A stretch of 64,000 nt of DNA from Gluconacetobacter aggeris. GTDB taxonomy: Bacteria > Pseudomonadota > Alphaproteobacteria > Acetobacterales > Acetobacteraceae. This document shows, piece after piece, positions 1 through 64,000 of the stretch; the stretch's first letter is position 1, and each line of letters begins with the position of its first letter. Under the pieces are notes generated by a model. It did no database searches, had not been told where the DNA came from, and saw only the letters and a list, made by a program, of their open reading frames with translations. Both the position numbers and the translations under genes were made by a program. The stretch covers positions 62,001 to 126,000 of the forward strand of contig NZ_JABEQD010000006.1 of the NCBI RefSeq assembly GCF_014174395.1. Reading direction: 5' to 3'.

Positions 1-574
1 TGGCATGGCCGGCCGCCAGGGTCAGGCGCGGCCCACGCGCGGGCAGAATGGCCAGCATGTCGTCATGGGCGGTCACGATGGTCCGGCCATCATCGCGACG
101 GACCATGAAATCGCCGGCCGACGCACGGACCAGGCCCGCGCGGGTGGCAACCTGGATAAACGGCGATGCCGCGTCGGGACGGCTTTCCACAAGAACCATT
201 CCATGCAGGAGCGTGAATGCGTTCCGCGCACCGCCGGTGGCGAACGCGATGGCGCTGCACGGCGCAAGCGTCGCGGTGGATCGTGCACCAAGGGCCAGTT
301 GCTGCGTCTCGCCATGGCGGGTGCGGATATCGGCGCGCAGATCGCCCGACAGCAATGCCGGTCCGGCCAGCAGCCCCGCGACGCATGTCGCGCCGGCGGC
401 AGCTCCCAGCCCTCGGCGCAGCAGTGCGCGGCGTTTCACCCGACGTAGATAGATGTCGCCCAGAGACTGGCCACCCAGCGCCGCGCTCAGCCGCGCAAGC
501 TGCATGTCCACGGGGTTGGACCGCCCGTTTTCGCCCTGCGGCGCATCCGTGGACCGTGTTGGATCGGAAGCCAT
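1..574 (-). CDS. FecR-family anti-sigma/sensor protein (partial, runs off left edge)
   Basis: Reading the minus strand from the ATG at 574 gives an open frame of 191 codons to the window edge with no stop, so the C-terminal part is missing. The N-terminal part is hydrophilic and Arg-rich, followed by one hydrophobic segment (about residues 54-70, GLGAAAGATCVAGLLAG). After it comes a FecR-like core containing RTRHGETQQLALGARSTATL and a repeat of short beta-like segments. This is the usual shape of an inner-membrane FecR protein that senses an occupied TonB-dependent receptor and controls an ECF sigma factor. It lies 33 bp downstream of the sigma gene at 608-1129, which fits a fecIR pair. A cognate receptor is expected beyond the left edge but is not visible. 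Confidence 0.82.
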   Translation of the reverse strand, partial: MASDPTRSTDAPQGENGRSNPVDMQLARLSAALGGQSLGDIYLRRVKRRALLRRGLGAAAGATCVAGLLAGPALLSGDLRADIRTRHGETQQLALGARSTATLAPCSAIAFATGGARNAFTLLHGMVLVESRPDAASPFIQVATRAGLVRASAGDFMVRRDDGRTIVTAHDDMLAILPARGPRLTLAAGHA

Positions 575-607
575 GATGCTTTCTATTACGAACAGGAATT
601 CAGGAAC

Positions 608-1129
608 TCAAGGCCGATCCAGCACACCCGCGCAGGCACGCTCGGCGGTGTCGATATATTTCCGCACCATGCTGACCGATACGTTGAGCCGTTCGGCGAT
701 ATCCTGGTGGCGCAGATGGTCGATCCGGTAGAAGAAGAACGCCGCACGTGCCTTGGGCGACACGCCGTGCAGCGCATGGTCCATGCGTTGGAGCAATTGC
801 AGGAACGCGTTATGTTCCTCGGGGCTCGGCGCCGTCTCCGCCGAAACGGCCCGTAGCGCATCCAGATAGCTTGCCTCCAGCACGCTGCGCCTTCTCAGTT
901 CGGCGATCAGGCGCCGTGCCACGACCAGCAGAAAGGCGCGCGGTTCCCGCAGGTTCTCCGCCTGCCGGGACGCGGCAAGACGGACAAACACCTCGGAGGC
1001 GATTTCCTCCCCCTTGCTGCGGGAGCCGAGTTGACGTGCCATGCGGCTGACCAACCAGCCGAAATGAGACTGGAACAATCCCGTTAATGGGTCGGGAAAC
1101 CGCGAATGCGTCAAGGGCTGTTTGGTCAT
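608..1129 (-). CDS. ECF RNA polymerase sigma factor, FecI type
   Basis: A protein of 173 residues with the two-domain layout of group IV sigma factors. Region 2 is near the start (LFQSHFGWLVSRMARQLGS, then GEEIASEVFVRLAASR). Region 4 is near the end (helix-turn-helix around FFYRIDHLRHQDIAERLNVS). The frame stays open upstream to 1312, but the ATG at 1129 gives the normal FecI length and starts just before region 2, so I chose it; the upstream 61 codons look unlike any sigma domain. It is followed after 33 bp by a FecR-type regulator, so the pair probably responds to an outer-membrane receptor, most often for iron complexes. The target promoter cannot be seen here. Confidence 0.85.
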   Translation of the reverse strand: MTKQPLTHSRFPDPLTGLFQSHFGWLVSRMARQLGSRSKGEEIASEVFVRLAASRQAENLREPRAFLLVVARRLIAELRRRSVLEASYLDALRAVSAETAPSPEEHNAFLQLLQRMDHALHGVSPKARAAFFFYRIDHLRHQDIAERLNVSVSMVRKYIDTAERACAGVLDRP

Positions 1130-1914
1130 CTCATACCCACTCGCCCGAAGACCGGCACACGTCCGGCTTCGTGAGTCGATTTTGATGATCCGTTCCGGAT
1201 CGTCGATGACCCTGTTCCATGCGATCCTGTAAACATCGACGATATCGTCGTAGCTGCCCCCGAGGGTTGCGTAGAGCTTGTTCCGGCGCAGAAAGCCCCA
1301 AAAACTCCCCATCCGATAGGGAATTCCAAACAGAGTCGCTCTCTTCCCGGATTGGTATTGCGATCACGAGGCAATGGCCGGCGCCACAATCACCAAACCC
1401 GTTCGTTCGAATTCTGAATTACGTACATAAAACGTATAATAATCAAACCTGTCCGATATATTGACGATTCTCAAGGGGTTTCTTATTCACGTATCATTGA
1501 TATCGCTTATGCATCTCATTAACAGATTGTCATATACCGCGTTTCCCATTGAACATCATGCACCGACCTCTACTGAAAATCATAACGGGAGTGCAATAGG
1601 GAACCGAATCTGCTGATGGCGACCAACGGGCCAAAACACGGCCGGCCAGGTCGCCCCCACACGTCACCCATGCCGCCAGATGCGATCAATCCGTGGAAGC
1701 GGGCGGAATAAACGCCCATCCAGCCCCCCGGAACGGCGCGAACGGGGCGTATGCGCCACTCGACCTGGCCAGCCGGCCGCACGCGGGCACGATGCTGACG
1801 GTCATGGCGGTGACGATGCGGACCTGCGGGCATCTGGCAGGCCGGTTGAAGTCCGGGCAGATCTGACGATCGGGGGCCCGCTCCCCCGATCGCCGCGATC
1901 CCCTCCGCAGGATT
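1130..1914. other. 785-bp intergenic region, no gene recognised
   Basis: The gap separates the leftward sigma factor start from the end of the leftward hexosaminidase gene. Bases 1415-1560 are clearly AT-richer than the surroundings and probably hold the promoter of the fecIR pair. The short open frames on both strands have no recognisable domain and shadow-like composition. The only clear structure is the hairpin at 1867-1892. Confidence 0.5.
1867..1892 (-). terminator. Hairpin after the amino-sugar operon
   Basis: A perfect 10-bp inverted repeat (cgatcggggg / cccccgatcg) with a 6-base loop starts 23 bp past the stop of the hexosaminidase gene. No U-run follows on the minus strand, so intrinsic termination is uncertain; it may equally be a 3'-end stabiliser. 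Confidence 0.45.
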
Positions 1915-4107
1915 TTACGGCGCGAGAAGCCTCCGCACCGCCGGCTCGACCGCGATCATCAGCCCGGCAGGCGGCAGGGCCGCGCCGGCGGACGTGCCGG
2001 ACACATCGGCGGAACCATTGATGGCGGCGTCTTCCTGATCGAAAATCGCCTTCTCCGGCGCAGAGAGTGTCCGCCTGCCATCCAGCGCCTTCAATCCCGC
2101 CCGGGCGATGACCGCGAGGTGACTGGACGTCACCAGGGCCTCGGACAGGCCACGCACATGCGCCACCGGGGCGAAGGCCGCATCATTGTCGCACCAGACC
2201 GCAAGCTGCCGCCGAAGGGCCGGCACCACACTGTGGTCTCCCGCCACATAGCGCGCCACCAGTATCGAAAACCGCTGCGCCTGTGCCGGATCGGGCGACG
2301 CGACTTCCCCGATTTCATCCAGCCTGTGGCCGTGGCGCCCCACATAGCGATTCATGTTGTAGTTGCGCAGCGGAACCGTGGCACTCGCCAGCACCATCAC
2401 CGGATCGACCGTACCGGGCGAAAGCCGTGCCGCCATGCGCCACCTGTTCGCCTCGCCCTGCAATCCCGTGATCTGGAGTTCGGAATTCACCACGGCAAGG
2501 CGCCGATACATGTCGTCGACATCCCGCACGGCGGCTGGCGACCAGAACCGTTCGGCGATTGCGGCCGCACGCGGCCAGATCCGCGCATCGAGCATCTCGT
2601 CGGTTACAAGTTCCGCCCATAACGGCGCCTCGCCGCCAAGCACGTAGGATTTCTGCTGCTCGGTCAGGGGCGGCGGCGCGGGTTCCTTCAGGAAGGCGGC
2701 AACCAGGTCCGGCCGCGCGCCCTTCTGCAACATCCTGTCGGCCTGGGCACGGGTAATGCCGTTCGCGGCCGGATCGTACGGGTCGACCAGATAATGCTGG
2801 CCGGCCGGCTGGAGCAGATCGAGGTAATACCCGGCGGACACGATGACGGGATGACGGCCTTCGGTGGCGGAGGCAATGAATTTCGAACTGCGCCAGACAT
2901 CGACCACCACGTCGGACGGAATGGCCGCCTCGCTGACCTCATCCCACCCGACCATGATCTTTCCCTGACCGGCCAGGATCTTCTGCACCTGCGCGGTAAA
3001 GGCCGCCTGCAACGCCTGCGGCGTCGCATAGCCATGGTCCTTCATCCAGGCCGCGATCTTCGGATTCTTCATCCATTCGCCGGGATCGACCTCGTCACCG
3101 CCGGAATGGAAATAGGCATCGGGAAACAGCCGGCCCATTTCGCCGTAGAGCCGGCGCACAAGGCGCAGCGTCGCCGGCAGGGTCGGGTCGAGCGCGGCCG
3201 TATTCTTGTTCTTCGGCTCCGGATCGACCGGACTTTGCGCCGCCAGTTCGGGATGGGCCAGCAGCAGGGCCAGCGCATGGCCCGGCACGTCGAATTCGGG
3301 CACGACCCGGATACCCCGATCCGCCGCATAAGCCACCAGGTCCCGGATCTGGCGCTGGGTGTAGTACTGGCCGTGCGATCCCTTCGCGGTCAGTTCGGGC
3401 AACACGCGGCTCTCCACCCGAAAGCCGGTTCCATCGCTGAGATGCAGGTGCAGGACGTTGAGTTTCAGCATCTCCATCGCGTCGATCTGGCGCTTGATGG
3501 TCTCGACCGTCACGAAATGGCGCGACGTGTCGATCATGATCCCGCGCCAGGCGAAACGGGGATGATCGGCGATGGTCGCAAAATCGATCTTCGGCCCGTT
3601 TTCATCCCGCCCGATCAGTTGCGCGAGCGTCGCCAGGCCATGGACCACCCCATCGGGGCCGTCAGCCGTCAGCGTGACGCCGCCGGGGCCGACCTCCAGC
3701 CGGTAATCCTCCTTCGCCCGCGTCGTCAGCCAGCCCGCATCCTGTCCCGCCTCGATCCTCAGCGGAACCGGCGCCGAAGCCGGGTCGGCGGGCCGATCGG
3801 CCACGGGCATCACCCGTCCGGCCAGCGCATCGGCACGGCCCAGGAAGCGCCCCGCCGCCGCTCGCAGCATCGCGGAAGGCGGACGGCTCCACGACACGAC
3901 GAAGCCGCCGGACAGCGGAAGCGCCCCGCCGGGGAAGGCAACCGAAGACGGAATCGGCATCAGCGCGGGCGCGGGAGCAGGCGCCACGGGCCCTGCCGCC
4001 GTCGGCAGCTCTCCCGGTTGCGTCGCGCAGGCCGAAAGCGCCATCGTCGCGGCAAGCAGCGAAGACCCGGCAAGAGCCGCGCGCGCGGTCGAAAACATCA
4101 TGCTCAT
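1915..4107 (-). CDS. Beta-N-acetylhexosaminidase, GH20, predicted lipoprotein
   Basis: This 730-residue enzyme should release terminal GlcNAc or GalNAc from chito-oligosaccharides or glycans by substrate-assisted catalysis. It begins with a signal sequence ending in a lipobox-like LSACA, so it is probably lipid-anchored in the periplasm. A GH20b-like domain precedes the catalytic barrel. The family signature HSGGDE is at about residues 333-338, supplying the catalytic Asp-Glu pair. Long parts such as DTSRHFVTVETIKRQIDAME and LHLHLSDGTGFR are typical GH20 core. The ATG at 4107 was chosen over 4122 because it overlaps the cutC stop (ATGA, 4104-4107) and has AGGAG just upstream. It is the last gene of the leftward amino-sugar operon. 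Confidence 0.93.
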   Translation of the reverse strand: MSMMFSTARAALAGSSLLAATMALSACATQPGELPTAAGPVAPAPAPALMPIPSSVAFPGGALPLSGGFVVSWSRPPSAMLRAAAGRFLGRADALAGRVMPVADRPADPASAPVPLRIEAGQDAGWLTTRAKEDYRLEVGPGGVTLTADGPDGVVHGLATLAQLIGRDENGPKIDFATIADHPRFAWRGIMIDTSRHFVTVETIKRQIDAMEMLKLNVLHLHLSDGTGFRVESRVLPELTAKGSHGQYYTQRQIRDLVAYAADRGIRVVPEFDVPGHALALLLAHPELAAQSPVDPEPKNKNTAALDPTLPATLRLVRRLYGEMGRLFPDAYFHSGGDEVDPGEWMKNPKIAAWMKDHGYATPQALQAAFTAQVQKILAGQGKIMVGWDEVSEAAIPSDVVVDVWRSSKFIASATEGRHPVIVSAGYYLDLLQPAGQHYLVDPYDPAANGITRAQADRMLQKGARPDLVAAFLKEPAPPPLTEQQKSYVLGGEAPLWAELVTDEMLDARIWPRAAAIAERFWSPAAVRDVDDMYRRLAVVNSELQITGLQGEANRWRMAARLSPGTVDPVMVLASATVPLRNYNMNRYVGRHGHRLDEIGEVASPDPAQAQRFSILVARYVAGDHSVVPALRRQLAVWCDNDAAFAPVAHVRGLSEALVTSSHLAVIARAGLKALDGRRTLSAPEKAIFDQEDAAINGSADVSGTSAGAALPPAGLMIAVEPAVRRLLAP

Positions 4108-4883
4108 TTTCTCCTGGAACAATCCCCGGACGTCGGGGCAACGCGGCCTGCACTGTCCAGCACACGGCGTATCGCCCTGACCGTCGCGGCATCGGTCGGC
4201 ACCGGATTGTCGCCGAAACCGGCATGCCGCGCACCCTGCCCCCGTGGCGGATCACCACTGCGACAGGAGCCGTGAATCTCTTTGACCCCGGTGGCCGCGA
4301 CAAGTGCCGCGGCCGAAAGCGGCGAGACGCCGCCACCGGCCATGACGGAAATGCGTCCACCGGCCCGATCGGCCAGACGGCGCAGCCTCTCGCGCCCCTC
4401 CCATGCGGTGGTCCCCCCACCCGAGGTCAGGATGCGTTCGAACCCCAGCCCCACCGCGACTTCCAGCGCCGCGTCCGGATCGACCGCCTGGTCGAAGGCG
4501 CGATGCAGCGTGGCACGGGACAGGCCGCAGGCGCGGGCATGGTCCAGCAGCCGGCGCAGCATGGCCTCGTCAAGCCGCCCATCCGCCAGGCAAGCGCCCA
4601 ATACGATACCGGACAGGCCGGCCCGCGCCACGGCGGCAATATCGCCGCGCATGACCTCTTCCTCGGCCGAAGAAAATACGAAATCCCCCGGACGGGGCCG
4701 GATCATCGCAAGGACAGGGCACGACACACGGGCGGCGATCGCCATCAGCCCCGCCGAAGGCGTCAGTCCGCCCAGCGCCAGCGCGGCACAAAGCTCGACC
4801 CGGTCGGCACCGCCCGCCACGGCGGCCTCCAGGCCCTCGGCCCCATCGACGCAGACTTCCAGCAGGATGGGGCGCGCGTGCAT
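4104..4883 (-). CDS. cutC: CutC family TIM-barrel protein
   Basis: About 259 residues with the typical CutC start (LLEVCVDGAEGLEAAVAGGADRVELC in two pieces: LLEVCVDGAEGLEAA and GGADRVELCAAL) and the conserved GGLTPSAG and ILTSGGGTTAWEG stretches. Family members are called copper homeostasis proteins from E. coli genetics, but the copper role is disputed and the fold is an enzyme-like TIM barrel. Here it sits inside an amino-sugar operon: its ATG overlaps the nagB stop by one base (TGATG at 4881-4885) and its own stop overlaps the hexosaminidase start. A GTG one codon earlier (4886) is an alternative start. The context suggests a role in sugar metabolism, which is inference. Confidence 0.9.
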   Translation of the reverse strand: MHARPILLEVCVDGAEGLEAAVAGGADRVELCAALALGGLTPSAGLMAIAARVSCPVLAMIRPRPGDFVFSSAEEEVMRGDIAAVARAGLSGIVLGACLADGRLDEAMLRRLLDHARACGLSRATLHRAFDQAVDPDAALEVAVGLGFERILTSGGGTTAWEGRERLRRLADRAGGRISVMAGGGVSPLSAAALVAATGVKEIHGSCRSGDPPRGQGARHAGFGDNPVPTDAATVRAIRRVLDSAGRVAPTSGDCSRRK

Positions 4884-5692
4884 CACGGCCCCGCCGATCG
4901 CGCCGGCTGAATCGCGACGAGTTCCGGGTCATGCCGCATCTGCCATTCGATCGCATCGCGCTGGGCCAGGCCCGAAGCCGCCGCCGCATCGAGCAGGACA
5001 AGGCAGTCCGGGTGGAATTGCAGGGCGGACCCCGGCACCGCCGCGCTGACCGGCCCCTCGATCGCACGCGCCGCGATCGCGGCCTTGCGCGCACCGGTCA
5101 CGACCATCAGCGTCCTGCGGGCCTCCAGGATCGTGCCCGTTCCCATCGTGATGGCCCGCGTCGGCACACGCGACGGGTCGCCGCCGAACATCCCGGCATT
5201 CTGCGCCAGGGTCGCCTGCGCCAGGGTGACGACACGGGTACGGCTGGCAAGCGCCGACAATGGCTCATTGAAACCGATATGACCGTTTTCGCCCAGGCCG
5301 AGGAGTTGCAGATCGATCCCGCCGGCCTGCGCGATGCGCGCCTCGTATCCGGCGGCTTCCGCATCGGCATCAGGCGCGGCGCCATCGGGAACATGGGTCC
5401 GCTCCGGAGCAAGGTCGACATGCGCGAACAGGTGCGCGTGCATATAGTGGCGATAGGATTGGGCATGGCCGCCCGGCAGGCCGACATATTCGTCGAGATT
5501 GAAGGTGGTGACGGCACCGAAATCGACACCATCCGCACGGGCCGTCCCGACCAGCCGGCGGTAGATCGCTTCCATGGTCCGCCCCGTCGCCAGCCCCAGG
5601 ACGGACTCCGGCCTGCCGCGCACCTGATCGGCCAGCAGCCGCGCCGCCAGTACGGCAACATGGGCAGGATCGGGGCAGATGATGATCTTCAC
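4883..5692 (-). CDS. nagB: Glucosamine-6-phosphate deaminase
   Basis: This 269-residue enzyme converts glucosamine-6-phosphate to fructose-6-phosphate and ammonia, the last step that feeds amino sugars into glycolysis or the pentose phosphate pathway. The NagB motifs FNLDEYVGL (about residues 72-80) and GLGENGHIGFNEP (about 132-144) supply the catalytic Asp, His and Glu. The length matches the E. coli enzyme. The true start is GTG at 5692, overlapping the permease stop as GTGA (5689-5692), with GGAAGGAG ten bases upstream; the frame stays open further but only as shadow of the permease. It is translationally coupled on both sides. Confidence 0.95.
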   Translation of the reverse strand: MKIIICPDPAHVAVLAARLLADQVRGRPESVLGLATGRTMEAIYRRLVGTARADGVDFGAVTTFNLDEYVGLPGGHAQSYRHYMHAHLFAHVDLAPERTHVPDGAAPDADAEAAGYEARIAQAGGIDLQLLGLGENGHIGFNEPLSALASRTRVVTLAQATLAQNAGMFGGDPSRVPTRAITMGTGTILEARRTLMVVTGARKAAIAARAIEGPVSAAVPGSALQFHPDCLVLLDAAAASGLAQRDAIEWQMRHDPELVAIQPARSAGP

Positions 5693-7065
5693 GGCGCTTC
5701 GCTCCTTCCCGTGGCCAGGGCCGGCCGTCGCGTCCCCGCGCGCAGCGCGACGATCCATCCGCCGATGAAGACATAGGATGGAACGGCCAGCGCCATGAAG
5801 GAAGGCGTGGTGCCCAGCACCGGGACAAGATGCACGAAAACCTGCGGCAGCACCGCCCCGCCGGAATAGGCCATGACCAGGAACGACGTCGTCCGTCCCC
5901 CCTCCGGGCCACCCTCCGCAAGCACGATGGGAAAAAGCGCCGGCAGGATCATCGCATTGGCAAACCCCAGCAGCGCCACGCAGAAGACCGGCACCACGCC
6001 CGGAGCCACCATCGCCAGCAGGCACAGCAGAATCCCGCCGACACAGGACAGCAGCATATAGCGTTCCTGGTCGACGACACGCGGCACGAGGACCATGCCG
6101 GCCAGATAGCCGGCCATCATCGCGGCAAGGGTCAGTGCCGTCAGATATTTCGTCACGTCCAGCGACAGGCCGAAGGAACGGCCATAGAGCCCGATGGCGT
6201 CCCCGGCCATGACCTCCACCCCGACATACAGGAACATGGCAAGGGCCCCGGTCATCAGCCATCCCGGCTGGGCCGCCACCTCACGATCGCGGGCGCGCGG
6301 CGCGGCACGCTCCATGGCGATATCGGGCAGCCTGGCGCGCGCGGTAAAGACCGCCAGCAGCAGCAGCAAGCCAGCCATTGCCGAATAGGGGGCATGCACG
6401 GCGTGGGTAAAGGCCGCCAGCGTCGCCTCGCGGGCGGGGCCGGGCGGCGTGCGCGCGATATCGGCCGCCACACCCCCGACATTCGGCATGACGATGACCG
6501 CGAACAGCGCGGGTGCCACGATCCCGGCGAATTTGTTGGCGACCCCCATGATGGCGATGCGCTGGGCGGCACGATCATGCCCCCCCAGCAGGCTGACATA
6601 CGGATTGATCGTAATCTGCAGCAGCGACAGCCCGGCCCCGATCACCGTCAGGCCGCCCAGCGCACCGGCATACCATCGCGCGTTGACGCATTCCCCGAAC
6701 AGCGCGGTCCCCGCCGCCATCACCACCAGCGCGATGGACAGGCCCCGCCGCAGACCGACCCGCCGCGTCAGCGCAGTCGCCGGCAGCGGAAAGACGAAAT
6801 AGGCCAGATAGAAGCAGACGGGCACCAGGAACGCCGAGATATCGTCCAGATTGAAGGCCACCTGGACGAACGTGATCAGCGGGCCGTTCAGCCAGGTCAC
6901 AAAGCCGATGCTGAAGAACAGGGTGGCCATGATCAGGATGGGGCGCCAGCCATAGGCCCCGGCGGGGCTGCGCGCCGCAAGGCCGGCCAGCCACGACCGT
7001 CCATTGAATCCCCCGGCCGGTGAAGGCACCGGCCGGGGCGAACGATCGGGCCCGTCCTGCACCAT
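5689..7065 (-). CDS. nagP: MFS sugar permease, FucP/NagP-like (probable GlcNAc porter)
   Basis: A 458-residue inner-membrane protein with about 12 hydrophobic segments. It matches the FucP/glucose-galactose porter branch of the major facilitator family: FFSIGFVTWLNGPLI in TM1, LQITINPYVSLLG in TM4, and RIAIMGVANKFAGI after it. Because it lies with nagB, a GlcNAc-type kinase, a hexosaminidase and a TonB-dependent receptor, its substrate is probably N-acetylglucosamine taken up by proton symport without phosphorylation. The ATG at 7065 overlaps the receptor stop by one base (TGATG). Substrate is inferred from neighbours only. Confidence 0.85.
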   Translation of the reverse strand: MVQDGPDRSPRPVPSPAGGFNGRSWLAGLAARSPAGAYGWRPILIMATLFFSIGFVTWLNGPLITFVQVAFNLDDISAFLVPVCFYLAYFVFPLPATALTRRVGLRRGLSIALVVMAAGTALFGECVNARWYAGALGGLTVIGAGLSLLQITINPYVSLLGGHDRAAQRIAIMGVANKFAGIVAPALFAVIVMPNVGGVAADIARTPPGPAREATLAAFTHAVHAPYSAMAGLLLLLAVFTARARLPDIAMERAAPRARDREVAAQPGWLMTGALAMFLYVGVEVMAGDAIGLYGRSFGLSLDVTKYLTALTLAAMMAGYLAGMVLVPRVVDQERYMLLSCVGGILLCLLAMVAPGVVPVFCVALLGFANAMILPALFPIVLAEGGPEGGRTTSFLVMAYSGGAVLPQVFVHLVPVLGTTPSFMALAVPSYVFIGGWIVALRAGTRRPALATGRSEAP

Positions 7066-9485
7066 CAGAACCCGGTGGACAGCGAAACCACGGCGGCAAA
7101 CACGCCGCCGACATAATAGACCGGCCCGCCGCCCGTGGCGATGTGGCCGGTCGAGGTGGCGTGCGGAAGGGCGTTCGCGGTGTAGCTGGAGCCGGAGACA
7201 TAGTGATTGTCGCCGAGATTGGTCAGGTTGAGCTGGATCTGCGGATGCTTCATCGGTCCCAGCGCCTTCATCCGATAACCCAGCGCCAGGTTCGACGTGA
7301 TGTAGGACGGCATTTTCTCGTCATTCATGAAGGTCGTGTACTGGGTATCGACATAGCGCAGGTCGAAATTGCCGAAGAAGGTGCCGTCATCGTAATTCAG
7401 GCCGATGGCACCGGTGAATTTCGGCGCCGCCACCGCGACCTTGCCGGCCGTCGGCAGCGCACCCATCCCGGTGTTGAAATCATTGTCGAAGGTCGAATGC
7501 AGGAATTGGCCCGAGACATACGGGCTGAAATGATGCCAGCGCGCCAGCCCCAGTTCCGCCTGGATGCCGCGCGAGGTCTGGCCGCCGATATTGATCGGGG
7601 ATGCGACCATCTGGTTGGTGCCGGGAATATAGCCCGTCGAGGTCACCTGATGGTTGGTCATGTTGATGTTGAACAGCGACATCGAGAAATTATAGAGACC
7701 GCCCTGATGACGATAACCGATTTCCTCGCTGATCGAATATTCGGGCTTGAGGCTCTGCGGCTGCATCACCGCGTGTGACGAATTCGGGTCGAAGATCTGC
7801 GAATAGGCCTCGACCGAGGCCGGAGCCCGGAATGCCGTCGTCCCGTTGATGAAGATCTGGTCGTGGGGCGTAATTTTGTAACTTGCCGAGAATTGCGGCA
7901 ACGGTTCGAAGTAATTGCCCTGCATCTTGTACGGGTCCGCCCCGGGGATCAGGTTCGTTCCCTGGCGCGAGACCATGGCGACGCGAAAGCCCGCGCTGAG
8001 GGTCAGCCTGTCGTTCAGCAGGCGCTGCGTATCGGCGACGAACAGCGTGTTGACCTGCTGCATGAAATTCAGGTCGTACCCGGACAGGATATGCCCGTTC
8101 ACGCGGATCGGCGTGCCCGACCAGCCGCTGCCATCGGCATTGACCGGCAGGAAATCCGACAGTTCCTCATGGGTGGTATAGGCATACCACCAGCCGAAGG
8201 AGAATGTGTTGCTCTTGCTGATCCGCCAGTCGGCCGACATGTTCAGCCCGCCCGTCTTCTGGTTCCACGGATCGCGGCCTACGGTCAGGATGCTGCCATT
8301 GACGACGGTTCCGCCCGAAAGCTGGCCATATTGCTGCGTTCCGTAATACCCGCCGACCGCCGGAATGTTCTCGCCGCCCAGGGACGGACCGAACTGATGG
8401 ACGTAGTAAGGCGTCACATGCAGCTTCAGCCGGTCCGTCAGCGTGAAGTTCATCGGCACCACGATAAGCTGCTGGTTCAGGTTCTGGTTCGCCAGCTTGT
8501 AATACCCCGCGTCGCCCGGAGTGAAATTCGGATCGTAGGAGAATCCGACGCCATATTGTTTCCATTGCGCCATGGTGGGCGCCCGCCACGAGGTCGCTTC
8601 CTGACGGTTGTAGGAGAATATGGCGGAGATATTGTTGCCGTCCCCCCACTCCTTCACGAATTTGGTGTCGAGATGATAGCGCATGAAGCCACCGGGACCG
8701 CGCGCGCCATTATCGTAGCCGGTATGGGAGAAGGACAGGAACCCGCGCACGCCGGAATTGCCGATGTCACCCGTATCGAACCGCAGGAATTCCTTGTTGA
8801 AACTGTAGGAACCGCCGGCAAGATCGGCAAATCCGCCCATATGGTGCGACGGGTTGATCGCCGTCGCCGTGATCTGTCCGCCCACGGCGTTGTAGAACGG
8901 CGCGTTCAGGTCCGGCGCCCCCTGGGAAATCGTGACGGAACCAAGATTCTCGGTATCGACCAGCGTTGCCGTATAGGGCGCGTAATTGATCGGGTCCGCC
9001 AGCGGCGCGCCTTCGAACAGATAGCCGAACTGGGTTTCGTTCAGGCCACGAACCTGGAGATGGTCCCCGGTGGTGCCGAACGGGTCCTGGCTGCTCACCG
9101 TCACGCCGGGAAGATCGGCGATCAGGGACGTGATGTTGGATGACGGCGACTGTTTGGCGATGAAATCGCGCGTGATGCCGCTCTGCGAACGCGGCGCGGA
9201 TTGCGGCGGCATCAGCCCGCCGCCCGGCGTGCGATTGGTAATGCCCGTCGCCGCCACGGCATGGTTGGTGACCGAGACCTCCTCCGACGATCGGGTGAAC
9301 TGCCCGAGGACGGACGAACTGAGGTCATCGCCGCCGGATGACCCGTTCCGGACCGCCGGCGCGCTCGCCATGGCCTTCTGGCCATGGCCGGTAGCCGTCT
9401 TTTTTGTCTGCGCATGCGCGGCTGCCGCGGCAAGACCGGTCAGCGCAACGCAGGAAAGGGAAAGCTGGCGGAACGAGATGCGCAT
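7065..9485 (-). CDS. TonB-dependent outer-membrane receptor (probable amino-sugar oligomer uptake)
   Basis: An 806-residue receptor with a signal peptide (about residues 1-26, ending AAAAAHAQ), a long low-complexity linker, a plug domain (SLIADLPGVTVSSQDPFG, then DHLQVRGLNETQFGYLFEG) and a 22-strand-like barrel ending in Phe (SLSTGF). EEVSVTNH in the linker may be the TonB box. The ATG at 9485 was preferred over an upstream codon because it starts the signal peptide and has GTGGAG eight bases upstream. It is the first gene of the leftward run with nagP, nagB, cutC and the hexosaminidase, so it probably imports chito-oligosaccharides or GlcNAc-containing glycans. Confidence 0.92.
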   Translation of the reverse strand: MRISFRQLSLSCVALTGLAAAAAHAQTKKTATGHGQKAMASAPAVRNGSSGGDDLSSSVLGQFTRSSEEVSVTNHAVAATGITNRTPGGGLMPPQSAPRSQSGITRDFIAKQSPSSNITSLIADLPGVTVSSQDPFGTTGDHLQVRGLNETQFGYLFEGAPLADPINYAPYTATLVDTENLGSVTISQGAPDLNAPFYNAVGGQITATAINPSHHMGGFADLAGGSYSFNKEFLRFDTGDIGNSGVRGFLSFSHTGYDNGARGPGGFMRYHLDTKFVKEWGDGNNISAIFSYNRQEATSWRAPTMAQWKQYGVGFSYDPNFTPGDAGYYKLANQNLNQQLIVVPMNFTLTDRLKLHVTPYYVHQFGPSLGGENIPAVGGYYGTQQYGQLSGGTVVNGSILTVGRDPWNQKTGGLNMSADWRISKSNTFSFGWWYAYTTHEELSDFLPVNADGSGWSGTPIRVNGHILSGYDLNFMQQVNTLFVADTQRLLNDRLTLSAGFRVAMVSRQGTNLIPGADPYKMQGNYFEPLPQFSASYKITPHDQIFINGTTAFRAPASVEAYSQIFDPNSSHAVMQPQSLKPEYSISEEIGYRHQGGLYNFSMSLFNINMTNHQVTSTGYIPGTNQMVASPINIGGQTSRGIQAELGLARWHHFSPYVSGQFLHSTFDNDFNTGMGALPTAGKVAVAAPKFTGAIGLNYDDGTFFGNFDLRYVDTQYTTFMNDEKMPSYITSNLALGYRMKALGPMKHPQIQLNLTNLGDNHYVSGSSYTANALPHATSTGHIATGGGPVYYVGGVFAAVVSLSTGF

Positions 9486-9575
9486 GGTGACAACTCCACG
9501 ACCCGACTGACGGTGAACAGTCTCTGTCATTGCTCTTCAGAAACAAGCTCGCAAACGGGTTTTTAATGCGCAATA

Positions 9576-9601
9576 GGAATTTAATCCGGCTACTTAATTC
9601 C
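9576..9601. promoter_or_regulatory. Imperfect palindrome upstream of the receptor gene
   Basis: ggaatttaa and ttaattcc face each other around a 9-base spacer, within the AT-rich 195-bp gap between the receptor start (9485) and the ROK repressor stop (9681). Its place in the promoter region of the amino-sugar operon suggests an operator, possibly for the adjacent ROK repressor. This is inference. Confidence 0.3.
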
Positions 9602-9680
9602 AACTTAAAACAAAGTGTTTTCGCTCTCCATGCGCAAAACTGTTGCCAGAATGACACGATCTCACCGGTTCCACAGGCTT

Positions 9681-10814
9681 TCAGACACCGTCCGGGCCGA
9701 AAATGAAGTAGCGGGCCGCAAGGCTCGCGGCGCCGCAGGCAAAGCTGTCGGGCTCGAAATCCCGGAAATCGATCATGCTCCGCGAGGCCGGGCGCCGCAG
9801 GATGTGGGATTCGGTCTCGCGGAGCAGGGCATGGCCATAGATCCCGTCGCGCAGGTTCGGGTCCAGCATCACCACGACATGGCTCGGATCGATCAATTGG
9901 ATCAGATGGGCGGTGGCAAGTCCCATCGAGGCACCGGCATGATGCAGGATCGACAGCGCCTCGGGGTGCGCGCCGGCCGCCAGCCGGGCCAGTTCGGCGA
10001 TGTCGCCGGGCAGCCCCGCCCGGCGGGCGGCATTGCCGATTGCCAGAAGCGAGGCCACGGTTTCCAGGCAGCCGCGGTTGCCGCAGCGGCATGGCAGGGC
10101 ATGGGCCATGTCCGTCACGATCGGCGCGTGCGACATTTCTCCCGCCCCGCCGGCATAACCGCGCAGAAGCCGCCCATTGACGATGTTCGCGCAGCCGATG
10201 CCGTTGCTGATGAAGATCACGCTGAAATCCGGGCTGCCGCGCAGGGCCCCGAACAGTTGCTCGCCCAGGATCAGGGCATTCGCATCGTTCTCGATCCAGG
10301 TCGGCAGGCCGGTCCGCTTCGACAGCACCCCGCCGATATCGACATCCCGCCACCCCAGGGCGGCACAGGCCAGGCAGGTCTGGCGATCGTTGGCCACAAA
10401 GCCCGGAAGGGCCATGCCGACGCCCGAAACCTTGGCCGAACGAGGCCCCCTCCGCAGGTACGTGATCGCCTCGCACAACGACGACACGCATGTTTCCAGA
10501 TCGGCATGACGCGGCAGCTCCATACGGTCGTGCACGGTCCCATGCAGGTCGGTCAGCACCACGATCGCCGGATCGTCCTGCAGGGAAATGCCGATGAACC
10601 ACGCCGCTTCCGCCCGCACGGCAAGCGGCACCGAAGGCCGCCCGCTGCCGTGGACCGGCGCCTGCTCGCACAGGATTTCCTGCTTCAGCAGATCGCGCAC
10701 CAGGCTGGACACGGCCGCCTTGCTCATGCCCAGGCGCAGCGCGAGTTCGCTCCGGCTTTCCGGTCCATTGCGGCTGAGACTGCTCAGAATCAGATAATGT
10801 CCCGTGGAAAGCAT
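9681..10814 (-). CDS. ROK-family transcriptional repressor (NagC/Mlc-like)
   Basis: A 377-residue regulator with an N-terminal winged helix (about residues 5-60; SELALRLGMSKAAVSSLVRD is the helix-turn-helix) and a C-terminal ROK sugar-binding domain. The ROK zinc motif is seen as CRCGNRGCLE at about 242-251, and the family IENDANALILGE stretch is present. Such proteins repress sugar catabolic genes until a sugar or sugar phosphate binds. It lies between the receptor operon and the divergent kinase gene, so it most likely controls both; GlcNAc or GlcNAc-6-phosphate is the likely inducer. It could instead respond to another sugar. Confidence 0.88.
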   Translation of the reverse strand: MLSTGHYLILSSLSRNGPESRSELALRLGMSKAAVSSLVRDLLKQEILCEQAPVHGSGRPSVPLAVRAEAAWFIGISLQDDPAIVVLTDLHGTVHDRMELPRHADLETCVSSLCEAITYLRRGPRSAKVSGVGMALPGFVANDRQTCLACAALGWRDVDIGGVLSKRTGLPTWIENDANALILGEQLFGALRGSPDFSVIFISNGIGCANIVNGRLLRGYAGGAGEMSHAPIVTDMAHALPCRCGNRGCLETVASLLAIGNAARRAGLPGDIAELARLAAGAHPEALSILHHAGASMGLATAHLIQLIDPSHVVVMLDPNLRDGIYGHALLRETESHILRRPASRSMIDFRDFEPDSFACGAASLAARYFIFGPDGV

Positions 10815-10840
10815 GATGAAGGCCCTTGGAGAAATCGCCG

Positions 10841-10871
10841 GTCAATATTTCATATCATGAACTATATTGAC
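10841..10871. promoter_or_regulatory. Palindromic operator candidate between ROK repressor and nagK
   Basis: The divergent promoter region holds gtcaatat and atattgac as perfect 8-bp arms around a 15-base spacer, with a second nested palindrome (ttcat-atc-atgaa) shifted by half a base pair. Position between the repressor and kinase starts suggests the autoregulatory site of the ROK repressor. No experimental support. Confidence 0.4.
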
Positions 10872-10972
10872 GGAATAAGGAAATGTCTGTTTACAAAAAG
10901 GGCCGATAAATAGGGTCGGGGTAGACGGGCCTGCCTGTCGTCCGGGCGGGCAATCTCAGTGTGGAACCCTTC

Positions 10973-11896
10973 ATGATTCTTTGCGCAGATATTGGTGGAT
11001 CGTTCATCGATTTCGCGGTGGTTCACCCCGATGGACGGACCGAACACCGCCGTTCCGTTCCGACACCGCTCGATAACGCCCCCGCCTTCATCGGCGCACT
11101 TGTCGCGCTCTGCGCCCCCTGGCCCGACATGCCGCTGCACATCGCCATAGCGGGCGTGGAATGTCCCGATACCGGCATCATCCGCGCGGCGAACATTCCC
11201 TGCCTGCAAGCCCTTCCGCTTTCCGCCCATCTGCGCCGCGAAACCGGACGCATCGTCCGGATCGCCAATGACGCGGATTGCTTCGCGCTGGCCGAGGCCC
11301 ATTTCGGCGTGGCAAAGGGACATCGCAATGTTTTCGGCGTGATTCTCGGCACGGGAATCGGTGGAGGATTTATCCTCGATGGCCGGATCGTGCCGGGCCT
11401 GGGCGGCGTGACGGGCGAATGGGGCCACGCCCCGCTCGTCATCCCCCCCCCTGCCTCCCATGATCAGGAGTCAGCCCAGGCCCTGGTTCCGCTCTTTCGC
11501 TGCGGCTGCGGCATCTCGGGCTGCCTCGACACGATCGCGGGCGCCCGCGCGCTGGAACGGCTGCATCTCTGGGCGGGCGGCACGCCGCAGACCAGCCGGA
11601 CGATCCTCGAAGCCTGGCAGACAGGCGATCGCCAGGCCGGCAGGACGCTCGATATCTGGCTGTCCTATATGGGCGCCGGCCTGGCCCATGTGATCAACGT
11701 CACCGGCAGCACCATCGTCCCGGTCGCCGGCGGCCTGAGCAACGCCCACGCCCTGGTCGACGCCCTGGACGAGGCCGTCCGCGCCCGCATCCTGACCACC
11801 ACGTCCGGCCCGCTTCTCAGGCGCGCGGCACTAGGGGCCGATGCCGGCCTGCTCGGCGCGGCCTGCCTCGGACTGGATATCCGCGCACAGAATTAA
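10973..11896 (+). CDS. nagK: ROK-family sugar kinase, probable N-acetylglucosamine kinase
   Basis: A 307-residue cytoplasmic kinase, close to the length of E. coli NagK. It has the ATP-site start CADIGGSFIDFAVV, the catalytic-loop NDADCFALAE at about residues 98-107, the phosphate-binding GTGIGGGFI at about 126-134, the GEWGH stretch, and the ROK zinc motif CGCGISGCLD at about 177-186. It should phosphorylate GlcNAc entering through the unphosphorylating permease, giving GlcNAc-6-phosphate. The ATG at 10973 places the phosphate loop at the usual distance; a GTG at 10961 is an alternative and neither has a strong Shine-Dalgarno. It is divergent from the ROK repressor. Confidence 0.85.
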   Translation: MILCADIGGSFIDFAVVHPDGRTEHRRSVPTPLDNAPAFIGALVALCAPWPDMPLHIAIAGVECPDTGIIRAANIPCLQALPLSAHLRRETGRIVRIANDADCFALAEAHFGVAKGHRNVFGVILGTGIGGGFILDGRIVPGLGGVTGEWGHAPLVIPPPASHDQESAQALVPLFRCGCGISGCLDTIAGARALERLHLWAGGTPQTSRTILEAWQTGDRQAGRTLDIWLSYMGAGLAHVINVTGSTIVPVAGGLSNAHALVDALDEAVRARILTTTSGPLLRRAALGADAGLLGAACLGLDIRAQN

Positions 11897-11943
11897 AAAC
11901 CGGCGCGAACCCATGGAAATTCCAGAAGGAACGGATCGAGCGA

Positions 11944-12327
11944 TCAGACGTGAAAGCTCTCGCCGCAGCCGCAGCGGCCCTTCTCGTTCGGATTATTGAA
12001 GGTGAAGCCGGATTCGAGCTGCTTGACCTCATAATCCATCGTCGTGCCGATCAGGAACAGCGTCGCCTTGCGATCGACCAGCACGGTCACGCCCTTGTCG
12101 GTCACGATCTCATCGCCCGGCCCCGCCGCCTCGACGAAGCTCATATCGTAGGCGTGGCCGGAACACCCCTTGGTCGAGACCGCAATCCGCAGCAACTGCC
12201 CGGCATGGGCCGTGGCATATAACGCCCGCAGCCGGTCGGCCGCACGATCGGACAGCGCCATCAGCGGCGGCAGCGCCCGCCGGGCCGGAGCGGACGTTGC
12301 GGTCGTCGCGTTGCTGGAAACACTCAT
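11944..12327 (-). CDS. sufA: Iron-sulfur cluster carrier, HesB/IscA family (SufA)
   Basis: A 127-residue A-type carrier that receives Fe-S clusters from the SUF scaffold and passes them to target proteins. The three family cysteines are present: one in STKGCSGHAYDM and a C-terminal pair in GRCGCGESFHV. The core IGTTMDYEVKQLESGFTFNN is typical. The ATG at 12327 has GGGAG eight bases upstream and was chosen over an ATG nine codons earlier. The N-terminal 30 residues are Ala/Thr-rich and not conserved. It is the last gene of the suf operon. Confidence 0.92.
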   Translation of the reverse strand: MSVSSNATTATSAPARRALPPLMALSDRAADRLRALYATAHAGQLLRIAVSTKGCSGHAYDMSFVEAAGPGDEIVTDKGVTVLVDRKATLFLIGTTMDYEVKQLESGFTFNNPNEKGRCGCGESFHV

Positions 12328-12373
12328 CGGCAATCTCCCAATCCCGGCGGGCATCGCATCCCGCCGCGCGGTG

Positions 12374-12832
12374 TCAGAACATGTTCAGGCTCAGACGGGC
12401 ATCGTCGCTCATGCGCGACATGTCCCATGGCGGGTCCCAGACGATCTCGACCGTGGCATCGGTCACGCCAGGGACGGCGCGAACCGCTTCCTGCACCTGC
12501 GCCGGCAATTCCTGCGCGCTGGGACAGTTGGGCGCCGTCAGCGTCATTTCAATGCGCACCGTGCCGTCACGATGCAGGTCGATGGCGTAGATCAGGCCCA
12601 GCTCATAGATATTCACCGGAATTTCCGGATCGTAGACCGAGGCGATGGCCGCGATCACGGCCTCTTCGTCGGGCACCGCCGCCGCACCGTCCGCCGCCGG
12701 CTCGCCATCAGGCGTCCAGCCTTCCACCGCAGGGCTGTCCCCAGCCGCAGGTGCCTCGAACGAGAAAGCCTGCCCCTCCGCGCCGTTTCCGGTCTCTTCC
12801 ATCGCGGCCATCCTGTCGGTCTGAACCATCAT
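12374..12832 (-). CDS. sufT: SUF-associated MIP18/DUF59 protein (SufT)
   Basis: The C-terminal 100 residues form a DUF59 domain (VYDPEIPVNIYELGLIYAID, LTAPNCPSAQELP, VEIVWDPPWDMSRM), known from SufT and eukaryotic CIA2/MIP18, which help Fe-S cluster assembly or delivery. The conserved Cys lies in APNCPS. The N-terminal 50 residues are acidic, Ala/Pro-rich and probably disordered. Start is uncertain between tandem ATGs at 12832 and 12829 or a later ATG at 12811; 12832 lies 8 bp after the sufU stop with GAGG upstream. It is part of the suf operon. Confidence 0.9.
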   Translation of the reverse strand: MMVQTDRMAAMEETGNGAEGQAFSFEAPAAGDSPAVEGWTPDGEPAADGAAAVPDEEAVIAAIASVYDPEIPVNIYELGLIYAIDLHRDGTVRIEMTLTAPNCPSAQELPAQVQEAVRAVPGVTDATVEIVWDPPWDMSRMSDDARLSLNMF

Positions 12833-12839
12833 TCCCGCC

Positions 12840-13295
12840 TCATCCGTCCTTCGTCTCACCCGCTGGCGTTCCCGCAGGCGCCTCGACCAATGCCGCCTCC
12901 AGCGCCGACCATGCCAGGGTCGCGCAGCGGATGCGCGACCGGTGCCGGTGCAGGGGCGCGAAGACCCTCAATTCCGGGCAGGACTCGCCGCCCTGCCCGC
13001 TTTGCAGCAGGGCGGTAAAATCCCGCCCCATGGTCGCGGCCCCGATCCTGTCCTGCCCCGCCACCAGCCCGGCCATCATGTCGGCCGAGGCCAGGCAGAT
13101 CGCACATCCTCGCGTCTGGTGACGAACCGTCCCGATCCGCCCGTCCGCATCCAGCCAGACCCCGATCCGCACCCGGTCGCCGCACATCGGGTTCGTGCCC
13201 TCGCCTCGGCCGGTGGCGCCTTCCAGCGGGCCGGCATGGACGGGCGCACGCGCCCGTTCGATCACCTGCCGCTGATAAAGCCCGTCCTGATCCAT
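12840..13295 (-). CDS. sufU: SUF scaffold / sulfur relay protein SufU
   Basis: A 151-residue NifU-N-type protein that binds zinc and takes persulfide sulfur from SufS. The ligand motifs are NPMCGDRVRI (Cys and Asp), RGCAICLASADM and SRIRCATLAW. The N-terminal LYQRQVIERARAP matches family starts. In this operon there is no sufE, so SufU probably serves as the sulfur acceptor. It lies 21 bp after sufS and 8 bp before sufT. Confidence 0.92.
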   Translation of the reverse strand: MDQDGLYQRQVIERARAPVHAGPLEGATGRGEGTNPMCGDRVRIGVWLDADGRIGTVRHQTRGCAICLASADMMAGLVAGQDRIGAATMGRDFTALLQSGQGGESCPELRVFAPLHRHRSRIRCATLAWSALEAALVEAPAGTPAGETKDG

Positions 13296-13316
13296 CGGCC
13301 CGCGCCCGCTCCCGTC

Positions 13317-14567
13317 TCAGACGAAGAAGCTGCGGATCTGCGTCAGCGTCGATGCCAGCGCATCCACCTCCTCGCGCGTCGTATAGAGCGCGAAGCTGGC
13401 ACGGGCAGTGGCGGACAGGCCCAGGCGCCGCATCAGCGGCTCCGCGCAATGATGGCCGGCCCGCACCGCAATGCCATTGCGATCCAGCAGGGTCGCGATG
13501 TCATGCGGATGCACATCGTCCATCGTGAATGAAATCACACCCCCGCGCTCCGCCGGGGCCCCGATCACGCGCAGGCCCGGCACCTCGGCCAGGCGCGGCA
13601 GCGCATAATCCACCAGCGCCGTCTCATGCGCCGCGATGGCATCATATCCGATCGCTTCGATATAGCTGATGGCCGCCCCCAGCCCGATCGTCTCGATGAT
13701 CGCGGGCGTGCCGGCCTCGAATTTATGCGGCACGGTGGCCCAGGTGGAGCGCTCGAAACTGACCGAGGAAATCATGTCCCCGCCACCCAGGAACGGCGGC
13801 ATCGCCTCCAGCAGCTCCCGCCGCCCCCACAGCACGCCGATCCCGGTGGGACCATACAGCTTGTGGCCGGTAAAGGTGTAGAAATCGGCGTCGATCGCCT
13901 GCACATCCACCCGCCGATGCACGACGAACTGGCTGCCGTCGAACAGCACGCGCGCCCCCGCCGCATGGGCGATATCGGCAATCCGCCGCGCCGGCGTCAC
14001 GGTACCCAGCACGTTCGACATGTGGGTAACGGCCACCAGCGCCACCTTGCCGTCCGCCACCAGCCGCTCCAGCGCGTCCAGTGCGATGTCGCCCTCATCG
14101 GTGATCGGCGCCACGCGCAGTTCGATACCCGTCCGGTCCCGCAGCATCTGCCACGGCACCAGATTGGCATGGTGCTCCATCTCCGAGATCACCACCGCCT
14201 GCCCCGGCCGCATCAGGCTGCCGAAGGAATGGGCGACCAGATTGATCGCCTCGGTACTGTTGCGGGTAAAGATCACCTCTTCCCGCGCCGAGGCACCGAT
14301 CAGCCCGGCCACCTGGTCACGCACCGCCTCGTAGGCATCGGTAGTGCGCTCGCTCATCCAGTGCAGCCCGCGATGGATGTTGGCGTATTGCGTGCGCATG
14401 GTATCGGCCATCGCATCGATCACCTGGACCGGCTTCTGCGCCGAGGCGGCACTGTCCAGAAAGACCAGCGGGCGCCCATGCACCCTCTCGCCCAGGATCG
14501 GGAAATCGGCACGCCGGTCGCGCAGCGCGTCGATCGGGTCGGTCATCACGGAAGGCGAGACATCCAT
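13317..14567 (-). CDS. sufS: Cysteine desulfurase SufS
   Basis: A 416-residue PLP enzyme, group II NifS type, which takes sulfur from cysteine for cluster assembly. The PLP lysine is in TFTGHKLYGPTG (about residue 235) and the catalytic cysteine in VRAGHHCAEP (about residue 372). FLDSAASAQKP and IHRGLHWMSE are typical SufS. The ATG at 14567 starts one base after the sufD stop and has AAGGA upstream; a later ATG at 14546 is possible. Confidence 0.96.
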   Translation of the reverse strand: MDVSPSVMTDPIDALRDRRADFPILGERVHGRPLVFLDSAASAQKPVQVIDAMADTMRTQYANIHRGLHWMSERTTDAYEAVRDQVAGLIGASAREEVIFTRNSTEAINLVAHSFGSLMRPGQAVVISEMEHHANLVPWQMLRDRTGIELRVAPITDEGDIALDALERLVADGKVALVAVTHMSNVLGTVTPARRIADIAHAAGARVLFDGSQFVVHRRVDVQAIDADFYTFTGHKLYGPTGIGVLWGRRELLEAMPPFLGGGDMISSVSFERSTWATVPHKFEAGTPAIIETIGLGAAISYIEAIGYDAIAAHETALVDYALPRLAEVPGLRVIGAPAERGGVISFTMDDVHPHDIATLLDRNGIAVRAGHHCAEPLMRRLGLSATARASFALYTTREEVDALASTLTQIRSFFV

Positions 14568-14568
14568 G

Positions 14569-15834
14569 TTACGCGTCCTTTCGGGTCCACCAGGTCTCGA
14601 CCGCGCGGTTCAACACCGCCCGCAGGGCCTCGTCCCCCATCAGTTCCACCGCGTCGTGCAGGAATGCCTTGACCAGAATGGCCCGGGCCTCTTCCCCCGC
14701 CACGCCACGGCTGCGCAGATAAAACAGTTGGTCGGCATCCAGCGCCCCCACGGTCGCACCGTGGCTGCACCGCACGTCGTCGGCATAGATTTCCAGTTCC
14801 GGCTTCGCATCGATCTCGGCATGGTCCGACAGCAGCAGGGCCTGGTTCATCTGGTAGCCATCGGTCTTCTGCGCAACACGCTCCACCAGGATCTTCCCCT
14901 GGAAGACCCCCCTGGCATGGCCCGTCAGCACGTTCTTCACCGTCTGGCGCGAATTGCACGACGGCGCGGCATGCGTGATCACGCTGGTCAGGTCGGCAAT
15001 CTGCCGCCCGTCCAGCAACTGCGCGCCGTTGACATGCACGATGCCACCCTCGGCCTTCAGCCGCGCATGGACCTCATGCCGCGCCAGGGCCGCGCCCAGC
15101 GTCAGGGTGAAACTGTCATAGGACGCATCGGCCCCGACCTCGGCATGAACCACCGCCAGATGCCGGGCAGCCGGGTCCTCGGTCTGCAGCTTCGCATGGA
15201 TCAGATGCCCGCCTTCGGCCACCAACACATCCAGCACCGGATTGTTCAGATAATCGCCGCGCCCGACCGACAGATCCAGCACCGACAGCCGCGCCCCGGC
15301 CCCCAGCACGATGCGGTGCCTCGGATGAACCGACAGCGCCACGCCATCGGGCGCAACCACGACCGACAGCAGCATCATCCGCCCGGCATCGACGCCGGGT
15401 GCCACCGTCAGCGTCAGCCCGTCTTCGGCCAGCAGGGCATTCAGCGCGCTGGCAACATCGCCATGCGCCGTCAGGTCCGCGCCGGCGGCAAACCGCGTGA
15501 CCGACAGCCCATCCGGCAGGCGCGACAGGTCCGGCGCAAAACGCCCATTGACCAGGACGGCACGCGGCAGGTCGGCATCCAGATCATAAGCCCGCACGGC
15601 ATCGGCCAGCAGCGCCTCGACCGCCACCCCGTCCGCCTGCGCCGGCGCCCCGGCAAAGGGAATATCCGCCAGCGTCCGCAGCGAGGTATATTTCCACGCC
15701 TCGACACCCGTGCGCGGCAGGCCCGCCCGGCGCAGCAGGTCGGCCGCCTGCGCACGCGTGGCGTTCCCGTCCCCGCCCGTGTAGCGGTCCAGGAACGCGG
15801 CGGCGCTGACGCCGGCGGGAGCGATCGCGTTCAC
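14569..15834 (-). CDS. sufD: Fe-S assembly scaffold subunit SufD
   Basis: A 421-residue beta-helix protein of the SufBCD complex. The C-terminal part is the clear match: SHGATVGALDADQLFYLRSR and ARAILVKAFLHDAVE, including the conserved Cys-Ser-His-Gly-Ala-Thr-Val stretch. The N-terminal helical domain includes FLDRYTGGDGNATRAQAADL. Its start overlaps the sufC stop by four bases (ATGA at 15831-15834), so translation is coupled. Confidence 0.95.
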   Translation of the reverse strand: MNAIAPAGVSAAAFLDRYTGGDGNATRAQAADLLRRAGLPRTGVEAWKYTSLRTLADIPFAGAPAQADGVAVEALLADAVRAYDLDADLPRAVLVNGRFAPDLSRLPDGLSVTRFAAGADLTAHGDVASALNALLAEDGLTLTVAPGVDAGRMMLLSVVVAPDGVALSVHPRHRIVLGAGARLSVLDLSVGRGDYLNNPVLDVLVAEGGHLIHAKLQTEDPAARHLAVVHAEVGADASYDSFTLTLGAALARHEVHARLKAEGGIVHVNGAQLLDGRQIADLTSVITHAAPSCNSRQTVKNVLTGHARGVFQGKILVERVAQKTDGYQMNQALLLSDHAEIDAKPELEIYADDVRCSHGATVGALDADQLFYLRSRGVAGEEARAILVKAFLHDAVELMGDEALRAVLNRAVETWWTRKDA

Positions 15835-16613
15835 GCGGCCTCCGCCAGGAAACGGGCATAGCCCTGGGCCTCAAGCTGCTTGGCCAGTTCCGGCCCGCCG
15901 CTATGGATGATGCGCCCGCGCGCCATCACATGGATGCGGTCCGGCACGATGTAATCCAGCAGCCGCTGATGATGGGTAATGACCAGCGCCGAGAAATCCG
16001 GCGCGCGCAGCGAATTCACGCCCTCGGCCACGATGCGCAGCGCATCGATGTCCAGCCCGCTATCGGTCTCGTCCAGAATGGCGAAGGACGGGTTCAGCAT
16101 GCGCATCTGCAGCACTTCGTTGCGCTTCTTCTCGCCACCCGAAAAGCCGACATTCACATTGCGCTTCAGCATGTCGTCGGACATCGACAGATGCTTCGTC
16201 TCCTGCCGCACCGCCTTCAGGAAGGCCACCGCGTCCAGTTCGTCCTGCCCGCGGGCGCGGCGCACCGCGTTCACGGCCGTGCGCAGGAAATTCGCATTAT
16301 TGACGCCCGGCAATTCGACCGGCGCCTGAAAAGCCAGGAACAGCCCCAGCGCCGCGCGCTCTTCCGGCTCCAGCGCCAGCAGGTCCCGCCCCTTGAAGGT
16401 CGCGCTGCCCGCCGTCACCTCGTAATCCTCGCGCCCGGCCAGCACATAGGAGAGGGTAGACTTGCCCGACCCGTTCGGGCCCATGATGGCATGGACCTCG
16501 CCGGCCGGGATCTCCAGATCGACGCCGCGCAGGATCTCCTTGTCCGCGCCGTTATCCGAAATCTTGGCGCACAGGCCGGCAATCCGCAAAAACTCGTTGC
16601 TCACGTCACTCAT
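15831..16613 (-). CDS. sufC: Fe-S assembly ATPase SufC
   Basis: A 260-residue ABC-type ATPase that drives the SufBCD scaffold. Walker A is GPNGSGKST (residues 45-53), the signature is FSGGEKKRNEVLQ, Walker B is FAILDETDSGLDIDAL, and ITHHQRLL carries the switch His. It lies 6 bp after sufB and overlaps sufD by 4 bp. Start ATG at 16613 has no competing upstream codon of note. Confidence 0.97.
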   Translation of the reverse strand: MSDVSNEFLRIAGLCAKISDNGADKEILRGVDLEIPAGEVHAIMGPNGSGKSTLSYVLAGREDYEVTAGSATFKGRDLLALEPEERAALGLFLAFQAPVELPGVNNANFLRTAVNAVRRARGQDELDAVAFLKAVRQETKHLSMSDDMLKRNVNVGFSGGEKKRNEVLQMRMLNPSFAILDETDSGLDIDALRIVAEGVNSLRAPDFSALVITHHQRLLDYIVPDRIHVMARGRIIHSGGPELAKQLEAQGYARFLAEAA

Positions 16614-16619
16614 CTCCGT

Positions 16620-18110
<1,491 letters not shown>

Positions 18111-18124
18111 GTCTTCCTGCTCCC

Positions 18125-18595
18125 TCAGACTGCGACGGCCGGGCCGGCAGCGGATATGTCATGGGCCGCGCACGCAGCCCCCGGTCCCCGCGCGGCCTGC
18201 CCGCGGGTCTGCATGTCGGCCAGCGTGATCGAGGACAAGGCCCCCCGGATCGCGTCATTGACCGCATCCCATTGCCCGCACAGGCCGCACAGGGTGCGTG
18301 CATCGCACTCCCCCCCATCGACGCACGCCGTCAGCGAGATCGGCCCGTCCACGGCGGTAATGACCCGCGCCACCGAAATTTCGTTCAGCGGCAGCGCCAG
18401 ACGATATCCCCCACGCGCGCCGCGCAGGGAAATCACCAGTTCGTCGGCCGCCAGGATCTTCAGCACCTTGGCCACGGTGGGTTCGGGAATACCCGTGGCC
18501 TGCGACAGCGCCGGCGATGTCATCACCTCGTCCTGCTGCGCCAGGCGCACCAGGGCAACGACGGCATAGTCGGTCAGCTTCGACAGTCTCAGCAC
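18125..18595 (-). CDS. Rrf2-family Fe-S-sensing regulator of the suf operon (SufR/IscR-like)
   Basis: A 156-residue winged-helix regulator. [15 protein letters not shown] starts the DNA-binding domain and [20 protein letters not shown] holds the recognition helix. Cysteines at about residues 91, 97, 103 and 106 ([16 protein letters not shown]) are placed like the cluster ligands of IscR. It is the first gene of the suf operon, so it probably represses or tunes it when its cluster is loaded. The start is GTG at 18595, with AGGAGG six bases upstream; the frame stays open to 18646, but that extension has no domain. The C-terminal 40 residues are Ala/Gly-rich. Confidence 0.92.
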
Positions 18596-18647
18596 CCGCA
18601 CCCTCCTTTTCGTCCCTGGATCGCGGTCCGCCGCATAGCGGACCAAT

Positions 18648-18657
18648 TCAGTACTGA
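18648..18657. promoter_or_regulatory. Palindrome upstream of the suf regulator gene
   Basis: The perfect 10-bp palindrome tcagtactga, flanked by AA and TT, lies 53 bp before the GTG start of the Rrf2 regulator. Its place suggests an operator in the suf promoter. It does not match the E. coli IscR boxes closely, so its function is only a guess. Confidence 0.3.
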
Positions 18658-18743
18658 TTTACGATCCAGATGATGCCCCACGGCGCCAGCGTCAAGTGCA
18701 AACCGCGCACGCCGGGCCGTCACGGCCGCATGGCACCGGCCGT

Positions 18744-20057
18744 TCATCCCACCTGCGCTCCGAAAACCAGGTACAACGCCAGCGACAGCACCGCCCCGGC
18801 CAGGAAGCCGACCAGCGTGCCGTTCAGCCGCACGAACTGCAGGTCCTTGCCCACCCGCAATTCCAGCCGCGAGACCAGCATGTCGGTATCCCAGCCCGCC
18901 ACCACTCCGGCAATGAAGCGCGACAGACGCTCGCGCACGAAGGGCAGGCTGCCCAGGATCATGCGCCGCGCCCACCCGACCACGCGCTCACGCAGGGCCT
19001 GGTCGGTGCGCATCTGGTCCGCCAGCCGCTGCAGCGTGTCCCGCACGATCGACGCGGCCCAGCCGTCGGGACAGGCCATGTCGGCCTCGATCATCTGCCG
19101 CATCCGGCGCCAGACATCCCCGCCCCAGTCGCGGATGCTGTCATGGGTCATCACGCCCGCGATCGCCCCGGTGATCTCGCGGCGCCGCTCGGGGTCGGTC
19201 TCGATCCGGTCGATCTCGCCCCGCACCCAGGTCGTGAATCCCTCGCGCAGCTCCGAATTCTGCGGATCGATCCGGTCCAGTTCCTGATTGACCGCGATCA
19301 GCACCTTGGTCGCGATCGACCCCCCGATGGCCCAGCCCAGAATCCGCCCGCCCTGCTCGCGCACACGGTCCTCGATCATGGCGCGCAGCGAATCTTCCTT
19401 GGCCTTCAGCCCATCCTTCATCCGCGCCAGCAGAAACGACAGGACTTCCTGATGCCGATTCCCCTCCACCAGGGCCCGCAGGGTCCGCGCCACCACAGGC
19501 GCCACCTCCTCGCCCCCCAGGATCAGCGGCAGCATCCGCGCCACGGCCGACCCGGCCCGCCCGTCCTCCAGGCGCGCCATCACCGCGGGCGCGGCGCCGG
19601 CCAGCGTGCGGCACACGGTCTGGGCGGTCGCCGGGTCCTCCAGCAGCCCGGCCACGATTCCCGGCAGGTCGATCCGCTCCAGTGCCGCGGCCACATCGGC
19701 CTCGGTAAAGACATGCGTCGCCACGAAGCGGCCCAGCGCCTCGCCCAGGCGCGCCTTCTGCGCGGGCAGGATGGCGGTATGGGGAATCGGCAGGCCCATC
19801 GGCCGCCGGAACAGGGCGGTCACCGCGAACCAGTCCGCCAGTCCGCCCACCACCCCTGCCTTGGCGCCCGCCCGCAGCACGTCGAGCCACAGCGCATCGG
19901 CAACCAGGCCGGCGGCCGGCGCGGCGTAGGCCGCCACGGTCACCGCCCCCATGCCGGCCAGCAGGCCACCGGCCGCGCGGCGATATCGGCGCAATGTCCG
20001 CCAGGCGGCCCGATCCGCGTCGAACCTGGCATTTTCCGCATCGGGGCTCGTCTTCAT
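18744..20057 (-). CDS. DUF445 family membrane protein (YjiN-like)
   Basis: A 437-residue protein with hydrophobic segments near the start (AGGLLAGMGAVTVAAYAAPA, then VVGGLADWFAVTALFRRP) and at the very end (VGFLAGAVLSLALYLVFG). Between them is a long mostly helical region. GLADWFAVTALFRRPMGLPI and IPHTAILPAQKARLG are signature DUF445 stretches. The biochemical role of the family is unknown; the layout suggests a membrane-anchored protein with a large soluble domain. Start ATG 20057 was chosen because upstream codons in frame read like non-coding sequence. Confidence 0.85.
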   Translation of the reverse strand: MKTSPDAENARFDADRAAWRTLRRYRRAAGGLLAGMGAVTVAAYAAPAAGLVADALWLDVLRAGAKAGVVGGLADWFAVTALFRRPMGLPIPHTAILPAQKARLGEALGRFVATHVFTEADVAAALERIDLPGIVAGLLEDPATAQTVCRTLAGAAPAVMARLEDGRAGSAVARMLPLILGGEEVAPVVARTLRALVEGNRHQEVLSFLLARMKDGLKAKEDSLRAMIEDRVREQGGRILGWAIGGSIATKVLIAVNQELDRIDPQNSELREGFTTWVRGEIDRIETDPERRREITGAIAGVMTHDSIRDWGGDVWRRMRQMIEADMACPDGWAASIVRDTLQRLADQMRTDQALRERVVGWARRMILGSLPFVRERLSRFIAGVVAGWDTDMLVSRLELRVGKDLQFVRLNGTLVGFLAGAVLSLALYLVFGAQVG

Positions 20058-20241
20058 CCCCCGCTCGATACCACTCCGCACGCGCCGACCCAAGCGCCGC
20101 CCGCACGATCCGCCGTCCCGCCTGCGGCACGCCGACCGAAATTCGGCGTGATCCGCCCCGCGAGACATTGCGATGGGAACGCGAACATGAAACCCTGCCG
20201 GGGCGTGACGCACGGATGATTACGGAAAAGACAGGCCAGCA

Positions 20242-23055
20242 ATGACCGACACCTCCATCAGCGATGCGGCGGAAATGCTGCTCGACCTCGCACGGCAATC
20301 GGTCACGGGGGCCGAAGACCTGTCCGCGGGCAATCCCATCATCACCCTGGCCCGCCGAATCGGCCGGCGCCTGACCGACGGCACGCTGACCACCGACATG
20401 CTCGACGGCGTGGTGCGTCATCTGCGCGACAATGCCTTTCGCAGCCGGGCCGCACGCCTGGGCAGCTATGTCGACGGCACCGACGATTCGCGGATCGCGA
20501 CCCGCCTGCGCGACGTCGCCCGCACGGTGGCCGGCGCACCGGGGCCGGACGGCACGCCGCCCACCTTCGGCGCCTTCCGCAAGACCGTGGAACGCTGCCG
20601 CTTCGCGGCCGTCTTCACCGCCCACCCGACCTTCGCCCTGGCCAATCCGGTCTACGACCTGCTGGCGACGATGGCCTCTTCCGACGCCACGCCCCCCGTC
20701 GCCCTGCCGGAGCTTGAAACCCATCGCCGCGCCGCCCCGCCGACCCTGGAGGAGGAATTCGCCCTCGCCTCGGCCGCGATCCTGCGCGGCCGCGACGCGG
20801 TGGACCGGCTGACCGGCGCCCTGCTGGCCGAGGCCCGCGCCCGCTGGCCGCATGAATGGTCGGTCCTCAGCCCCCGCCCGGTGATCCTGACCAGTTGGGT
20901 CGGCTACGACACGGACGGGCGCACCGATATCGGCTGGTGGGACACGATCCGCCTGCGGCTGCGCATGAAGAAGCTGCAGCTGGAACGGCTGCACGCGCAG
21001 ATCGCCCCCCTGCTGCCGCCGGCCCAGGACCTGCATGCGCGGGTCGAACGCGCGCTGGACGCCGTGACCGCGCAGATCGAAGCCTGCCCGGTCGGCACCA
21101 GTGTGCAGCCCGAAGCCGTGGCCGCCTTCGCCGCCGTGCTGATCGGCCGCAGTGACGAGGCGATCCCGGCCGCCAGCCATCTGGCCGCCTTGTTCCAGGA
21201 AGCCATCGATGCCGCCCCGCCCGACGACCGGATGGCCCTGTCCGTCGCCCGGGCCGGATTGCTGGCCCACGGCATGGGTGCCGCCCACACCCATGTGCGG
21301 CTGAATTCGACCCAGATCCACAACGTCGCCCGCCAGCGGCTGGGGATCGAGGACAACCCGGAAAACCCGTCACAGCGCCGCGCGCTGCTGACGCACATCA
21401 ACGACGCGCTGGAACGGGCCCAGCCGGTCGAGATCGATTTCGGCTCGCTGCTGGTCGAGCAGGCCACCGCCGCCCGCCTGATGATGACGGTGCGCCAGAT
21501 CGTCCGCCATATCGACCATGAGAGCCCGGTCCGTTTCCTGATCGCCGAGACCGAGAGCGGCTACACGCTGCTGGCCGCCCTCTGGCTGGCCCGCACCTTC
21601 GGCATCGCCGATCATGTCGAAATCTCGCCGCTGTTCGAAACGCAGGAGGCACTGGAAAACGGCGCCCATATCGTCGAGGAAGCCCTGCGCTCGCCCCACT
21701 GGCGCGACTATCTGCGCCGCACCGGGCGGATGAGCCTGCAATTCGGCTATTCGGATTCCGGCCGCTATGTCGGGCAGCTCGCCGCCACCTACCTGATCGA
21801 GCGCCTGCGGCTGAAGATCTGCGACCTGCTGCGGCGCTGGGACCTCACGGATGTCGAGGTCATCCTGTTCGACACCCATGGCGAGAGCATCGGCCGCGGC
21901 GCCCACCCGTTCCGTCTGGCCGACCGGCTCGACTATCTGTCGCCGCCGCAGGCACGCGCCATCTTCGCCGATGCCGGGCTGCATATCCGCGAGGAAACCG
22001 CCTTCCAGGGCGGCGACGGCTACCTGCTGTTCGGCACAAGCGCACTGGCCGACGCCACGGTCAGCATCATCGCCGAACACGCCTTCGCCCACCCCCCCCG
22101 TGACCGCGACCCGGTCTATGACGAGCCCGATTTTTCCGCCGATTTCTTCTCGACCATCGGCGCGGGCATGGCGGCCCTGGTCGAAGACCCCGGCTACGCC
22201 GCCCTGCTGGGCGCCTTCGGTCCGTCGCTGATCGACAAGACCGGCTCCCGCCCGGCCGCCCGACAGAGTGACGCCGGCGCCGCCACCGCCCGCATCAGCC
22301 ATCCCAGCCAGTTGCGCGCCATCCCCAACAACGCGATCCTCCAACAGCTCGGCTGGTGCGCCAACACCATCCAGGGGCTGGGCACCGCCGCCGCCCGCCA
22401 TCCCGAAACGTTCGAGGAATTTCTCGACCGCAGCCCGCGTTTTCGCCGCGCGCTGGATTTCGCGGCCCATGCCCTGGCCCATTCCGACGACATGGTGCTG
22501 CGCGCCGTGATCTACATGCTGGACCCGGATATGTGGCTGAACCGCGCAACGGCCGAGACCGACCCGGCCCGGCGCGACGCCTATCTGGCGCTGATGCAGG
22601 GGCTGGAGCGGCTGAATTTCTGGGCCAGCACCCAGGCCATGTTCCGCCGCATCCAGTCCGACCACCTGGCCCTGCGCCGCGCCTGGGCACAGGCCCCCAC
22701 CATGGGCACCGAAGAGAAGCTGCTGCACGCCATCCGCATCGCCATGATCGAGCAGCTCTGGCTGCTGTCGACGCGCATCCCCTATTTCTCGCCGCGCAAC
22801 GCCTTCTCGCGGGAAGCATTGACGACGCGCGTGCTGTGCCTGGAAATCCCCGCCGCCCTGCGCGAGTTGGACCACGTCTTCCCCTCGGTCACGCGCAGCG
22901 GGCTGGAACTGGATTATCACGAGCAACACAGTCCCCGCTCCGAAGGGGCCTATGTCCGCGAACATGCCGAAATCTTCGCGCCCATGCTGCGCCTGTTCAA
23001 CCTGCTGCGCGAAACCAGCGTCGCGGTGATGCATCATGTCGGAGCCTTCGGCTGA
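20242..23055 (+). CDS. Divergent phosphoenolpyruvate carboxylase-like protein
   Basis: A 937-residue protein with the overall PEP carboxylase plan, longer than the 883-residue E. coli enzyme. It keeps FTAHPT with the catalytic-type His at residue 128, GYSDSG at about 501-506, SIGRG at 549-553 and LRAIP near 692. Several canonical positions differ: the GxDRDGNP box reads GYDTDGRTD, the GYSDSAKD Lys is replaced in GYSDSGRY, and the FHGRGGS box reads FDTHGES. These changes hit residues known to bind PEP or bicarbonate, so carboxylase activity is doubtful without testing. It starts 28 bp after a likely promoter-containing gap, divergent from the DUF445 gene. A true anaplerotic Ppc and a repurposed paralogue are both possible. 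Confidence 0.8.
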   Translation: MTDTSISDAAEMLLDLARQSVTGAEDLSAGNPIITLARRIGRRLTDGTLTTDMLDGVVRHLRDNAFRSRAARLGSYVDGTDDSRIATRLRDVARTVAGAPGPDGTPPTFGAFRKTVERCRFAAVFTAHPTFALANPVYDLLATMASSDATPPVALPELETHRRAAPPTLEEEFALASAAILRGRDAVDRLTGALLAEARARWPHEWSVLSPRPVILTSWVGYDTDGRTDIGWWDTIRLRLRMKKLQLERLHAQIAPLLPPAQDLHARVERALDAVTAQIEACPVGTSVQPEAVAAFAAVLIGRSDEAIPAASHLAALFQEAIDAAPPDDRMALSVARAGLLAHGMGAAHTHVRLNSTQIHNVARQRLGIEDNPENPSQRRALLTHINDALERAQPVEIDFGSLLVEQATAARLMMTVRQIVRHIDHESPVRFLIAETESGYTLLAALWLARTFGIADHVEISPLFETQEALENGAHIVEEALRSPHWRDYLRRTGRMSLQFGYSDSGRYVGQLAATYLIERLRLKICDLLRRWDLTDVEVILFDTHGESIGRGAHPFRLADRLDYLSPPQARAIFADAGLHIREETAFQGGDGYLLFGTSALADATVSIIAEHAFAHPPRDRDPVYDEPDFSADFFSTIGAGMAALVEDPGYAALLGAFGPSLIDKTGSRPAARQSDAGAATARISHPSQLRAIPNNAILQQLGWCANTIQGLGTAAARHPETFEEFLDRSPRFRRALDFAAHALAHSDDMVLRAVIYMLDPDMWLNRATAETDPARRDAYLALMQGLERLNFWASTQAMFRRIQSDHLALRRAWAQAPTMGTEEKLLHAIRIAMIEQLWLLSTRIPYFSPRNAFSREALTTRVLCLEIPAALRELDHVFPSVTRSGLELDYHEQHSPRSEGAYVREHAEIFAPMLRLFNLLRETSVAVMHHVGAFG

Positions 23056-23966
23056 GTATTTCGCGCGACTCCCGCCCACGCCCCTCCTGGCAGGTCCGCG
23101 AACCGCCGCCGCCCACGGGCCGCCCCCTGAAGGCGGCGGCGCACCTGCCGGGGCTGCGGCGCGTCGTCGCCCCCAATCCCGGCCCCATGACCGGGCATGG
23201 CACCAATAGCTGGCTGGTCGACCACCCCGGCGGCACGGCCATCATCGACCCGGGCTCGGACCATCCTGCCCATCTCGAAGCCCTCCTCGCAGCGGCCGGC
23301 GGGCGGATCACCCATATCCTGCTGACCCACACCCATCGCGACCATCTGACCGGCGCCCGTCCGCTGGGCCAGATGGCGGGCGCGCCGGTCTGCGGCTTCC
23401 GCCACAGCGCGGTTCCCTCCTTCACCCCCGACATCGCGCTCGATGACGGGTCGGTCGTGGCGGGGCTGACGGTCCTGCACACACCGGGCCATGCGACCGA
23501 CCATCTGTGCTTCCTGACGGCGGACGGCATCCTCTTCACCGGCGATCACATCATGGGCTGGTCGACGACCATGGTCCCGCCCGCGCCCGATGGATCGGTG
23601 CGCCAGTTCCTCGACGGCCTGGCCCGCATCGATGCCCTGGCACCGTCCCTGCTGCTGCCGGCCCACGGGCCGCCGATTCCGGCCCCCGAATCCTGCATCC
23701 GGGCCCTGATCGCGCATCGCCTGTCGCGCGAGGAAAGAATCCTCGCCGCCCTGCACCAGGGTCCCGCGACGCTCGATGAGATGATGCGGCGCGTCTACCG
23801 CGCCATACCGCCCACGCTGCGCCGGGCGGCGGAACTGAATCTGCTGGCGCACCTGGAAAAATTACGTGATGACGGTCGCGCCATTCACGATCGCGATGGC
23901 TGGCGCGCCACCACCGCCCACGGAGAGCCCCCGCCTTCCCAGGCCCCGGGCCGCCCGTACCCCTGA
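23052..23966 (+). CDS. MBL-fold metallohydrolase (LACTB2-like), start unresolved
   Basis: The frame codes for a metallo-beta-lactamase fold hydrolase: APNPGPMTGHGTNSWLV, the metal motif THTHRDH, PGHATDH, GDHIMG and LPAHGPP, followed by the C-terminal winged-helix-like domain seen in LACTB2/glyoxalase-II relatives (REERILAALHQGPATLDEM). The fold clearly begins upstream of the first in-frame ATG (23187), because VVAPNPGP belongs to its first strand. No ATG, GTG or TTG precedes it in frame after the PEPC stop. CTG at 23052 is one option; a frameshift from an ATG at 23036 is another. Function is hydrolase of unknown substrate. Confidence 0.78.
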   Translation: MSISRDSRPRPSWQVREPPPPTGRPLKAAAHLPGLRRVVAPNPGPMTGHGTNSWLVDHPGGTAIIDPGSDHPAHLEALLAAAGGRITHILLTHTHRDHLTGARPLGQMAGAPVCGFRHSAVPSFTPDIALDDGSVVAGLTVLHTPGHATDHLCFLTADGILFTGDHIMGWSTTMVPPAPDGSVRQFLDGLARIDALAPSLLLPAHGPPIPAPESCIRALIAHRLSREERILAALHQGPATLDEMMRRVYRAIPPTLRRAAELNLLAHLEKLRDDGRAIHDRDGWRATTAHGEPPPSQAPGRPYP

Positions 23967-23982
23967 CGAACCGGAGGAACCG

Positions 23983-25635
23983 TTGACCACACGCCTGTCC
24001 CTGCTGCTGTCCGCGTCGCTCATCTGCCTGGGCCTGTCGCCGGCCCGCGCCGCCATCGACCATCCCGACACGGCCCATGCCGACACCGCGCGCGCCGCCC
24101 ACCCTGCACAGCCCATCGAACGGACCAGCAGCGGCACGATCACGATCGACGGCAAATCCATCGCCTACCAGGCCGTGGCCGGCACATTGGTGGTCCATCC
24201 GCATGGATGGGACGATTCCGACGAGACCGTCCAGCACCAGACCCCGGGCAGCGACGCCCATGCCATCGACGGCAATCCCGACGCCACGGCGTCGATGTTC
24301 TATGTCGCCTATTTCCGCAAGGACAGCCGGGCGGAATCCCGCCCCGTCACCTTCATCTATAACGGCGGACCGGGCTCGTCCTCGGTGTGGCTGCATATGG
24401 GCGCCTTCGGCCCGCGCCGCGTGGTGACGAACGACGACACCCACACCCCCGCCAGCCCCTACCGGCTGATCGACAACCCGCAGAGCCTGCTGGACGTCAC
24501 CGACCTGGTGTTCGTCGACGCGCCGGGCACAGGCTTCGGCCGCATCAACGGCAAGGACAAGGAAAAGCTGTTCTGGGGCGTGGATGCCGACGGCCAGGCC
24601 TTTACCAGCTTCGTCACCCGCTTCCTGGCGAAATATGGCCGCTACAACTCGCCGAAATACCTGTTCGGCGAAAGCTACGGCACCATGCGCTCGGCCGTCC
24701 TGGTCAACGACCTGCAAAATCAGGAAAACATCGATTTCAACGGCGTGATCCTCCTGTCGCAGATCCTCAGCTACGACAACAGCGTGGACGAACCGGCGCT
24801 GAATCCCGGCATGGACGAACCGTTCGTGCTGGCCCTGCCGACCTATGCCGCGACGGCATGGTATCATCACAAGCTGCCGCAGCAGCCCGCGGACCTGAAG
24901 ACCTTCCTGGCCGAGGTCGAGCATTTCGCCAGCACCGACTACCTGGCAGCCCTGCAACAGGGCGCGGCTCTGCCCGACGCCGACCGGGCGCGGATCGTCG
25001 AGCGCCTGCATGCCTATACCGGCCTGCCCGCCGACTATATCCGCCGCGCCGACCTGCGCATCGACGGCGGCGAATTCTCCAAGACCCTGCAATCGGACGA
25101 CGGCATGACGACCGGCCGGCTGGATACCCGCTTCTCCGGCCCCGCGCTGGACCCGCTGAGCGAGGAAGCCGGATACGACCCGCAATCGACCGCCATCAGT
25201 TCGGCCTATGTGTCACTGTTCAACGACTATGTGCGCAAGACGCTGAATTACGGCGACGGCCTGACCTACCGTCCGGAAATCGACATCCAGCACTGGAACT
25301 TCCACCACGCAGCCGGCGGTCCCGACGCGACGGAATCCGACGGCCCCGCCAACGTGATGCCCGACCTCGCCCAGGCGATGAAGACCAACCCGACGCTGAA
25401 GATCATGCTCAACGCCGGCTATTTCGACCTGGCGACCCCGTATTACGAGGGGATCTACGAAATGCGCCACCTGCCGATCCCGGCCGCCTTGCAGAAGAAT
25501 ATCGAATTCCACCAGTACCGGTCAGGCCACATGGTCTACGCCAACATCCCGGCCCTGACCGAACTGCACGACAATATCGCCGACTTCATCCGCCGCACCG
25601 ACAACCAGCCGGCGGCCGTAGCCAGCGCACCGTAA
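23983..25635 (+). CDS. Secreted S10-family serine carboxypeptidase-like peptidase
   Basis: A 550-residue exported enzyme of the serine carboxypeptidase family. The signal peptide is MTTRLSLLLSASLICLGLS plus PARA. Family motifs are NGGPGSSSVW (oxyanion region), FGESYGT with the nucleophile Ser at about 231, NAGYFDLATPY with Asp at about 482, and RSGHMVY with His at about 516, completing the triad. The start is TTG at 23983 with GGAGG five bases upstream; longer in-frame starts would spoil the signal peptide. It follows the MBL gene by 16 bp. It probably trims peptides in the periplasm. Confidence 0.92.
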   Translation: MTTRLSLLLSASLICLGLSPARAAIDHPDTAHADTARAAHPAQPIERTSSGTITIDGKSIAYQAVAGTLVVHPHGWDDSDETVQHQTPGSDAHAIDGNPDATASMFYVAYFRKDSRAESRPVTFIYNGGPGSSSVWLHMGAFGPRRVVTNDDTHTPASPYRLIDNPQSLLDVTDLVFVDAPGTGFGRINGKDKEKLFWGVDADGQAFTSFVTRFLAKYGRYNSPKYLFGESYGTMRSAVLVNDLQNQENIDFNGVILLSQILSYDNSVDEPALNPGMDEPFVLALPTYAATAWYHHKLPQQPADLKTFLAEVEHFASTDYLAALQQGAALPDADRARIVERLHAYTGLPADYIRRADLRIDGGEFSKTLQSDDGMTTGRLDTRFSGPALDPLSEEAGYDPQSTAISSAYVSLFNDYVRKTLNYGDGLTYRPEIDIQHWNFHHAAGGPDATESDGPANVMPDLAQAMKTNPTLKIMLNAGYFDLATPYYEGIYEMRHLPIPAALQKNIEFHQYRSGHMVYANIPALTELHDNIADFIRRTDNQPAAVASAP

Positions 25636-25661
25636 AACGGATTTTTTTCATTGACGCCTGC

Positions 25662-25688
25662 CGGCCACGTCGTAAATTCGTGGCCGGT
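25662..25688. terminator. Hairpin after the S10 peptidase gene
   Basis: A perfect 9-bp stem (ccggccacg / cgtggccgg) with a 9-base loop lies 26 bp past the stop. A T-run sits before rather than after the stem, so it is not a textbook intrinsic terminator. Confidence 0.4.
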
Positions 25689-25821
25689 TCGACGCGACCC
25701 GCCGCCTGCGGCCCCCGGCCACGGTGAACGCGTCTTCGCTCCGCCCCCTCCTGTCCCGGGCGAGCCCGTCAGCAATGCAGGCCCTGATCCCGACGGTTCG
25801 CCCTGACAGACGAGGTTGGGC

Positions 25822-26580
25822 ATGCGTACTTTCAGACACGCCAAGCTCATGGCATCGACCCTCCGCGCGGATCTCGCGGAACGGGGCACAGCAATCGGTC
25901 ACTCCGAAAGCCTGGAGATCGTGGCACGACAATTCGGTTTCAGGAACTGGAACGTCCTGGCCGCCCGGATCGCCGCCGCCGAACAGCAGGCCGCACCGGC
26001 CCGGCTGCCGGCGGGATGGTTCGCCGCCGGCACCGCCCCGGAAAACTACCGGATCGGCGTGGAACCGGATCATGGCGACGCCCCGACGCGCACGGCCGGC
26101 ATCACCTGCCTGTTCACCCCCGACGACCCCGATGCGGCGCGGATCGAAAAGGGTTTCGCCACCTTGATGCAGGCGGTCGATGCCCATTCGTTCATCGGGC
26201 AGCGGCTGCGTTTCTCGGCCCGGCTGAAAACCCGCGACGTCACCGGCCAGGCCACGATCTGGATGCGGGTCGACGATGACAAACCGACCACGATTCTCTT
26301 CGACAATCTGACGAACCGGCAGCACGACGCCGCCCTGACGGGCACATCGGACTGGACGCCACGCCACATCGTCTTCCAGATCCCCGACGATGCCGACAGT
26401 CTCCATTACGGCTTCCTGCTGACCGGCATGGGAGCGGTCCAGGTGCGGGATGTCCGCCTCGAAACGGTCGACATGGAAGAAGCCGTTTCCACCACGCGAC
26501 AACTGTACCAGGATCAGCGCCGCAAACGCCGCGTGGCCGAAGGCGGGCCGAGAAACCTCGACTTTTCCAGTCTCGCCTAG
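25822..26580 (+). CDS. Glyoxalase-related protein with C-terminal beta-sandwich-like domain
   Basis: A 252-residue soluble protein. The N-terminal 60 residues (RHAKLMASTLRADLAERG, IGHSESLEIVARQFGF, RNWNVLAARI) match a small domain often annotated as glyoxalase-related and found at the start of toxin-like or regulatory proteins. The rest looks like an all-beta domain (LRFSARLKTRDVTGQATIWM, ILFDNLTNR, TSDWTPRHIVFQIPDDA, GAVQVRDVRLETV) seen fused to some AraC-type regulators and hydrolases. There is no DNA-binding domain and no metal site that I can see. Start ATG 25822 has GAGG six bases upstream. It stands alone; function unknown. Confidence 0.75.
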   Translation: MRTFRHAKLMASTLRADLAERGTAIGHSESLEIVARQFGFRNWNVLAARIAAAEQQAAPARLPAGWFAAGTAPENYRIGVEPDHGDAPTRTAGITCLFTPDDPDAARIEKGFATLMQAVDAHSFIGQRLRFSARLKTRDVTGQATIWMRVDDDKPTTILFDNLTNRQHDAALTGTSDWTPRHIVFQIPDDADSLHYGFLLTGMGAVQVRDVRLETVDMEEAVSTTRQLYQDQRRKRRVAEGGPRNLDFSSLA

Positions 26581-26758
26581 CCTCTCGCCGGTCATCCGCC
26601 TCGAACGTCAAGGGCCGGATGGCCGGCAGATGCGCTCTCAGCTCACGACCTGCGCGGCCATCATCTACAATCCGGAATCGGCCCGACAGGCATTTCCAAT
26701 CAAATGCCTGATGCGCGGACACATGATCGGGCTCCCGTCATGGACCGACCGTCGGATC

Positions 26759-26780
26759 TCCCGGGGGCTTGCCCCCGGGA
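26759..26780 (-). terminator. GC hairpin after the exported RidA gene
   Basis: tcccgggggc and gcccccggga form a perfect 10-bp stem (or 9 bp with a 4-base loop) starting 7 bp past the stop of the leftward operon. No U-run follows. It belongs to the same ggggct-t-gcccc type as other gene-end hairpins here. Confidence 0.5.
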
Positions 26781-26787
26781 ACCGGCA

Positions 26788-27294
26788 TCAGTGGGCGCGA
26801 ACCGCGACGACCTCGATTTCCACCAGCCAGCCGGGATTGGCCAGATGGGCAACTTCGAATGCCGAGCGGGTCGGCAGCTTCGGCTGGGCCGGCGTGCCGT
26901 AGAACTCGGTATAGGCCTTCATCATCCCCGGAAAGTCGATCTTGCCCAGCTTGGGGTCGGCAACCATGTAGATGTGCATGTTGACGACATCGCCCATGGT
27001 CAGCTTCAGCTTGGCCAGTTCGCCCTGGATGCGGGTCAGCGCGCCGCGCACCTGGGTTTCGGTGTCGCCATAGGCGGCCAGCGTCTTCGGATCGGCCGTC
27101 TTGTCGACCGGCGGCGCCCCCATGCCGCTCAGATAGATGGTCGAGGCTCCCGGCGGCACCTCGATGGCGCTGGAAATCGGGAAATGGCTGCCCGGCTCGC
27201 TATGCCGGACCACATCCGCCGCCCGGGCGGAAACCATGCCGCCAGCCAGGACGGAAGCCAGCGCGGCGATGCCGAAAGTCTTGAAAATCGTCAT
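26788..27294 (-). CDS. Exported RidA/YjgF-family protein
   Basis: A 168-residue protein with a clear signal peptide (MTIFKTFGIAALASVLAGG, then MVSARA), followed by a RidA/YjgF fold: STIYLSGMGAPP, TETQVRGALTRIQGELAKL, DVVNMHIYMV and WLVEIEVVAV. Family members hydrolyse reactive enamines and imines; most are cytoplasmic, so export is notable. The canonical Arg of active RidA (PxRATV) is replaced here by LPTRSAFEV, which keeps an Arg. It follows the cytochrome c gene by 7 bp in the operon with a flavin amine oxidase, so it may clear the imine product in the periplasm. The ATG at 27294 was chosen because it starts the signal peptide. Confidence 0.88.
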   Translation of the reverse strand: MTIFKTFGIAALASVLAGGMVSARAADVVRHSEPGSHFPISSAIEVPPGASTIYLSGMGAPPVDKTADPKTLAAYGDTETQVRGALTRIQGELAKLKLTMGDVVNMHIYMVADPKLGKIDFPGMMKAYTEFYGTPAQPKLPTRSAFEVAHLANPGWLVEIEVVAVRAH

Positions 27295-27301
27295 ATCCCT
27301 G

Positions 27302-27721
27302 TCAATCCTCTTCGGAGCTGATGGTCGGATGCTGGGCCGCGACATCCGACGGCTTCACCATGTCGGTGTAATGATTGCCGAAATGGGTACGAATATAATT
27401 CACCACGTCCGCGACCTGCTGGTCGGTCAGCATGCCGGAAAACCACGGCATGCCGCCGAAACCGTTCAGCACGACATAGACAGGGTAGTCCGCGCTGGCC
27501 AGCTTGGCATTCCCGGCCAGCGCCGGGAAACGGGCGCCGGCCCCTTCGGCGCCCTTGGCATCGGGCATGTGGCAGCTCTGGCAGACATGCTTGTAGACAT
27601 CAGCGCCGTCTTTCAACGGCTGCATCTTGCCCACGACGGCACTGGCACTGTCGGCCCGCGCCTGCGGGGCAAGAAACGCGCCGGCCGCCAGGCCGGCCAG
27701 AAGCAGAAATACGGACCGCAT
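27302..27721 (-). CDS. Periplasmic monoheme cytochrome c
   Basis: A 139-residue class I cytochrome c with signal peptide (MRSVFLLLAGLAAGAFLAPQ, then ARA), heme site CQSCH at residues 47-51 and a probable axial Met in GMPWF. The C-terminal helix is LTDQQVADVVNYIRTHFGN. The ATG overlaps the amine oxidase stop by one base (TGATG at 27719-27723), so the two are translated together. It most likely accepts electrons from the oxidase and passes them to a terminal oxidase. Confidence 0.93.
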   Translation of the reverse strand: MRSVFLLLAGLAAGAFLAPQARADSASAVVGKMQPLKDGADVYKHVCQSCHMPDAKGAEGAGARFPALAGNAKLASADYPVYVVLNGFGGMPWFSGMLTDQQVADVVNYIRTHFGNHYTDMVKPSDVAAQHPTISSEED

Positions 27722-29322
27722 CAGGCAGCTCCCTGCGCGTGTTTGTGCAGACGGGTGATGGCATCCAGCGACGACAGGATGGCGCCTTCCTGCCAGCAGC
27801 CGACATGCGACGCATGCTCGCCGGCCAGCACGATCCGGTTGTCGATGTCGCACAGGGCCTTGTAATGGGCCTTGCGCGCCTGTTCCGACCACATGGAACA
27901 GCAGCCGAGGGTCCAGGGCATGCGGCTCCAGGCCATCGACACGCCGGTACGGAACTCCTTGCGGTAGTTGGCATGAATGACCTGGCCCTGCGCCAGGCCG
28001 TGCTCCAGCCGCTCGGCCGGGGTCATGCCGGCGAAATCATACGCCGCAGGCCCGAACATGTAGCCGCCCAGCAGCACCGCCGGCCCGTCCGAGAAATAGC
28101 CGTGGCTGGGGTAGGAGATCTGGCTGATCGGCTGGTCGGTGAAGCTGATGCCGCCATAGATCTGGTCGTCCTGCTCCCAGAACCGGCGCTTGAATTCCAG
28201 CCCCAGCTTGACCGACGACGCATAGGGCACCGCCGCGATTGCCGCCTTCATCGGGCCGCTGACCTGCACGTCCAGCTGCGACAGCACCGGCAGCGGAATC
28301 GTGCAGACGCAATAATCCGCCTCGGCCTGCCGCACAGCGCCGCCATGGGACATGTCGTTGTAGGTGACCGTCACATGGCGATCGTCCTGGTGAATCGCCG
28401 TCACCTTGCAGTTCAGCGTGATCAGGTCGTGCACCTGGCGGTTGAAGCCCTTGCCGATCTGGTCCATGCCGCCCACCGGCTGGAACATCGTCGTCTGCAT
28501 GTCCAGCCGCTCGTGGAACGCCATCCACTGCCACAGGCCCGACCGCATGACGTCTTCCCGCGCGAACAGGTCGGACGGCACGGGCGCGCCATCCAGCCCG
28601 CCGCCCTGCGGCTTGGCGAAGCCCCGGCGCAGCGAGCTGATCGCCCCCTTGCGATAGGCTCCATCGGCCGTCAGCCCACCCCAGCCGCGCATTGCCGAGA
28701 CGACATGCGCGCGCTCGTCGGCCGAGACCACTTCATCCAGCTTGTGCTGGTCGATCGCCTTGGCCAGCAGCTCCGCAGTGAAGCCGGTGAAATCCGCCGC
28801 GTAATCGCGGTAGCGGACAGGCTTGCCGTCGAACGCCTGGCTGGAATGCAACCAGGAATTGTGATTCAGCTCGACAAACGGCTCCAGCTCGACGCCGAAG
28901 GTCTTGCAGTAATGCAGCAGGCCCTGGTGATGATACGGAATCCGCCACGGGCCGGGATTGATGTAATTTCCCGGCGCGAACTGCACCTTCTGCACCGCGC
29001 CGCCCAGTTCGGTCAGCGTGTCGCCGCCGCGCAGCGAGATGTTGCGGCCGCCGGCACGGTTCTGGAACTCCAGGATCTGGACCTGATACCCGGCCTTGCG
29101 CAGCTCATAAGCGGCCAGCATGCCCGCCAGGCCGGCACCCAGCACCAGGACCTTCGTGCCTGGCTTGCCGCCCGTCAGCGCGGGCGGTCCCTTGAAATCC
29201 GTGCCCGCGGCATGCCCCAGGCTCGTCATGGCCTGGTACAGGGCAGCACTCCCCCCCAGGATACCGATTCGTGTCAGCATCTGGCGGCGGGTGGCCACCG
29301 GACGCCGAAAAGCATTTGTCAT
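27721..29322 (-). CDS. Tat-exported flavin monoamine oxidase family protein
   Basis: A 533-residue FAD enzyme. The N-terminus has a twin-arginine signal (ATRRQMLTRIGILGG; Arg pair at about 12-13), then a Rossmann FAD site VLVLGAGLAGMLAAYELRKA and the second FAD motif FQNRAGGRN. The C-terminal FAD-contact stretch is IVLAGEHASHVGCWQEGAI. This is the amine oxidase superfamily that oxidises amines or amino acids to imines. It is the first gene of a three-gene unit with a cytochrome c and an exported RidA, which suggests it acts as a dehydrogenase with cytochrome c rather than oxygen as acceptor, as known for NicA2. Substrate unknown. Start ATG 29322 has GGGGAA upstream. Confidence 0.92.
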   Translation of the reverse strand: MTNAFRRPVATRRQMLTRIGILGGSAALYQAMTSLGHAAGTDFKGPPALTGGKPGTKVLVLGAGLAGMLAAYELRKAGYQVQILEFQNRAGGRNISLRGGDTLTELGGAVQKVQFAPGNYINPGPWRIPYHHQGLLHYCKTFGVELEPFVELNHNSWLHSSQAFDGKPVRYRDYAADFTGFTAELLAKAIDQHKLDEVVSADERAHVVSAMRGWGGLTADGAYRKGAISSLRRGFAKPQGGGLDGAPVPSDLFAREDVMRSGLWQWMAFHERLDMQTTMFQPVGGMDQIGKGFNRQVHDLITLNCKVTAIHQDDRHVTVTYNDMSHGGAVRQAEADYCVCTIPLPVLSQLDVQVSGPMKAAIAAVPYASSVKLGLEFKRRFWEQDDQIYGGISFTDQPISQISYPSHGYFSDGPAVLLGGYMFGPAAYDFAGMTPAERLEHGLAQGQVIHANYRKEFRTGVSMAWSRMPWTLGCCSMWSEQARKAHYKALCDIDNRIVLAGEHASHVGCWQEGAILSSLDAITRLHKHAQGAA

Positions 29323-29414
29323 CAAGTTTCCCCAGCAGACAGGACAGAAAACCTTACCATTCAAGAACGTTCCCCGGGCGGCCCGGCCGTCCGGGGGACA
29401 GAAACATCAAGCCA

Positions 29415-29442
29415 GTTATAGGGGTCTGCTCCATATGGGCAA
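29415..29442 (-). promoter_or_regulatory. Candidate sigma-70-type promoter of the amine oxidase operon
   Basis: On the minus strand ttgccc (29442-29437) and tataac (29420-29415) are separated by 16 bases, a good match to a -35/-10 pair. Transcription would start near 29408, giving a leader of about 86 bases before the amine oxidase ATG. Confidence 0.4.
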
Positions 29443-29620
29443 TGACATGATCCCCCTGTCGTAACGATTTGTTAAGCACCCTCCATACCCTTGCGGCGAA
29501 AAATCATTTGTTTCCCAGACCTTTCCGGCCTCGAAAAAAAATCGTCCGCGGCAGGGCGCGATTTGAATACAACTTTGAAACAAAAAAAATCGTTACAATA
29601 TGTCCATGAAACCAGATGGG

Positions 29621-31063
29621 TCAGGAATCCTGCCGCATAATCGGCGGCATGAGGTCCGGCGGCATCGGGCTGACATAGGGGCGTTCGGCCAGCCGCGCGG
29701 CGTGGTCCCGCCGGGCCCGCGCCAGCAACTCGGGGTCGGACAGCACATCCACCGCCGTCGCCGCCATCACCTTGGCAACATGGACCATGCCCTTGTGGGC
29801 GACCGACGATTTGCCCTGCGCCGTCATCTGCCACGAATGCAGCGCCGTGCCGATGGCACAGGTCGCGCCGAACGCCTGGACGGTCGGCACCGTCCAGCTG
29901 ACATCCCCCACATCGGTCGACCCCAGCAGAATCGGCCCGACCGGCGACGGATAGGGCAGGACGACATCGCATAGCGGCCTGTCGGCCGCGGGCGGCAGCC
30001 CCACCAGGCGGAATGCCGCCACAATGTCCTCCTGCGTGAAGGTCTTCTGCATCTCCCGGCCGAAGGCACGATCCGCCGCGTCGAACGGCGGCGGCCCCAG
30101 CCGTTCCAGATTGGCCTGCATCGCCGCTTCCAGCGGCGGATTGGGCAGCAGATTCGCCATGCCGCTGACCACTTCGCATTCGACCCGGGTTTCGGTCATC
30201 ATCGCGGCCCCCTCGGCCACGCGGCGCACACGCTCGGCCAGCGCCAGCATGTCGTCCAGTTCCGCCGCGCGGACGGTATAGCGGATGACCACCCGCGACT
30301 GGACCACATTGGGCGCGGCACCCCCTGCGTCCTGATAGGCGTAATGGATGCGCGAACTCGGCAGCATATGCTCGCGCAGGTAGTTCACCCCGATATTCAT
30401 CAATTCCGCAGCATCCAGCGCCGAGCGGCCCAGATGGGGCGCCGCCGCCGCATGGGCGGAGCGCCCGATGAAGGTGAAATCCAGGCGCATGTTGGCCAGC
30501 GCCGCTGGCGGAAAGACCGTGGCGAAGGCAAAGGGATGCCATGAAATCGCGACATCCACGTCGTCGAACACGCCGGCCCGCACCATGAAGCCCTTGCCGG
30601 CTCCCCCCTCCTCGGCCGGGCAGCCATAATAGCGCACCCGGCCCGGCATCCCGGTCTCGGCCAGCCAGTCCTTCAGCGCCGCCGCCGCCAGAAGCGACGC
30701 CGAACCCAGCAGATTATGCCCGCAGGCATGCCCGTTGCCGTCGCCGTCCAGGGGCTGGTGAACCATCGCCCCCGCCTGCTGGCTCAGGCCCGGCAGCGCG
30801 TCATATTCGCCCAGAAAGGCAATCACCGGCCCGCCTTCCCCGGCCTCGCCCATGATCGCGGTCGGCAGCCCCGCCACATCGCGGGTCACGCGAAAGCCTT
30901 CCTGCTCCAGGGCCGCGTCATGCAGCGCGACCGAGCGGAATTCACCGAAATTCAGCTCCGGCACCGCCCATACCGCATCGCTCAATGCGATCAGCGGCGC
31001 CTTGCGCGCCTCGACGCATTCCCAGATCCGCGCGCTGTTTCGCATCGCCCGTTCCCAACCCAT
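29621..31063 (-). CDS. M20-family amidohydrolase (AbgB-like)
   Basis: A 480-residue metallo-amidohydrolase of the M20D type related to p-aminobenzoyl-glutamate hydrolase AbgB. Metal-site stretches are GNGHACGHNLLG, CPAEEGGAGKGFM and ISWHPF; the dimerisation domain includes FIGRSAHAAAAPHLGRSALDA. It should cut an amide bond in an N-acylated amino acid or related compound in the cytoplasm; no signal peptide is seen. Start at 31063 is the longest; the ATG at 31045 has a better purine-rich site (GGGAACGG) and is also likely. It lies on the same strand as the alcohol dehydrogenase, 71 bp downstream. Confidence 0.9.
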   Translation of the reverse strand: MGWERAMRNSARIWECVEARKAPLIALSDAVWAVPELNFGEFRSVALHDAALEQEGFRVTRDVAGLPTAIMGEAGEGGPVIAFLGEYDALPGLSQQAGAMVHQPLDGDGNGHACGHNLLGSASLLAAAALKDWLAETGMPGRVRYYGCPAEEGGAGKGFMVRAGVFDDVDVAISWHPFAFATVFPPAALANMRLDFTFIGRSAHAAAAPHLGRSALDAAELMNIGVNYLREHMLPSSRIHYAYQDAGGAAPNVVQSRVVIRYTVRAAELDDMLALAERVRRVAEGAAMMTETRVECEVVSGMANLLPNPPLEAAMQANLERLGPPPFDAADRAFGREMQKTFTQEDIVAAFRLVGLPPAADRPLCDVVLPYPSPVGPILLGSTDVGDVSWTVPTVQAFGATCAIGTALHSWQMTAQGKSSVAHKGMVHVAKVMAATAVDVLSDPELLARARRDHAARLAERPYVSPMPPDLMPPIMRQDS

Positions 31064-31134
31064 CCATCCGTGATGGAGGAGTCATAGCCCATAACGACAC
31101 CACCCCACCATGGTCCCGTCAGGGCACGGCGCGC

Positions 31135-32163
31135 TCAATCCCGCAGATCGAGCACCTTGCGTCCATGCACGTTACCGGTCTCGAGATCGGCGAAGATCTG
31201 GTTGATGTTCTCCAGCCGGTCGGGCTCGATGACCGTCTTGACCTTGCCGTCGGCGAAGAAGGACAAGGCTTCGATCATGTCCAGCCGCGTGCCGACGATC
31301 GAACCGCGCACCGTGGTCCCGGCCATCACCATGTCGAAGATGGAAATCGGGAATTCCCCCGGCGGCAGGCCATTCAGCACGATCGTCCCACCCCGCCGGG
31401 CAAAGCCCATCGCCTGCGCGAAGGCCGAGCGCGAGACCGCCGTGACCAGCGTGCCATGCGCGCCGCCCACCTGCGACTGGATATAGGGCGCGGGATCGAC
31501 CGAGCGCGCATTCACGGTCAGCGCCGCCCCCAGCACCTTGGCCGTCTGCAGCTTCTCGTCGTCGATATCGATGGCAATGACGTTCAGGCCCATGGCGACG
31601 CCATACTGCACCGCCATCTGGCCCAGCCCGCCAACCCCCGACACCGCGACCCACTGGCCGGCCCTCGTGTCGGTCATCTTCAGGCCCTTGTAGACCGTCA
31701 GCCCGGCGCACAGCACCGGCGCGACCTGCAACGGGTCGATGGTCTTCGGCAGGTGGGCCACGTAATTGGGGTCGGCCACCACATATTCGGCGAAGCACCC
31801 GTTGACGGTATAACCCGTATCGTCCTGCGTCGGGCACAGCGTCTCCCACCCGCCCAGGCAGTGCTCGCAATGGCCGCAGGCCGAATACAGCCACGGCACG
31901 CCGACCATGTCGCCTTTCTTCACCCATTTGACGGCATCGCCCACGGCCACCACATGCCCGACGCCCTCATGCCCCGGCACGAAGGGCGGCTTCGGCTTCA
32001 CGGGCCAGTCGCCACGGGCAGCATGCAGGTCGGTGTGACACACACCGCACGCATCCAGCCGGACCAGGATCTGGTCCGGGCGGATGGTCGGAATATCCAG
32101 TTCCTCGATCGTCAGCGGTTTGCCGAATTCACGGACGACGGCAGCCTTCATCTTTCCGGTCAT
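31135..32163 (-). CDS. adhP: Zinc-dependent NAD(P) alcohol dehydrogenase (AdhP type)
   Basis: A 342-residue medium-chain dehydrogenase. Catalytic zinc ligands are in DACGVCHTDLH and VPGHEGVGHV; the structural zinc site is CGHCEHCLGGWETLC; the cofactor site is VSGVGGLGQMAVQYG. Length and sequence match the AdhP/AdhA propanol-preferring group that interconverts ethanol and acetaldehyde in the cytoplasm. The ATG at 32163 has GAGGA six bases upstream; in-frame ATGs further up lack this. A possible FNR-type box lies 78-91 bp upstream. Confidence 0.94.
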   Translation of the reverse strand: MTGKMKAAVVREFGKPLTIEELDIPTIRPDQILVRLDACGVCHTDLHAARGDWPVKPKPPFVPGHEGVGHVVAVGDAVKWVKKGDMVGVPWLYSACGHCEHCLGGWETLCPTQDDTGYTVNGCFAEYVVADPNYVAHLPKTIDPLQVAPVLCAGLTVYKGLKMTDTRAGQWVAVSGVGGLGQMAVQYGVAMGLNVIAIDIDDEKLQTAKVLGAALTVNARSVDPAPYIQSQVGGAHGTLVTAVSRSAFAQAMGFARRGGTIVLNGLPPGEFPISIFDMVMAGTTVRGSIVGTRLDMIEALSFFADGKVKTVIEPDRLENINQIFADLETGNVHGRKVLDLRD

Positions 32164-32240
32164 GCTCGTTCCTCGCATTGCATGGGGCGGCGCGCGAGGC
32201 GCCTTGTCCGCCATGCTAACCCACCCGCGGCCGGAGGGAC

Positions 32241-32254
32241 GTGATCTACGTCAA
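32241..32254. promoter_or_regulatory. FNR/FixK-like box upstream of adhP
   Basis: gtgatctacgtcaa resembles the FNR-family site ttgat-n4-atcaa in both half-sites, with two or three mismatches. It lies in the 308-bp divergent gap between adhP (start 32163) and the phospholipase-like gene (start 32472). If real, it would make adhP respond to low oxygen or nitric oxide. Nothing else is recognised in this gap. Confidence 0.33.
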
Positions 32255-32471
32255 CACCAATGCTTCGGCCTGGGCCCGCACTGTCGTCAGGAATTCACGC
32301 TCTTCCGCTTCCGTTCCATTCTGGCCAATGACCGGACGACGCCTTATAGAACGAAGGCCGACCGCCGGGGCCGCCGCCGGACGGCAATGGCGCGGGGGAA
32401 GATCGTCCCGCACGATCGGTTCGCCCCATGCTCCGGCCACCAAACCGACATCAGCAGGATACGCGCCCGGT

Positions 32472-34121
32472 ATGATTCACCCCCATCCTGTCCGCCTCGC
32501 CAGCGCCATGGTGGCCCTGCTGGCCACCATGCCCGCCATGGCCGCCCCAATGCAGAGCGCACCGGCGACAGAGACAGCGACACCGATCAGGCATCTGATC
32601 GTCGTGTATGACGAGAACGTCTCGTTCGACCATTACTTCGCCACCTATCCGCAGGCCGCCAACCCGCCCGGCGAGCCCGCCTTCACGGCACGGCCCGACA
32701 CGCCGGCGGCCAATACGCTGATCACGGCGGGGCTGCTGACCGGCAATCCCAATGCCGGCCCCGCCAACGGCCCCGGCGCCAGCCTGCCCTTCCGCCTGGA
32801 CCGCACCCAGGCCGCCACCGCCGACCAGAACCACGCCTACACCGCCGAACAGATGGCCTATCATGGCGGCAAGGCCGACCTGTTCCCTCTCCATACCGGG
32901 CGCGGCACGCCCGGCGGCGTCGGTGCCTTCGCCACGCGCGGCCAGGTGATGGGCTATTTCGACGGCAACACCGTCACCGCCCTGTGGCAATATGCCCAGC
33001 ATTTCGCGATGAGCGACGCCACCTATACCGACACGTACGGCCCCTCCACCCCCGGCGCGCTGGAAGTGGTCTCCGGCCAGACCGGCGGCATGCAGATCGT
33101 CAGGACCACGCAGAAACCGGCCACCAGGCACGCCGCCACCCCTTATATCGCCGACGGCCAGGGCGGCTGGACGATGATCAACGATATCGATCCCGCCTAT
33201 GATGTCTGCTCGGTGCCCGGCAACCAGGTCACGATGCGCGGACGCAATATCGGCGACCTGCTGAACCAGGCCGGCATCACCTGGGGCGGCTTCATGGGCG
33301 GCTTCGACCTGGGCACGCGCAACCCGAACGGCACGAGCGGATGCGCGCGCTCCACCCCCTCCCCCGTGGTGGGCGAGACGATCACCGACTACATCCCCCA
33401 CCATAACTGGTTCCAGTACTATCCCAGCACCGCCAACCCGACCCACGCCCGCCCCGGTTCGGTCGCCGCCATCGGCCACACCTTCGCGGCCGACGGAGTC
33501 ACGCGCGATCCGGCCAATCATGAATATGATCTGCACGACTTCACCGCCGCCCTGCGCGCCGGCTACCTGCCTGCCGTCTCGTTCCTCAAGCTTCCAGCCT
33601 ACCAGGATGGTCATGCCGGCTATTCCGACCCGCTGGACGAACAGCAGGGCCTGGTCCAGATCGTCAATATGGTGCAGCAGCGGCCGGAATGGCGCGACAC
33701 CGCCATCATCATCGCCTGGGACGATTCCGATGGCTGGTACGACCACGCCTTCGTCCCCCCCACCCATTCCTCAAGCGACCCGGAGGCCGACCAGTTGGAC
33801 GGCCCGGGCCGCTGCGGCAGCGCCCCCCGCCCGATGGGCGTCGATGGCCGCCCCGTCAACGGCCGCTGCGGCCCCGGCACCCGCATCCCGCTGCTGGTCG
33901 TCTCGCCCTGGGCAAGGACCAACCATGTCAGCCACGTCCTGCTGACCCAAAGCTCGGTCGCCCGCTTCATCGAGGATAACTGGCTGCACGGCGCGCGCCT
34001 CGGCGGCGGCTCCTTCGACGCCGACGCCGCCGACCTGCGCGACCTGTTCGATTTCACCCAGCCGCCCCGGACCGGCCGCCTGCTGCTGAATCCTCGGACC
34101 GGCGAGCCGGTTGCGCATTAG
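32472..34121 (+). CDS. Exported phospholipase C / acid phosphatase-like phosphoesterase
   Basis: A 549-residue exported enzyme with signal peptide (MIHPHPVRLASAMVALLATM, then PAMA). The core IRHLIVVYDENVSFDHYFATY carries the metal-binding N-x-S-F-D-H-Y-F motif of the phospholipase C/AcpA superfamily. Later motifs are HNWFQYY, SFLKLPAYQDGHAGYSDP and IIIAWDDSDGWYDH. It should hydrolyse a phosphomonoester or phosphodiester in the periplasm. The ATG at 32472 was picked because it starts the signal peptide; 77 upstream in-frame codons read as non-coding. It precedes a diheme peroxidase gene by 111 bp. Confidence 0.9.
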   Translation: MIHPHPVRLASAMVALLATMPAMAAPMQSAPATETATPIRHLIVVYDENVSFDHYFATYPQAANPPGEPAFTARPDTPAANTLITAGLLTGNPNAGPANGPGASLPFRLDRTQAATADQNHAYTAEQMAYHGGKADLFPLHTGRGTPGGVGAFATRGQVMGYFDGNTVTALWQYAQHFAMSDATYTDTYGPSTPGALEVVSGQTGGMQIVRTTQKPATRHAATPYIADGQGGWTMINDIDPAYDVCSVPGNQVTMRGRNIGDLLNQAGITWGGFMGGFDLGTRNPNGTSGCARSTPSPVVGETITDYIPHHNWFQYYPSTANPTHARPGSVAAIGHTFAADGVTRDPANHEYDLHDFTAALRAGYLPAVSFLKLPAYQDGHAGYSDPLDEQQGLVQIVNMVQQRPEWRDTAIIIAWDDSDGWYDHAFVPPTHSSSDPEADQLDGPGRCGSAPRPMGVDGRPVNGRCGPGTRIPLLVVSPWARTNHVSHVLLTQSSVARFIEDNWLHGARLGGGSFDADAADLRDLFDFTQPPRTGRLLLNPRTGEPVAH

Positions 34122-34134
34122 GAACGTGGGTTAT

Positions 34135-34177
34135 GCAGGGCTCTGCCCTGCACCCGGAAGGGGACAGTCGTCCCCTT
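34135..34177. repeat. Two tandem GC hairpins after the phosphoesterase gene
   Basis: The first (34135-34151) is gcagggc-tct-gccctgc, 7-bp stem. The second (34158-34177) is aaggggac-agtc-gtcccctt, 8-bp stem. They lie between two rightward genes and could end transcription or protect a 3' end. No T-run follows. Confidence 0.5.
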
Positions 34178-34232
34178 CACCCCTTGGGGTTATGGACATC
34201 GCTAATTTCGAGAAATCTCTCGATATTGACAA

Positions 34233-35549
34233 ATGATTTTTAAGATATTCGTATTCCTGTCGCTTCTGGCCACACCGGCTCTCGCCGCCGGAACGCCATC
34301 GGCCGCCTGCCTGCCGACGCCCAACGGCAGCAACCCCTGCCCCGTCACGCTGCATCGCCCGCCCGCCGCCCCGCTCTCGGCCATGGCGCAAGTGGGGCGC
34401 AGCCTGTTCCACGATCCCGCCCTGTCCGGATCGGGGCGACAATCCTGCGCCTCCTGCCACGACCCCGCCCACCATTACGCGCCCGCCGGCTCCGCCGCCG
34501 TGGCGCTGGGCGGCACCAGCCTGACACGCGACGGACTGCGCGCGGTCCCCACCCTGACCTACCTCGAAACCCGCCCCGGCTTCAGCATCGGCCCCGATGA
34601 CGCCGAAACCGAATCCGCCGCCACGCCGTCGACCACCGCCATCGGCCCCCACGGCGCCAAGACCGCGCGGAACACCACCGCCTCCGCCACCAATCTGGTC
34701 CCGCAGGGCGGCCTGTTCTGGGACGGCCGCGCCGACACCCTGCAACAGCAGGCCGACGGCCCCCTCTTCAATCCCGACGAAATGGCCTCCAGCCGCGCCA
34801 TCGTCCTAGCCCGCCTGACAGGGGGCCTCTACGCCCCCATACTGCGCCGCCTGGGCGGCCCCGCCGTCGCCAGCTCGGACGATCTGCTGCTCTCCGAAGC
34901 CCTGTTCGCCATCGCGCGCTATCAGATCGAGGACCCGTCCTTCCACCCCTATGCCAGCCCGTTCGACGACTGGCTGGAAGGCCGCCGCCGCATGACGCCC
35001 GCGCAGCGCCGGGGCTATCTGCTGTTCAACGACCCGGCAAAGGGCAATTGCGCGGCCTGCCACCCCGACCGTCCAGGCCCCGACGGCACGCCCCCGCTCC
35101 TGACCGACCATCAGTTCGAGGCCCTGGGCGTGCCGCGCAACCGCGCCCTGTCCGCCAACCGCGACCCTTCATTCCACGATCTGGGCCTCTGCGGGCCGGT
35201 CCGCACCGACATGGCGACCCGCGCCGATCTGTGCGGCCTGTTCATCACACCGACCTTGCGCAACAGCGCCACCAGACATGCCTTTTTCCATAATGGCGTC
35301 TATCGCACGCTGGACCAGGTTCTGGATTTCTACATACTGCGCGACATCACTCCCGACCGGATCTACCCCAGGGATAGCGACGGCCAGGTCCTGCGATATG
35401 ACGACCTGCCGCTCCCCTACCACGCCAATCTCGACGTCACGGATGCACCCTTCGACCGCCACCCGGGCGACGCACCAGCCCTGACCCCGCGCGAACGGCA
35501 GGACATCATCGCCTTCCTCCACATGCTGACCGATCGGCCGGCACGCTGA
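34233..35549 (+). CDS. Diheme cytochrome c peroxidase / MauG family protein
   Basis: A 438-residue periplasmic protein with signal peptide (MIFKIFVFLSLLATPALA) and two heme sites, CASCH at residues 72-76 and CAACH at about 273-277. GRSLFHDPALSG, NLVPQGGLFWDGRADTLQQQ and FITPTLRNSATRHAFFHNGV are typical of bacterial diheme peroxidases and MauG relatives. It may remove hydrogen peroxide with electrons from cytochrome c, or modify a partner protein. It follows the exported phosphoesterase, a pairing worth noting. Cys26 and Cys36 in the mature N-terminus could form a disulfide. Confidence 0.92.
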   Translation: MIFKIFVFLSLLATPALAAGTPSAACLPTPNGSNPCPVTLHRPPAAPLSAMAQVGRSLFHDPALSGSGRQSCASCHDPAHHYAPAGSAAVALGGTSLTRDGLRAVPTLTYLETRPGFSIGPDDAETESAATPSTTAIGPHGAKTARNTTASATNLVPQGGLFWDGRADTLQQQADGPLFNPDEMASSRAIVLARLTGGLYAPILRRLGGPAVASSDDLLLSEALFAIARYQIEDPSFHPYASPFDDWLEGRRRMTPAQRRGYLLFNDPAKGNCAACHPDRPGPDGTPPLLTDHQFEALGVPRNRALSANRDPSFHDLGLCGPVRTDMATRADLCGLFITPTLRNSATRHAFFHNGVYRTLDQVLDFYILRDITPDRIYPRDSDGQVLRYDDLPLPYHANLDVTDAPFDRHPGDAPALTPRERQDIIAFLHMLTDRPAR

Positions 35550-35623
35550 GGGGCCAGCCCTGTCACGGGCGCGTGAGTTATTCTATCGTCCGTTCCATCG
35601 ACCCGCGAACAGAGAGACCGGCC

Positions 35624-35977
35624 ATGAATCCGATTACCCGCCTGCAACCCGAAACCCGCCTGTGCGGTGCAACGATCCATAACGGGCTGGTCTATCTGGC
35701 CGGACAGGTCGCCGATGATCCGTCGCAGGATGTCGCAGGGCAGATGACCGATATCCTGCATCAGGTCGATGCCCTGCTGGCCGAAGCCGGCACGGACAAG
35801 AGCCGCCTGCTGTCGGTCCAGATCTTCCTGGCCGACATGGACGATCTGGCGGACATGAACCGCGCCTGGGACAAATGGCTGGACCACGGCAACAAACCGG
35901 CCCGCGCGACCGTCGAGGCCCGTCTGGCCGACCCGGCCTGGCGCGTCGAGTTGACCGGCATCGCGGCATTGCCCTGA
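35624..35977 (+). CDS. Cytoplasmic RidA/YjgF-family protein
   Basis: A 117-residue member of the RidA superfamily with HNGLVYLAGQVADDP, VQIFLADMDDLADMNRAWDKW and the catalytic-type Arg in PARATVEARLAD. It has no signal peptide, in contrast to the exported paralogue at 26.8 kb. It should deaminate reactive enamine/imine intermediates made by PLP enzymes; ilvE is next to it but convergent. The ATG at 35624 has GAGAG seven bases upstream and was chosen over a GTG at 35573. Confidence 0.9.
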   Translation: MNPITRLQPETRLCGATIHNGLVYLAGQVADDPSQDVAGQMTDILHQVDALLAEAGTDKSRLLSVQIFLADMDDLADMNRAWDKWLDHGNKPARATVEARLADPAWRVELTGIAALP

Positions 35978-35990
35978 GCCGTGCGGGCTC

Positions 35991-36009
35991 CAAGGGGCTT
36001 CGCCCCTTG
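35991..36009. terminator. GC hairpin between convergent genes (first)
   Basis: caaggggc-ttc-gccccttg, a perfect 8-bp stem with a 3-base loop, 14 bp past the RidA stop. No T-run follows. Confidence 0.5.
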
Positions 36010-36018
36010 ACCCCGGCA

Positions 36019-36041
36019 GGGCGGGGCTGAAAACCCCGCCC
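36019..36041 (-). terminator. GC hairpin between convergent genes (second)
   Basis: gggcgggg and ccccgccc form a perfect 8-bp stem with a 7-base loop (ctgaaaa), 11 bp past the ilvE stop. On the minus strand the loop is T-rich, but no U-run follows the stem. Confidence 0.5.
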
Positions 36042-36051
36042 CTAATGTCAG

Positions 36052-37146
36052 TCAGTCGACGCGCTGAACCCAGCCATAGGGGTCCGGGCGCTGACCGCGC
36101 TGAATGCCGATCAGCGCATCGCGCAGCCCTTCCGTCACCGGATCGGCCCCATTGCCGGCACCGATCACGATCTCCCCGCGCTGTCCGCGGAAACGGCCGA
36201 TCGAGGTCACCACCGCCGCCGTGCCGCAGGCAAAAGCCTCCACCAGGCGTCCGCTGGCCGCGTCCTCATAGCATTGCTCGATGCTGTATCGTTCCTCGCG
36301 CACCGTCAGGCCCTTGTCGCGCGCCAGCGTCAGCAGCGCATCGCGGGTGATGCCGGGCAGGATCGTGCCGCCCAGCGGCGGCGTGACCAGCGTGCCGTCC
36401 TTCATGACGAAGAAGATGTTCATGCCGCCCATCTCCTCGATCCACCGATGCTCGGCGGCATCCAGGAACAGCACCTGGTCGCAGTTCTGCGCCTTCGCCT
36501 CGCGCTGGGCCAGCAGGCTGGCGGCATAATTGCCGCCGCACTTGGCCGCCCCCGTGCCGCCGGGGGCCGCGCGCGTATAATCCTCGGACACCCACACCGA
36601 CACCGCACCGCCGCTGAAATACGCGCCAACGGGCGAGGCGATGACGATGAACAGATATTCCGCCGAGGGCTTCACGCCCAGAAAGGCCTCGTTCGCGATC
36701 ATGAAGGGGCGCAGATACAGGCTGGCGCTCTCCCCCGACGGAATCCAGTCGCGATCGACCTTCACCAGTTCGCGCACCGCCTCCAGGAACAGTGCGTCGG
36801 GCAGCGGCGCCATGGCCATCCGCTCGGCCGACTGGTGGAAGCGACGGGCATTGGCATCGGGACGGAACATCACCACGCCGCCATCGGCGGCGCGATAGGC
36901 CTTCATGCCCTCGAAGATCTCCTGCGCGTAATGCAGCACCGCCGCGGCGGGATCGAGCGCGATCGGAGCCCGCGCCTCGATCGTCGGATTATGCCAGCCC
37001 TGCCCTTCCTTGTAGCGGATCACCGCCATGTGGTCGGTAAAGACGCGACCGAACCCCGGATTGGCCAGCAGTTCCGCACGCTGTGCGACCGATACCGGCG
37101 CGGGGTGCGGAATATGCGTGAAACGGAATTGATCGGCGCTATCCAT
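36052..37146 (-). CDS. ilvE: Branched-chain amino acid aminotransferase
   Basis: A 364-residue class IV PLP aminotransferase that makes or breaks down valine, leucine and isoleucine with glutamate and 2-oxoglutarate. The PLP lysine is in TGAAKCGGNYAASLLAQ; other family stretches are ALHY-like AAVLHYAQEIFEGMKAYR, LYLRPFMIANEAFLGVKPS and EEMGGMNIFFV. Length fits the longer BCAT branch of about 360 residues. Start ATG 37146; no operon partner. The gene is convergent with the RidA gene. Confidence 0.95.
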   Translation of the reverse strand: MDSADQFRFTHIPHPAPVSVAQRAELLANPGFGRVFTDHMAVIRYKEGQGWHNPTIEARAPIALDPAAAVLHYAQEIFEGMKAYRAADGGVVMFRPDANARRFHQSAERMAMAPLPDALFLEAVRELVKVDRDWIPSGESASLYLRPFMIANEAFLGVKPSAEYLFIVIASPVGAYFSGGAVSVWVSEDYTRAAPGGTGAAKCGGNYAASLLAQREAKAQNCDQVLFLDAAEHRWIEEMGGMNIFFVMKDGTLVTPPLGGTILPGITRDALLTLARDKGLTVREERYSIEQCYEDAASGRLVEAFACGTAAVVTSIGRFRGQRGEIVIGAGNGADPVTEGLRDALIGIQRGQRPDPYGWVQRVD

Positions 37147-37289
37147 GATCCTGCTCTCTCACGACGAAATGCTCCGTGCCGCATGCACGACGCAACAGGC
37201 ACGCGCCCCACGGCACGCCCAGACCGGCCAGAGTCCCCAGATCACGCGGCGCGTCAAGTCCGCGCCCCACGCATCAGGTCCGCGCGCGC

Positions 37290-38147
37290 TTACGACAGGC
37301 TCGCCGCCACATGCCGGCCAATCTCGGCAAAGACGGTGGCGAACTGCGCATCGGTCGGAGAACCGCCGCGCGTATAGACGACCACGATCACCGGCCCGCC
37401 CGTTCCGGGCCACCCGATGGCGATATCGCCGGCAATATCCCTGCCGTTATTCCCCGTCTTGTCCCCCACGACCCAATTGCCGGGCAGGCCCGCGCGCAGC
37501 CGGTTCTTTCCGGTCTGGCAATTGACCAGCCAGCTCTTCAGCATGGCGCGCGACCCGTCCGACAGCACGTCGCCCAGGACGAGCCGCCGCGCGATCCCGG
37601 CCATCGCCAGGGGTGTCGTCGTGTTGCGCACACCCCCCAGCGGGGTGCGGTTGAGATAGGGCTCGATATCGTCAAGGCGCGTCACGTCGTCGCCGATCGC
37701 CCGCCAGAAACGCGTCAACGCAGCCGGGCCGCCAACACGCGCCAGCAGCTTGTTGGCGCAGACATTGTCGCTGAATTCGACCGCCCCGGCGCACATCTCG
37801 CGCACCGACAGGGTCCCCCGGCCCAGATTCGCCTTCGCGACCGGGGCATACATCGTCCCCATGTCCGCGGCCGTAAAGGCGATGACCTCATCCAGATCCG
37901 CCTTGCCCTGGTCGGCACGCGCCAGCACGCACGCAGCCAGCGACGCCTTGAACGTGCTGCACATGACGAACCGTTCGCTCTGCCGCCAGCCAAATGTCTT
38001 TCCGTTGGAGACATTTTCGGCAAAAACGCCAACCCGGCCGCCCGTCGCCTGCTCGTAATCGGCAATTGGACCGGGCGCCGGCGTCCGCGCGGACGCCGGA
38101 GAGATGAACAGGGCCGGAGCGGATTGAAGAAAAGCGCGGCGTTGCAT
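37290..38147 (-). CDS. Class A beta-lactamase, probably Tat-exported
   Basis: A 285-residue serine beta-lactamase. The signal MQRRAFLQSAPALFISPASA has a twin-arginine pattern. All class A motifs are present: STFK with nucleophile Ser64 (Ambler 70), SDN at 126-128, EPYLN at 162-166 carrying the general base Glu, and KTG at 230-232. A Cys precedes the nucleophile (CSTFK) as in carbapenemases, but the partner Cys after KTG is missing, so the usual disulfide cannot form. It should give penicillin or cephalosporin resistance if expressed. The ATG at 38147 has GGGG eight bases upstream; GTG 38156 is an alternative. No mobile element flanks it, so it is likely intrinsic. Confidence 0.93.
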   Translation of the reverse strand: MQRRAFLQSAPALFISPASARTPAPGPIADYEQATGGRVGVFAENVSNGKTFGWRQSERFVMCSTFKASLAACVLARADQGKADLDEVIAFTAADMGTMYAPVAKANLGRGTLSVREMCAGAVEFSDNVCANKLLARVGGPAALTRFWRAIGDDVTRLDDIEPYLNRTPLGGVRNTTTPLAMAGIARRLVLGDVLSDGSRAMLKSWLVNCQTGKNRLRAGLPGNWVVGDKTGNNGRDIAGDIAIGWPGTGGPVIVVVYTRGGSPTDAQFATVFAEIGRHVAASLS

Positions 38148-38179
38148 ACGTGTCACCCCATCAGGTCCAGCCGGACCCT

Positions 38180-39025
38180 CTATCGCAGCGCAAATCCCAG
38201 CGCATCCAGCGCCTCACGCAGCCGGTCGCGTCCGCTCAGCGATTGCGGGCCGGCCACGCGGCGCAGCATGACGTCCGACCACGCACGGGGCGCCAGCCCC
38301 TGCTCGCGCTGAAAGGCCTCGTCAGCCCCATCATACCGGCCGATCGCCTCCTCCTCGCCTGCGCAATCGTAGCGTTCGCGATGCAGCACGACCGATTGCG
38401 GCAGGCGCGGCTTGATCGCGGCGGGCCGGTCCGGGTCCGGATGGCCGACGCACATGCCAAAGACCGCCATGCAGCGATCCGGCAGCCCCAGCTCGCGCGC
38501 CACCTGTTCGGGATGGTTGCGCAGCCCCCCGATATAGACGATCCCCAGCCCCTGGGCCTCCAGAAAGGCGGCGGCATTCTGCGCCGCCAGCGTCGCATCG
38601 ACGACGCCGACAAGGAAGGTTTCCAGATAATCCAGCCCGTCGGTGGCATGGGCCCGGGCTTCACCCATCCGCGCCAGCCGCGACAGGTCGACCAGCCACG
38701 CCAGAAACAGCGGGGCCTGCCGAATATGCGCCTGCCCACCCGCCAGGTCCGCCAGCCGCCCGCGCCGCGCGGCATCCTCGACCGCCACCACGCTCCATAC
38801 CTGGAGGTTCGATGAGGTCGAAGCCGACTGGGCAGCCGCCACCGCCCCATTCAGCACGCTCTGCGGAACCGGATCGGGCCGATAGGCCCGCACCGAGCGA
38901 TGCGCCATCAGGTGGCGGAGCATCGCCTCGTCCGGCAGCCCACCCGGCGCCATTCCCACGCGGTAACGCGCCGCCCACAGCGCCGCCAGACCAGCAGCGC
39001 CAGACCCGGCAGCGTCAGACAGCAT
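38180..39025 (-). CDS. Nitroreductase-family NAD(P)H flavin oxidoreductase (NfsA-like)
   Basis: A 281-residue FMN protein with the nitroreductase start HRSVRAYRPDPVPQSVLNGA, the FMN-binding SASTSSNLQVWSVVAVED, and LGIVYIGGLRNHP with FGMCVGHPDPD, which match the NfsA/FRP group. It should reduce nitro- or quinone compounds with NADPH. The start ATG at 39025 lies inside the aldehyde dehydrogenase gene (11-bp overlap), so the two are probably cotranscribed. A C-terminal basic tail (SLSGRDRLREALDALGFALR) is common in the family. Confidence 0.9.
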   Translation of the reverse strand: MLSDAAGSGAAGLAALWAARYRVGMAPGGLPDEAMLRHLMAHRSVRAYRPDPVPQSVLNGAVAAAQSASTSSNLQVWSVVAVEDAARRGRLADLAGGQAHIRQAPLFLAWLVDLSRLARMGEARAHATDGLDYLETFLVGVVDATLAAQNAAAFLEAQGLGIVYIGGLRNHPEQVARELGLPDRCMAVFGMCVGHPDPDRPAAIKPRLPQSVVLHRERYDCAGEEEAIGRYDGADEAFQREQGLAPRAWSDVMLRRVAGPQSLSGRDRLREALDALGFALR

Positions 39026-40460
39026 AGTCGCGGATCGTCACGAAGCGGGTGTCCAGATAGGCATCCAGCGCCTCGCTGCCGCCTTCCGAACCATAGCCGG
39101 AATCGCCAATCCCGCCGAACGGCACTTCCGGCAGCGCCAGCCCCAGATGATTGACCGTCAGCATCCCGGCCCGCACCTCGTCGCGCAGGCGGGCCGCCGT
39201 GGGGGCCGCGCCGGTAAAGGCATAGGCCGCCAGCCCGTATGGCAGGCGATTGGCCTCGGCCAGCGCCTCGTCCAGCGTATCGAACGGGTTCATCAGCGCC
39301 ACCGGGCCGAACGGCTCCTCGTTCATGATGCGCATGTCGGTGCTCAGTTCGGTCAGCACCGTCGGCGCGAAGAAATAGCCGGCATTGCCGATCCGCTGCC
39401 CGCCGGTCACGATCTTCGCCCCCTTGGCCGTCGCATCGCCGATCAGGCTTTCCATCGCATCCACCCGCCGGACATTGGCCAGCGGACCCATTTTGGTGTC
39501 GGGCTGCAACCCGTCGCCCACCCGAATCTCCCCGGCCACGGCCGCGAACCGCTCCACGAACCGCCCGAAGACCGGCCGTTCCACCAGAAAACGGGTGGGC
39601 GAGACGCAGACCTGCCCCGCATTGCGGAACTTCGCCGCCGCCAGCGTCGCCGCCGCATGATCGATATCGGCATCGGCGCAGATAATGGCCGGCCCATGGC
39701 CACCCAGTTCCATCGTCGCGCGTTTCATGTGCGACCCCGCCAGCGCGGCCAGCATCTTGCCCACGACGGTCGAACCCGTGAACGTCACCTTGCGGATCGC
39801 CGGATGGGCGATCAGCGTCTCCGAGATCTCCGACGGCGTGCCATAGACCAGCCCGATCACCCCCGCCGGCACCCCGGCATCGGCAAAGGCCCGGATCAGC
39901 GCGGCCGGCGAGGCCGGCGTTTCCTCGGCAGCCTTGACGATGATCGAACAGCCGGTCGCCAGCGCCGCGCCGACCTTGCGCACCACCTGGTTGACCGGGA
40001 AATTCCAGGGCGAGAACGCCGCCACCGGCCCGACCGGGCTGCGGATCACCGCCTGGCTCACCCCCACCGCCCGCGACGGGATCAGCCGCCCATAGGCCCG
40101 GCGCCCTTCCTCGGCCAGCCAGTCGATCGTATCCGCGGCCCCCAGCAATTCCGTCCGCGCCTCGGCCAGCGGCTTGCCCTGTTCCTGGGTCAGGATCGGC
40201 GCGATCTCGTCGACGCGCCCCCGCAGCAGCGTCGCCGCCTGACGCATGATCCGATAGCGATCGAACACCGACATGCGGCTCCAGAGTGCGAAACCGCGTT
40301 CGGCAGCCGCCACGGCGGCAGCCAGGTCGGGCTGCCCGGCATGGGCCACGCGCCCGATCACCTGCTCGGTCGCGGGATTGACGACATCGAGAAACCGCCC
40401 GTCCCGCGCCGCGGTCCACTGACCGTCGATAAACAGCAAGGTATCCGGATAAGACGACAT
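39015..40460 (-). CDS. NAD(P)-dependent aldehyde dehydrogenase, succinate-semialdehyde dehydrogenase-like
   Basis: A 481-residue aldehyde dehydrogenase. Catalytic Cys at about 285 lies in NAGQVCVSPTRFLV; the general-base Glu lies in TMELGGHGPAI; the cofactor stretch is FSPWNFPVNQVVRKVGAALA. The sequence is nearest the GabD/SSADH group. The ATG at 40460 has GGAGG ten bases upstream. It is in a leftward set with an SDR oxidoreductase and a hydroxylysine-kinase-like phosphotransferase, so it may oxidise a semialdehyde from amino acid breakdown; the exact substrate is not evident. Confidence 0.92.
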   Translation of the reverse strand: MSSYPDTLLFIDGQWTAARDGRFLDVVNPATEQVIGRVAHAGQPDLAAAVAAAERGFALWSRMSVFDRYRIMRQAATLLRGRVDEIAPILTQEQGKPLAEARTELLGAADTIDWLAEEGRRAYGRLIPSRAVGVSQAVIRSPVGPVAAFSPWNFPVNQVVRKVGAALATGCSIIVKAAEETPASPAALIRAFADAGVPAGVIGLVYGTPSEISETLIAHPAIRKVTFTGSTVVGKMLAALAGSHMKRATMELGGHGPAIICADADIDHAAATLAAAKFRNAGQVCVSPTRFLVERPVFGRFVERFAAVAGEIRVGDGLQPDTKMGPLANVRRVDAMESLIGDATAKGAKIVTGGQRIGNAGYFFAPTVLTELSTDMRIMNEEPFGPVALMNPFDTLDEALAEANRLPYGLAAYAFTGAAPTAARLRDEVRAGMLTVNHLGLALPEVPFGGIGDSGYGSEGGSEALDAYLDTRFVTIRDYAV

Positions 40461-40559
40461 GTCAGGGGGCCCTCCAACAACTGGGACGCATTGGAGCGGG
40501 AGCTTGCAGCATCCGCCCCCGCCGGTCAAAGAGCCTGCACCGGACACCCCGCCGGCAAC

Positions 40560-41648
40560 CTACCGTCCGGCCCACGCCTCGCGGATGGCGGCCCGCCCCC
40601 GCCCCGGCGGCAGGGCCAACGCCCAGTCCAGCGCCTGTTCCGCCTGCACGCTGTTGCGGCGGATATAATCGCGATTGTCGGGAAACAGCACGCTGCGCCA
40701 TTCGGTCAGCAATACGCGCAGGGCCAGCCGCGCCACGACCAGATCGAACAGCAAGTCGATTTCCGCCGGCTCCGGCACCACCACCGTCGCAAACCCCGCC
40801 AGCATCGCCGTCACTCCGGCCAACGGATCGTGACCGCTCCCCAACTGGTACGATGCGGCAACCGCCAGGTCATTGATGCGCGGGGCGAACACCGCATCGC
40901 CGAAATCGACAATTCCCACCACCCGCTCGGCATCGTCACCGGCCACCAGCAGGTTCGATCCGTTCAGGTCATTATGGATCGGCTGCCGGGGCAACGCATC
41001 CACCAGCGGGCGCACCCGCCCCCGAAACATGTCGAGAAACCCCGCCATCGCCCGCCGGCGCGCCGGCTGCGGCACATGGAGCAGCAATCCGCCCAGAGCA
41101 TCCACCTGAAGCGAATCCCACAGGACGGCCCGCGCCTGCCCGGGCGGGGCCATGCCCTGCAACGCCCGCGCCATCAGCCCGACCGACCGCCCCGTACCAT
41201 GCGCCAGACGGAGCGAGCCGGCACGCCCGCCCATCGGCACACCATCCACCCATCCGACCATACGCGCCATCAACCCTTCCGCGCCCGGCATCGTCAGGAC
41301 GGCGATGCCATCCCCGCCCAGGGCAGGGACGATCCCGGCCAGTCCGATCTCGGTCACCGCTCCGGCCAGACGCTCCATGACGCGCGAGACGAACGCCGCA
41401 TCCTCGACCGTCTCGCTCGCGTTCATGATTTTCAGCACCGTCCGGCAGCCACTCCCGTCGCACAGCAGGAAATTGGCATCGCGCTCCCCCGGCAGGGCCG
41501 TCGCGGACACCTCCATGCCATAGACGCTCCGCGCGATATCGCGCGCCTGCTCCACGCCGACGTCAGGGCGGGCACGGCAGAACTGGGCAAAAGCCCCCTC
41601 CAGGCCGGCCGGCACCTCATCCGTCCCTGCCATCAGGTTTTCAGACAT
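40560..41648 (-). CDS. Phosphotransferase of the APH/hydroxylysine kinase type
   Basis: A 362-residue protein with the choline/aminoglycoside kinase fold. ALPGERDANFLL, TVLKIMNASE (ATP Lys), IHNDLNGSNLLV (catalytic loop, about residues 221-232) and GIVDFGDAV (metal Asp) are present. The LPGERDxNFLL start is the pattern found in hydroxylysine kinases and in the kinase domain of bacterial kinase-aminotransferase fusions. It likely phosphorylates a small hydroxylated amine or amino acid. The start ATG at 41648 overlaps the SDR stop by 8 bp, showing coupling; ATG 41633 is an alternative. Confidence 0.85.
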   Translation of the reverse strand: MSENLMAGTDEVPAGLEGAFAQFCRARPDVGVEQARDIARSVYGMEVSATALPGERDANFLLCDGSGCRTVLKIMNASETVEDAAFVSRVMERLAGAVTEIGLAGIVPALGGDGIAVLTMPGAEGLMARMVGWVDGVPMGGRAGSLRLAHGTGRSVGLMARALQGMAPPGQARAVLWDSLQVDALGGLLLHVPQPARRRAMAGFLDMFRGRVRPLVDALPRQPIHNDLNGSNLLVAGDDAERVVGIVDFGDAVFAPRINDLAVAASYQLGSGHDPLAGVTAMLAGFATVVVPEPAEIDLLFDLVVARLALRVLLTEWRSVLFPDNRDYIRRNSVQAEQALDWALALPPGRGRAAIREAWAGR

Positions 41649-42381
41649 GCTGGCCGCCATTGATGTGTATCTCGGCCCCGTTGATGTAGGACGAAGCCGA
41701 GGAACACAGGAAATAGATCGTCTCGGCAACCTCGCGCGGCGCCCCCAGCCGTTTCATCGGCACGTCCGATGCCACAAGCTGGTCCGTCCCCGGCGACAGG
41801 ATCGCGGTCGAGATCTCGCCGGGCGCGATCGCGTTCACCCGTACGTTCCGCTGCCCCAGTTCATGCGCCATTTCCCGGGTCAGCGCCGCCAGTCCCGCCT
41901 TGGACACCGCATAGGCCGCGCCGGCAAAGGGATGAACGCGCGATCCCACGATCGAGGTCACATTGACGACCGATCCGGCAGCGGCCTCCAGTTCCGGCGC
42001 CAGCGCCCGCACCAGCAGCGCGATCGAGACCAGATTGACATTCAGCACGCTGCTCCACACCGACAGGTCGCTGTCCAGCACGCCCAGCCGCCCCCCATCC
42101 GGTCCCTTGGGCGAAATGCCGGCATTATTGACCAGCGCATGCAGCCGGCCGTCCGGCAGGCGGGCCCGCACATCCTCCGCCAGCCGCGCGATGCCCGACA
42201 GGTCGCTCAGGTCGGCGGTAATATGGCTCATGCGCGCGGCAGGCCATGCGCAGGCCGGGTCGAATGGCTGCCGGGATACGGTCAGGATGCGCCACCCCCG
42301 TTCCTGGAACAGCTTGACCGTCGCATGGCCGATCCCCCGGCTGGCACCGGTCAAAAGCATGATCGGCTGATGATCCGCCAC
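41641..42381 (-). CDS. Short-chain dehydrogenase/reductase
   Basis: A 246-residue classical SDR. It has the cofactor motif TGASRGIG, the NNAG motif in LVNNAGISPKG, and the Ser and Tyr-x-x-x-Lys active site (VTSIVGSRVHPF, YAVSKAGL). The C-terminal SSASSYINGAEIHINGG is typical. The start is GTG at 42381, with GGAGGG seven bases upstream; the ATG at 42414 lacks a site. It leads the set SDR, phosphotransferase, aldehyde dehydrogenase, nitroreductase. Substrate unknown. Confidence 0.9.
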   Translation of the reverse strand: MADHQPIMLLTGASRGIGHATVKLFQERGWRILTVSRQPFDPACAWPAARMSHITADLSDLSGIARLAEDVRARLPDGRLHALVNNAGISPKGPDGGRLGVLDSDLSVWSSVLNVNLVSIALLVRALAPELEAAAGSVVNVTSIVGSRVHPFAGAAYAVSKAGLAALTREMAHELGQRNVRVNAIAPGEISTAILSPGTDQLVASDVPMKRLGAPREVAETIYFLCSSASSYINGAEIHINGGQHV

Positions 42382-42493
42382 CTTCGTTCCCTCCGCTGAT
42401 CGCGGAAGGATCATGGGCCGTCTCCATCCCCCCGGACAAGGGCCATGGCATGCGGATCGGCACAGGCGTGACCGGGGAGCCGGTCAGCCCCTC

Positions 42494-43504
42494 TCAGGAG
42501 GCCGCGATTTCCAGCGCCCGACGGGCCATGGCCAGCGCCCCCTCGCGACTGGCCGCACCGCAGATAAAGCGTGCCGGGTGGGCGAAGACCGTGTCGGCAA
42601 TCCCCGAGACCTCGGCCAGCGCCCGGCCTTCCAGCCCGCCCCAGGCCTCCGGCAGCGGCACGCGCTGCCCGAACTCACCGCGCGCCGGCGGCACGGCCTT
42701 GACGTTCCACTGCCCCCCACCGGCCGGCGAGACGACATAGACGACCGGCAGATCACGCTCGAAGATCACCTTCTCGGCCGGCATGCCGGTCTCCAGCACC
42801 AGAATGCGCTTGTCTTCGGCCTGCTCGTAGGCCCCCAGCACGCGATCCGTGGCCTTCAGGCTGGCCCGCGCCCGATCGACGACGCCGACCAGGTACCGGC
42901 CGACGATCGCAGCCGCGTCCGCGAAGGCCGACATCTCGCGCTTTCCGGCCTCTTCAACGCCATAACGCTCGGCGGTGTCCCACGGCGCGCCGCAGGTCGA
43001 CACGATTTCCGCCAGCGACAGTCGGCCCATCTTCGCCACGCCATTATCGTCCTGGTCGACGGGGATGATCAGCGCCTTGTCGACGGCCTGCCAGATGGCG
43101 GCTTCCATCCCCTCCTCCACGGGCTCATCCAGGATGTTGCGGATCGCCGCCAGGCCGTAATCCTTCCACAGCAGCCCCGCCGCGCTGTACGGCGTGCCAT
43201 CCTCGCGCAGCGGCTTCTTCTTCATGTGGTGGTCGTACCGCCCCGCGGCCGGATCGTACACGCCACCGACATCGAACACGATATCCGCGGCCTGGATCTG
43301 CCCCGGCACGCGCGAGCGCACGAATGTCAGCCGGTCATCCGGCTGCGCGCCCAGAACCCGCGCCCGCAGGTCGCCCCGCGGCGCAAGCGCATAATGAAGG
43401 ATGACGTAACCCAGCGTCTCGTCAGCATGAAAATTGCCCGAATGGGTCAGCGCCCTGACGGGCGCCGCCTCATGACCGAGACCGATGGGTGTATGTTCCG
43501 TCAT
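42494..43504 (-). CDS. MYG1 family protein (DHH-like phosphoesterase)
   Basis: A 336-residue protein matching the MYG1/UPF0160 family: LTHSGNFHADETLGYVIL near the start, AGRYDHHMKK carrying the Asp-His-His metal motif, and GTPYSAAGLLWKDYG after it. The eukaryotic protein is a 3'-5' exoribonuclease that links nuclear and mitochondrial RNA; the bacterial role is not settled. The metal residues needed for phosphoesterase chemistry appear intact. It stands between the SDR operon and a divergent sulfotransferase gene. Start ATG 43504. Confidence 0.9.
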   Translation of the reverse strand: MTEHTPIGLGHEAAPVRALTHSGNFHADETLGYVILHYALAPRGDLRARVLGAQPDDRLTFVRSRVPGQIQAADIVFDVGGVYDPAAGRYDHHMKKKPLREDGTPYSAAGLLWKDYGLAAIRNILDEPVEEGMEAAIWQAVDKALIIPVDQDDNGVAKMGRLSLAEIVSTCGAPWDTAERYGVEEAGKREMSAFADAAAIVGRYLVGVVDRARASLKATDRVLGAYEQAEDKRILVLETGMPAEKVIFERDLPVVYVVSPAGGGQWNVKAVPPARGEFGQRVPLPEAWGGLEGRALAEVSGIADTVFAHPARFICGAASREGALAMARRALEIAAS

Positions 43505-43616
43505 ATTCTTAAGGACCTGCCGACATTCAGGGGGATCGTTTCAAGCGCCCCTCATGCCGTACCGGCCGACGCGACACAACACGCCTTCGGCGCGCACCAG
43601 GCCGGGGACGCCTTGA

Positions 43617-43645
43617 TTGACAGAGATACCCGCTTAAACAACTAT
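43617..43645 (+). promoter_or_regulatory. Candidate promoter of the TPR-sulfotransferase gene
   Basis: A perfect -35 box ttgaca (43617-43622) is followed after 17 bases by aactat (43640-43645), a weak -10. Transcription would start near 43652, only a few bases before the ATG at 43655, which has no Shine-Dalgarno. This suggests a leaderless transcript. Confidence 0.42.
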
Positions 43646-43654
43646 GCTGGCAAG

Positions 43655-45244
43655 ATGCGGGAAACCAACAAGGATATTCAGCCCGGCCCTGGCGATACCG
43701 CATCTGGCGACCTGCGCTACGGGCTCCCTGGCATGCTCACACGATCGAATCAGGCCCTGGCCGCGCGCGCTGGCTACCAGAATAATATCCAGCATTACCG
43801 CGCATTACTTGCGATCGAACAGCGCGAAGAAGCGGCCGAACGGTTCCGGGCGGCATTGGCGGACAAGCCGGCCTGCGCGGAGACGGCACGCAACCTGGTC
43901 CAGGTCCTGGTCGAACTCGATCGGATCGAGGACGCGATCGCCTGCTATCGCTCCGTTCTGGCACAGGACCCGAGCCTGTACGCCGTCCATGCCGGAACAG
44001 GAACGCTGCTACGGAAAGCCGGGCGCCATGTCGAGGCGCTGTACCATCTGGAAATGGCCTGCACGTTGCGGCCCGACGAAGCGCCGGTTCATGCCGTTCT
44101 GGCCCAGATCCTTCAGGAACTCGGACGGATCGATGCCGCGCACGCTCACATGCGCCAGGCAATCGCCCTGGCACCGGATGAACCGAATTATTATCTGGGC
44201 CTGACACGCCTGACGAAGCTGACGCCCGGCGACCCCGTCCTGCCGGCCATGCTGGCGCTTGTCGAGCGTGAAGCCTCATTCGACGAGACCAGGAGAACGA
44301 GCCTTCATTTCGCGCTCGGCAAGGCTCTGGCCGATATCGGCCAACATCGTGCGTCGTTCGACCATCTTCTGAAGGCAAACGCCATCCGGCGCCGCGCCGT
44401 TCCCTATGACGAAAAACGGATTGCCACGGCCGCAAAGGCAATACGCGCATGCTTTACGCCCGAAGCCATGGCAGCGACCGCCGGAACCGGGCACCCCTCC
44501 TCCCGCCCGGTCTTCATCGTCGGCATGCCGCGATCGGGATCGACACTGGTCGAACAGATACTGGCGAGCCATCCCGACGTTTATGGTGCCGGTGAGGTCA
44601 GCACATTGGCCGACACGCTGCAGGACGCGGCCAGACGCTTTCCGGCCTGGGCGCTGGGTACCTCCCTGGCCTGCCTCAGCGAGCAGGACCGACGCGCCAT
44701 CGCCGAGGACTATCTGCATCGGCTGGACGGGCTGGCGGCCGACTGGACGGGCGCCCGTCCCCCCGCCCGCATTACGAACAAGATGCTGGATAATTTCTTC
44801 CATATCGGAATCATTCGGCAATTATGGCCCAATGCGCGCATCATCCACACATTTCGCGATCCGATCGATACGTGCCTGTCCTGTTTCTCGATAGCCTTCG
44901 ACAATCTGGATTTCACGTTCGATCTGGGCGAACTCGGCCGCTATCACCGCCAATATCAGGAACAGATGGCGCATTGGCGGCAGGTCCTGCCGCCCGGCGC
45001 GATACTGGACGTCCGCTACGAGGACGTCGTCGCGGATTTCGAGGCCAGCGCACGCCGTATCATCGCCCATTGCGGCCTGCCATGGAACGATGCCTGCCTG
45101 CGCTTTCACGAAACCCGACGCCTGGTAAAGACATCGAGCGCGGCACAGGTCCGCAAACCGCTCTATCGCAATGCCGTGGGGCGCTGGCGCCCCGATGACG
45201 AAACATTGCGGCCCCTTCTGGATGGTCTTGAAGGTCGCCTCTGA
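43655..45244 (+). CDS. TPR-repeat protein with sulfotransferase domain
   Basis: A 529-residue protein. The first half (about 35-200) is built of tetratricopeptide repeats (EAAERFRAALADKPACAETA, EDAIACYRSVLAQDPSLYAV, RHVEALYHLEMACTLRPDEA, DAAHAHMRQAIALAPDEPNY). The second half is a sulfotransferase: PVFIVGMPRSGSTLVEQIL is the PAPS 5'-phosphosulfate loop (about 284-302), and TFRDPIDTCLSCFSIAF resembles the 3'-phosphate site. This fusion is common in alphaproteobacteria and may transfer sulfate to a protein or carbohydrate. No signal peptide. Start ATG 43655 is just after a ttgaca promoter; a TTG at 43613 is possible. Confidence 0.87.
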   Translation: MRETNKDIQPGPGDTASGDLRYGLPGMLTRSNQALAARAGYQNNIQHYRALLAIEQREEAAERFRAALADKPACAETARNLVQVLVELDRIEDAIACYRSVLAQDPSLYAVHAGTGTLLRKAGRHVEALYHLEMACTLRPDEAPVHAVLAQILQELGRIDAAHAHMRQAIALAPDEPNYYLGLTRLTKLTPGDPVLPAMLALVEREASFDETRRTSLHFALGKALADIGQHRASFDHLLKANAIRRRAVPYDEKRIATAAKAIRACFTPEAMAATAGTGHPSSRPVFIVGMPRSGSTLVEQILASHPDVYGAGEVSTLADTLQDAARRFPAWALGTSLACLSEQDRRAIAEDYLHRLDGLAADWTGARPPARITNKMLDNFFHIGIIRQLWPNARIIHTFRDPIDTCLSCFSIAFDNLDFTFDLGELGRYHRQYQEQMAHWRQVLPPGAILDVRYEDVVADFEASARRIIAHCGLPWNDACLRFHETRRLVKTSSAAQVRKPLYRNAVGRWRPDDETLRPLLDGLEGRL

Positions 45245-45290
45245 AAGGCCGGCGGGAAGCGGAACGCGCTTCCCGACAGACCATGAAAAA

Positions 45291-45929
45291 TCAGTGAAAT
45301 TCCCGACCTGGGAAAATCCAGCCTCCCTCTTCGCGCTCCGCGACGGCAACATGACCGTCCGCACGGCACAGAAGCGGCCCAAGATCGAAACGCGAAAAAT
45401 CCTGGATGGCAATCTCGATTGTCGAACGGTGTCCGTGGCAGATCGCGATAACCGCAATCGTCGCCACGACCACGCCGCGGACCGCCTGCACGGGGATGGC
45501 GGACGGCGGCCCGGCAAGGCGGCGGAACAGACAGACCATCCCCACACCCAACCCACCGCCCAGCAGCACCTCGGTGATTGTATGGACGCCGAGCGCAACC
45601 CGCGACCATCCCAGCACGCAGGCGATCACGACGGCCGCCCCGACCACGATCGACGTCCGGACCCGCAGCATGGCCAGAAGACAGCCATAGACCATCGTGC
45701 CGGCCATCGTGTGCCCGCTGGGACTGTACAGCATCCGGTCCGGTGCCGGGCCGCAGGCCTCCAATCCCAGTTTCAGGACCAGGGTCAGCGCCGCCCCGCC
45801 GGCCATCACCACCGCCCAGGCCCATGCCCGGCGCCAGAGACGCAGCGACAGAAGGGCGACGAACACCAGCGCCTCGACCGGAAGAAGGACATCCTGGTCG
45901 GCAAGATCGGTCAGGAAACGCGTCAGCAT
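45291..45929 (-). CDS. PAP2-family membrane phosphatase
   Basis: A 212-residue membrane protein with about five hydrophobic segments. The PAP2 motifs are SPSGHTM (motif 2) and SRVALGVHTITEV (motif 3, with the catalytic His); motif 1 is reduced to LKLGLEACGPAP, where the usual K-x6-RP is weak. It should dephosphorylate a lipid phosphate or undecaprenyl pyrophosphate at the membrane. The start overlaps the Nudix gene stop by 7 bp. The C-terminal 35 residues are hydrophilic and unusual for the family. Confidence 0.85.
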   Translation of the reverse strand: MLTRFLTDLADQDVLLPVEALVFVALLSLRLWRRAWAWAVVMAGGAALTLVLKLGLEACGPAPDRMLYSPSGHTMAGTMVYGCLLAMLRVRTSIVVGAAVVIACVLGWSRVALGVHTITEVLLGGGLGVGMVCLFRRLAGPPSAIPVQAVRGVVVATIAVIAICHGHRSTIEIAIQDFSRFDLGPLLCRADGHVAVAEREEGGWIFPGREFH

Positions 45930-46639
45930 TGCGTCGCCACGCCCCTGCGCGCATCCCGAGCCCGATAGAGATGATAAGACAGCAGCGTCTTGGCATCGCT
46001 ACGCCCGATGCGCGGAATGGCATCCAGATCGACCACATGCAGCCGGATCGATTCATGCTCGGCCGCATTTCCGGTCCGCCGTCCGTCCAGCGCCCGCATC
46101 GCCGCCTCGTCGATCTCCAGGTCCACGGCATAGAGCGTGATCGCTTCGTCGCAGCCGCCGGGCGACAGCCATACCGTCGTCAGCTCCACCATCTGGTCGG
46201 CGGATACGGCCAGGTCGGTACCGACTTCCTCGGCCAGTTCGCGCAAAGCGGTGCTGACCAGCCTCCCGCCCTCCAGCATCCCGGCCGGCAGCGCCAGCAG
46301 GTCGGGACAGGCCACGGGCAGGCGCGGCTCGCGGGTCAGGATGGTCCGCGCCGCGTGGCCGGGGCAATGCAGCACCACCAGGACCGAGACCGAGTCCCCA
46401 CGCAACAGCGCGGCACCCGGCACTTTCCGCCCGTCATGCCACGCATCGGCATCGACCAGGATAAACCCCACCCGCGCCCCGAAAAAGACCACATCCCGCA
46501 CCACGACGCGGCGCAGGTCGAAGCGCGCGGTGGCCTGCTCCAGCCAGCGGCGGAAATGCGGGGCCGCCCGCACGTCGGGCCACCGATCCTCCGGCACACC
46601 GGCCGAGAATGCGATCGGGATGTGATCGACCGGCACCAT
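45923..46639 (-). CDS. Nudix hydrolase (ADP-ribose pyrophosphatase-like) with N-terminal extension
   Basis: A 238-residue protein whose second half is a Nudix fold: LPAGMLEGGRLVSTALRELA and EEVGTDL form the Nudix box, although the spacing is one residue short and the first Glu is displaced, so the box is imperfect. It probably cleaves a nucleoside diphosphate derivative such as ADP-ribose or NADH. The first 90 residues (FRRWLEQATARFDLRRVVVR) resemble the N-terminal domain of the ADP-ribose/sugar-nucleotide hydrolases. The ATG at 46639 has GGAGGAGG seven bases upstream. It overlaps the PAP2 gene by 7 bp. Confidence 0.85.
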   Translation of the reverse strand: MVPVDHIPIAFSAGVPEDRWPDVRAAPHFRRWLEQATARFDLRRVVVRDVVFFGARVGFILVDADAWHDGRKVPGAALLRGDSVSVLVVLHCPGHAARTILTREPRLPVACPDLLALPAGMLEGGRLVSTALRELAEEVGTDLAVSADQMVELTTVWLSPGGCDEAITLYAVDLEIDEAAMRALDGRRTGNAAEHESIRLHVVDLDAIPRIGRSDAKTLLSYHLYRARDARRGVATQC

Positions 46640-46782
46640 GCGGCTGCCTCCTCCGGAACGGGTCGCGACGTTGCGTGCGCCAGCCTGCCGGAATCCGATT
46701 CGTCCGACCGTCTTCCCCGGCTTCGCCCACAGGATTGTCCCCATTTCTGTGGATAAATCCAGTGAGCGGTCCGGGTCGCGGG

Positions 46783-47115
46783 CTACTCGCACGCCGGTCG
46801 GTGTTCGACCTCGCGCCAGAGATGCACATAGCGCTGCGTATCGAAGCGGGGCTTGATGAACATGCGCCTGACCGCGTCGATGCCGGTGGACGTGAAATAG
46901 GCGCGCGGCGGCTCCTCGCCGGCTGCCACCCGCAACAGGCCGCGCGCGATCAGATCGCGGATCGACGCCGGAATGCGCGGCTGGCCCACCTGCGGCCCGC
47001 TTTTCCATGTCGGCAGGATGATGCCCTCCGACAGCGAGGGATTGCTGCCGGAATAGGTCCCGAAAGACCAGCGAATGAACCGTTCCTCGGAACGGGTCAG
47101 GCCTGTATCGACCAT
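46783..47115 (-). CDS. Hypothetical protein, possible small winged-helix protein
   Basis: A 110-residue soluble protein that I do not recognise. It is rich in Arg and aromatic residues, with SEERFIRWSFGTYSGSNPSL, then PRIPASIRDLIARGLLRV and YFTSTGIDAVRRMF, which read like a small winged-helix (helix, helix, wing) but without a clear family match. The frame stays open to 47253, but the ATG at 47115 gives the more compact product. No Shine-Dalgarno is obvious. It stands alone between the Nudix gene and an MFS transporter. Confidence 0.62.
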   Translation of the reverse strand: MVDTGLTRSEERFIRWSFGTYSGSNPSLSEGIILPTWKSGPQVGQPRIPASIRDLIARGLLRVAAGEEPPRAYFTSTGIDAVRRMFIKPRFDTQRYVHLWREVEHRPACE

Positions 47116-47314
47116 TGGGATGCACTCGCGTTCTTGTTTTTTTATGCTTGCACCGGCCGCCTTTTTGGCGGGCCGAACCCCAGTTTCGAGGTCTATATGA
47201 CCCAAACGCAAGACATTCTTTTCCAAATGATGCGCAGACGCGGCTCTTGACAAAGCATATGGAACGCGGGCCGTCTGCCCGCCCCATCAATGCCCCAGCG
47301 AACCAAGTCCCGTC

Positions 47315-48655
47315 ATGCCCGTATCCCCTGCCCCGTCCCGCACGACCAGCCTGACATGGAAGGACCTGCGCACGCTCGCACTTGCCGCGCTGGGCGGAGC
47401 ACTGGAATTCTATGATTTCGTCATCTTCGCCTATTTCGCGAAGATCATCGCCCAGCATTTCTTCCCCGCCAGCCAGCCCGACTGGCTGCGCCAGACCGAG
47501 ACCTTCGGCCTGTTCGGGGCCGGCTACCTGGCCCGCCCGCTGGGCGGCGTGATCATGGCCCATTTCGGCGACCTGCACGGGCGCAAGAAAATGTTCGCCT
47601 TCAGCGTGCTGCTGATGGCCGCCCCCACGCTGCTGATGGGCCTGCTGCCCGGTTTCGACATGCTCGGGGTCGGCGCACCGCTGGCGCTGCTGCTGCTGCG
47701 CATGGCCCAGGGGGCCGCCATCGGCGGCGAGGCACCGGGCGGCTGGGTCTTCGTCGCGGAACATGCCAACGCCCGGCATACCGGCCTGGCCTGCGGCCTG
47801 CTGACCGGCGGGCTGACGGCCGGCATGCTGATCGGCTCGCTGGTCGCACTGGGGCTGAATGCGGCCCTCTCCCCCACAGCGATCGCGGATTGGGGGTGGC
47901 GGCTGCCGTTCATCCTGGGCGGCGTGTTCGGGCTGATCGCCATGCGCCTGCGCCGCTGGCTGCACGAAACTCCGGTCTTCGCCGAAATGCAGGCCAGCGA
48001 CGCGCTGGCGCGGCAGGCCCCGCTGCTGGCCGTGCTGCGCGCCAGCCGCCGCGCCATCATTCTGTCGGTGATCGGCACCTGGACGCTGACCGCCGCCATC
48101 GTCGTCCTGCTGCTGATGATGCCCGCCCTGCTGCAAAGCCTGCACGGATTTTCCGCCACCAGCACCATGCAGGCCAGCCTGATCGCCACGCTGAGCATCA
48201 CCATCGCCGCGGTGACGATCGGGGCGGCGACCGACCGCTGGGGCCTGCGCGGCGTCATCCCGCCAGTCATCGCCCTGCTGATCGCCGGCGCCTGGGGGCT
48301 GTACGCGGTGGCCCCGGCCCATCCGTCATGGTTCCCGGCACTGGCCGCCCTGGCCGGGATCGGCGCCGGCTATGTCAGCCTGGTGCCGATCGCGATGGTG
48401 CGGGCCTTCCCCCCGGCAATCCGCTTTTCCGGCCTCTCCTTCTCCTACAACCTCTCCTACGCGGTCTTCGGCGGCCTGACGCCGGCCTGCGTCTCGGCGT
48501 TGGTGGGGCATGATCCGCGCGCCCCGGCCCTGTATGTGATCGGCACCGCCCTGGCGGGCGGCGCCGCATTATGGGCCATGCCCGACGTCACGACCCCGCG
48601 CCCGTCACCCGCCCCCGCCCTTCCGCTCGCCGGGCGGGATGCCACACGGATATAA
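47315..48655 (+). CDS. MFS transporter, metabolite:H+ symporter type
   Basis: A 446-residue inner-membrane carrier with about 12 hydrophobic segments. [20 protein letters not shown] in TM1, [12 protein letters not shown] in the TM2-3 loop and [13 protein letters not shown] after TM6 are typical of the proline/betaine, shikimate and citrate:proton symporter group. Substrate is unknown. The adenine deaminase gene starts 34 bp downstream on the same strand, so the two may be cotranscribed; purine transport is conceivable but this family usually moves carboxylates or betaines. Start ATG 47315. Confidence 0.9.
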
Positions 48656-48689
48656 TGGACGACCTCGCCTGTCCGTGCTTAAGAACGAC

Positions 48690-50399
48690 ATGGCAAGCAT
48701 CTCTCCCGACCTGATCGCCCGTCGCATTCGCCAGGGCAGCGGCCAGGAACCACCGGATCTGGTCGTCCGCGACGTCCGGCTGTTCGATCTGGTGACCGGC
48801 GCGCTGATCGACACCGACATCGCGCTCTGCGGCGACACCATCGTCGGCACGCTGGACCGGTACGACGGCCCCAATGTGCTCGACGGGCGCGGCCGCATCG
48901 TCGTCCCCGGCTTCATCGACACCCATCTGCATGTCGAATCCTCGCTGGTCACGCCCTTCGAATTCGAACGCTGCGTGCTCCCGCACGGCGTCACGACCGC
49001 GATCTGCGATCCGCACGAAATGGCAAACGTGCTGGGCGTCCCCGCACTGCGCTATTTCCTCGACGCCGCCAGCCGCATGGTGATGGACCTGCGGGTCAAT
49101 CTGTCGAGCTGCGTCCCCTCCTCGCCGGTCGAAACCTCGGGCGCCGTCCTGATGGCGGACGACCTGACGCCACTGATGAACCACCCCAAGGTCATCGGCC
49201 TGGCGGAATTCATGAACATGCCCGGCGTGCTGTCCGGCGCGCCCGACTGCATGGACAAGCTGGCCGCCTTCGCCGGCCGCCATATCGACGGCCACGCACC
49301 GCTGATGCGCGGCAGGAAGCTGAACGGCTACCTGTCGGGCGGCATCTCGACCGATCACGAGGCCACCCGCGCCGACGAGGCCCTGGAGAAGATCCGCAAG
49401 GGCATGACGGTGCTGATCCGCGAAGGCTCGGTCTGCAAGGACCTGGCGGCGCTGGCCCCGCTGCTGACGGTCGAAACCTCGCCGTTCCTCGCCTTCTGCA
49501 CCGACGACCGCAACCCGCTGGAAATCGCGCATGAAGGCCATATCGACTTCCTGATCCGCAGCGCCATCGCGCGCGGCGTGCCTCCATTGGCCGCCTACCG
49601 CGCCGCCAGCCTGACGGCGGCGCGCGCCTTCGGGCTGACCGATCGCGGCATGCTGGCACCGGGCAAACGCGCCGACATCGTCTTCCTCGACGATCTGGAC
49701 CGCTGCACGGTCTCGGACGTGCTGGCCGGCGGCCGGCCGATCGCACCGGCGCTGGACCAGCGCCAGCCCATCGCCGCGCCCGGGCGCAACAGCGTCATCC
49801 TGAACCGGCCGGCAACAGCGGATGATTTCACGGTGCCCGGCAGCGGCACCGGCCGCCCGGTCATGGGCATCATCCCCGGCCAGATCATCACCGAGTTCCT
49901 GACCCTCGACCTGCCAGAGGCCAACGGCCAGACCCTCCCCGACATCCCCCGCGACATCGCCAAGGTCGCGGTCGTGGCGCGGCATGGGCTGAACGGCAAT
50001 ATCGGCCGTGGCTTCGTGCGCGGCTTCGGGCTGCGCGGCGGGGCACTGGCGTCCTCGGTCGGGCATGACGCGCACAATATCTGCGTCGTCGGCGTCGATG
50101 ATGCGGACATGGCAATGGCGGTCAACCGCCTGGCCGAAATCGGCGGCGGCTTCGTGATCGTCGAGAACCGCGCAATCCGCGCCGAACTGCCCCTGCCGAT
50201 CGCCGGCCTGATGAGCGACGCCCCCTTCGAGACCGTACGCGCGCAACTGGAAATCCTGCGCGCCGCAACGCGGGACATGGGCGTGACGCTGGAAGAACCG
50301 TTCCTGCAACTGGCCTTCCTGCCCCTGCCGGTGGTGCCGCACCTGAAAATCACCGATCACGGGCTGGTCGATGTCGGCCGTATGGCAGTCATCGGCTGA
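48690..50399 (+). CDS. ade: Adenine deaminase
   Basis: A 569-residue amidohydrolase that converts adenine to hypoxanthine and ammonia for purine salvage or nitrogen use. Metal motif DTHLHVESS, then [10 protein letters not shown] and [15 protein letters not shown], and the C-terminal AdeC domain ([25 protein letters not shown]) match the family, as does the length. The ATG at 48690 was chosen; an ATG at 48639 overlaps the transporter gene. It is 34 bp downstream of the MFS gene. Confidence 0.95.
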
Positions 50400-50605
50400 A
50401 TCCAAAGCAGGCCCGGCTACCCCACCATCGGCGGCTCGCGCGAAATTGACGCCGCCCGGCAGTCCCCGTTTTCGGGGGACTGCCGAGACCAGCCTAGCCA
50501 TCCGGCTGCCCCCAGCCCCGAAAAACGCGCACAGGGCTTGCCAGCACCGCCATTTTTCAAACAGCCTCCGACGACCATGTTCTGACCCCTCGATCGGACG
50601 CCCCC

Positions 50606-51817
50606 ATGCCCCTTGCTCCGACGGATGCCGGCACGTTCATCACCCGCGCCAGCCCGGCCTATCGGCGCGCCGGACTGGCCCTGTTCCTGGCGGGTTTCGC
50701 CACCTTCTCGCTGCTCTATTGCGTGCAGCCGCTGCTGCCGGCCTTCTCCAGCCAGTTCGCCATCGGCGCCGCCAGCAGTTCGCTCGCCCTCTCGCTCTCC
50801 ACCAGCGCGCTCGCCATCGCCATCCTGCTGGCCGCCGCCCTGTCCGAGCGCATCGGCCGGCGCGAGATCATGACCCTGTCCATGATCCTGTCGGCGCTGC
50901 TGAACATCGTCGCCGCCTGCGCACCGGTCTGGCCGGCCCTGCTGGCGGCCCGCATGGCCGAGGGCTTCGTGCTGGGCGGCGTGCCGGCAGTGGCAATGAC
51001 CTACCTGGCCGAGGAGATCCATCCCGGCGAACTGGGCCTGGCCATGGGCCTGTATGTCGCCGGCACCGCCTTTGGCGGCATGATCGGCCGGGTCGGCACC
51101 GGCATCCTGACCGACGCGCTGTCCTGGCGCGCCGCCATGGCCATCATCGGCGTGGCCGGACTGCTCGCCGCACTCGGCTTCCTGGCGCTGCTGCCGCCCT
51201 CGCGCAATTTCGCCCCCCGGCCGGGGCTGAGCGCCCGCCACCATGCCGAGGCCTGGACACGTCACCTGCGGGACCCGGCGCTGCCGGCACTGTACGCCAT
51301 CGGCTTCACGGTGATGGGCACGTTCGTCACCATCTTCAATTATGCCGGCTACCGGCTGATGGCCCCACCCTACAATCTGGACCAGACCAGGCTGGGCCTG
51401 ATCTTTTCGGTCTATGTGTTCGGCATCGCGTCCTCGTCGGTCGCGGGCGCGCTGTCCGACCGCATGGGCCGCGGGCGCGTGCTCACGGCCGGCATCCTCA
51501 TCATGGCCGCCGGCATCGTGCTGACCCTGGCGCACGCCCTGCCGGTCATCTTCCTCGGCATCGTGTGCCTCACGATCGGCTTCTTCACCGCCCACGCCAT
51601 CGCCAGCGGCTGGGTGGGCCGCCTGGCGCGCACCGACCGCGGGCATGCGACCTCGCTCTATCTGCTGGCCTATTATCTGGGCTCCAGCATCGCCGGGTCG
51701 GTCGGCGGCTGGTGGTGGTCCGGCCTGGGGTGGAACGGGGTCGCCAGCTTCACGCTCCTGCTGCTGGGCGCGGCACTGGCCGCCGCCGCATGGCTGCGCC
51801 GGATAGCCCGGTCCTGA
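50606..51817 (+). CDS. MFS transporter (YnfM-like drug/metabolite exporter)
   Basis: A 403-residue carrier with about 12 hydrophobic segments. FATFSLLYCVQPLLPAFSSQF in TM1, SERIGRREIMTLSMILSALL after TM2 and AEEIHPGELGLAMGLYVAGT after TM4 match the YnfM/DHA1-type group. It probably exports a small organic compound. The DUF1697 gene follows after 13 bp. Start ATG 50606. Confidence 0.9.
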   Translation: MPLAPTDAGTFITRASPAYRRAGLALFLAGFATFSLLYCVQPLLPAFSSQFAIGAASSSLALSLSTSALAIAILLAAALSERIGRREIMTLSMILSALLNIVAACAPVWPALLAARMAEGFVLGGVPAVAMTYLAEEIHPGELGLAMGLYVAGTAFGGMIGRVGTGILTDALSWRAAMAIIGVAGLLAALGFLALLPPSRNFAPRPGLSARHHAEAWTRHLRDPALPALYAIGFTVMGTFVTIFNYAGYRLMAPPYNLDQTRLGLIFSVYVFGIASSSVAGALSDRMGRGRVLTAGILIMAAGIVLTLAHALPVIFLGIVCLTIGFFTAHAIASGWVGRLARTDRGHATSLYLLAYYLGSSIAGSVGGWWWSGLGWNGVASFTLLLLGAALAAAAWLRRIARS

Positions 51818-51830
51818 CGAGGGGAAACCA

Positions 51831-52346
51831 ATGACGGCCTATATTGCCCTGCTGCGGGCGGTCAATGTCGGCGGCACCGGAAAACTGCCGATGACCACCC
51901 TGGCCGAACTCTGTACGGCGGCCGGGCTCGCACGCGTGCAAACCTATATCGCCAGCGGCAACGTCGTCTTCCACAGCGACGGGCCCGAAGAACATGTGCG
52001 GACAGCACTCGAGGACCGGCTACAGGATTATTGCGGCAAGCGCGTGGGCGTAATCGTCCGAACCGCGTCCGAGATCGCGGCTATCGTGGCACGCAACCCG
52101 TTCCGCGCCATGCCGGGCAATCGCGTCATGGCCCTGTTCGTCGACACCCCCCTGCCGGCCGATCCCATGGAGGGTGTCACGGGCATGAAAGACGAACAGA
52201 TCCACCTGGGACCACGCGCATTGTTCGTCTTCTACCCCAACGGCATGGCAACAACCCGCCTGCGCATCCCCAGCGAAAAGACCGGAACCGCACGCAACAT
52301 GAACACGGTCGCCAGACTGGCGGAGATGGCGGCCGCCCTCGGATAA
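51831..52346 (+). CDS. DUF1697 family protein
   Basis: A 171-residue soluble protein with the DUF1697 hallmarks YIALLRAVNVGGTGKLPMT near the start, VQTYIASGNVVFHS, and RNMNTVARLAEMA at the end. The family has no firm function. It has GAGGGG eight bases before the ATG and follows the MFS gene by 13 bp, suggesting cotranscription. Confidence 0.9.
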   Translation: MTAYIALLRAVNVGGTGKLPMTTLAELCTAAGLARVQTYIASGNVVFHSDGPEEHVRTALEDRLQDYCGKRVGVIVRTASEIAAIVARNPFRAMPGNRVMALFVDTPLPADPMEGVTGMKDEQIHLGPRALFVFYPNGMATTRLRIPSEKTGTARNMNTVARLAEMAAALG

Positions 52347-52363
52347 AGGCCGCGCGCCAGTCC

Positions 52364-53584
52364 TTACGTGGACTGGGCGTTCCGCACCCTCAGGGCAAAC
52401 AGCGCCACCAGATAAACCAGCAGCCCGCCCACCGACAGCAGGGCTCCCCCCATGCCAAGCGCGCCATAGCCGAATTGGCGGGCCAGCAGCACGCTGCCCA
52501 GCACCGCGCCGAGCGCGTTCGCGATATTGAACGCGGAATGGTTGAGCGAGGCGGCCAGGGTCTGCGCGTTGCCGGCAAAATCCATCAACCGCGTCTGCAA
52601 TGCCGGCCCCAGCGCATTGAAGAAGGTCGGCACCAGAAAGACATCGGCCATCAGGCCGATGCGGCTGTGCAGGACGAACGGCAGGACCAGCATGGTCGCG
52701 ATACTGCCGACCAGCGCGACCAGCACGGCCGCATTCAGGTTGCGGTCGACAATCCAGGCCCCGACATTCGCACCCGCCAGCATGCCCGCGCCCCAGACCA
52801 CCATATAGACCATGACCATCCATTCCGGGACCTGCGTCACATTATGCAGGATGCTGGTCAGGAAGGTGTAGAGCGTGAACATGCCGCCAAAGCCGATGGC
52901 CGCCGTCAGCAGCGTCAGCAGCACCTGCGCATTGGCCAGCCCCTGCAATTCCCCCAGCGGCGTCACGGCACGATCGGGCTTGTCCGCCGGAATATACCGC
53001 CACACCCCCAGCAGGGTCACGGCACCGGCCAGCCCGATCACGGCATAGGCCACCCGCCAGCCAAGATGATCGGCGGCGAAGGTCGAGAACGGCGCGCCGA
53101 TCAGCGTGGCGATCGCAATGCCCGACAGCACCCGGCCAACCGCCCAGCCCCGCCGCGAGCGATCGACCATCGAGGCGCCGATCAGCGCCGAAATCCCGAA
53201 CAACGCGCCATGCGGCAAGCCGGCGATAAAGCGTGCGCCATCGACCAGCAGCGGGGTCGGCATCAGGATGCACAGAAAATTCCCGCCGCAGAAAAAGGCA
53301 AACAGCGCCAGCAGAAGCTCCCGGCGTGACAGGCGGGCACCGAGAATGGTGAAGAGCGGCGCGCCGACCACCACCCCCAGCGCATAGGCCGTAATGGCAT
53401 AGCCGGCCTGGGATTCCGACACATGGAGCGACGAGGCGAACTGGGGCAGCATCCCCATGATCGCAAACTCGCCTGTCCCGACAACGAATGTGCCGAATGT
53501 CAGCGTCAGGAAGGCCAGGGTCGTTCCATGCGGCGGCGGGATACGGGCAACACCGTGCCCATCCGGAATCATCTCTGTCGACAT
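52364..53584 (-). CDS. MFS transporter, AraJ/YdhP (DHA1) type
   Basis: A 406-residue carrier with about 12 hydrophobic segments. FGTFVVGTGEFAIMGMLPQF in TM1, LGARLSRRELLLALFAFFC after TM2, FIAGLPHGALFG in TM4 and LNHSAFNIANALGA in TM11 are typical of the AraJ/YdhP group of sugar and drug efflux carriers. It is convergent with DUF1697 and lies just downstream of a GlcG-type remnant. Start ATG 53584. Confidence 0.9.
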   Translation of the reverse strand: MSTEMIPDGHGVARIPPPHGTTLAFLTLTFGTFVVGTGEFAIMGMLPQFASSLHVSESQAGYAITAYALGVVVGAPLFTILGARLSRRELLLALFAFFCGGNFLCILMPTPLLVDGARFIAGLPHGALFGISALIGASMVDRSRRGWAVGRVLSGIAIATLIGAPFSTFAADHLGWRVAYAVIGLAGAVTLLGVWRYIPADKPDRAVTPLGELQGLANAQVLLTLLTAAIGFGGMFTLYTFLTSILHNVTQVPEWMVMVYMVVWGAGMLAGANVGAWIVDRNLNAAVLVALVGSIATMLVLPFVLHSRIGLMADVFLVPTFFNALGPALQTRLMDFAGNAQTLAASLNHSAFNIANALGAVLGSVLLARQFGYGALGMGGALLSVGGLLVYLVALFALRVRNAQST

Positions 53585-53611
53585 CGGATCAGTCCAGGAT
53601 TCTGGTCTATT

Positions 53612-53789
53612 TTACGAAACGGCAGCCAGGACGAAATCCGCGCTGTCCATATGGAACAGCGCGGCGGTCCTGGCCTTCCTGTTGCACACGTCGATGCAGC
53701 CGGGCGCGCGCCCATCCATGCGCAGGTAGGCGACCGGATACGCCGCCGCGTCCACAATGGACACGCACACAACGACGCCCTGCACGCAT
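53612..53789 (-). pseudogene. Remnant of a GlcG/HbpS (DUF336) heme-binding-type gene
   Basis: A minus-strand frame of about 60 codons reads VVVCVSIVDAAAYPVAYLRM and then KARTAALFHMDSAD, which is the central part of the GlcG/DUF336 family. The usual N-terminal helix and the whole C-terminal half with the glycine-rich loop are absent, and the frame runs into the 3' end of the APC permease gene. A full-length relative exists at 58.4 kb. It is best read as a decayed fragment, though a small expressed peptide cannot be excluded. Confidence 0.65.
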
Positions 53790-55382
53790 TCAGTGCCCGA
53801 TATCCGGCAGCCCGTCATCCGCTTCATCCATCAGCAACAGGTCCGGCGTGGCCACGGCGCTGCGCACCCCCCACACGCAGAACAGCAGCGAGACCCCCGC
53901 CACCACGATCAGGTCCCAGCCATAGGGAATCCACCCATGGCCGCCGAATTGCGGGCTGCCGGCATAGGACAGCGCCGCGATCGTCGGCAGATAGGCCATG
54001 AACCAGATGGCATGCCGCGCCGCCGCGCGATGCTGCGCCCAGCTATCCTGGCGACGGCACCACAGATAAAGCGGCAGGAGCAGCAGCATCAGCAGGATGA
54101 TATCCCCGCTCAGCGGCCAGCGCGCCCAGTACAGCAGCAGCGACGAGAACATGAAGGCCAGCGCCCCGGTCACCCGCATCACCGGCACCCGCACCGGACG
54201 CGGCCGATCGGCCAGCGTGCCCCGCAGCGCCAGCGCCGAAATCGGCAGCATCAGGTAGGAAATCACGGTGCAGACCGAAATCACCGCCGCCAAGATACCC
54301 CAGCCGCGAAAGCAGAACAGGAAGATATAGGCCGCCCCCAGATTGAACCACAGCGCCGGACGCGGCACCCCATATTCCGGATGGATCGCCCCCAGCAGGT
54401 CGGGCAGCGTGCCGTTGCGCTGCATGCCCAGCGTCATGCGCGTGCTGGACGCCAGATGCGTCGCCCCGGCCCCGCTGGGTGCCAGGAACGCATCGAAATA
54501 CAGCAGCACCGCCACCCAGTTCAGGTTGAAGGCAATGGCCAATTGCGCAAAGGGCGAGGAGAAGGACAGGGCCGCCCATCCCCCCGCACCCGGCCGCACC
54601 GCCCCCAGATAGGCGCATTGCAGCAGCAGATAGATCACGGTCGCCGTCGCCACCGACCCGATCACGGCAAACGGAATGCTGCGGCCCGGATTGCGTGCCT
54701 CGCCCGCCAGGTTCAGCGGGCTCTGGAACCCGTTGAAGGCGAAGACGATGCCCGAGGTCGCCACCGCCGTCAGCACGCCGGACAGGCCATAGGGCATGAA
54801 GCCCCCCGTCTCCGCACCGGTCAGGTTGCCGCCATGGAAGCTGCTGGCCATCAGCAGCACCGCCGTCGTCGCCGGCACGATCAGCTTGAAGACCGTGATG
54901 GCGGAATTGAACCGGGCAAAGAACCGCACGCCCCAGAAATTGAGCAGGAAATAGACCACCACCAGCACGGCGGCAGCCGCCAGTCCGCTCGGCGACAGCA
55001 CCCCGTCATGATACATTCCCCGCGCCCAGGAGAACGGCCAGGAACTCATATACTGCACCGACGCCTCGGCCTCGACCGGCACGACGCTGACGATCGACAG
55101 CCAGTTCGCCCCGGCGGCCATGAAGCCGACCAGCGGCCCGTGCGTCAGGTTGGCGTAACGGACCATGCCGCCCGCCACCGGAAACATGCTCCCCAGTTCG
55201 GTCGCCATGGCGGCGATGACCAGCGCGATGAAGGCCCCCAGCAGCCAGGCCAGGATGGCGGCCGGGCCGGCGGTGGAGGCCGCCCGCTCGGCCCCGAACA
55301 GCCACCCCGACCCGATCATGGCGCTCAGCCCGGTGAACATCAGTTGCCAGGGTCCAAGGGCACGATTCAGGCGGGACGACAC
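53790..55382 (-). CDS. APC-family amino acid permease
   Basis: A carrier of about 530 residues with 12-14 hydrophobic segments. LMFTGLSAMIGSGWLFGAER is the TM1 substrate-binding region, FPVAGGMVRYANLTHGPLVG and GIVFAFNGFQSPLNLAGEAR (TM6) match the amino acid/aspartate permease group. Start is unsettled: GTG at 55382 has GGAG ten bases upstream and begins right before the conserved core, while TTG at 55466 would add 28 residues. metE ends 94 bp upstream of the GTG on the same strand, so readthrough is likely and methionine or precursor transport is conceivable but unproven. Confidence 0.88.
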   Translation of the reverse strand: MSSRLNRALGPWQLMFTGLSAMIGSGWLFGAERAASTAGPAAILAWLLGAFIALVIAAMATELGSMFPVAGGMVRYANLTHGPLVGFMAAGANWLSIVSVVPVEAEASVQYMSSWPFSWARGMYHDGVLSPSGLAAAAVLVVVYFLLNFWGVRFFARFNSAITVFKLIVPATTAVLLMASSFHGGNLTGAETGGFMPYGLSGVLTAVATSGIVFAFNGFQSPLNLAGEARNPGRSIPFAVIGSVATATVIYLLLQCAYLGAVRPGAGGWAALSFSSPFAQLAIAFNLNWVAVLLYFDAFLAPSGAGATHLASSTRMTLGMQRNGTLPDLLGAIHPEYGVPRPALWFNLGAAYIFLFCFRGWGILAAVISVCTVISYLMLPISALALRGTLADRPRPVRVPVMRVTGALAFMFSSLLLYWARWPLSGDIILLMLLLLPLYLWCRRQDSWAQHRAAARHAIWFMAYLPTIAALSYAGSPQFGGHGWIPYGWDLIVVAGVSLLFCVWGVRSAVATPDLLLMDEADDGLPDIGH

Positions 55383-55476
55383 GTTGGGCAAACTCCGGAA
55401 CGAAGGGATGGGCGAGCGAATCGCGCGCGAAGCGCCCAACCAACCTCGTTCCGTGCCCCGATGCAACAGGCTCCGT

Positions 55477-57789
55477 TCAACCCGCGCGCATCGCCCGCGC
55501 CGCCGCGACCATGCTGGCGATCGCCGGCCAGACCTCGGGCCATTTGCGGGTCTTCAGCCCGCAATCCGGATTCACCCAGATCTGCCGCGCGTCCAGCCGC
55601 CGGGCTGCGGCCTTCAGCAGCGCCACCATCTCGTCCACCGAGGGTTCCCGCGGCGAATGGATGTCATACACACCCGGCCCGATCTCCGCCGGATAGCGAT
55701 GGCCGACAAAGGCATCCAGCAGTTCCATCTTCGACCGCGCGGTCTCGATCGAAATCACATCGGCATCCATCGCCGCAATGGCGGCGATGATGTCATTGAA
55801 TTCCGAATAGCACATATGGGTATGGATCTGCGTCACATCGGCCACGCCGGACGAGGCGATGCGGAAGCAGGCGACCGCCCAGTCCAGATAGGCCTGCCAG
55901 TCGCGCCGCCGCAGCGGCAGCCCCTCGCGCAGCGCGGCCTCGTCGATCTGGATGATCGCGGCCCCAGCCCGCTCCAGATCCACCACCTCGTCACGAATGG
56001 CATAGGCGATCTGGCGGCAGGTGGTCTCGCGCGGCTGGTCGTCGCGCACGAACGACCAGTTCAGGATCGTGACCGGTCCCGTCAGCATGCCCTTCATCGG
56101 CCGCGCCGTCAGCGACTGGGCATATTCCCACCACCCGACGGTCATCGGCTCGGGCCGCGCAACGTCGCCATAGATGATCGGCGGCCGCACGCAGCGCGAA
56201 CCATAGGACTGGACCCACCCATGCCTGGTGAACACGAAGCCCGACAGATGCTCGCCGAAATACTGCACCATGTCGTTGCGTTCGAACTCGCCATGCACCA
56301 GCACGTCCAGCCCCACCTCCTCCTGCCAGCGGACGGCAGCGGCGATCTCCTCCTTCAGGAAGGCCTCATACGCGTCATCGGCCAGCGCGCCCCGGGCCTG
56401 CGCCGCACGCGCCTGACGCACTTCCGGCGTCTGCGGGAACGAACCGATCGTCGTGGTCGGGAAAGGCGGCAGGTCCAGCATCGCGCGCTGCGCGGCCTGC
56501 CGCGCGGGAAACGGCGTCGGGCGGCCCTCCTGCCCGCTTCCTCCGGCGACGCGCGCCTGGACAGCCGGGCTGTTGATACGCGGCGAGGTCCGGCGCGACG
56601 CAACGGCGGCCGCGGCGGCATCCAGTTCCCCGCGCACCGACTCCACACCCGTGTTCAGCGCCCGGGCCAGAATCGCCAGTTCCCCGATCTTCTGCACCGC
56701 AAAGGCCAGCCAGGAGCGCACGTCTTCGTCCAGCGCGGTCTCGCGGTCCAGATCCAGCGGGCTGTGCAGCAGCGAGCAGGACGGCGCAAGCTGGAGCGTC
56801 CGGCCCGAGCGCACAGCCGGCGCAATCCTCGCCAGGATCGCATGCAGGTCGGCCCGCCACACATTCCGCCCGTCGATCACGCCCAGCGACAGCACCAGGT
56901 CGGGCCGCGCCCCATCCAGCACCGGCTGCAACTGCCCGGGCGCCCGCACCAGGTCGATATGCAGCCCGTCGACCGGCAGCGCCAGCGCGGTCGCCAGATT
57001 GTCGCCCAGATCGCCGAAATAGGTCGTCAGCATCAGGCGCGTACCGTCCAGCGCCGCATGAAGCTGGGCATAGGCCTGCGCATAGGCGGCACGCGCCGCG
57101 TCGTTCAGGTCCAGCACCAGACAGGGCTCGTCGATCTGCACCCAGCCGGCGCCGGCATCGGCCAGGGCGCGCAGCACGGCGACATAGACCGGCAGCAGGC
57201 GCGGCAGCAGCGTCAGCGGATCGAAATCGCCACCACGCGCCTTGCCCAGCAACAGGTAGCTGACCGGTCCCAGCAGCACCGGCCGGGTCTCGATCCCCTG
57301 GGCGCGGGCCTCGTTATACTCATCGACCGGCTTGGTCGAGGACAGGCGGAACACCTGGTCGGCGGAAAATTCGGGCACCAGATAATGGTAGTTGGTGTCG
57401 AACCATTTCGTCATTTCCGCCGCCGGCACACCGCCCGCCGCATGCGCGGCATGGCCATGGGCACAGGCGGCCTCGCCCTGCGTGCCGCGCGCCATGGCGA
57501 AATAGGTCGCACTGTCGACCGGCCCGCCGGTCCAGCCATAGACGGGCGGAATCGCCCCCACCATCACGCTGGTATCCAGCACATGGTCGTAGAGCGAGAA
57601 ATCGTTGGACGGGATCACATCCGCGCCCCGGTCGCGCTGCCAGGCCCAGTTGCCGGCACGCAGACGGGCCGCGACGGCCAGCAGCGACGCGGCATCGCTC
57701 CGCCCGGCCCAATGCTGCTCCAGTTCGGTCTTCAGTTCGCGGCGGGGGCCGATGCGGGGGAACCCCAGGGTAGCGACGGTAACGCTCAT
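55477..57789 (-). CDS. metE: Cobalamin-independent methionine synthase
   Basis: A 770-residue enzyme that moves a methyl group from methyl-tetrahydrofolate polyglutamate to homocysteine without B12. The N-terminal barrel begins LGFPRIGPRRELKTELEQHW; the C-terminal catalytic barrel has the zinc ligands in VHGEFERNDMVQYF, MCYSEFNDI and NPDCGLKTRKWPE. The ATG at 57789 starts the MSVTVATLGFPRIG motif; upstream in-frame codons are leader sequence. A cobalamin riboswitch lies 128-300 bp upstream, so it should be off when B12 is available, which implies a B12-dependent MetH elsewhere. Confidence 0.96.
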   Translation of the reverse strand: MSVTVATLGFPRIGPRRELKTELEQHWAGRSDAASLLAVAARLRAGNWAWQRDRGADVIPSNDFSLYDHVLDTSVMVGAIPPVYGWTGGPVDSATYFAMARGTQGEAACAHGHAAHAAGGVPAAEMTKWFDTNYHYLVPEFSADQVFRLSSTKPVDEYNEARAQGIETRPVLLGPVSYLLLGKARGGDFDPLTLLPRLLPVYVAVLRALADAGAGWVQIDEPCLVLDLNDAARAAYAQAYAQLHAALDGTRLMLTTYFGDLGDNLATALALPVDGLHIDLVRAPGQLQPVLDGARPDLVLSLGVIDGRNVWRADLHAILARIAPAVRSGRTLQLAPSCSLLHSPLDLDRETALDEDVRSWLAFAVQKIGELAILARALNTGVESVRGELDAAAAAVASRRTSPRINSPAVQARVAGGSGQEGRPTPFPARQAAQRAMLDLPPFPTTTIGSFPQTPEVRQARAAQARGALADDAYEAFLKEEIAAAVRWQEEVGLDVLVHGEFERNDMVQYFGEHLSGFVFTRHGWVQSYGSRCVRPPIIYGDVARPEPMTVGWWEYAQSLTARPMKGMLTGPVTILNWSFVRDDQPRETTCRQIAYAIRDEVVDLERAGAAIIQIDEAALREGLPLRRRDWQAYLDWAVACFRIASSGVADVTQIHTHMCYSEFNDIIAAIAAMDADVISIETARSKMELLDAFVGHRYPAEIGPGVYDIHSPREPSVDEMVALLKAAARRLDARQIWVNPDCGLKTRKWPEVWPAIASMVAAARAMRAG

Positions 57790-57868
57790 GACTGTCTCGT
57801 CTGGTTGGGCGGTGCCGTCGGGACAGGTGCGCACGCGCGCTCACACCGGCTCAGGGACCGGCGCGGCA

Positions 57869-57916
57869 TCATCCACGCCCCATCCGGACACCCCGCCGGA
57901 GGATCTTCGTGGCCAT
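57869..57916 (-). CDS. Possible 15-codon leader ORF in the metE leader
   Basis: An ATG directly after the 3' conserved riboswitch box is preceded by cagga within that box and opens a frame MATKILRRGVRMGRG ending in TGA. If translated, its ribosome site would be hidden when the riboswitch binds ligand. It may also be chance. Confidence 0.3.
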   Translation of the reverse strand: MATKILRRGVRMGRG

Positions 57917-58090
57917 GGCAGGTCTCCTGGCTCGCGGGTCCGCGCATCGCCGGTCCGGCCTTCCCAGGGCGCAAACCCCAGTGACGCGAATGGACCGATG
58001 CTCGCCGCTTACAGTTGCGGGGGCAGCGCCGGCATCGCACCGGCTTCCCTCTTCGCCACGCCCCAACGGGGACGCGGAACCATGACGTGC
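57917..58090 (-). ncRNA. Cobalamin (B12) riboswitch upstream of metE
   Basis: Read on the minus strand, the region holds the hallmarks of the cobalamin aptamer in order: ggttcc at the 5' side, gaagccggtgcgatgccggc, gctgcccccgcaactgtaag, gtcactggg, tgggaaggccgg and gcgagccaggagacctgcc (the B12 box). Spacing and order fit the family. It controls metE, the B12-independent methionine synthase, a classical target. Regulation by ligand may hide the ribosome site or favour a terminator; a GC-rich stretch at 57865-57900 could take part. Confidence 0.95.
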
Positions 58091-58441
58091 CGGATTAAGG
58101 CACCCGCTCGCATGGTAGTCAACATAATTTGCACATATAAGGATATCGTTATATGTTATTGCCGCGCCGACGCATGACCGGGACCTTACAAAATGTCAGG
58201 GATGGTCCCGCCGTCGGCGCGGCTCGCGATGCGAAAACGCACTCAATCGCGTGAAGACGCTCTTCAAGGCAGGACGGGAGAGCATGCCGCACCTCGTCGG
58301 GCGCGCCACGCCACCTTCTCTCGCTCTGCAAATCTCCAAAAGGCGCCGGCAGATTTCAGAGCCGGGATATCAGCCTGGAGTCGAGGCCGATATCCCCATC
58401 GCTGGGCGAAACGCCCCGCTGCGAACAATAACGGAGAGAAC
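58091..58441. other. 350-bp gap without a recognised gene
   Basis: This stretch between the riboswitch and the stop of the GlcG-type gene holds the probable metE promoter (AT-rich part 58120-58160) and otherwise no domain, repeat or RNA that I recognise. Confidence 0.5.
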
Positions 58442-58933
58442 TTATTTGAGAGCCTGCAGAGCCGTCGTGACAGCTTCCTTGGCCAGATTGGCATCGGTCT
58501 CGCCCTCGCCGCCGCTCAGGCCCAGCGCACCGATCATCCTGTTGCCGATGGTGATCGGATATCCGCCGCCGGCAGGCAGCGTATCGGGCAGGGTGCCGAT
58601 CATGTAATTGCCGCCATTCAGGGCATGTTCCATGTCCGCCGACGGGCGCGCATAGTTCACGGAGGTCTTGGCCTTCATGATCGCCAGCTTCATGCTGCCG
58701 AGTTGCGTGCCGTCCATTTTCTCGAGTGCGACCAGATTGCCGCCCTCATCGACGATCGCAATGGCGACATGCGCATGGATGGCATCGGCGGCCTGCTTCG
58801 CACGCTCGATGAAGGCAAGCGAGGTCTTGAGATCCATGGTGCGTTCATGCGCCAGCGCCGCACGCGGAAACACCGCCCCGGCCACCAGCAAGCAGGACGC
58901 GGCCACCGCGCAGCGCATCGCCGCACGCCGCAC
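58442..58933 (-). CDS. Exported GlcG/HbpS-type (DUF336) heme-binding protein
   Basis: A 163-residue protein with a signal peptide (MRCAVAASCLLVAGAVFPRA, then ALA). The DUF336 core is intact: AFIERAKQAADAIHAHVAIA, IVDEGGNLVALEKMDGTQLG, IMKAKTSVNYARPS and GAGLSGGEGETD-like GALGLSGGEGETDANLAKEA. Family members bind heme or cobalamin or assist glycolate use; the exact role here is unknown. GTG at 58933 has AAGGAGG upstream and gives a normal signal peptide; ATG at 58981 with aaaggtga upstream is a real alternative. It is separated by 116 bp from the OprB gene on the same strand. Confidence 0.85.
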   Translation of the reverse strand: MRRAAMRCAVAASCLLVAGAVFPRAALAHERTMDLKTSLAFIERAKQAADAIHAHVAIAIVDEGGNLVALEKMDGTQLGSMKLAIMKAKTSVNYARPSADMEHALNGGNYMIGTLPDTLPAGGGYPITIGNRMIGALGLSGGEGETDANLAKEAVTTALQALK

Positions 58934-59050
58934 GCGCCCTCCTTCGGTCGAGGAGAAGGACAGGCCGGAGAATAAAATCATGATATCGTCACCTTTGCAT
59001 GGATCGTCTCGGAACGATCAAGGAAGGACCACCTGTTTTCCATAACGGTC

Positions 59051-59079
59051 CAGGCGTGGCCCATTGTGGGCCACGCCTG
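59051..59079 (-). terminator. Strong hairpin after the oprB gene
   Basis: caggcgtggccca and tgggccacgcctg form a perfect 13-bp stem with a 3-base loop, 18 bp past the porin stop. No clear U-run follows. It is the longest perfect stem noted in the window. Confidence 0.6.
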
Positions 59080-59097
59080 CGGAGCGTCAAGGGACGA

Positions 59098-60612
59098 TCA
59101 GAAGTTCGTCGTGAACTGACCGCCCAGGATCGCAATATCCTTGAACGTCGTCGTGGCGCCCGGATGCTGCATATACTGGAAATCGGCCATCAGGTTGGTC
59201 GCCGGCGCCAGATTGATGCTGTAGAAGGCCTCGTAGGCATTTTCCCAGTTCTGGATACCGTAGACCGGGCCCCACTGGTTCGACATGAACGGAAGACCGA
59301 GCGCCAGGGACGATTCCTGCTGGAGGCTGACGGTACGGCTCATGTCGTAATGCTGGAACATGATGCCCATCGCATCGTTCGGACGATGCCACGGCGTGCC
59401 GCTTTCCACGAAGCCGACCCATTCGCGATCGCGCATCGCAACCAGGTTGCCCTGCGCATAGCCCGCGCCGCCTTCGATGATCAGGCCGTTGGTCAGGCCC
59501 TCTCCGTTGCGGACCAGCATCTGGTTGAACATGAACCATGCGACGCTCATGCCGGCTTCATAGCGGCGCGGCTGACCGGTCGCCTGAAAGGAGTTGCCGT
59601 GAATATCCTCATACAGGTTCGGATAGCGCGAATTGTCGTACCAATAGCCGATCTTGTAGTTGCCGCGCAGCTTGTGCTTGCCGAACTCGGGCATCCAGCC
59701 GATTTCGACCTGCGAGGTGACCTTGTCCATGCCGTCCTGCGCGATCGCCCATCCCGAAATACCGCCATTATAGGCATGCGGGCTGACAAGGAACACGCCG
59801 CCCTCGATGTAGGTCTGCTGTGTCGGCCGGATCTTCAGCACGCCGCCCACATTCCCCGACGGCCAGTCGCGGCCGCCGGGATTGTATTTCCCCGGCGCCC
59901 AGTTGCTGCACACCGAGACATTCATGAAAAAGCATGCCGTATAGTCATACGAGAAGAAACTGCCGGTCGGAATGTCACCCACCGACACGATGACGCGCTT
60001 GTTGAAGAAGGTCTTGTCCGCATACATCTCGACAAGATGGGCCACGACGTTGCCGCGCGCGCCGTAGATCTGTTCCGGATTCGTCACCGAATCGCCGGAA
60101 TTGAGGCTGAAGCTGCGGCCATGCCCGTTGATGACCAGCATATGGGTCCACAGCCCCTCCACGCCGGCCAGGCGCTGCCAGTCGATATCCAGCTCTCCCG
60201 CGACCTGCCCCGCCAGCACGTTCGACCGGGTCTTGCCCCCGGTGATATTGCCGACATATTCCTCGTTCAGGGCCAGGTTCAGAAAAACGCCGTGCTTGAG
60301 CAGCCACGGCTGAATGCCGTACCAGTCACCAAACAGATGCGGCGCTCCCGCAAGGGTCGGAATGACGGGGCCGATCGTGAACCCGCCCACATCATCCAGC
60401 GGATACGCCGTCGGCTGGTAAGCCTTGGACGAGACCGCGCCGTATTCGACCGCCTCGCCCTTGCTGGTCGCCGACAGGGGATTATTGCTGCTTGACGATT
60501 GGGCATGACCGTCGCCGGCATGAAGGCCGCATACCAGAATAAAAAACGCTACAAACCGTCCAACACTTTTCACAAAGTGGCGCGACCGGTGACATTCACA
60601 GTGTCCGATCAT
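59098..60612 (-). CDS. Carbohydrate-selective porin, OprB family
   Basis: A 504-residue outer-membrane protein with signal peptide ending GDGHAQ, and the OprB signature stretches PHLFGDWYGIQPWLLKHGVF, GLWTHMLVINGHGRSFS, MYADKTFFNKRVIVSVGDIP and FMSNQWGPVYGIQNWENAYE. The C-terminal end FTTNF is a normal beta-barrel end. It should let sugars diffuse into the periplasm. The fructose dehydrogenase operon starts divergently 0.8 kb away, so fructose or other polyols are likely substrates. The ATG at 60612 has AGGA five bases upstream. Confidence 0.93.
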   Translation of the reverse strand: MIGHCECHRSRHFVKSVGRFVAFFILVCGLHAGDGHAQSSSSNNPLSATSKGEAVEYGAVSSKAYQPTAYPLDDVGGFTIGPVIPTLAGAPHLFGDWYGIQPWLLKHGVFLNLALNEEYVGNITGGKTRSNVLAGQVAGELDIDWQRLAGVEGLWTHMLVINGHGRSFSLNSGDSVTNPEQIYGARGNVVAHLVEMYADKTFFNKRVIVSVGDIPTGSFFSYDYTACFFMNVSVCSNWAPGKYNPGGRDWPSGNVGGVLKIRPTQQTYIEGGVFLVSPHAYNGGISGWAIAQDGMDKVTSQVEIGWMPEFGKHKLRGNYKIGYWYDNSRYPNLYEDIHGNSFQATGQPRRYEAGMSVAWFMFNQMLVRNGEGLTNGLIIEGGAGYAQGNLVAMRDREWVGFVESGTPWHRPNDAMGIMFQHYDMSRTVSLQQESSLALGLPFMSNQWGPVYGIQNWENAYEAFYSINLAPATNLMADFQYMQHPGATTTFKDIAILGGQFTTNF

Positions 60613-61418
60613 CGGAGTCCTATTGGGAATATGGCGAAACTTTTTCTCTATGAAACGCTTCGTCTCGTTTATGGCCGGGAAAGGGGCATCGGGTCATCTT
60701 TCATTTTTGAAAAGGCCTATGATTATAAAGAAATAAAACGCAATCGGCCATGATTGCTCTTTAATCATCATATGCCCGCGCGGGCCCTGCGATGGCCGTC
60801 ATGGGTCCAGGCCGAACCTGCCCCAAACCCACACAGATCCATATTTCCAAAACAGCCTTGCGTAAAGTTTTTTTCACAAAGCGGCGCGCGAATGCCATCC
60901 GTGGATACAAATTAGAAAACGTTTTCCTATTAAAAAAAATTTTAGTTTTCAGGTAAAATCGCGACACAAACAAAACACCAGCCTATTTTTTGATCAATTT
61001 CCGAAATTTTTTAGTAACCATTAAAACAAACTACACAAATATACTGATTTATATGAATTTCATTGGAATTTTTAGAAACTTATTATAATAATATTCTAAA
61101 AATTAAAGAATGAAACTATTTATTATTTTCCTCCAAAAACACGGCAACCCATTCCCATCATGTTATAACATTTTTATTTTCGTCTTTGATTGTTAATTTT
61201 CTGAAAGTCGGAAATCTATTTGAAATTACTCTCGCGTTCAAAAAAACGTTATCTCTTCTTGCTCTTCCACTCACCCTATCAATCCATTGCGTTCTGATAT
61301 TCCGGCGATTATGGATTGCCATCCGTCAGTGACGCTTCAGATCTCAAGGACATCGGAAACATAGTTCGTACGCCTTGATGTTTGCATAATCCATACCTTG
61401 AACTCGTCTGGGAAAAAC
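60613..61418. other. 806-bp strongly AT-rich divergent intergenic region
   Basis: The gap between the porin and fdhS starts is much richer in A and T than the rest of the window, most of all at 60930-61260, which is roughly three quarters A+T. It holds many A- and T-tracts and one 11-bp inverted repeat (61067-61104). No gene is recognised. It probably carries both promoters and binding sites for a nucleoid-type or other regulator. Confidence 0.6.
61067..61104. repeat. 11-bp inverted repeat in the AT-rich fdh upstream region
   Basis: aatttttagaa (61067-61077) and ttctaaaaatt (61094-61104) are perfect inverted copies around a 16-base AT spacer. It could be an operator for fdhSCL or the porin, or form a weak hairpin. 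Confidence 0.4.
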
Positions 61419-61976
61419 ATGGGAAATTCCGATAAAGCGCGGGGGGAGCCCATGCGCGGCCATATGTCCCGCCGCCATATGCTGATGGTATCCGCCGCGT
61501 CGGCATTCGGCCTGCTCCTGCCGTCCTTCCAACCCGGCACAGCCGAGGCCGCGACCGGCGCCACTGTAGACGAAGCCGCTGATTTCATCAGCTTTTCCCG
61601 TTTCGCGACCGGACACAGCACGCTGGACCCTCTGGTCGGCCAGTCGCTGCTGGGTGCCCTGCGCGCACAGAGCGCGCTCTTTCCGGGTCAACTCGCGGCA
61701 CTGGTCAAGATGGTCGCCGACAATAAGCCGGCCGATGTCGAGGCGCTTGAGGAATCCCTGCGCGGCACGCCGCTGCACGACACGCTGCTGCACATCATCC
61801 GGGCCTGGTATTCCGGCGTGATCGAGGACGGCACCAACGCCCGCGTCTATGCTTTTGAAAATGCCCTGATGTATCAGCCTGCGCGCGATGTCGTGGTCAT
61901 CCCGACCTATGCGCATAACGGACCGAACTACTGGGTCGCCGAACCGGCTCCCGTTGAGCAAATGCCGCAATTCTGA
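61419..61976 (+). CDS. fdhS: Fructose dehydrogenase small subunit
   Basis: A 185-residue subunit with a twin-arginine signal (HMSRRHMLMVSAASAFGLLL) and the conserved C-terminal half IIRAWYSGVIEDGTNARVYA plus ENALMYQPARDVVVIPTYAH and NGPNYWV, which match FdhS of Gluconobacter fructose dehydrogenase from memory. The small subunit guides export and stability of the flavoprotein. ATG 61419 gives the distance to the Arg pair found in FdhS; TTG 61398 and ATG 61452 are alternatives. It is first in an S-C-L operon. Confidence 0.92.
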   Translation: MGNSDKARGEPMRGHMSRRHMLMVSAASAFGLLLPSFQPGTAEAATGATVDEAADFISFSRFATGHSTLDPLVGQSLLGALRAQSALFPGQLAALVKMVADNKPADVEALEESLRGTPLHDTLLHIIRAWYSGVIEDGTNARVYAFENALMYQPARDVVVIPTYAHNGPNYWVAEPAPVEQMPQF

Positions 61977-61988
61977 CCGGGGCGTATC

Positions 61989-63428
61989 ATGAAAAATTCC
62001 GTATCGAAATCCCGGAGACTCCTCCGCAGCCTCTGGCTGGCCGCCCCGCTGGTCCTGACGGGGCATGCGATCGCGCATGCCGACACGTCCATGAGCCGTG
62101 GCCATTATCTTGCCATCGCCGCCGACTGCGCCGCCTGCCACACCAACGGCCACGAGGGCGCGGAACTGGCCGGCGGCTATGCCATCGCCTCGCCGATGGG
62201 TGCGATCTATTCGACGAACATCACGCCGTCCAAGACCTATGGCATCGGCAATTACACGCTCGAGCAATTCTCGCGCGCGATCCGCCACGGCGTGCGCGCC
62301 GACGGCGCCGAACTCTATCCGGCCATGCCCTATGGATCGTACAGCCAGCTGACGGACGAAGACGTCGCGGCGCTGTACGATTACCTGATGCATGAGGTCA
62401 AGCCGGTCGACCAGCCCGCGCCGAAGACCAACCTTCCCTTCCCCTTCTCGATCCGTGCCTCGCTGTGGGGCTGGAAGCTGCTGAGCGGCGTCGAGGGCAA
62501 GCCATTCGTGCCCGATTCCACGCACGATGCGGCATGGAACCGCGGCAGATATCTGGTGGATACGCTGGCGCATTGCGGCGAATGCCACACACCGCGCAAC
62601 ATCATGATGGCGCCGAAATCCTCGGCCTATCTCGCCGGCGGCGATCTCGGCTCCTGGCGGGCGCCCAACGTCACCAGCGACAAGGTCGCGGGTATCGGCG
62701 GCTGGTCCGATCAGGAATTGCAGGACTATCTGCGGACGGGCAAATCCGCGCATGCGCGCGCCGCCGGCCCGATGGCCGAAGCGGTGGAACATAGCTTCCA
62801 GTATCTGACGCCGACCGACCTGGCCGCGATGGTCGCCTATCTCAAGACCGTGCCGGCGATTGCCGAGCCCGGCCAGGCCACCGCGAACTTCGCCCATGAC
62901 GGCAAGGCGGCGCCCTTCGATTACGCCGCCGCCAATGCGCGCCGCAACAATAGCTCCCTCAAGGGCATGACCGAAGGGAACGTGCTGTATGAGGACGTCT
63001 GCGCAAGCTGCCACCAGTCGAACGGTAAGGGATCGGCCGACGGATACTACCCCTCCCTGATCGGCAACACGACGACGGGCCAGCGCAACCCGGCCGACCT
63101 GGTCGCCAGCATCCTGTTCGGCGTCGACCGCACGGTCGAGGGCCATCAGGTCCTGATGCCCGGCTTCGGTGCCCAGTCCCTGGTGCAGCGCCTCGACGAC
63201 CAGCAGGTCGCGGCAATCGCCAATTACGTGACCGGTCATTTCGGCAGCGGGCAGGCAACCGTCACCGCCGACACCGTCGCCACCATTCGCGCCGGCGGTC
63301 CCAAGCCCGCCATCGCCCAGCTTTCCGAGCCGCGCGTGCTCGCGGTCCTCGCCATTGTCGGCCTGGTCATTCTGGGCGCTCTCGCCCTGGCGCTTCGTTT
63401 TATCCTCAAGTCCAGACGCGCCGCGTAA
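61989..63428 (+). CDS. fdhC: Fructose dehydrogenase triheme cytochrome c subunit
   Basis: A 479-residue membrane-anchored cytochrome c with signal peptide, three heme sites CAACH (47-51), CGECH (about 196-200) and CASCH (about 338-342), and a C-terminal membrane helix (AVLAIVGLVILGALALALRF) followed by KSRRAA. GHYLAIAADCAACHTNG, GAIYSTNITPSKTYGIGNYT and HQSNGKGSADGYYPSLIGNT match FdhC and related sugar dehydrogenase cytochromes. It takes electrons from the FAD subunit to ubiquinone. It starts 12 bp after fdhS. Confidence 0.95.
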   Translation: MKNSVSKSRRLLRSLWLAAPLVLTGHAIAHADTSMSRGHYLAIAADCAACHTNGHEGAELAGGYAIASPMGAIYSTNITPSKTYGIGNYTLEQFSRAIRHGVRADGAELYPAMPYGSYSQLTDEDVAALYDYLMHEVKPVDQPAPKTNLPFPFSIRASLWGWKLLSGVEGKPFVPDSTHDAAWNRGRYLVDTLAHCGECHTPRNIMMAPKSSAYLAGGDLGSWRAPNVTSDKVAGIGGWSDQELQDYLRTGKSAHARAAGPMAEAVEHSFQYLTPTDLAAMVAYLKTVPAIAEPGQATANFAHDGKAAPFDYAAANARRNNSSLKGMTEGNVLYEDVCASCHQSNGKGSADGYYPSLIGNTTTGQRNPADLVASILFGVDRTVEGHQVLMPGFGAQSLVQRLDDQQVAAIANYVTGHFGSGQATVTADTVATIRAGGPKPAIAQLSEPRVLAVLAIVGLVILGALALALRFILKSRRAA

Positions 63429-63456
63429 GCCGCCGGAAAACAGGAGAGATTCACTC

Positions 63457-64000
63457 ATGGCTCAAGAAACGCTGACGGCGGACGTCGTCATCGCCGGTGC
63501 CGGCATCTGCGGCTCCATGCTGGCGCACAAGCTCGCGCGCAACGGCGTGTCCGTCATCCTGCTCGATGCCGGCCCCTATCGCGACCGCGACCAGATCGTC
63601 GAGAACTGGCGGAACATGCCGCCGAACAACAAGTCGGAATATGATTACGCGACGCCCTACCCGTCGGTTCCATGGGCGCCGCACACCAATTATTTCCCCG
63701 ATAACGGCTACCTGATCGTCAAGGGCCCCGATGCCAGCGCCTATCGCCAGGGCATCATCAAGGGCGTCGGCGGCACCACCTGGCACTGGGCGGCATCGAG
63801 CTGGCGCTACCTGCCCAACGATTTCCGCCTGAAATCGGCCTACGGCGTCGGCCGCGACTACGCGCTCAGCTATGATGAGCTCGAGGCCTATTACTACGCC
63901 GCGGAATGCGAAATGGGCGTCAAGGGCCCCAACGGGCAGGAGATCATCCCCTCCGCGCCGCGAAAGACCCCGTGGCCGATGGACTCCATGCCGTACGGGC
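63457..64000 (+). CDS. fdhL: Fructose dehydrogenase large (FAD) subunit, partial at right edge
   Basis: The first 181 residues of a GMC-type flavoprotein are visible. The FAD site is DVVIAGAGICGSMLAHKLAR, and the stretches IVENWRNMPPNNKSEYDYAT, PYPSVPWAPHTNYFPDN, GIIKGVGGTTWHWAASSWRY and LPNDFRLKSAYGVGRDYALS agree with FdhL of Gluconobacter as I remember it. It oxidises D-fructose at C5 to 5-keto-D-fructose in the periplasm; related polyol dehydrogenases are an alternative. The ATG at 63457 has AGGAGAG eight bases upstream, 28 bp after fdhC. The rest lies beyond the window. Confidence 0.92.
   Translation, partial: MAQETLTADVVIAGAGICGSMLAHKLARNGVSVILLDAGPYRDRDQIVENWRNMPPNNKSEYDYATPYPSVPWAPHTNYFPDNGYLIVKGPDASAYRQGIIKGVGGTTWHWAASSWRYLPNDFRLKSAYGVGRDYALSYDELEAYYYAAECEMGVKGPNGQEIIPSAPRKTPWPMDSMPYG

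Follow-up and report, generated by a model that had tools for sequence, protein, structure and literature searches.

The window analysed here, a 64,000-nucleotide stretch of a Gluconacetobacter aggeris contig (NZ_JABEQD010000006.1), carries on its minus strand three genes in the order lao-cccA-ridA that together span positions 26788-29322 (Table 1). The coordinates confirm the leftward arrangement described in the original prediction: the TGA of lao and the ATG of cccA share a single base (TGATG), and cccA and ridA are separated by 7 bp (27295-27301). The promoter that had been placed upstream of lao is largely conserved in 10 relatives, but a consensus promoter scan, which reported one other site where 0.5 would be expected, did not report the TTGCCC-16-TATAAC pair; because the scan missed a pair that relatives conserve, we grade the promoter only as plausible. 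The element AAATCGTTACGA is a possible operator; most of the 11 upstream regions that we aligned retain its A-rich run and TTACG core. The hairpin that follows ridA (minimum free energy -30.1 kcal/mol over a 56-nt stretch, z -2.06) was not among the terminators listed by the scan and is a possible transcript end. An M20 amidohydrolase gene upstream was considered as a fourth member of the operon and dropped; it accompanies 9 of the 80 named loci, and the stretch of G. diazotrophicus that we examined was not found to contain it.

Table 1. Features in and around the lao-cccA-ridA operon (positions in the window).
Feature	Position	Strand	Description
lao	27721-29322	-	Tat-type FAD L-amino acid oxidase/dehydrogenase, 533 aa from ATG
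cccA	27302-27721	-	Mono-haem cytochrome c, 139 aa
ridA	26788-27294	-	Rid3-like predicted imine deaminase with N-terminal signal, 168 aa
Candidate promoter	29415-29442	-	TTGCCC-16-TATAAC
Conserved element	29459-29470	-	AAATCGTTACGA; just upstream of candidate promoter
Hairpin	26759-26780	-	Strong, no T run; directly 3' of ridA
CCP/MauG-type gene	34233-35549		About 5 kb from lao-cccA-ridA

Lao matches the Pfam family PF01593 (8e-50), and its amine oxidase domain is closest to L-amino acid oxidases (LAAOs) of the R. opacus type. In particular, its best solved relative is the R. opacus LAAO (2jae; 6e-87, 296 bits), with MAO-B scoring just 47 bits, and LAAOs are by far the closest to Lao among the best 60 of 91 solved relatives. 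The R. opacus enzyme is distant (the G. diazotrophicus protein is reported to share 34% identity with it) and has Trp where Lao has C475, yet the alignment places its substrate-site Arg, Tyr and Trp and its flavin-site Lys opposite R127, Y421, W510 and K372 of Lao, all of which are conserved. R127 and Y421 correspond to the carboxylate-binding Arg84 and Tyr371 of the R. opacus enzyme; among the scored rows of our tree, the Arg is present in 88 of 88, and the Tyr in 83 of 88, with Phe in the other 5. Because Lao groups with the LAAOs and retains the carboxylate-binding Arg and Tyr, it probably acts on an L-amino acid. The flavin-site Lys, which is typical of oxidases, is also present in proven dehydrogenases; it is Lys in all 88 scored rows, and across these does not discriminate between cytochrome-linked and cytochrome-less L-amino acid oxidases (LAOs). 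Trp occupies position 475 in 27 of the 29 rows that lack a cytochrome, in 5 of the 56 with a mono-haem cytochrome and in none of the 3 with c4; we draw nothing from this because it is confounded with phylogeny, the five mono-haem rows with Trp forming one clade.

The N-terminus of Lao, TRRQMLTRIGILGGSAALYQAM, is of the Tat type, with an RR motif and an uncharged core, as judged by eye and by our own hydropathy and charge rule, which resolved 110 of 112 loci. A Tat signal, so predicted, is shared by Lao with the cytochrome c-using flavin amine dehydrogenases (clades 1-3 of Akram et al. 2025), as is a neighbouring gene that encodes an exported cytochrome c: CccA (PF13442, 9.5e-14; PF00034, 5.6e-11) begins with a Sec-type signal, judged by eye, and contains a single CXXCH motif (residues 47-51) with Met91 as the likely axial ligand; C47, C50, H51 and M91 are found in 98% of 56 aligned cytochrome rows (CccA itself included). 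The N-terminus of RidA (PF01042, 1.3e-14) is likewise of the Sec type, by eye and by our own hydropathy and charge rules, and all three products thus look exported, each under its own predicted signal, as had been claimed.

The nearest solved chains to RidA, PFL1385 and PSPTO3006, are both Rid3 proteins. The Rid3 subfamily retains the Arg and Glu of RidA with Ile in place of Tyr (PMC4433059), a pattern found here as R143, E159 and, by alignment to PFL1385, I40; I40 and R143 occur in 45 of 45 aligned rows and E159 in 98% (the operon's own RidA included). The Rid3 proteins PFL_1385 and PSPTO_3006 have imine deaminase activity on LAAO-made imines (PMC5619798), and RidA, judged on these residues, is Rid3-like and carries those of an imine deaminase. 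Across loci, Rid export tracks LAO export: signal-bearing Rids number 92 of 92 over a generously drawn stretch, which can run beyond the start codon, and 82 of 84 by a stricter count with 8 unresolved (the Rid of locus L127 is signal-bearing, with a score of 2.44). The presence of imine-deaminase residues, and an export that follows that of the oxidase, are consistent with the exported RidA of the imine-hydrolase type envisaged in the original prediction.

By gene content, order and similarity, the operon is an orthologue of a system that is already known. The lao-cccA-ridA operon of G. diazotrophicus PAL5 (GDI2456-2454) was published in 2016 in a paper that predicts a Tat signal, proposes that the LAAO is periplasmic and suggests a role for cytochrome c and RidA (PMC5053998), and a periplasmic LAO1 accompanied by LAO2/RIDA is known from Chlamydomonas (PMC10805672); we therefore reject the claim that no system with all three parts exported had been described. 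The two bacterial operons share three adjacent genes in the same order and strand (as does locus L092), encoding a 533-aa Tat-type LAAO, a cytochrome c and a RidA; the LAO of G. diazotrophicus PA1 5 is 89% identical to Lao, and G. diazotrophicus is the nearest neighbour of Lao in our tree. They differ in that the genes neighbouring the G. aggeris operon were not found in the G. diazotrophicus stretch examined. Ten named Gluconacetobacter/Nguyenibacter loci, and G. diazotrophicus as well, keep the three proteins in this order with 78-100% identity (some of the alignments spanning just part of cccA or ridA), and on this comparison the arrangement is beyond chance. In G. diazotrophicus, Tn5 insertions in lao block the conversion of tryptophan to indole-3-pyruvate and IAA and also reduced cccA and ridA transcripts (PMC5053998), and ccm mutants make IAA at 5% of the wild-type level (Lee et al. 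2004, as cited in PMC5053998). The Chlamydomonas system resembles the operon in combining a periplasmic LAAO with RidA and in converting tryptophan to IAA; it differs in belonging to an alga and in being an H2O2-making oxidase, and the part of PMC10805672 that we drew on mentions no cytochrome for its cluster.

All four LAO paralogues of the G. aggeris genome adjoin a cytochrome c gene, whereas three of the four lack an adjoining Rid gene, which points to Rid being dispensable for the chemistry. Of the 80 named loci, 78 have a cytochrome gene next to LAO, as do 22 of 30 LAO loci in a 398-genome sample of the phylum (to which L196 and L197, of genome G259, belong). Our tree of 89 LAOs places the cytochrome-coupled members in a single clade, within which the cytochrome was later lost once, such that the cytochrome state changes twice, whereas Rid presence changes 18 times. 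Because the coupled LAOs form a single clade, the constancy of the cytochrome represents one evolutionary event, not many. In this respect the original prediction is not supported: the neighbourhood is not an inseparable set of three, since the Rid is often absent and the cytochrome, within the clade, hardly ever. In one sub-clade (L115, L116 and L120), a di-haem c4-like cytochrome substitutes for the usual one. By our own rule, a Tat-like start is retained at 36 of 58 cytochrome-less loci, so relatives commonly export LAO with no cytochrome beside it. A Pseudomonas-like genus has LAO directly followed by a Rid3-like gene (the Rids resembling PFL_1385 and PSPTO_3006); the operon also has a Rid3-like gene, but unlike in the operon no cytochrome c was found with these pairs, and in one branch of the genus the export of LAO and that of Rid seem, from their predicted signals, to have been lost together. 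At loci L182-L185, very long frames surround LAO, and neither a cytochrome nor a Rid was found nearby. New here are the cytochrome gene beside all four paralogues and the clade pattern of cytochrome versus Rid.

NicA2/Pnao-CycN and other cytochrome c-using flavin amine dehydrogenases (PMC12224317) pair a Tat flavoenzyme with an adjoining exported cytochrome c, as the operon does, although Lao is closest to LAAOs and has a Rid gene within its operon. In most of the flavin amine enzymes tested, a Tat signal and an adjacent cytochrome c predicted cytochrome use; among the 11 cytochrome c-linked enzymes listed for clades 2 and 3 (NicA2 and Pnao included), the Tat/cytochrome c enzyme of B. anthina uses both O2 and cytochrome (Table 1 of PMC12224317) and the others prefer cytochrome, and the c4-linked clade 1 enzymes reduce cytochrome slowly (PMC12224317). 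The terms 'LAAO', 'amino acid oxidase' and 'RidA' are absent from the main text of that paper, and we found no kinetics in the literature for the cytochrome-coupled LAO clade. Because a cytochrome c is the most constant partner in the clade, and given the published NicA2-type kinetics (PMC12224317), CccA is the likely electron acceptor of Lao, in agreement with what had been proposed.

The best reading of the operon, to which we assign a probability of roughly 75%, is a cytochrome c-linked L-amino acid dehydrogenase that works in the periplasm together with an imine hydrolase of its own, encoded by an operon of the G. diazotrophicus type. In the scheme that we propose, whose acceptor, electron route and site of Rid action are inferred, folded Lao would be exported by Tat, and CccA and RidA by Sec; a hydride would pass from the L-amino acid substrate (in the case of G. 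diazotrophicus, L-tryptophan) to the flavin of Lao, yielding a 2-imino acid, and the reduced flavin would be reoxidized by CccA in two one-electron steps; CccA would hand the electrons to the respiratory chain, probably to a CtaD-type oxidase; and RidA would hydrolyse the imino acid to a 2-oxo acid (indole-3-pyruvate in the case of tryptophan) and ammonium. The genome encodes cytochrome c1 and a CtaD-like oxidase subunit, which at 668.3 scores slightly below the family cut-off of 670.75. It also encodes five CCP/MauG-type genes, one of them convergent with the C1 paralogue unit. This reading as a whole is supported by the orthology, the published mutants, the LAAO residues, the co-occurrence of the cytochrome, its substitution by c4, the cytochrome use of most tested enzymes with a Tat signal and an adjacent cytochrome c, the loss of IAA in ccm mutants, the activity of the Rid3 relatives, the tracking of LAO export by Rid export and the encoded c1 and CtaD-like proteins; counting against it are the lack of kinetics for the clade, the retained oxidase-typical Lys, the dual use in B. 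anthina, the slow c4-linked clade 1, the CtaD-like score, the Rid missing beside three paralogues, the single-clade origin and the Tat-like starts without a cytochrome.

The confidence that we place in the alternatives overlaps from one to another and with that in the best explanation. Lao might be a true periplasmic H2O2-making oxidase, with the cytochrome c serving elsewhere, for example as donor to an H2O2-removing cytochrome c peroxidase. Its nearest solved relative, the R. opacus LAAO, is an O2-using oxidase, and Lao keeps the flavin-site Lys; one CCP/MauG-type gene lies by the C1 paralogue unit and one near the operon, and H2O2 is able to decarboxylate 2-oxo acids (Rodrigues et al.). We nonetheless consider this unlikely, setting against it that export alone does not demand a cytochrome, as the cytochrome-less relatives with Tat-like starts indicate, that published enzymes with an adjacent cytochrome c mostly favour it over O2 (PMC12224317), and that no peroxidase gene lies within the operon itself. 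Slightly less likely still is that Lao reduces O2 and cytochrome c at comparable rates, for which the B. anthina enzyme offers a precedent, albeit one against ten that prefer cytochrome. It is also rather doubtful that RidA is a structural or regulatory partner of Lao instead of an imine hydrolase: such a role would fit the LAO paralogues without an adjoining Rid and has a parallel in Chlamydomonas, for which PMC5053998 cites an LAAO/RidA complex with a RidA-like Mbeta subunit, but RidA retains the catalytic Arg and Glu and the Rid3 Ile, and its Rid3 relatives hydrolyse LAAO-made imines (PMC5619798). A plain amine as substrate, where the original prediction had spoken of an amine, is very improbable and is rejected here, since, broad as the flavin amine oxidoreductase superfamily is, the similarity to LAAOs over MAO-B, the conserved carboxylate Arg and Tyr and the tryptophan phenotype of the G. 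diazotrophicus orthologue point to L-alpha-amino acids.

The reading of Lao as a cytochrome c-linked dehydrogenase bears on a question from the earlier work, for the 2016 paper (PMC5053998) left open which acceptor the enzyme uses; it cites work from 2004 that linked auxin in G. diazotrophicus to the maturation of cytochrome c. We think it fairly probable that the whole Pseudomonadota clade of 'L-amino acid oxidases' consists of cytochrome c-dependent L-amino acid dehydrogenases, a further cytochrome c-using branch of the superfamily, often with a co-exported imine hydrolase, and that acetic-acid bacteria make indole-3-pyruvate and auxin without H2O2 while gaining respiratory energy; if true, this would explain the loss of auxin in cytochrome c maturation mutants. 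Should cytochrome c prove to be the acceptor, many genes that now carry an L-amino acid oxidase annotation would be mislabelled dehydrogenases, and the cytochrome-less LAOs of the Pseudomonas-like genus, both exported and cytoplasmic, would offer natural controls for shifts in O2 reactivity and in Rid localisation.

The unit lies on the minus strand. Its first two genes, lao and cccA, are joined by TGATG, and cccA and ridA are spaced by 7 bp. The N-terminus of Lao is predicted to be of the twin-arginine type and those of CccA and Rid of Sec types (export signals being called by eye, motif, charge and hydropathy). Coordinates, Pfam assignments and N-termini bear out the original prediction of three exported-type genes in a tight operon. 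The proposed promoter fared less evenly: a TTGCCC-16-TATAAC block, together with an upstream A-run/TTACG element, is mostly conserved in ten relatives, but the block is not among the sites listed by a consensus promoter scan. A strong hairpin lies 3' of ridA. Directly upstream of lao is a gene for an M20-type amidohydrolase, a family that includes auxin-conjugate hydrolases; among the named relatives, this gene adjoins lao in the closest six and is more distant in three others; it was not found in the G. diazotrophicus stretch around its lao operon. The window also encodes a class A beta-lactamase.

Operon genes and other features in the window
Feature	Position	Strand	Length	Assignment
lao	27721-29322	-	533 aa	Pfam flavin amine oxidoreductase
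cccA	27302-27721	-	139 aa	Pfam cytochrome c
ridA	26788-27294	-	168 aa	Pfam Ribonuc_L-PSP
M20-type amidohydrolase	29621-31063	-		TIGR01891, 266 bits (cut-off 153.75)
Di-haem gene	34233-35549	+		MauG/cytochrome c peroxidase-like
Second Rid gene	35573-35977	+		No visible signal
Class A beta-lactamase	37290-38156	-		NF033103, 275 bits (cut-off 200); twin-arginine-like start

The operon is a known one, already met in the sister species Gluconacetobacter diazotrophicus. Window Lao shares 99% identity with its Gluconacetobacter tumulicola counterpart and 89% with the protein of G. diazotrophicus PA1 5; G. diazotrophicus is sister to the window sequence in our LAO tree (support 92). Passages of Rodrigues et al. 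(2016; PMC5053998) describe two Tn5 mutants of G. diazotrophicus hit in GDI2456 (lao), which adjoins GDI2455 (cccA) and GDI2454 (ridA); transcripts of all three genes were lowered in the mutant examined. In the lao mutants tryptophan remained in the medium, indolic compounds stood at ~2-4% of wild type, and IAA was undetected. In that study the enzyme was predicted to carry a Tat signal and proposed to be a periplasmic LAAO, with cytochrome c and RidA suggested as its helpers. The claim that no described system has all three parts exported is thus overtaken by this 2016 account. A 2023 Chlamydomonas paper (PMC10805672) cites the cluster and describes a periplasmic LAO1 with LAO2/RIDA, and PMC6981854 mentions GDI2456 once.

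Among the best 60 of 91 solved relatives of Lao, the closest is the R. opacus L-amino acid oxidase (RoLAAO; 6e-87, 296 bits), followed by other LAAOs at ≤145 bits, with MAO-B at 47 bits. In the structure-search alignment, Lao R127 and Y421 align with the RoLAAO Arg and Tyr that we take to be carboxylate-binding, K372 with the flavin-site Lys, and W510 with an active-site Trp. Across the 88 tree rows (LAO sequences) with a scored cytochrome state, the R127 and K372 columns are invariant, Y421 is Tyr in 83 and Phe in 5, and W510 is Trp in 87. Because Lao is closest to the LAAOs and these site residues are conserved, an L-alpha-amino acid is its most probable substrate; the simple amine originally assigned as substrate class is the wrong choice. 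Position 475 (window 27898-27900) is Trp in 27 of 29 cytochrome-less rows versus 5 of 56 mono-haem rows, in which Cys is the commonest residue, a difference confounded with phylogeny.

The cytochrome is the constant partner of the LAO unit, and Rid is less so. The window's own genome (4.32 Mb, 61 contigs) encodes four Lao homologues, that of the window (contig C6) and paralogues of 74% (C14), 58% (C1) and 42% (C12) identity, each adjoined by a cytochrome c gene; Rid stands beside LAO in the window unit only, five other PF01042 genes being located elsewhere. At 78 of 80 named loci a same-strand cytochrome gene is no more than 1.5 kb away, and at 58 of the 80 a Rid gene lies within the same distance. 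Of the two loci without a cytochrome, L079 (Acetobacter musti) truly lacks the gene, whereas the contig of L089 stops 84 bp downstream. A phylum sample of 398 genomes (match threshold 1e-60) gave an LAO match in 27, the window's included; the 30 matches outside that genome (28 loci of the search plus L196 and L197) comprised 22 with a cytochrome (16 of them with Rid), 5 with Rid alone and 3 with neither. In a sample of the organism's own family, 37 of 150 genomes, again including the window's, had a match. Besides the loci of that genome and L098, already in the phylum count, 37 loci were read: 22 had a cytochrome (15 of these also Rid) and 15 had neither partner. Both samples share species with the named set. 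On contig C1 (42888-44037; L003, L213), the 58% paralogue and its cytochrome converge on an opposite-strand CCP/MauG-type gene, and in Novosphingobium (L085 and L088) two tandem LAO genes are flanked on both sides by a cytochrome c gene.

The LAO tree was built by a quick method with SH-aLRT support only and the weakest match as outgroup. It retained 89 of 184 rows at <82% identity, with an exemption from this cut-off for the three paralogues and G. diazotrophicus, and includes a long row (L120) and 12 rows of unusual residue composition. The cytochrome-coupled rows fall into a single clade of 61 (support 95), which also takes in L079 and L089, the row cut off by its contig end, and the tree requires 2 changes of cytochrome state and 18 of Rid presence. 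Since one clade is one event, the constancy of the cytochrome does not represent many independent cases. Within this clade, the A. musti LAO (L079, 5001-6551) lacks both a cytochrome and an adjacent Rid, and its Tat region is altered, a case of a single loss. In one sub-clade (L115, L116 and L120), a two-CXXCH c4-like protein between LAO and Rid replaces the mono-haem cytochrome, a swap that points to selection for an electron-carrier role. A full LAO-cytochrome-Rid unit on a contig labelled Acidobacteria (L078) groups with Acetobacteraceae/Rhodospirillales rows and represents either transfer or mis-binning.

Passages of Akram et al. (2025; PMC12224317) treat a Tat signal and a neighbouring CytC as markers within the NicA2-like enzymes. 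Most enzymes so marked reduced the adjacent CytC rapidly and reacted slowly with O2. One used both acceptors, and in solution the reduction of c4-type cytochromes by the enzymes paired with them was slow. Neither LAAO nor RidA nor the phrase amino acid oxidase appears in the main text of that study. Tat export alone does not predict a cytochrome, because 36 of 58 cytochrome-less loci retain a Tat-like start by our own motif and charge rule. The window unit, however, carries both markers, and ccm mutants of G. diazotrophicus make IAA at 5% of wild type (Lee et al. 2004, as cited in PMC5053998). Taken together, the best reading of window Lao is as a cytochrome c-using L-amino acid dehydrogenase, which keeps the cytochrome of the original mechanism as likely acceptor but not its amine. 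An onward electron route from cytochrome c is probably present, since the genome encodes cytochrome c1 and a CtaD/CoxA-like subunit I (score 668.3, just below the family cut-off of 670.75); it also encodes two CyoB quinol oxidases. Room should be left for Lao as an H2O2-making oxidase, with the cytochrome serving, for example, a cytochrome c peroxidase, as the genome holds five CCP/MauG-type genes, one of them within the window 5 kb from the operon. That di-haem gene is followed directly by the second Rid gene.

The solved chains nearest to window Rid, PFL1385 and PSPTO3006, are both Rid3 proteins, and both act in vitro on imines produced by snake LAAO (PMC5619798). The Rid3 marks (Arg, Glu, Ile), as defined in passages of Niehaus et al. 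(2015; PMC4433059), are conserved, with R143 (the catalytic Arg) and I40 in 45 of 45 aligned rows and E159 in 98%; I40 shares its column with the Ile of PFL1385. Clustering of FAD amine oxidase genes with those for RidA, and in some cases Rid3, was already pointed out there.

The predicted location of Rid tracks that of Lao. By a loose rule, all 92 LAO-adjacent Rids outside a Pseudomonas-like genus have a hydrophobic stretch towards the N-terminus; by a stricter rule starting at Met, 82 of 84 do (8 unresolved), the two failures being L093, with a longer signal-like start, and L164, which is doubtful. In the Pseudomonas-like genus itself LAO occurs in 34 of 149 genomes, and its 36 loci (all 35 matches plus one from the phylum sample) have a cytochrome beside LAO in none and Rid in 35. 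At 15 of these the LAO signal core is charged (for example, GGEKAVKDAL) and Rid lacks a signal: 13 such Rids begin right at the domain (for example, MSDSIQRTS), like PSPTO_3006, and for L134 and L153 automated reading neither fixed a proper start nor detected a hydrophobic stretch. At the other 20 the LAO core is uncharged and the Rid N-terminus signal-type (19 by the loose rule, plus L127). The Fisher value for this association, 5e-9, ignores kinship: L122 and L134, the only signal-less rows retained in the tree, are sisters (support 100), so that the signals were probably lost in one switch. Even so, sequence comparison shows both proteins changing predicted compartment in step.

Among the literature matches listed, titles and abstract openings held no electron-acceptor test of a G. 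diazotrophicus-type Lao; subscription literature lay mostly outside these matches, so they say little of print overall. Within the same matches, evidence that the whole LAAO clade is cytochrome-coupled is new, and this coupling is directly testable.
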